Below, in pieces: positions 1 through 17,012 of a DNA stretch of 17,012 nucleotides. This stretch comes from Elusimicrobia bacterium HGW-Elusimicrobia-2 (GTDB taxonomy: Bacteria; CG03). The notes beneath the pieces are model-generated. The model was not told the origin of the DNA. It did not search any database and was given only the letters and a program-made list of their open reading frames with translations. The stretch lies in contig PHAM01000041.1 of assembly GCA_002841685.1 (NCBI GenBank), forward strand, positions 1 through 17,012. The letters are read 5' to 3'. The position numbers and the translations under genes were made by a program. Position 1 is the first letter of the stretch. Every line of letters begins with the position of its first letter.

Positions 1-137
1 CAACATTGCTATGATCCCGCCTGTTGATCTTTGTTCTTTGCTTAAGAAAAAAATTGCTTTTTCAAATAAAAGGGGTTACGATGTATTTGCCGTTCCCTGC
101 TCATTGGCTTGTCATTGGCTGGCAGAAATCAGATTAA
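1..137. other. Non-coding stretch downstream of murJ
   Basis: I see no convincing gene here. Short open frames exist on the plus strand but none has a ribosome-binding site plus recognisable protein. Read on the minus strand, the DNA after the murJ stop contains a weak A/T-only hairpin (about 47-66, stem GAAAAA/TTTTTTC with loop GCAA). This could act as a feeble transcription end, but it lacks a GC-rich stem. A 9-base direct repeat (TCATTGGCT at 101-109 and 112-120) is also present and is probably chance. Confidence 0.4.
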
Positions 138-1640
138 TCAGAAGAATGATCGGAAGGCTCGGGCGGAAATTAAATATATGCCGCCGGCGAGGGCAATCTT
201 GATGAGCGTGTGCATCTGGAAGGGCGCCAGGAGAAAGCCCGCCATGATGGCTGATGCAGCGAGGATAACAGACAATTTCCTGTAGAATGATGCTGGGGGC
301 CTGATGCCGTCTTTGAGAACCAGCCATACAAGCAGAGCGAAATTCGTCAACGCGGCGAAGCTCGTCGCCCCTGCAAGGCCGCCCGGGCCCAGATGAAAGA
401 CAAGGGCGGCGATATCGCCAGCTATGTTCACTATAAAGGATAATACGGCTATTTTGACCGGCGTCCTCATATCTTTTTTCGAGTAAAAATAATTAGCGAA
501 TATCCTGATACCGGCGAAAGCCGCCAGTCCCGCCGAATAAAAAACCAGAGCCGCGGAGGTCATCGCCGTGGAGCCGGATGAGAAAAGCCCTCTCTCAAAA
601 AGGAGCGACACCGTCTCTCCCGCGAGAATGATCAGCCCGAGCGTTGAGGGGATTATCAGAAACAGGCTCGCCGCGAAGGAATCAAAAAGATTCTTCGCCA
701 CAGCGCCGGTTTTTTTCTCCGCCCGCGCGTCGGACATAAAGGGGAGCGAGACCATTGAAATAGACACCCCGAAAAGAGCCAGCGGCAGCTGGTAAAGGCG
801 GTTGGCGAAATAAAGCGCCGACACGACCCCCGCCCCCATGAGCGTGGCGCAGATGGTGTCAACGAATATGTTGAGCTGCATCACTGAAACGCCCATAGCC
901 ACAGGTATCAGGCGGACGATTATTCTTTTCACATCCGTGTTGGAGAACACGCCTTTGACAAAAAAATAAAACGACGCGACCTTTTCCCTGAAAAGGATGG
1001 GCAGCATTAAGGCGAAATGGAGAAAGAATCCTATGACAGCAAATACGGCGAGGCCCCTTATGTCATAGCCCGGTATCCCGCGGGTGAAAAACATGAAAAA
1101 AACTATCGCGCTGACATTGAATAGGGCCGGCGCGACTGCGGGAATAAAAAAATATTTCCTGGCGTTGCATATCCCCATGGCTATGGTCGCCATCGTCACA
1201 AGAATAAGGATGGGAAACATTATCCTCGCCAGCGCCACCGTTAAAGCAAACTGCTCCGTGTTTCCGGAAAAACCGGGAGCTATCAATCGCACTATTTGCG
1301 GCGTGAAAATAACGCCCGCGGCCGTGAGGAAAAAACAAATGACGAAAAGAAAGGAGAACATGCTGCCGGCAAGCCTTTTCGCCCTCTCCTCCTCCTTTTT
1401 AACGAGCATCTCCGAATAGACGGGTATCATAGCGGCCGGCAGGGCCCCTTCTCCCAGCAGACGCCTCAGAAGATTCGGTATCCTGAAAGCCACATAGAAA
1501 GCGTCGGCGAACATTGAAGTGCCGAAATATTTGGCCATGAAGATATCCCTGACCATACCCAGTATCCTCGAGATCATGGTAGCCGCAGAGACAGCGGCGA
1601 AACCTTTTTTCAGCGGCGTGTTGAAAATTCTTTTTATCAT
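138..1640 (-). CDS. murJ: Lipid II flippase MurJ (MviN family)
   Basis: A 500-residue polytopic inner-membrane protein of the MOP/MATE superfamily, which moves lipid-linked peptidoglycan precursor across the inner membrane for cell-wall synthesis. The N-terminus carries the family signature: SRILG with Arg25, then VRD with Arg31, ADAF with Asp46, and PNLLRRLLGEGA around residues 56-66. These match charged positions known to be needed in E. coli MurJ. Hydrophobic segments run along the whole length, as expected for about 14 membrane helices, and 500 residues is normal for the family. The ATG at 1638-1640 is chosen because the protein then begins like its relatives. No clear Shine-Dalgarno sequence precedes it. 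It is divergent from rpsT with 81 bases between the start codons. Confidence 0.95.
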   Translation of the reverse strand: MIKRIFNTPLKKGFAAVSAATMISRILGMVRDIFMAKYFGTSMFADAFYVAFRIPNLLRRLLGEGALPAAMIPVYSEMLVKKEEERAKRLAGSMFSFLFVICFFLTAAGVIFTPQIVRLIAPGFSGNTEQFALTVALARIMFPILILVTMATIAMGICNARKYFFIPAVAPALFNVSAIVFFMFFTRGIPGYDIRGLAVFAVIGFFLHFALMLPILFREKVASFYFFVKGVFSNTDVKRIIVRLIPVAMGVSVMQLNIFVDTICATLMGAGVVSALYFANRLYQLPLALFGVSISMVSLPFMSDARAEKKTGAVAKNLFDSFAASLFLIIPSTLGLIILAGETVSLLFERGLFSSGSTAMTSAALVFYSAGLAAFAGIRIFANYFYSKKDMRTPVKIAVLSFIVNIAGDIAALVFHLGPGGLAGATSFAALTNFALLVWLVLKDGIRPPASFYRKLSVILAASAIMAGFLLAPFQMHTLIKIALAGGIYLISARAFRSFF

Positions 1641-1669
1641 TTGACGGACATAGCTAATTTTGATAGCAT
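1641..1669 (+). promoter_or_regulatory. Promoter of rpsT (extended -10)
   Basis: TTGACG at 1641-1646 is followed after exactly 17 bases by TAGCAT at 1664-1669. TG at 1661-1662 supplies an extended -10 element (TGA-TAGCAT). This is a strong sigma-70-type arrangement for a ribosomal protein gene, about 50 bases ahead of the rpsT start codon. The -35 box abuts the murJ start codon on the other strand, so the two genes must share this tight divergent region. Confidence 0.65.
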
Positions 1670-1690
1670 TGCTCTCGAAAGAAAAGGTCC

Positions 1691-1717
1691 CCCGCAGAAG
1701 AACGCGCGGGCAGGAGG
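1691..1717 (+). promoter_or_regulatory. rpsT leader hairpin and ribosome-binding site
   Basis: CCCGC at 1691-1695 pairs with GCGGG at 1706-1710 around a 10-base loop. AGGAGG at 1712-1717 follows at once and lies 4 bases before the ATG at 1722. The ribosome-binding site settles the rpsT start; an upstream in-frame ATG at 1641 lies in the promoter. A stem pressed against the ribosome-binding site could modulate translation. S20 is autoregulated in E. coli, but whether this stem is involved is conjecture. Confidence 0.45.
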
Positions 1718-1721
1718 AAAA

Positions 1722-1994
1722 ATGGCAAAATTAAAAACAGGCAGACATACGAGCGCTATGAAAGAGGCAAGGCAGAACCGTAAAAAGCGCTCCGCCAACC
1801 GTAAAATCAAAACAGCGCTCAAGACGGAGATCAAACAGTACAAAGCCGCCATCAGCGAAAAAGGCGGAAAACCCGCCGAAAAGATCGCGAATATCCAGGG
1901 AATACTGGATAAAATGTCCAAGAAGAAGATCTTTCACGGCAACAAATCTGACAGGCTGAAATCACGCCTCAGCGCCCTTTCCAAAAAAGCCTGA
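1722..1994 (+). CDS. rpsT: 30S ribosomal protein S20
   Basis: A 90-residue, very basic protein that binds 16S rRNA in the body of the small ribosomal subunit. It begins MAKLKTGRHTSAMKEARQN and continues with the Lys/Arg-rich helix (NRKKRSANRKIKTALK) and an Ala/Lys-rich C-terminal helix ending SRLSALSKKA, as is typical of S20 in both length and pattern. The start at 1722 is fixed by a perfect AGGAGG four bases upstream. It has its own extended -10 promoter. It is the only complete plus-strand gene in the window, divergent from murJ. Its last 33 bases overlap the convergent 3' end of holA. Confidence 0.95.
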   Translation: MAKLKTGRHTSAMKEARQNRKKRSANRKIKTALKTEIKQYKAAISEKGGKPAEKIANIQGILDKMSKKKIFHGNKSDRLKSRLSALSKKA

Positions 1995-2933
1995 TATCCT
2001 CACCGCCGCGTTAGCGAAAGCCCCCGGCTGCCCGCTCTTGTATTTTTCAAAAGTCTCAAGTATTGTTTTGTAAGCTTCCAGTATCTTTTCTTCCGGGGTG
2101 GATGAGACGATCCTGACGGTGGCCTCCTGCTGATTTTTGTCAAATATACCCAGCGCTTTCGCGTCGTTTATGTTCACCGGATGCCCCTCCCTGATCTTCT
2201 GTTTGAGCGTTAAAAATTTTTCAAACAGCCCCCTCGCGTATCCGAGGCAGCCCATCTCGCCGTCACTTTTCAGCTGTTCGGCCTTTTGGAGCAGAGCGGC
2301 GGCCTCGCCCCCTACCATCTGCCATGTAAATTCAAAAATACTGTCCGTCTCCCTTGATGTGCTTATTCTCTCGACATCATCCCGGGTGACGACAGCGTCA
2401 TCCGCCTTGAAAGTGAGGAGCTTGCTCACATTGAGATCTATGTCAACGCTGCTGTTGCGGCTGATCTCTATAAGAGCGGACATCGCGGCATCATCGATCC
2501 TTTTCCCTTCTTTAGCCAGCCTCGCACGCACCGCCGAGGCGGTTTTCCACGGAAAAGGCTTGAAGCAGTCAACGACGACAATATCGGGGAAAGTAAAAAA
2601 CTTTTTGAGGCGCGCGTTCCAGGCGCAGAAAATAACGAGCACCGTTGTGCTGTTCTTTGAATAAGAAAGGATGGCCGTCAGTTCTTCGTTCTTAAAACCT
2701 TCCGCGTCCTTTATCAGCACGATTTTTTTGTCCGAAAAGAGCAGCTGCGAATTGAGCTCCGTGAGGATATCTCCCGGCGGAAAAGCGGGATCAGTCCGGA
2801 TGATACTGGATGGCCCCAGCGCCTTGCAGATGAGCCCAAAACCTTCTTCCTTGCAGCCGTCATCGGCGCCGATGAACACATAGACGGGATTGACACGCCG
2901 TTCGATCTGCCGTTTAAAAGCGTCTATGTACAC
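1962..2933 (-). CDS. holA: DNA polymerase III delta subunit
   Basis: A 323-residue clamp-loader subunit. HolA opens the beta sliding clamp as part of the DNA polymerase III holoenzyme. The N-terminal PVYVFIGADDGCKEE region is the family's degenerate P-loop, followed by a middle helical part (FEFTWQMVGGEAAALLQKAEQL) and the C-terminal collar domain. The length is close to the usual ~330-340 residues. The start is a GTG at 2931-2933, only 6 bases after the lptE stop and without a clear Shine-Dalgarno, suggesting translational coupling. Its place in the leuS-lptE-holA string matches the order in E. coli and supports the call. The 3' end overlaps rpsT tail-to-tail. Confidence 0.9.
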   Translation of the reverse strand: MYIDAFKRQIERRVNPVYVFIGADDGCKEEGFGLICKALGPSSIIRTDPAFPPGDILTELNSQLLFSDKKIVLIKDAEGFKNEELTAILSYSKNSTTVLVIFCAWNARLKKFFTFPDIVVVDCFKPFPWKTASAVRARLAKEGKRIDDAAMSALIEISRNSSVDIDLNVSKLLTFKADDAVVTRDDVERISTSRETDSIFEFTWQMVGGEAAALLQKAEQLKSDGEMGCLGYARGLFEKFLTLKQKIREGHPVNINDAKALGIFDKNQQEATVRIVSSTPEEKILEAYKTILETFEKYKSGQPGAFANAAVRISGFFGKGAEA

Positions 2934-2939
2934 GTTTAT

Positions 2940-3452
2940 TTATCTGTTGCGCAGCAGAAGATAAACTATCTCGGAGGCGAGTTCGTCTATGGCGCGCTCC
3001 TGCGCGTTCTGCTCGGTTTCTATAATGGCTCCAGGACGGGATCTGCCCGGCGGATTGAAGCGCACATCTATGGGAATGGATTTCTCTTCGCAAAGCACTT
3101 TGCCGGATTCGGATTCCACAAAACGCAGATCGGCTTCTATCCAGAGCTTGTACTCCTCCACAACGCCGTTGGCGTCAAAACTCAGAGGAACGAGCTCGTA
3201 TGTGGTTATATCCCCTATGAGAAGGGCGTCGGTATTTTCAGAAGAGGGGATGAGGCGGCCGTCCTCCATGAGAGCGTCGTTCAGTTTCTGGAAGAGCTTG
3301 TCTTCAAGGCCGTAAAGGACGGTCTTGTTGGAAAAAGCATTTATTTTCACGGTCCGGATATTGTCGGATAAAACAACATTGGGATTGGAGAAAGAACAGC
3401 CCGCGGCCATCGCCAGCGAGGCGCACAAAAAACCCTGCGTTATTTTTCTCAT
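2940..3452 (-). CDS. lptE: LPS-assembly lipoprotein LptE-like
   Basis: A 170-residue predicted outer-membrane lipoprotein. It has a short positively charged start, a hydrophobic segment, and the lipobox-like AMAAGC with Cys19 as the lipidation site. In the Lpt pathway LptE plugs the LptD barrel and helps insert LPS into the outer membrane. Sequence identity within this family is low. The identification rests on the size, the lipobox, the YELVPLSFDANG strand-rich body, the C-terminal helix (QNAQERAIDELASEIV) typical of the family, and its position between leuS and holA. A strong AGGAGGTGG ribosome-binding site lies inside the last leuS codons, and the start overlaps the leuS stop as ATGA. Confidence 0.82.
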   Translation of the reverse strand: MRKITQGFLCASLAMAAGCSFSNPNVVLSDNIRTVKINAFSNKTVLYGLEDKLFQKLNDALMEDGRLIPSSENTDALLIGDITTYELVPLSFDANGVVEEYKLWIEADLRFVESESGKVLCEEKSIPIDVRFNPPGRSRPGAIIETEQNAQERAIDELASEIVYLLLRNR

Positions 3453-5863
3453 TTTCCACCTCCTATCACCAAATTCAAGATCTTTCCTTCAACATATATG
3501 TGTTTTTTGATCTCGCTGCCTTCTGTGAATTTAAGTATCTTTTCGTTTTCGCAAGCCGCCCGGACGATCTCGCTCTCCAGGGCGTGGGCGTGAAATGTCA
3601 ATTTCGCGCGCAGCTTTCCGTTGATCTGTATGATTATCTCTTTGTCACGGCCCTCCATGGCTTTTAGCGAGCAGGTAGGGAAAGTGTCCAGCTTTATTTT
3701 CAATATCTCCGCCAGCTCCGACGCGATAAAGGGTGCGAAGGGATAAACGAGTTTTACCGCCGTCTTAACGGTATTGGCAAAACCCTCAAAATTTCCGTGC
3801 CCGGCAAACAGCTTCTGCGTAAAATTGATCAGCTCCTGTATGGATGAGACAGCGGTGTTGAACTGGAATCTGTTGAAATCCTTCTCCACCGCCGCGACGG
3901 TTTTGGCAGTTATAAATTCCAGCTCCTTTTTTTCAGGCAGCGACTTCCCCGCTCCGCCGCATGAGGCCGCCTCCATGCCGAGCCGCCAGAGTTTTTTGAG
4001 AAACCGGCTGCACCCGCGCACGCCCTCATCCGACCATTCAAGATCCCTCTCGGGGGGTGAGGCGAAAAGTATGAACATCCGGCCGGCGTCGGCGCCGTGC
4101 TCGTTTAGCATTGCATCCACGCTCACCGTGTTGCCTTTGGATTTTGACATCTTGGAGCCGTCCTTGAGGACCATGCCCTGGCAGAGAAGGCGCTTAAAGG
4201 GCTCCGAGAAATCAAAAAGGCCGAGGTCGCGCAGGGCTTTTGTGAAAAAACGCGCGTATATGAGATGCATTGTGGCGTGCTCTATGCCGCCTATGTACTG
4301 GTCAACAGGCATGTATTTAGTGACTATGCCGCTGTCAAAAGGTTTTTGGTTGTTTTGGCTGTCAAGATATCTGAGAAAATACCACGAGGAATCCACAAAG
4401 GTGTCGAGCGTGTCGGTTTCCCTGCGCGCGGCAGCGCCGCATGCCGGGCATTTCACTTTCGCGAAAGAAGCGGATTTTTCGAGAGGATTGCCCTTGCCCG
4501 TGAATTCCGCGTCATCCGGTAAAAGAACAGGAAGCTCTGATTCGGGAACCGGCACAGCGCCGCATTTTTCGCAGTATATAACAGGGATCGGACAGCCCCA
4601 GTAGCGCTGCCTTGACACCAGCCAGTCTCTAAGATGCCACTTAACAACACGCTTCCCCTTGCCTTCGCCTTCAAGATAGACGGAAATTTTTTCTTTCGCC
4701 GTTTCCGAATCCAGGCCCGTGAAACTTGCCGAATTCTGAAGCGTCCCGCTTTCCGTAAAGGCTTCTTTCATGCTCTCGCCTGCGAGCACAGTATCCGGCC
4801 CAGAGATAACCGCGCACACGGGAATACTGTATTTTTTCGCGAAAGCGAAATCCCTCTTGTCATGAGCCGGAACGCACATAATGGCCCCGGTGCCGTATTC
4901 CATAAGAACGAAATTGGCGGCAAAGACCGGTATCTTTTCTCCCGTTACGGGATTGACGGCTTTCACAGGGAGCAGAACGCCGAATTTTTCTTTCTCCTCG
5001 TCGCTCTGAAGAGATCTCTGTTTTTTCAGCTCTTCTATTGCCGATTTTACGCCGCCCGATATATCATTTATAAGAGGATGATCCGGCGAGAGCGCCATGA
5101 AGGTCGCCCCCCAGAGTGTGTCGGGACGGGTTGTGAAGACCGTCAGCTTAGCGCCGTTTTCCAGGGGGAAATCTATTTCAACCCCATGACTTTTGCCGAG
5201 CCAGTTCTTCTGCTGGGCATTCACCTTTTCCGGCCATTCCAGGCCGTCTATGTCCGATAGCAGTTCCTCGGCGTAATCCGTTATCCTGAAGAACCACTGT
5301 TTGAGTTTTTTTGATTCCACGATGCTGTCGCATCTCCAGCATTTGCCGGAGACCACCTGCTCGTTGGCCAGAACAGTCCCGCAGTCGGGGCACCAGTTAA
5401 TGGCGGACTCTTTCCTGTAAGCCAATCCCTTTTCCAAAAACTTCAGAAAAAACCACTGGTTCCATTTTATGTATTCGTCGGAACAGGTTTTGACAAGACG
5501 CTCCCACTGGTAAGAAAGCCCCATGCGCTTCTGCTGTTCTATCATGCTGTCAATATTGGATAGAGTCCATTTGCGGGGATGCACGCCGCTTTTGATGGCG
5601 GCGTTCTCGGCGGGCAGGCCGAAAGAATCATATCCCATCGGATATATAACATCGTATCCTTTCATCTCAAGAAATCTTTTGTATGTGTCGCCTATGGAAT
5701 AATTCCGCATGTGGCCCATGTGCAGGGCGCCGGAGGGATAGGGGAACATCTCAAGAAGATAGAATTTTTCGCCCATGCCTTTGTTCGGGCTCTGCCCCGA
5801 GGCAAAAACGCCGGCCCATTTCTTTTCTATTTTTTTGAAATTGTATTCTTCAACTTCACTCAT
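3449..5863 (-). CDS. leuS: Leucyl-tRNA synthetase
   Basis: An 804-residue class I aminoacyl-tRNA synthetase that charges tRNA-Leu. The HIGH-type motif is HMGH at residues 48-51 (in PYPSGALHMGH) and KMSKS is at 571-575. A zinc knuckle is seen at Cys158/161 and Cys175/178, with a second pair of Cys-x2-Cys sites at 431/434 and 472/475. The CP1 editing domain (roughly 221-415) shows TTRPDTLWGAT and GTGAIMCVPAHDKRD, the bacterial editing signature. The anticodon-binding and C-terminal domains follow, ending with the IQINGKLRAKL element. The length is slightly short of the ~860 residues of E. coli, but no domain is missing. I see no strong Shine-Dalgarno before the ATG at 5861-5863. Confidence 0.98.
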   Translation of the reverse strand: MSEVEEYNFKKIEKKWAGVFASGQSPNKGMGEKFYLLEMFPYPSGALHMGHMRNYSIGDTYKRFLEMKGYDVIYPMGYDSFGLPAENAAIKSGVHPRKWTLSNIDSMIEQQKRMGLSYQWERLVKTCSDEYIKWNQWFFLKFLEKGLAYRKESAINWCPDCGTVLANEQVVSGKCWRCDSIVESKKLKQWFFRITDYAEELLSDIDGLEWPEKVNAQQKNWLGKSHGVEIDFPLENGAKLTVFTTRPDTLWGATFMALSPDHPLINDISGGVKSAIEELKKQRSLQSDEEKEKFGVLLPVKAVNPVTGEKIPVFAANFVLMEYGTGAIMCVPAHDKRDFAFAKKYSIPVCAVISGPDTVLAGESMKEAFTESGTLQNSASFTGLDSETAKEKISVYLEGEGKGKRVVKWHLRDWLVSRQRYWGCPIPVIYCEKCGAVPVPESELPVLLPDDAEFTGKGNPLEKSASFAKVKCPACGAAARRETDTLDTFVDSSWYFLRYLDSQNNQKPFDSGIVTKYMPVDQYIGGIEHATMHLIYARFFTKALRDLGLFDFSEPFKRLLCQGMVLKDGSKMSKSKGNTVSVDAMLNEHGADAGRMFILFASPPERDLEWSDEGVRGCSRFLKKLWRLGMEAASCGGAGKSLPEKKELEFITAKTVAAVEKDFNRFQFNTAVSSIQELINFTQKLFAGHGNFEGFANTVKTAVKLVYPFAPFIASELAEILKIKLDTFPTCSLKAMEGRDKEIIIQINGKLRAKLTFHAHALESEIVRAACENEKILKFTEGSEIKKHIYVEGKILNLVIGGGK

Positions 5864-5917
5864 AGCGCAATAATATCAAATAGCCGATAAAGAAAAAAGG
5901 GGAACATCGTCTACAAA

Positions 5918-6709
5918 TTATCTCATAAGAATGCGGCGGCGGACTTGCTTTTGAAGATCAAGATCAAGCTCCGTCATGAGCAGGCGGTTTCCGCGCGCGG
6001 GGGCTTCCGCGATTATCTTCCCCCAGGGATCGGTCACAATAGAGTGACCGTAACTCAACGCGCCCGTCGATGGACTTCTGCCCCACTGATTCGGGCAAAT
6101 CATAAAAATCTGCCATTCTATGGATCTCGCCCTCACGAGCGTTTGCCAATGGGCCTTACCCGTGATAGCGGTAAAATCCGAAGGCATCACAACGGCATCC
6201 GCACCCTTATCCGACAGCGACTGAAAAAGGGATGAAAACCTCAGATCAAAACACAGGGCCTGTCCTATTCGGCGGCCTTTAAAGGGAAAGACGGAAATCG
6301 TTTTGCCCGGCTTATAAATACCGCACTCGTCGATCTTTCTATCAGCATGAGCCCTGAAAAGATGGATTTTTTTGTATTTAACGGCTTTTGTTCCGCCGCT
6401 GTTGAGCACAAAGGATGTGTTGTAGAACTTATTCTTCCCCGCCGCCGCTTCAGGCGCGGAACCCGCCACTATGCAAAGAGAATGTTTTTTCGCCAGAGAC
6501 TCCAGCGCAGGATGCGCTTTCTTCCTGACGAATTCAGCGGCGGCGGCAAGCCCAAGCGCTTTGCCCCTGTAAAAACAGTATTCCGGAAAAACCAAGAGGC
6601 CGGCCTTGAGTTTCGCCGAGGCCTCGACGAAGCCTTTAATGCTCTCAAAATTTTTGATTACATCCGAACCTGAATTCATCTGAACGGCGGCAACTTTTAT
6701 TTTTTTCAT
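5918..6709 (-). CDS. Carbon-nitrogen hydrolase (nitrilase superfamily, Nit2-like)
   Basis: A 263-residue cytoplasmic amidohydrolase. The Glu-Lys-Cys catalytic triad is visible: Glu43 in FPEY, Lys114 in KYKKIHLF, and Cys153 in ALCFDLRF. The CFDLRF form of the nucleophile loop is typical of the Nit1/Nit2/YafV branch (omega-amidase or deaminated-glutathione amidase), rather than true nitrilases. The end of the protein (YGHSIVTDPWGKIIAEA) is also standard. The exact substrate cannot be read from the sequence. It lies 160 bases beyond lpdA and 54 bases before leuS, on the same strand. The gap to lpdA contains an inverted GC-rich repeat, so co-transcription with the gcv genes is uncertain. The start has no strong ribosome-binding site. 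Confidence 0.88.
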   Translation of the reverse strand: MKKIKVAAVQMNSGSDVIKNFESIKGFVEASAKLKAGLLVFPEYCFYRGKALGLAAAAEFVRKKAHPALESLAKKHSLCIVAGSAPEAAAGKNKFYNTSFVLNSGGTKAVKYKKIHLFRAHADRKIDECGIYKPGKTISVFPFKGRRIGQALCFDLRFSSLFQSLSDKGADAVVMPSDFTAITGKAHWQTLVRARSIEWQIFMICPNQWGRSPSTGALSYGHSIVTDPWGKIIAEAPARGNRLLMTELDLDLQKQVRRRILMR

Positions 6710-6720
6710 ATCTTAACCGT

Positions 6721-6837
6721 GCCCGGCAGAGATATCCGTAGACGGCCGCTCAGGTATGCGCTTCGCTGCCAATTCGCTCGGAGCGCCGGGCAAAACTCCT
6801 CGCTCATATGGCCCGCTCCGGATACCATCTGCCGGGC
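6721..6837. repeat. Imperfect inverted GC-rich repeat between lpdA and the amidohydrolase gene
   Basis: GCCCGGCAGAGATATCCG at 6721-6738 is mirrored by CGGATACCATCTGCCGGGC at 6819-6837 (the same word with one extra base and one change). The right arm itself folds (GCCCG 6811-6815 with CGGGC 6833-6837), and a smaller CGCTC-G-GAGCG palindrome sits between the arms at 6775-6785. Together they fill most of the 160-base gap. A related copy lies at 9975-9997. This looks like a REP/BIME-like dispersed palindromic element. It could help end or shield the gcv transcript, but there is no T-run. Confidence 0.55.
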
Positions 6838-6869
6838 TGGCCTTATGTTGCTCTTATAAAATTCCAGAT

Positions 6870-8228
6870 TCATATTTTGGAGAGAGTGTCGGAAACTATT
6901 TCCGACAGCGTCGGGTGGCCGTACATCACCTCGGCAGCGTGCTTCACTGTCATAGCCCGTGAAACCGCAGGCGCGAGAAGATGTATGAGTTCGCAGGCAT
7001 CTGCGCCTGAAGCCGCGGCCCCGAGAATAACTCCGTCAGAGACGGATGAGATTATCTTGAGAAAACCCTCGGTTTCACCCGCGATGACCGCCTTGGCGTT
7101 GGCGGCAAAAAAGCTCTTGTGTGTTTTTGTTTCTATCCCCCGCGATGCGGCCTCTTTTTCCGTCATGCCTATCGCCCCTATCTGGGGGAATGAGAAAACA
7201 ACCCTAGGAACGGCGGTGTAATTTATTTTTTCCGCCCTGATCCCCGCTATGGCGCCGGCGGCCGAGACTCCTTCCCTGTAAGCCGTGTGAGCGAGCATGG
7301 GAGATTCTATAACATCCCCCGCGGCGTAAATATTGTGAACATTTGTCCTCATAGAATCATCAACAGCTATAGCCCCCGAGGGAAGGATCTCAATACCAGC
7401 CGCGGCCGCGTTCAGATCTTCCGTTCGTGAGCGCCTTCCCACCGCCGAAAGAACGGCGTCAAATTTATCTTCTGAAGAACGGCCATTCTGATCTATACGA
7501 GCCGACACACCGGCCTTATCAGCGGAAAGGGATTTCAACGCAGCGCCCTTGATCACCCCGATCCCCTGTTTCTTGAACTCTCTTTCAAGAGCGCGCGAAA
7601 TATCATCGTCTTCCACTGCCAAAAGCGAAGGCAGCGACTCCAGCACCGTGACATCTTTACCAAAAGCCCTGTAAAGCGAGGCGAATTCACATCCTATATA
7701 GCCTCCGCCGACGATAAGAAGATTATTGCCGGAAAAACCCTTTTCCAATATCTGAGCGCTGTCCAGAGCCAGGCCAAAACCCTCAAGGCTGAGTTTCCGG
7801 GGGACAGATCCGCTGGCGACAATAAAATATTCGGCCTCCAATTCCCGGGAATCTATTTTTATGACATTTCCCGATACGAAAGAGGCCGCTCCAAAAATAA
7901 AATCTATACCCTGCCTTTTGAGAGATGAATAAAGCGCCGTTCTCAAGAAATCCATTTTTTTTGAAGCCGAGACGCGCACAGCGCCCATATCGGCTTTGAT
8001 CTCTCCGCTCTCTATACCGAAGTCTGCTGAACGCCGCATATTAATGAAAAGATGAGCGGACTCTATCATGGCTTTCACAGGCACGCATCCCTCGTTGAGA
8101 CAGGTGCCTCCTATACGCTCGTCGGAAAATTCGGCGACACAGACCTTCTTTTTCAAAGCCGCCAGATGTTCGGCCGCCCTGTAGCCCGCCGGGCCGCCGC
8201 CTATGATTATCACATCGTATTTTTTCAT
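6870..8228 (-). CDS. lpdA: Dihydrolipoamide dehydrogenase (L-protein)
   Basis: A 452-residue FAD/NAD flavoprotein that reoxidises dihydrolipoyl groups, here most likely those on GcvH. Visible features are the FAD-binding GGGPAGYRAAE near the start, the redox-active disulfide CLNEGC (Cys43 and Cys48), the NAD-binding VGGGYIGCEFAS, the second FAD motif YAAGDV, and the C-terminal catalytic His-Pro-Thr-Leu-Ser-Glu of the dimer interface. The disulfide loop reads GCVPVK where most relatives have GCIPSK. Two ATGs stand in tandem at 8231 and 8228. The GGAGG is 3 bases from the first and 6 from the second, so the second is preferred. It is the last gene of the gcv locus, 98 bases after the lipoyl fusion gene, with a possible promoter of its own. 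Confidence 0.95.
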   Translation of the reverse strand: MKKYDVIIIGGGPAGYRAAEHLAALKKKVCVAEFSDERIGGTCLNEGCVPVKAMIESAHLFINMRRSADFGIESGEIKADMGAVRVSASKKMDFLRTALYSSLKRQGIDFIFGAASFVSGNVIKIDSRELEAEYFIVASGSVPRKLSLEGFGLALDSAQILEKGFSGNNLLIVGGGYIGCEFASLYRAFGKDVTVLESLPSLLAVEDDDISRALEREFKKQGIGVIKGAALKSLSADKAGVSARIDQNGRSSEDKFDAVLSAVGRRSRTEDLNAAAAGIEILPSGAIAVDDSMRTNVHNIYAAGDVIESPMLAHTAYREGVSAAGAIAGIRAEKINYTAVPRVVFSFPQIGAIGMTEKEAASRGIETKTHKSFFAANAKAVIAGETEGFLKIISSVSDGVILGAAASGADACELIHLLAPAVSRAMTVKHAAEVMYGHPTLSEIVSDTLSKI

Positions 8229-8272
8229 CATTATCCTCCGTTAATATCCACGGGATGCCAAACACATCTCTA

Positions 8273-8281
8273 TTTATAGCA
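8273..8281 (-). promoter_or_regulatory. Possible internal promoter of lpdA
   Basis: On the minus strand, TGC-TATAAA forms an extended -10 element (TATAAA is the complement of 8273-8278) about 45 bases ahead of the lpdA start. No good -35 box stands 16-18 bases upstream, which is tolerable for extended -10 promoters. The 95-98 base gap here is the longest inside the gcv locus. Separate expression of lpdA would make sense if it also serves other lipoyl complexes. Confidence 0.35.
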
Positions 8282-8326
8282 AAATTTTCAGGCTTCTTCT
8301 GCAATTATGCTTTGACTTACGCATTG

Positions 8327-9970
8327 TCAGGAATAATTTTCCGCCATATAGGAACTGCGCACATAAGGGGCGCTCTCCACATGTTCGAAGCCTTCCTTAT
8401 AAGCGGCAATCTTATAATATTCAAATTCTTCGGACGGGACATATCTCTTCACGGGATATGCTTTCTTTGAAGGCATAAGATACTGCCCTATGCTCAGATA
8501 AGCGGCTCCGCTCCGCCTTATGTCTTTTATAAGTCCGATAACCGATGTTTCCGTTTCGCCCAGTCCCAGCATAAAGCCGGATTTCGCCTTTATGCCCGAT
8601 GCCGCTATTCTTTTAAGGACATTCAGCGACCTGTCATAATCCGCGCCTTTCCTTATATGGTAGAGCTCCCTGACGGTTTCCATATTATGGCCTATTATAT
8701 CAGGGCTCGTTTGCGTCACTTTCAAAAGGCTCTTTTCATCTCCCGCGAAATCGGGAATGAGCAGATCTATCTTTAATGGCGGCGAAATTTTTCTTAATTC
8801 TCGTACCGTTTGCGCGAAAAATTCAGCGCCTCCGTCCGGCAAATCATCTCTCGTCGGACTTGTCACCACAACATGTTTGAGTTTCAGCCGAGCGGCGGCT
8901 CCGGCGACTCTCGCGGCCTCGTCCTCGTCCGAAGGATGGGGCACGGGCCTGCCCCGCCCAACGGCGCAGAAAAGACATCCCCTCGTGCAGGCATCGCCAA
9001 GTATCATAAAAGTCGCGCGGCCGCGTGAAAAGCACTCGCTTATATTCGGACAAAGTGATTCCACACAAATCGTGTGCAGTTTATGAGAGGAAAGAAGTTT
9101 TTTCATGGGCGTTAAACTTCTGAAATCAATTTTTTTATTCAGCCACGGGGGAAGCCTTTTAGGCGCGGCTTCTAAGTCCGCCGTTTTAAGCTCGACCACC
9201 GCGACGGTTTCATTAAAATTTACGTCGTAAACCGTTTCAAAACTTTTTTTAAGTATTTTTTTAGCCTCGTCAAATGACAGTTGTACCCCGAGCCCTGAAA
9301 GCGAAGCGCTGCCCGCAAGCGCGTTTGAAACATCGCCCCTTATATATCTGCCGGCTTCGCGGAAAGATAAATCAAGAGGTATGGAGCCGTGCTGAAATAT
9401 AATTCCCCTACGCCTCTTCTGGGCGTTACCGCCTATTTTTTTACCGCCTATTATAATATCGTATTTTTCCCGCCCGGCGAGGCAAAAGCCGGAACCGTCA
9501 ATTTTTTCTGATGAAAAACTTTCCCCCCAGTAGGAAGCATCCAATCCCAGCGCTTTATAAAAATGAATAAGAAAAGCCGTGGTCGCCTTGTATATCTCAC
9601 CCGCTGTCATTGTCTTAAAGAGCGCGTCGGAAAAAACCATACTGTATGTTATTTCGCCGCTGTGGAAAAGCGCCCCGCCGCCGGTCATCCTCTTCACCAC
9701 GTCAATGCCGTCCGCGCGGCATTTTTTCGTGTCGGCAATATCGTTAATGTTCTGTGAAAAACCCGCCGAAACCGCCTTCGGTTCCCATCCGTAAATTCTG
9801 AAAACGGATTCCGGGTTTCCGCTTTCAAAAGAATTAAAAAGCTCTTCGTCAAAAGCCATATTTTTTTGCGCTGATGAAAAACCGGAATCAATAAAACGCC
9901 ATTCACCAGGCGCCAGGCCGGCTCCGCCGGGACTTTCTAATATTTCGTGACTTGTTCGCGTTAAACCCAT
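8327..9970 (-). CDS. Fused octanoyltransferase (LipM type)-lipoyl synthase (LipA)
   Basis: One uninterrupted 547-residue frame with two enzymes. Residues ~22-260 form a biotin/lipoate transferase domain: VKRMTGGGALFH (92-103), a candidate nucleophile Cys163 in GFCLAGREKYDI, and GGKKIGGNAQKRR (175-187). The Cys and the NAQ form favour LipM-type octanoyltransferase over LplA ligase. Residues ~270-547 are lipoyl synthase: the auxiliary 4Fe-4S cysteines 302, 307 and 313, the radical-SAM motif C-TRG-C-LF-C (328/332/335), and the terminal RSSY at 538-541. Together they would move octanoate from acyl carrier protein to a target lysine and insert two sulfurs. It lies between gcvPB and lpdA, so GcvH is the obvious client. 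The ATG at 9968-9970 lacks a clear ribosome-binding site and follows a repeat unit. Confidence 0.9.
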   Translation of the reverse strand: MGLTRTSHEILESPGGAGLAPGEWRFIDSGFSSAQKNMAFDEELFNSFESGNPESVFRIYGWEPKAVSAGFSQNINDIADTKKCRADGIDVVKRMTGGGALFHSGEITYSMVFSDALFKTMTAGEIYKATTAFLIHFYKALGLDASYWGESFSSEKIDGSGFCLAGREKYDIIIGGKKIGGNAQKRRRGIIFQHGSIPLDLSFREAGRYIRGDVSNALAGSASLSGLGVQLSFDEAKKILKKSFETVYDVNFNETVAVVELKTADLEAAPKRLPPWLNKKIDFRSLTPMKKLLSSHKLHTICVESLCPNISECFSRGRATFMILGDACTRGCLFCAVGRGRPVPHPSDEDEAARVAGAAARLKLKHVVVTSPTRDDLPDGGAEFFAQTVRELRKISPPLKIDLLIPDFAGDEKSLLKVTQTSPDIIGHNMETVRELYHIRKGADYDRSLNVLKRIAASGIKAKSGFMLGLGETETSVIGLIKDIRRSGAAYLSIGQYLMPSKKAYPVKRYVPSEEFEYYKIAAYKEGFEHVESAPYVRSSYMAENYS

Positions 9971-9974
9971 ATTA

Positions 9975-9997
9975 CGGCAGACGGTATCCGGCCGGGC
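9975..9997 (-). repeat. Dispersed repeat unit in the gcvPB-lip fusion gap
   Basis: Read on the minus strand, this is GCCCGGCCGGATACCGTCTG followed by CCG. It differs from the plus-strand word at 6811-6834 at only a few positions including one length change. It fills nearly the whole 27-base gap between the gcvPB stop and the fusion-gene start, and can fold (CGGC...GCCG around CGG-TAT-CCG). It sits where a ribosome-binding site would be expected, so it may influence translation of the fusion gene. Confidence 0.5.
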
Positions 9998-11446
9998 TCA
10001 TTTTTCGGGATATTTTATATTAAGTTTACGCGCGGCAGAGGTTTCATCCAGCCGGCCGATACACGAGGAGAGCGGATGCCTTTTGAATAACTCGGGGTCT
10101 TCGGCAGCCTCCTGCGCGGCGTCTTTCATGGCTTCTATAAATTCATCAATGGTATAGAGACTTTCCGTTTCGGTGGGTTCTATCATTAAGGCCTCTTTCA
10201 CTATCAGAGGAAAATAAATCGTCGGGGGATGAAAGCCTCGGTCTATAAGAAATTTCGCTATATCCAGCGCGTGCACGCCTTGTTCCATCTGTTTGGACGC
10301 GGAAAAAACGCACTCGTGCATACAGCGCCTCTTATACGGCAGCTCATAAAATTTTTCAAGCGCCGCCTTTATGTAATTTGCGTTAAGCACTGCTTTTTCG
10401 CTGGCGTCGGCGAGGCCGTCGCCGCCCATAAGTAATATATACGCGTACGCTTTTACCAGCACACCGAAATTACCGAAAAAAGGAGCGAGGCGTCCTATGC
10501 TGCGCGGCCTTTTTATAATACTAAAACCTCCGTCCGCGCCTTTTATTATCGCAGGGCCTGGCAGAAAATCCGCGAGATTTTTCTTAACGCACACGGGCCC
10601 CGCTCCGGGGCCGCCGCCGCCGTGGGGCGTAGCGAAAGTCTTGTGCATGTTGAGATGCATAATATCAAAACCCGCGTCGCCGGGGCGCATTTTCCCCATA
10701 ATGGCGTTCATGTTGGCGCCGTCACAATAAGCCAGCGCCCCCGCTTTATGGGCAAGCTCGCAGACCTCTCTTATATTTCTGTTAAAAATTCCCAGCGTAT
10801 TGGGACAGGTCATCATAACCGCGGCCACTGACCCGTTCAGATTTTTTTTGTACTCATCCATATCCATTTCGCCGTTTTTATCTGACGCAATTGTGATAAC
10901 GTCAAAACCGGACATGGCGGATGATGCGGGATTCGTTCCATGGGATGTGTCGGGCACAATAACAATTTTTCTTTCTTCTCCGCGTGACGCGTGAAAAGCG
11001 GCGGCGATTTTCATACCCGCGAACTCTCCGTGAGCTCCTGCCATCGGCTGCAAAGACACCTCGTCCATTCCTGTAACGGCCGTAAGCGCTTTCTCCAGAT
11101 TATAAAGAAGTTCAAGCGCGCCAGAAATAGAGTGCTTTCCCGACGGAGAATAACATAAAAAGGGATGAAGGTTCCTGAAACCGCCCAGGGCGGCGGCCTC
11201 CTCCAGCGCTTTTGGATTATATTTCATCGTGCAGGATCCCAGCGGATAAAAATTTGAGTCAACAGAGTAATTTTCTTTCGAAAGTTTCGAAAAATGCCTG
11301 ACAGTGTCGAGTTCGGAGACCTCCGGCAATCCGGCAGGGAATTTCCGCAGAAGATTATCAGGAAGTGCCGGGTAATGCTTCACATCGCGCTCGGGAATTT
11401 TCACGCCTTTTCTTCCCTCAACCGATTTTTCGTATATAAGTTTCAT
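9998..11446 (-). CDS. gcvPB: Glycine dehydrogenase (decarboxylating) subunit 2
   Basis: A 482-residue C-terminal half of the split P-protein. With GcvPA it forms the PLP-dependent decarboxylase that takes CO2 off glycine and passes the aminomethyl group to lipoyl-GcvH. The PLP lysine is Lys269 in NMHKTFATPHGGGGPG, which also contains the Gly-rich loop. Other family marks are FYPLGSCTMKYNP (67-79), PMAGAHGE and TSHGTNPASS. Length and content are normal. The start overlaps the gcvPA stop by 4 bases (ATGA), with GGAG just upstream, so the two subunits are translationally coupled, as expected for an obligate heteromer. Confidence 0.96.
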   Translation of the reverse strand: MKLIYEKSVEGRKGVKIPERDVKHYPALPDNLLRKFPAGLPEVSELDTVRHFSKLSKENYSVDSNFYPLGSCTMKYNPKALEEAAALGGFRNLHPFLCYSPSGKHSISGALELLYNLEKALTAVTGMDEVSLQPMAGAHGEFAGMKIAAAFHASRGEERKIVIVPDTSHGTNPASSAMSGFDVITIASDKNGEMDMDEYKKNLNGSVAAVMMTCPNTLGIFNRNIREVCELAHKAGALAYCDGANMNAIMGKMRPGDAGFDIMHLNMHKTFATPHGGGGPGAGPVCVKKNLADFLPGPAIIKGADGGFSIIKRPRSIGRLAPFFGNFGVLVKAYAYILLMGGDGLADASEKAVLNANYIKAALEKFYELPYKRRCMHECVFSASKQMEQGVHALDIAKFLIDRGFHPPTIYFPLIVKEALMIEPTETESLYTIDEFIEAMKDAAQEAAEDPELFKRHPLSSCIGRLDETSAARKLNIKYPEK

Positions 11447-12786
11447 TGCTTCTCCGATAAAAATTTCGCGAGCGTCCGCGCGAAAAAATCAATATCCTCT
11501 TTTTTGTTTTTTTCCGTGAAACTGATTAAAACACTTTTTTCAAAACCCTCATAAAAAACGCTCAAATCTATACCGGCGTCAATGCCTGATTCCGCCATAG
11601 CGCCTAACAGCATCTCAGCCGGAAAATCCGTTTCAAAAACAAACTCGTTGAAAGTCGCCGCGGTATTTTTTATTTTAACCGAAGGAATCTTCCCTATAAG
11701 CTCTTTGGCATATTCGCTTTTGTCCCTTGAAAGCGCCGCGATTTCCCTGAAACCTGCTTTCCCGACGAGAGAAAGATAAATAAGGGCTCTGAGGGCGCAT
11801 AAATTCTGATTGCTGCATATATTGGAAGATGCCCTTTCTCTTCTTATGTGCTGTTCTCTCGCCTGAAGGGTGAGGACAAAACCCCGCCGTCCCGCGGAAT
11901 CAAAAGCGGCGCCGGTTATTCTGCCGGGCAAATTTCTCAAGTACAAAGTGGAAGCCGCGAGGAAACCGAGGTAAGGCCCCCCGAAAGAAAGCGGGATTCC
12001 TAAACTCTGGCCGGAGCCTGAGGCAATATCAAACCCCATTTCAGCGGCCGTTTTCAATATCGCAAGAGCAACCGGATAAAACGACCCCACCGCCGCCGCG
12101 CCCGCGGAATGCGCCGATGCCGTGACATCGCTGTAATCGTCAACGGTGCCGAAAAAATTCGGGTTCTGAATAACAGCGGCCGCTGTGCCGCCATCAAGCG
12201 CTTCTTTGAATTTCTTCCTCGCCATACAGCAACCCTCGGAAGCAATCTCAATCAGTGAAAACTCCGCGCCGGAAAAATATGTTTTGATGATATCTTTGTA
12301 AAGAGGATTCACCCCGCCGTCTATAACAATTTTTTTACGGCCTGTTTTCCGCACCGCCATCATTATAGCCTCAGCCAGAGCCGTTCCTCCGTCGTAAACC
12401 GAGGCATTTGCCCCGTCAAGTCCCGTCAGGCGGCAGACAGCCGTCTGATATTCATAAATTATTTGAAGCGTGCCCTGAGAGCACTCGCTCTGATAAGGGG
12501 TGTAGGCTGTGAGAAATTCCGGCAGTTGTGAAAGAGCGTTAACAGCGGAAGGAATAAAATGGTCATAAAAACCTCCCCCCATAAAACTGATTCCGGCCGG
12601 GCGGCAATTAGAAGAAAGTTTTTCAAGTGCGCCCATCACCTCAAACTCGCTTTTTCCTTTTTCAAGTTTAAGCTCCCCCGAACGAAGCGCCGGAGCGATA
12701 TCCGAAAAGAGTTCATCAACGGAATCCGCGCCGATTACGCGCAGCATTTTCTCTATTTCTTTATCTGTGTGCGGGCAGTATGACAT
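11443..12786 (-). CDS. gcvPA: Glycine dehydrogenase (decarboxylating) subunit 1
   Basis: A 447-residue N-terminal half of the split P-protein, which pairs with GcvPB. The opening (YCPHTDKEIEKMLRVIGADS...ELF) and the segment PYQSECSQGTLQIIYEYQT are typical of the family. GGPYLGFLA and the QAREQHIRRERASSNICSNQ stretch, which closes the fold near the active site, are also present. The length matches split-type GcvPA. It starts 6 bases after the gcvH stop, with only a weak GGAA upstream, and ends overlapping gcvPB. A two-gene P-protein is usual outside the Proteobacteria/eukaryote type, in which P is one chain. Confidence 0.95.
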   Translation of the reverse strand: MSYCPHTDKEIEKMLRVIGADSVDELFSDIAPALRSGELKLEKGKSEFEVMGALEKLSSNCRPAGISFMGGGFYDHFIPSAVNALSQLPEFLTAYTPYQSECSQGTLQIIYEYQTAVCRLTGLDGANASVYDGGTALAEAIMMAVRKTGRKKIVIDGGVNPLYKDIIKTYFSGAEFSLIEIASEGCCMARKKFKEALDGGTAAAVIQNPNFFGTVDDYSDVTASAHSAGAAAVGSFYPVALAILKTAAEMGFDIASGSGQSLGIPLSFGGPYLGFLAASTLYLRNLPGRITGAAFDSAGRRGFVLTLQAREQHIRRERASSNICSNQNLCALRALIYLSLVGKAGFREIAALSRDKSEYAKELIGKIPSVKIKNTAATFNEFVFETDFPAEMLLGAMAESGIDAGIDLSVFYEGFEKSVLISFTEKNKKEDIDFFARTLAKFLSEKQ

Positions 12787-12792
12787 AAATTT

Positions 12793-13167
12793 TTATTCCA
12801 GGCTTTTCAGGAACTCTTTATATTTGTCAGGCGTCATAAGATCGTTCACATCATCGGGACTGCTTATTTCAAGTTTGGCTATCCAGCCCTCGTCCTCGGG
12901 CGATTCGTTCAGTTTTTCCGGAGCCGACTCAAGTACGGAATTGGCTTCCGTCACTTTGCCCGTCACGGGAGCGTATATGTCACTGGCCGCCTTAACGGAT
13001 TCCACAGTGCAGACAACCCCTGATTTTGTTATTTCCTTACCCACTTCCGGCAGTTCAACGTAGGTTATATCACCCAACTGCTTGACCGCGTAGGCGGATA
13101 TTCCCATGATACCCCGGCGGCCCTCAACTTTCACCCATTCATGATCTTTTGTGTAATAAATATCCAT
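12793..13167 (-). CDS. gcvH: Glycine cleavage system H protein
   Basis: A 124-residue lipoyl carrier that shuttles the aminomethyl intermediate between P, T and L proteins. The start YYTKDHEWV is the family signature. The lipoyl attachment site is Lys59 in TVESVKAASDIYAPVTGKV. The rest (ELPEVGKEI, NESPEDEGWIAKLE) is standard, as is the length. A run of six G residues serves as ribosome-binding site close to the ATG at 13165-13167. It lies 19 bases after gcvT and 6 before gcvPA. It is the likely substrate of the octanoyltransferase-lipoyl synthase fusion encoded downstream. Confidence 0.97.
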   Translation of the reverse strand: MDIYYTKDHEWVKVEGRRGIMGISAYAVKQLGDITYVELPEVGKEITKSGVVCTVESVKAASDIYAPVTGKVTEANSVLESAPEKLNESPEDEGWIAKLEISSPDDVNDLMTPDKYKEFLKSLE

Positions 13168-13186
13168 ATTCCCCCCTAAAACATTT

Positions 13187-14281
13187 TCAATTCCGAAGCG
13201 ATGTCTTTTTCAAAAATGGAATTTCCGTTATTTTGCCTTTTAACTCCACATTTTTACCGTCTGAAATTGTTATAACAGCGCCTTTTTTATCAAAACCCGG
13301 CGTGACAAAACCTAAGCCTATGCCGCAGGAAAAAACCGGAGAAAAAACGCCGCTGGTCACTTCCCCTATATCTTTCCCGCCGCTCAAAATTCTGTAATGA
13401 CTCCGCGGGCTTCGCCGCCCTTCGGTTTGAAAAGCTATTTTGGTTTTCGTCGCGCCCTTCCCCTTTCGTACACGAAGCGCGCTTTTTCCGAAAAAATCCT
13501 TATCGTAATTTACAAACATATCCAGCCCCGCCTCGTCAGGCGAAGTTTGTGCGTCAATGTCGTGTCCGTAAAGGCTGTAGCCCATCTCAAGCCGCAGAAT
13601 ATCCCTCGCGCCCAATCCCGCGGGCTTCACCCTTACGTCGCCCAGGAGCTTGTTCCAAAGCTCAACGGCATGTTCGGAATTTATAAAAATTTCATAACCT
13701 AACTCGCCGGTATATCCTGTACGGCTGATTAAAGCCTTTTCGCCCAAAATATCAAAATAGCCGAAATTAAAATATTTCAAGCCGATATCAAGGCCGAGCG
13801 CTTCTTTCAAAACATCTCTTGAGAGAGGCCCCTGCAGATCTATCTTTGCCGTCTCAGCTGAGATGTCCGAGAGATCGCCCTTTCGCAGACGCTTTTTCAA
13901 AATCTCATAGTCGTTTTCCAATGTCGCCGCATTGACGACAATCATAAATTCATTTTCGGCTTTTCTGAAAATTATCAGGTCATCCTCTATACCGCCCGAA
14001 TCATTTAATATAAATCCGTAGCGGCTTTTACCTTCGGCGAGGCCCGAAATATTCTGCGTAACGGCGTTGTCAAGTTCGGCGGCGTCACCCGTAAACAAAA
14101 ACTCCCCCATGTGGCATATATCAAACACCGCAGCAGACTTTCGGCATGCGCTGTGCTCGGCAATAATGCCCTCGTAGGAAATCGGCATATACCATCCCCC
14201 GAAAGGCGCGAATCTCACGCCAAGCTTTTTGTGCTCGCCGTAAAGAGGCGTTAATTTCATAGCTGTTCCCATGGCTTTCAT
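13187..14281 (-). CDS. gcvT: Glycine cleavage system T protein (aminomethyltransferase)
   Basis: A 364-residue folate enzyme that releases ammonia from the aminomethyl-lipoyl group on GcvH and passes the one-carbon unit to tetrahydrofolate. Visible marks are FAPFGGWYMPISYEG near the N-terminus, HMGEF, QNISGLAEGKSRYGFILN, RTGYTGELGYEIF, and LRLEMGYSLYGHDID with the SPDEAGL that follows. This is the first gene of the locus. Two starts are possible: ATG at 14281, or ATG at 14260, which gives the family-like MKLTPLYGEHK and has a GGGA six bases upstream. The second may be the true start. The region ahead contains a palindrome. Confidence 0.96.
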   Translation of the reverse strand: MKAMGTAMKLTPLYGEHKKLGVRFAPFGGWYMPISYEGIIAEHSACRKSAAVFDICHMGEFLFTGDAAELDNAVTQNISGLAEGKSRYGFILNDSGGIEDDLIIFRKAENEFMIVVNAATLENDYEILKKRLRKGDLSDISAETAKIDLQGPLSRDVLKEALGLDIGLKYFNFGYFDILGEKALISRTGYTGELGYEIFINSEHAVELWNKLLGDVRVKPAGLGARDILRLEMGYSLYGHDIDAQTSPDEAGLDMFVNYDKDFFGKSALRVRKGKGATKTKIAFQTEGRRSPRSHYRILSGGKDIGEVTSGVFSPVFSCGIGLGFVTPGFDKKGAVITISDGKNVELKGKITEIPFLKKTSLRN

Positions 14282-14364
14282 TATATTTCTTAAAACCTTT
14301 TTTGTCTAATACGCGCGTGCATGTCGTATTAGATTGTCATTTAAAAATCAAAAGTAGACTGTTT
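14282..14364 (-). promoter_or_regulatory. gcvT upstream region
   Basis: This 83-base gap separates the GC-richer gcv locus from the AT-rich gene pair. It is too short for a glycine riboswitch and shows no such structure. TAATAC inside the palindrome could serve as a -10 box with weak T-rich -35 candidates, but I cannot define a promoter. The dominant feature is the perfect palindrome listed separately. Confidence 0.35.
14305..14333. promoter_or_regulatory. Perfect 9+9 palindrome upstream of gcvT
   Basis: TCTAATACG at 14305-14313 and CGTATTAGA at 14325-14333 are exact inverted copies around an 11-base centre. There is no T-run following the stem on either strand (minus side reads ACAAAAAAGG), so it does not look like an intrinsic terminator. 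Its position 24 bases before the gcvT start suits an operator for a dimeric regulator or a leader stem-loop. It also marks the edge of the AT-rich block. Confidence 0.5.
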
Positions 14365-15699
14365 TTAATACCTATGAAATATCAATTCATTGCTGATAGA
14401 TTTATTTATTTCACCTGTTTTTACATCAATGATTCTAAAACTTGCATACACAAAAGTTCCTGTGTTTTGTTGATAGTCCTGGAACGCACTTTTATACTCA
14501 CTGACCGCTATCAAAGATGGCGCTATGGGCGAAATGAGCTGCCCAGGCTTTCTTGGCTCTAATGCCCCATACGCCTGTAAATACTGCCCCGGAGAAGGTT
14601 TTACACCAGGTTGATATGTTGAATATGCCGAACCTACAATGATGTAGTCTGCATTCAAAATATTTCCTACTTCAATACATTTATTTTCCGTAAGCCCGCT
14701 TAAGCTAATCTTCCATTCATTTGTAATCTTACTTAACTCGTTCCTCTCAACAACTTTATAACCCATTCCCATATAATCAGATATTATTTTTTCAGTTACC
14801 CCCCAATTATCATTTTGAAATGGAAAGACGGCGACACATGTTTTCGCATCGTATACTTTTTCTTGATATTCTGTCTTTTTCCAATCCGCATTTTCAGAAG
14901 TGGTATCCTCCTCCACGACCATATCTGTTTTTGAAATGTGTTCGTAAATATATATTAAAGGATTTTCTCCATATTTACGAGCTTCAATATCCTTGAAATA
15001 TCTCTTTGATTCTTCCGGGTTATCTTTTAAAAAAGCAAACACTTTGTCTATTCCTTTGTCTCCATATTTCTCTTTAAACTCAGTTATTTCACGGTTCATC
15101 TGAATCTCCTGTGTACTTAAAGCAGCTTTTATTTTTTCCCGTTTTAATAGAAACTCTTTTTTTTTACTATTCCGCAAAATCGTTAATATTACTTCAGTGC
15201 CTATTTTCCCTTCCATTTTCTTGGCAAATTCTTCGGAAGTCAAACCTTTTGCACTTATCCCATCAATCTTGGTTATTTTATCCATTTCTATAATTCCCGA
15301 TTTGCTTGCCGGTGTTTCTGGAAAAACGTTTATTACTCTAAAAAAACCATCTTGAAAAGCAAGGTATTGGATTCCAATACCAACAAACTCATGGAATTTC
15401 TCTTCCGGGTTATTCCCGATGACAATGTCTTTTGAGCTATTTTGCCTGAGTGTTTTCAATTCTTCATTTACAGAAATGAGGTACATAGAATCAAGACCTT
15501 GCTCTTGATACTTTTCAATTACTCTCTCTAAAAAATTTATGCTTGCATCTGTTCCAGACGGTTTTATAACTCTTTGATAATACTGAATATCGCTTTCAAG
15601 CGATTTTTGCAAATTTTTCTGACTTGTATTTGCAAAACTAAATTGGGAAATAAATATTCCACATAAAATACTTAAAACTATTTTATTTCTATTTTTCAC
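14365..15699 (-). CDS. Exported PDZ-domain protein with CsgG/FlgO-like C-terminal domain
   Basis: A 444-residue protein of unrecognised specific function. An N-terminal signal peptide (charged MKNRNK, hydrophobic core, likely cleavage after SFA at about residue 23) suggests export to the periplasm or envelope; the Cys13 is not in a lipobox. Residues ~105-190 form a PDZ domain (IGIQYLAF, then INVFPETPASKSGIIEMDKI). A charged helical linker follows. Residues ~287-440 resemble the CsgG/FlgO fold (CVAVFPF, GYKVVERNELSKI, SLSGLTENKCIEVGNILNAD, IIVGSAY), a module that often assembles at the outer membrane. The start is a GTG (15697-15699) behind a GGGGG ribosome-binding site. Codon use is AT-rich, unlike the gcv genes. 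It follows the membrane-protein gene after 41 bases and is probably its operon partner. Confidence 0.7.
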   Translation of the reverse strand: MKNRNKIVLSILCGIFISQFSFANTSQKNLQKSLESDIQYYQRVIKPSGTDASINFLERVIEKYQEQGLDSMYLISVNEELKTLRQNSSKDIVIGNNPEEKFHEFVGIGIQYLAFQDGFFRVINVFPETPASKSGIIEMDKITKIDGISAKGLTSEEFAKKMEGKIGTEVILTILRNSKKKEFLLKREKIKAALSTQEIQMNREITEFKEKYGDKGIDKVFAFLKDNPEESKRYFKDIEARKYGENPLIYIYEHISKTDMVVEEDTTSENADWKKTEYQEKVYDAKTCVAVFPFQNDNWGVTEKIISDYMGMGYKVVERNELSKITNEWKISLSGLTENKCIEVGNILNADYIIVGSAYSTYQPGVKPSPGQYLQAYGALEPRKPGQLISPIAPSLIAVSEYKSAFQDYQQNTGTFVYASFRIIDVKTGEINKSISNELIFHRY

Positions 15700-15740
15700 A
15701 TTTTCCCCCGTTTAATATTAAATTTCTAACTATGCCAAAA

Positions 15741-16760
15741 TCAATCAACCAAAAAAGTTTTTAACATTACATATGTAATCAAAAAAAACAATATCCACAG
15801 TAGTAATTTCATCCACAGACTATCACTCCCTATTCCACTCGTCGGGTGATATGTATTTTGAAAATTTTCATGTTGAGCTCTTTTTATTAGTGATTCTATT
15901 ATGTTCTTTTCACTTTCGTTAGGCTCCCAATTATTAGCTTCTAGTGCATACCACGCTTTTAACCTCAATTTATAATTAAGCTTTTCATTTTTTAAAAATT
16001 CGACTAAAAAAGGACATATATCTTGCACTGTTTCCAATTGTTTTTTAAGCTTTTCAATATCTTTTTCAAGTTCCAGCGCAAAACTGTCGGGAGAAGGTTT
16101 ATCACGACGATCATCAAAATGTATAAGTTCATCAGTCCAAATTTCTGGTATTTCTTCTTCTTTATTTTTTATCAATTGCGCAATTTTATCTGGCGCCGTT
16201 TTTCTTATTTCCCCTAAAATTCCAATTGCTGTTTCGGGTCCTTTAATCCCAGTAAATCCTTCAATCTCAGCAATCAAGTTTAATAATTTACCCTTAAATC
16301 CTTCATGCTTATTAACATACAAATACAAAAATATAATAGCTGGCGGTCCTATTTCTACTAATGCTTCTGTAGAAATTTTTCTTAGATTATCGTTTTTCAA
16401 ACTTCTAATTAAATAAGGTGCCATGGATGTACCTACGTTAGCAAGCTTTTTTGCTATATCTTGATAATGCCCTGAATCTCTTTCCAATATGTTTACCAAT
16501 ATAGGAATAACAAAAACTTTGCCAATTTTAACAAATATCCAAGAAAAACTTCTGTATAAAATTGAAACTATAGCCCCTATGACAACGATAGGTATCGTTG
16601 CAGCCATTATAAAAGTCATTACAGATAGCATGGGAAATATAAATATATAAATCCCCAAATTTTTGAATATGGTAAAAATTAGCAAACCCAATTTTTTTGC
16701 CAATAGCAACATCATACGAATCCATTTCCAAATTTTATATTTAATTTTCATTTTTCTCAT
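15741..16760 (-). CDS. Multi-pass membrane protein with helical-repeat-like middle, unknown function
   Basis: I do not recognise this 339-residue protein. The first ~90 residues are strongly hydrophobic with about three membrane segments (around LGLLIFTIF, IYIFIFPMLSVMTFIMAATIPIVVIGAIV, VFVIPILVNIL). The middle is helical and repeat-like (LANVGTSMAPYLIRSLKND, STEALVEIGPPAI), resembling HEAT/Armadillo units, and includes a charged coiled stretch (ALELEKDIEKLKKQLETVQD). A last membrane helix (LLLWILFFLITYVMLKTF) ends the chain. The ATG at 16760 is preferred; an in-frame GTG at 16784 would place eight codons in a hairpin. No good ribosome-binding site is visible. It is AT-rich, and its probable partner downstream is the PDZ/CsgG-like protein. 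Confidence 0.6.
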   Translation of the reverse strand: MRKMKIKYKIWKWIRMMLLLAKKLGLLIFTIFKNLGIYIFIFPMLSVMTFIMAATIPIVVIGAIVSILYRSFSWIFVKIGKVFVIPILVNILERDSGHYQDIAKKLANVGTSMAPYLIRSLKNDNLRKISTEALVEIGPPAIIFLYLYVNKHEGFKGKLLNLIAEIEGFTGIKGPETAIGILGEIRKTAPDKIAQLIKNKEEEIPEIWTDELIHFDDRRDKPSPDSFALELEKDIEKLKKQLETVQDICPFLVEFLKNEKLNYKLRLKAWYALEANNWEPNESEKNIIESLIKRAQHENFQNTYHPTSGIGSDSLWMKLLLWILFFLITYVMLKTFLVD

Positions 16761-16788
16761 AATAAAACAGGGGCGAGCAACCACCCCT
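16761..16788 (-). terminator. Terminator-like hairpin just before the membrane-protein gene
   Basis: Read on the minus strand, AGGGG (16788-16784), a 10-base loop, and CCCCT (16773-16769) form a GC-rich stem, followed by GTTTTATT and then the ATG at 16760. The shape is that of an intrinsic terminator. It lies downstream of non-coding leader DNA, not of another gene, so it may be an attenuator rather than a gene-end signal. Its 5' arm shares bases with the long inverted repeat next to it. Confidence 0.45.
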
Positions 16789-16864
16789 CAGTAACTCTAC
16801 AGTAAAACTGCAAAATGACTGTCACCACAAAGCAACAGCCTTCTCCGCACTGTAGAGTTAGAGG
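16786..16864 (-). repeat. Long inverted repeat in the leader of the membrane-protein gene
   Basis: TAACTCTACAGT at 16792-16803 and ACTGTAGAGTTA at 16849-16860 are perfect 12-base inverted copies. The stem continues outward with CCTC (16786-16789) and GAGG (16861-16864) past a two-base bulge (16790-16791). The loop is 45 bases. In the minus-strand RNA this would be a 16-pair hairpin ending in the bases needed by the terminator-like stem. It could alternatively be the ends of a tiny mobile element, but there is no target-site duplication. Confidence 0.55.
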
Positions 16865-17012
16865 ATATTCTCCCCTTTGAGGAAAGGCTTTTAAACTTAA
16901 TTTTTTATTTCTTCCTAAGTTGAGCGATTCATAGTTGAAAAAAGCACCTCCAAAAGGTATAATATCGACGATAAGACTGAGCTAAAAAGTTTTATCAACA
17001 TTAACCCAGGAG
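16865..17012. other. Non-coding, AT-rich intergenic region at the right end
   Basis: No gene is seen here. A small stem (CCTTT 16874-16878 with AAAGG 16883-16887, tetraloop GAGG, then CTTTT) lies on the plus strand but is too weak to call a terminator. The last bases (CCCAGGAG) look like a ribosome-binding site, implying a plus-strand gene beginning just past the window, driven by the promoter listed separately. Confidence 0.5.
16935..16963 (+). promoter_or_regulatory. Near-consensus sigma-70 promoter for a gene beyond the window
   Basis: TTGAAA at 16935-16940 and a perfect TATAAT at 16958-16963 are separated by exactly 17 bases. Transcription would start near 16970 and give a leader of at least 42 bases, ending in the AGGAG at the window edge. 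This is the best-looking promoter in the window. Confidence 0.7.

Follow-up and report, generated by a model that had tools for sequence, protein, structure and literature searches.

The window analyzed here, a stretch of 17,012 nucleotides, contains on its minus strand a gene of 547 codons (positions 8327 to 9970) in which a LipM-type octanoyltransferase, a linker and a complete lipoyl synthase (LipA) follow each other in a single frame. We consider it quite probable, judging from sequence, that this protein is a bifunctional enzyme, which makes lipoyl-GcvH de novo and is dedicated to GcvH. The open reading frame begins with ATG and contains no internal stop. A Pfam scan located LplA-B_cat (PF21948) at residues 34-244 (E = 6.9e-32) and Radical_SAM (PF04055) at residues 322-483 (E = 1.8e-18); the NCBIfam model for lipoyl synthase, NF004019, covers residues 274-545 (338.5 bits; cut-off 203). 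These results confirm the preliminary description, which did not state the strand but had recognized a LipM-type domain and a complete LipA in one frame without stop or shift. The domain search that it had named as a check found the transferase within the proposed residues 22-260, and the residues it had listed (Cys163, Lys177/178, both cysteine triplets and RSSY) are all present in the chain.

The C-terminal domain (residues 272-547; 8330-9157, minus strand) contains three cysteines for the auxiliary cluster (C302/C307/C313, CX4CX5C), three for the radical-SAM cluster (C328/C332/C335, CX3CX2C) and, near its C-terminus, RSSY at residues 538-541. With these six cysteines, the RSSY motif and a score above the NF004019 cut-off it qualifies as a predicted lipoyl synthase. 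Its closest solved relatives are lipoyl synthases (5exi, E = 5e-64), and it scores 299.8 bits with TIGR00510, just below the cut-off of 310.25.

Linker and translation of the fused frame

The same fused frame occurs in three of the four genomes of the host genus, which belong to a sample of 16 genomes from the uncultured host phylum; the two additional species have proteins with 88% and 78% identity, and the gene of one of them is also present in record VMTI01000290.1 (L016). In the fourth genome (G003), gcvH and the start of gcvPB are at the very end of a contig. This contig ends before the expected position of the fused gene, and the absence of the gene there is therefore uninformative. The fusion has so far been seen in this one genus, in three metagenome-assembled species. 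Pairwise dN/dS values across these species are 0.16-0.24 for the LipM half and 0.15-0.19 for the LipA half, which shows purifying selection on each half in every one of them.

The linker between the two domains (residues 253-272; 9155-9214, minus strand) has pairwise dN/dS values of 0.3-0.9 in the three species, i.e. close to neutral. Its length also differs among them, and every difference preserves the frame. In the full-length model two folded domains flank a disordered stretch at residues 255-270. The pTM of this model is 0.56 with an undefined domain interface, which is weak evidence either way given the shallow alignment of the N-terminal half (n = 5). The preliminary description had suggested that octanoyl-GcvH is handed directly to the radical-SAM domain. 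Such a processive hand-off between the two domains is hypothetical; a fixed channel is not indicated because the linker is predicted to be disordered and is poorly conserved and the pTM is low.

The properties of the linker can also be read in a different way. The fused frame may be translated and LipA may in addition, or even mainly, be produced by internal initiation; the fusion would then be near-neutral and without functional gain. A linker that is neither conserved nor ordered in the model is consistent with this scenario, as is the finding that every other relative checked encodes LipM and LipA by two genes. In one congener (G005) a TTG codon, 14 codons ahead of the LNKK motif, has GGAGGTGAAG as a possible Shine-Dalgarno sequence upstream, and the three fused proteins have Met289 in common. 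In the species of the window, however, the LipA boundary lacks a start codon accompanied by a Shine-Dalgarno sequence, and a start at Met289 would lose the conserved PxWLNKK segment. Furthermore, the consistent preservation of the frame in linkers of different length argues against internal initiation, which overall seems fairly unlikely. We retain the bifunctional single chain as the preferred reading.

Identity of the N-terminal domain

The N-terminal domain (residues ~22-252; 9215-9907, minus strand) contains the GGKK motif at residues 175-178, a lysine loop that Cys163 shortly precedes, as expected of the active-site cysteine of a LipM. In an alignment of 18 LipM-type relatives Cys163, Lys178 and His103, among others, are invariant. 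The solved ligases (LplA) that were aligned with this domain have no cysteine at the position of Cys163, and the Pfam scan of the 547-residue protein detected no ligase C-terminal domain, an accessory part that ligases of the LplA kind have either in the chain or as a separate LplB. No LplA-B_cat protein other than the fused one was found in the source genome, where a search with the whole fused protein returned just one match. For these reasons we read the domain as a LipM-type octanoyltransferase and not as a ligase. This assignment is well supported by the comparisons, even though Cronan has called the assignment of function by sequence within this transferase family perilous (PMC7253636).

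An AlphaFold model of the domain has a pLDDT of 88. The best fold match is the LplA of T. acidophilum (2art, Z 25.5, rmsd 2.3 over 215 residues), followed by LipB (Z 22.3) and the LipL-like protein 2p5i (Z 17.9); all of them share one common fold with the model. T. acidophilum LplA is also the closest solved relative by sequence, and the best NCBIfam models for the N-terminal half are ligases, namely LplA_large (86 bits) and LplAB (68 bits), albeit both far under their cut-offs. These similarities could mean that the domain is a lipoate/octanoate:protein ligase, which serves in scavenging, and would make the whole chain a ligase-LipA fusion comparable to the family NF053790 (LplA_LipA_fuse). 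This seems quite improbable. The invariant cysteine and the lack of a ligase C-terminal domain within the chain argue against it, and the only such protein found in the genome has its counterparts next to lipA in the relatives checked. Moreover, the whole protein scores 368 bits with NF053790 against a cut-off of 800, and the N-terminal half contributes a weak match of 27 bits; it is therefore not a member of that family. An identity as LipL amidotransferase was also rejected, with neither an E2 target in the phylum nor a second transferase in the genome being found; LipL models scored about 20 bits in two orthologues.

Genomic context and origin of the junction

The fused gene is flanked on both sides by a glycine cleavage operon with the order gcvT-gcvH-gcvPA-gcvPB-[lipM-lipA]-lpd, all on the minus strand. 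The genes gcvT (13187-14281) and lpd, encoding dihydrolipoyl dehydrogenase or L protein (6870-8231), were identified by Pfam and NCBIfam, gcvPA (11443-12786) by NCBIfam and gcvPB (9998-11446), located 27 bp upstream of the fused gene, by the ORF list and NCBIfam. The gcvH gene (12793-13167), which was recognized by the same two sources and a genome search, encodes the probable substrate with the lipoyl-lysine motif ESVKA. A single GcvH was found in the source genome, and a search of all 16 phylum genomes detected no E2 of a 2-oxoacid dehydrogenase in any of them; lipoate is hence probably required by GcvH alone.

The region contains several other features. A carbon-nitrogen hydrolase gene after lpd (5918-6709), similar to deaminated glutathione amidase but below the NCBIfam cut-off, has the same position in both congeners. 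The gene upstream of gcvT (14365-15699) encodes a PDZ domain and, toward the C-terminus of the same protein, a CsgG-like part (Pfam). In G005 gcvPA and gcvPB are deleted, with about 36 bp of the gcvPA start joined to about 50 bp of the gcvPB end (L072:5143-5241); this genome retains gcvT, gcvH, lipM-lipA and lpd, and a search of it found no match to GcvPB elsewhere. G004 has an extra ORF of 281 codons between the fused gene and lpd (L071:6474-7319), which by eye resembles proteins of the phage antirepressor type, and a transposase-like ORF at L071:16009-17589.

A comparison of positions 5918-14281 of the window with L071 (G004) and L072 (G005) revealed a mosaic operon. From gcvT to about residue 400 of LipA the DNA identity is 91-97% to G004 and ~78-80% to G005; beyond that residue, through lpd and the nitrilase gene, the identity is 93-95% to G005 and 72-82% to G004. 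The break within the lipA half may reflect recombination between congeners or a chimeric contig. A false junction of two neighboring genes, created in assembly or binning, would fit with a chimeric MAG contig broken inside the LipA half; the preliminary description had named an assembly error of this kind as a refutation. This reading has a negligible probability and was rejected: the junction itself passed a stop-to-stop check and is common to three diverged genomes, and since a stop or frame change parts the genes of relatives, the same accidental base error would be needed in three separate cases. The survey of the architecture, which had also been called for, located the fused frame in two further species.

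In the rest of the phylum, wherever both halves were found, lipM and lipA are neighboring but separate frames, and the same holds for the inspected MAGs of Omnitrophota, Spirochaetes and other groups. These pairs have the same order as the fusion and, in the cases inspected (e.g. L053), gcv genes as neighbors, but they consist of two open frames. Sometimes the two are parted by just one in-frame stop: TGA in L004, TAG in L053 and, according to search output, TAA in G716. The phylum-wide surveys used the best matches listed and may miss rare fusions; none of the matches listed for the phylum of the Omnitrophota MAG G022 (285 genomes) or for that of G017 (50 genomes) was both full-length and uninterrupted. 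Fourteen MAGs of Omnitrophota and Spirochaetes (G276, G249, G084, G202, G294, G108, G226, G102, G576, G370, G625, G647, G464 and G480) had been flagged as fusion candidates by the length of their open frame, a measure that may include stops or stop-free sequence unlike a transferase; on checking, none of them was a LipM-LipA fusion. An alignment in which relatives of the N-terminal half alone were combined with relatives of the C-terminal half alone was left out because it misaligned the N-terminal half. The fact that lipM and lipA are adjacent in relatives, sometimes one stop apart, makes the route to the fusion plain: it would have arisen by a lost stop or a frame change between them. Since relatives already have the genes as neighbors, the change itself is small.

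Proposed function and comparison with known systems

In the proposed mechanism the LipM domain would load the octanoyl group from octanoyl-ACP on Cys163 and pass it to the lysine of GcvH; the LipA domain would insert two sulfurs by radical-SAM chemistry. A flexible linker would tether the two domains, and because of this flexibility the fusion would be of use mainly by having both activities expressed in a 1:1 ratio and kept near each other on one small client protein. De novo lipoate synthesis thus has its two steps joined in an organism in which only GcvH seems to need lipoate. This agrees with a published proposal in which LipM, working on GcvH immediately ahead of LipA in organisms without LipL, represents the ancestral route (PMC3917532). 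A further-reaching version, which we regard as rather doubtful, is that one chain assembles lipoate for GcvH alone, does not release GcvH between octanoyl transfer and sulfur insertion, and is a living example of that ancestral route in organisms with GcvH as their sole lipoyl protein. The compact fused protein could be used to test the processivity of octanoyltransferase and lipoyl synthase, and could offer a simple way of producing lipoyl-GcvH.

The joining is real and uncommon; both enzymes are known, their order is the usual one, and comparable fusions occur elsewhere. In B. subtilis LipM makes octanoyl-GcvH, which LipA then converts by sulfur insertion (PMC7253636). These are the same two chemical steps on GcvH, but there LipM and LipA are separate proteins and LipL relays lipoate to E2, a protein that was not found in the 16 genomes of the host phylum. 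The statement in the preliminary description that no well-studied enzyme of this layout is known to its author still stands. We found no description of an octanoyltransferase-LipA fusion, of either LipM or LipB type, in the open-access literature searched. Related fusions exist, however, and the idea of such a fusion is not wholly new. The ligase-LipA family NF053790 (bifunctional lipoate--protein ligase/lipoyl synthase) is already in NCBIfam and resembles the fusion in that a domain of the LplA fold, which forms acyl-lysine, precedes LipA in one chain. Its N-terminal part, however, covers ~330 positions and represents a complete ligase, while the present domain is a cysteine-containing LipM of ~250 residues; none of the 392 genomes of the phylum of G021 has a protein above the NF053790 cut-off.

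Another counterpart was found in G309, from a phylum that includes Spirochaetes MAGs, where a gene on the minus strand (L089:644-2155) encodes a LipB-LipA fusion of 504 amino acids. It is the only one among the matches listed for the same 392 genomes; a second candidate, G344, was rejected since a stop lies between its genes. Like LipM-LipA, the G309 protein combines an octanoyltransferase with LipA in one frame, but its transferase half is LipB (TIGR00214, 157.7 bits), a member of a different family and hence an independent fusion. The use of different transferases in the two proteins indicates that fusions of an octanoyltransferase with LipA arose at least twice.
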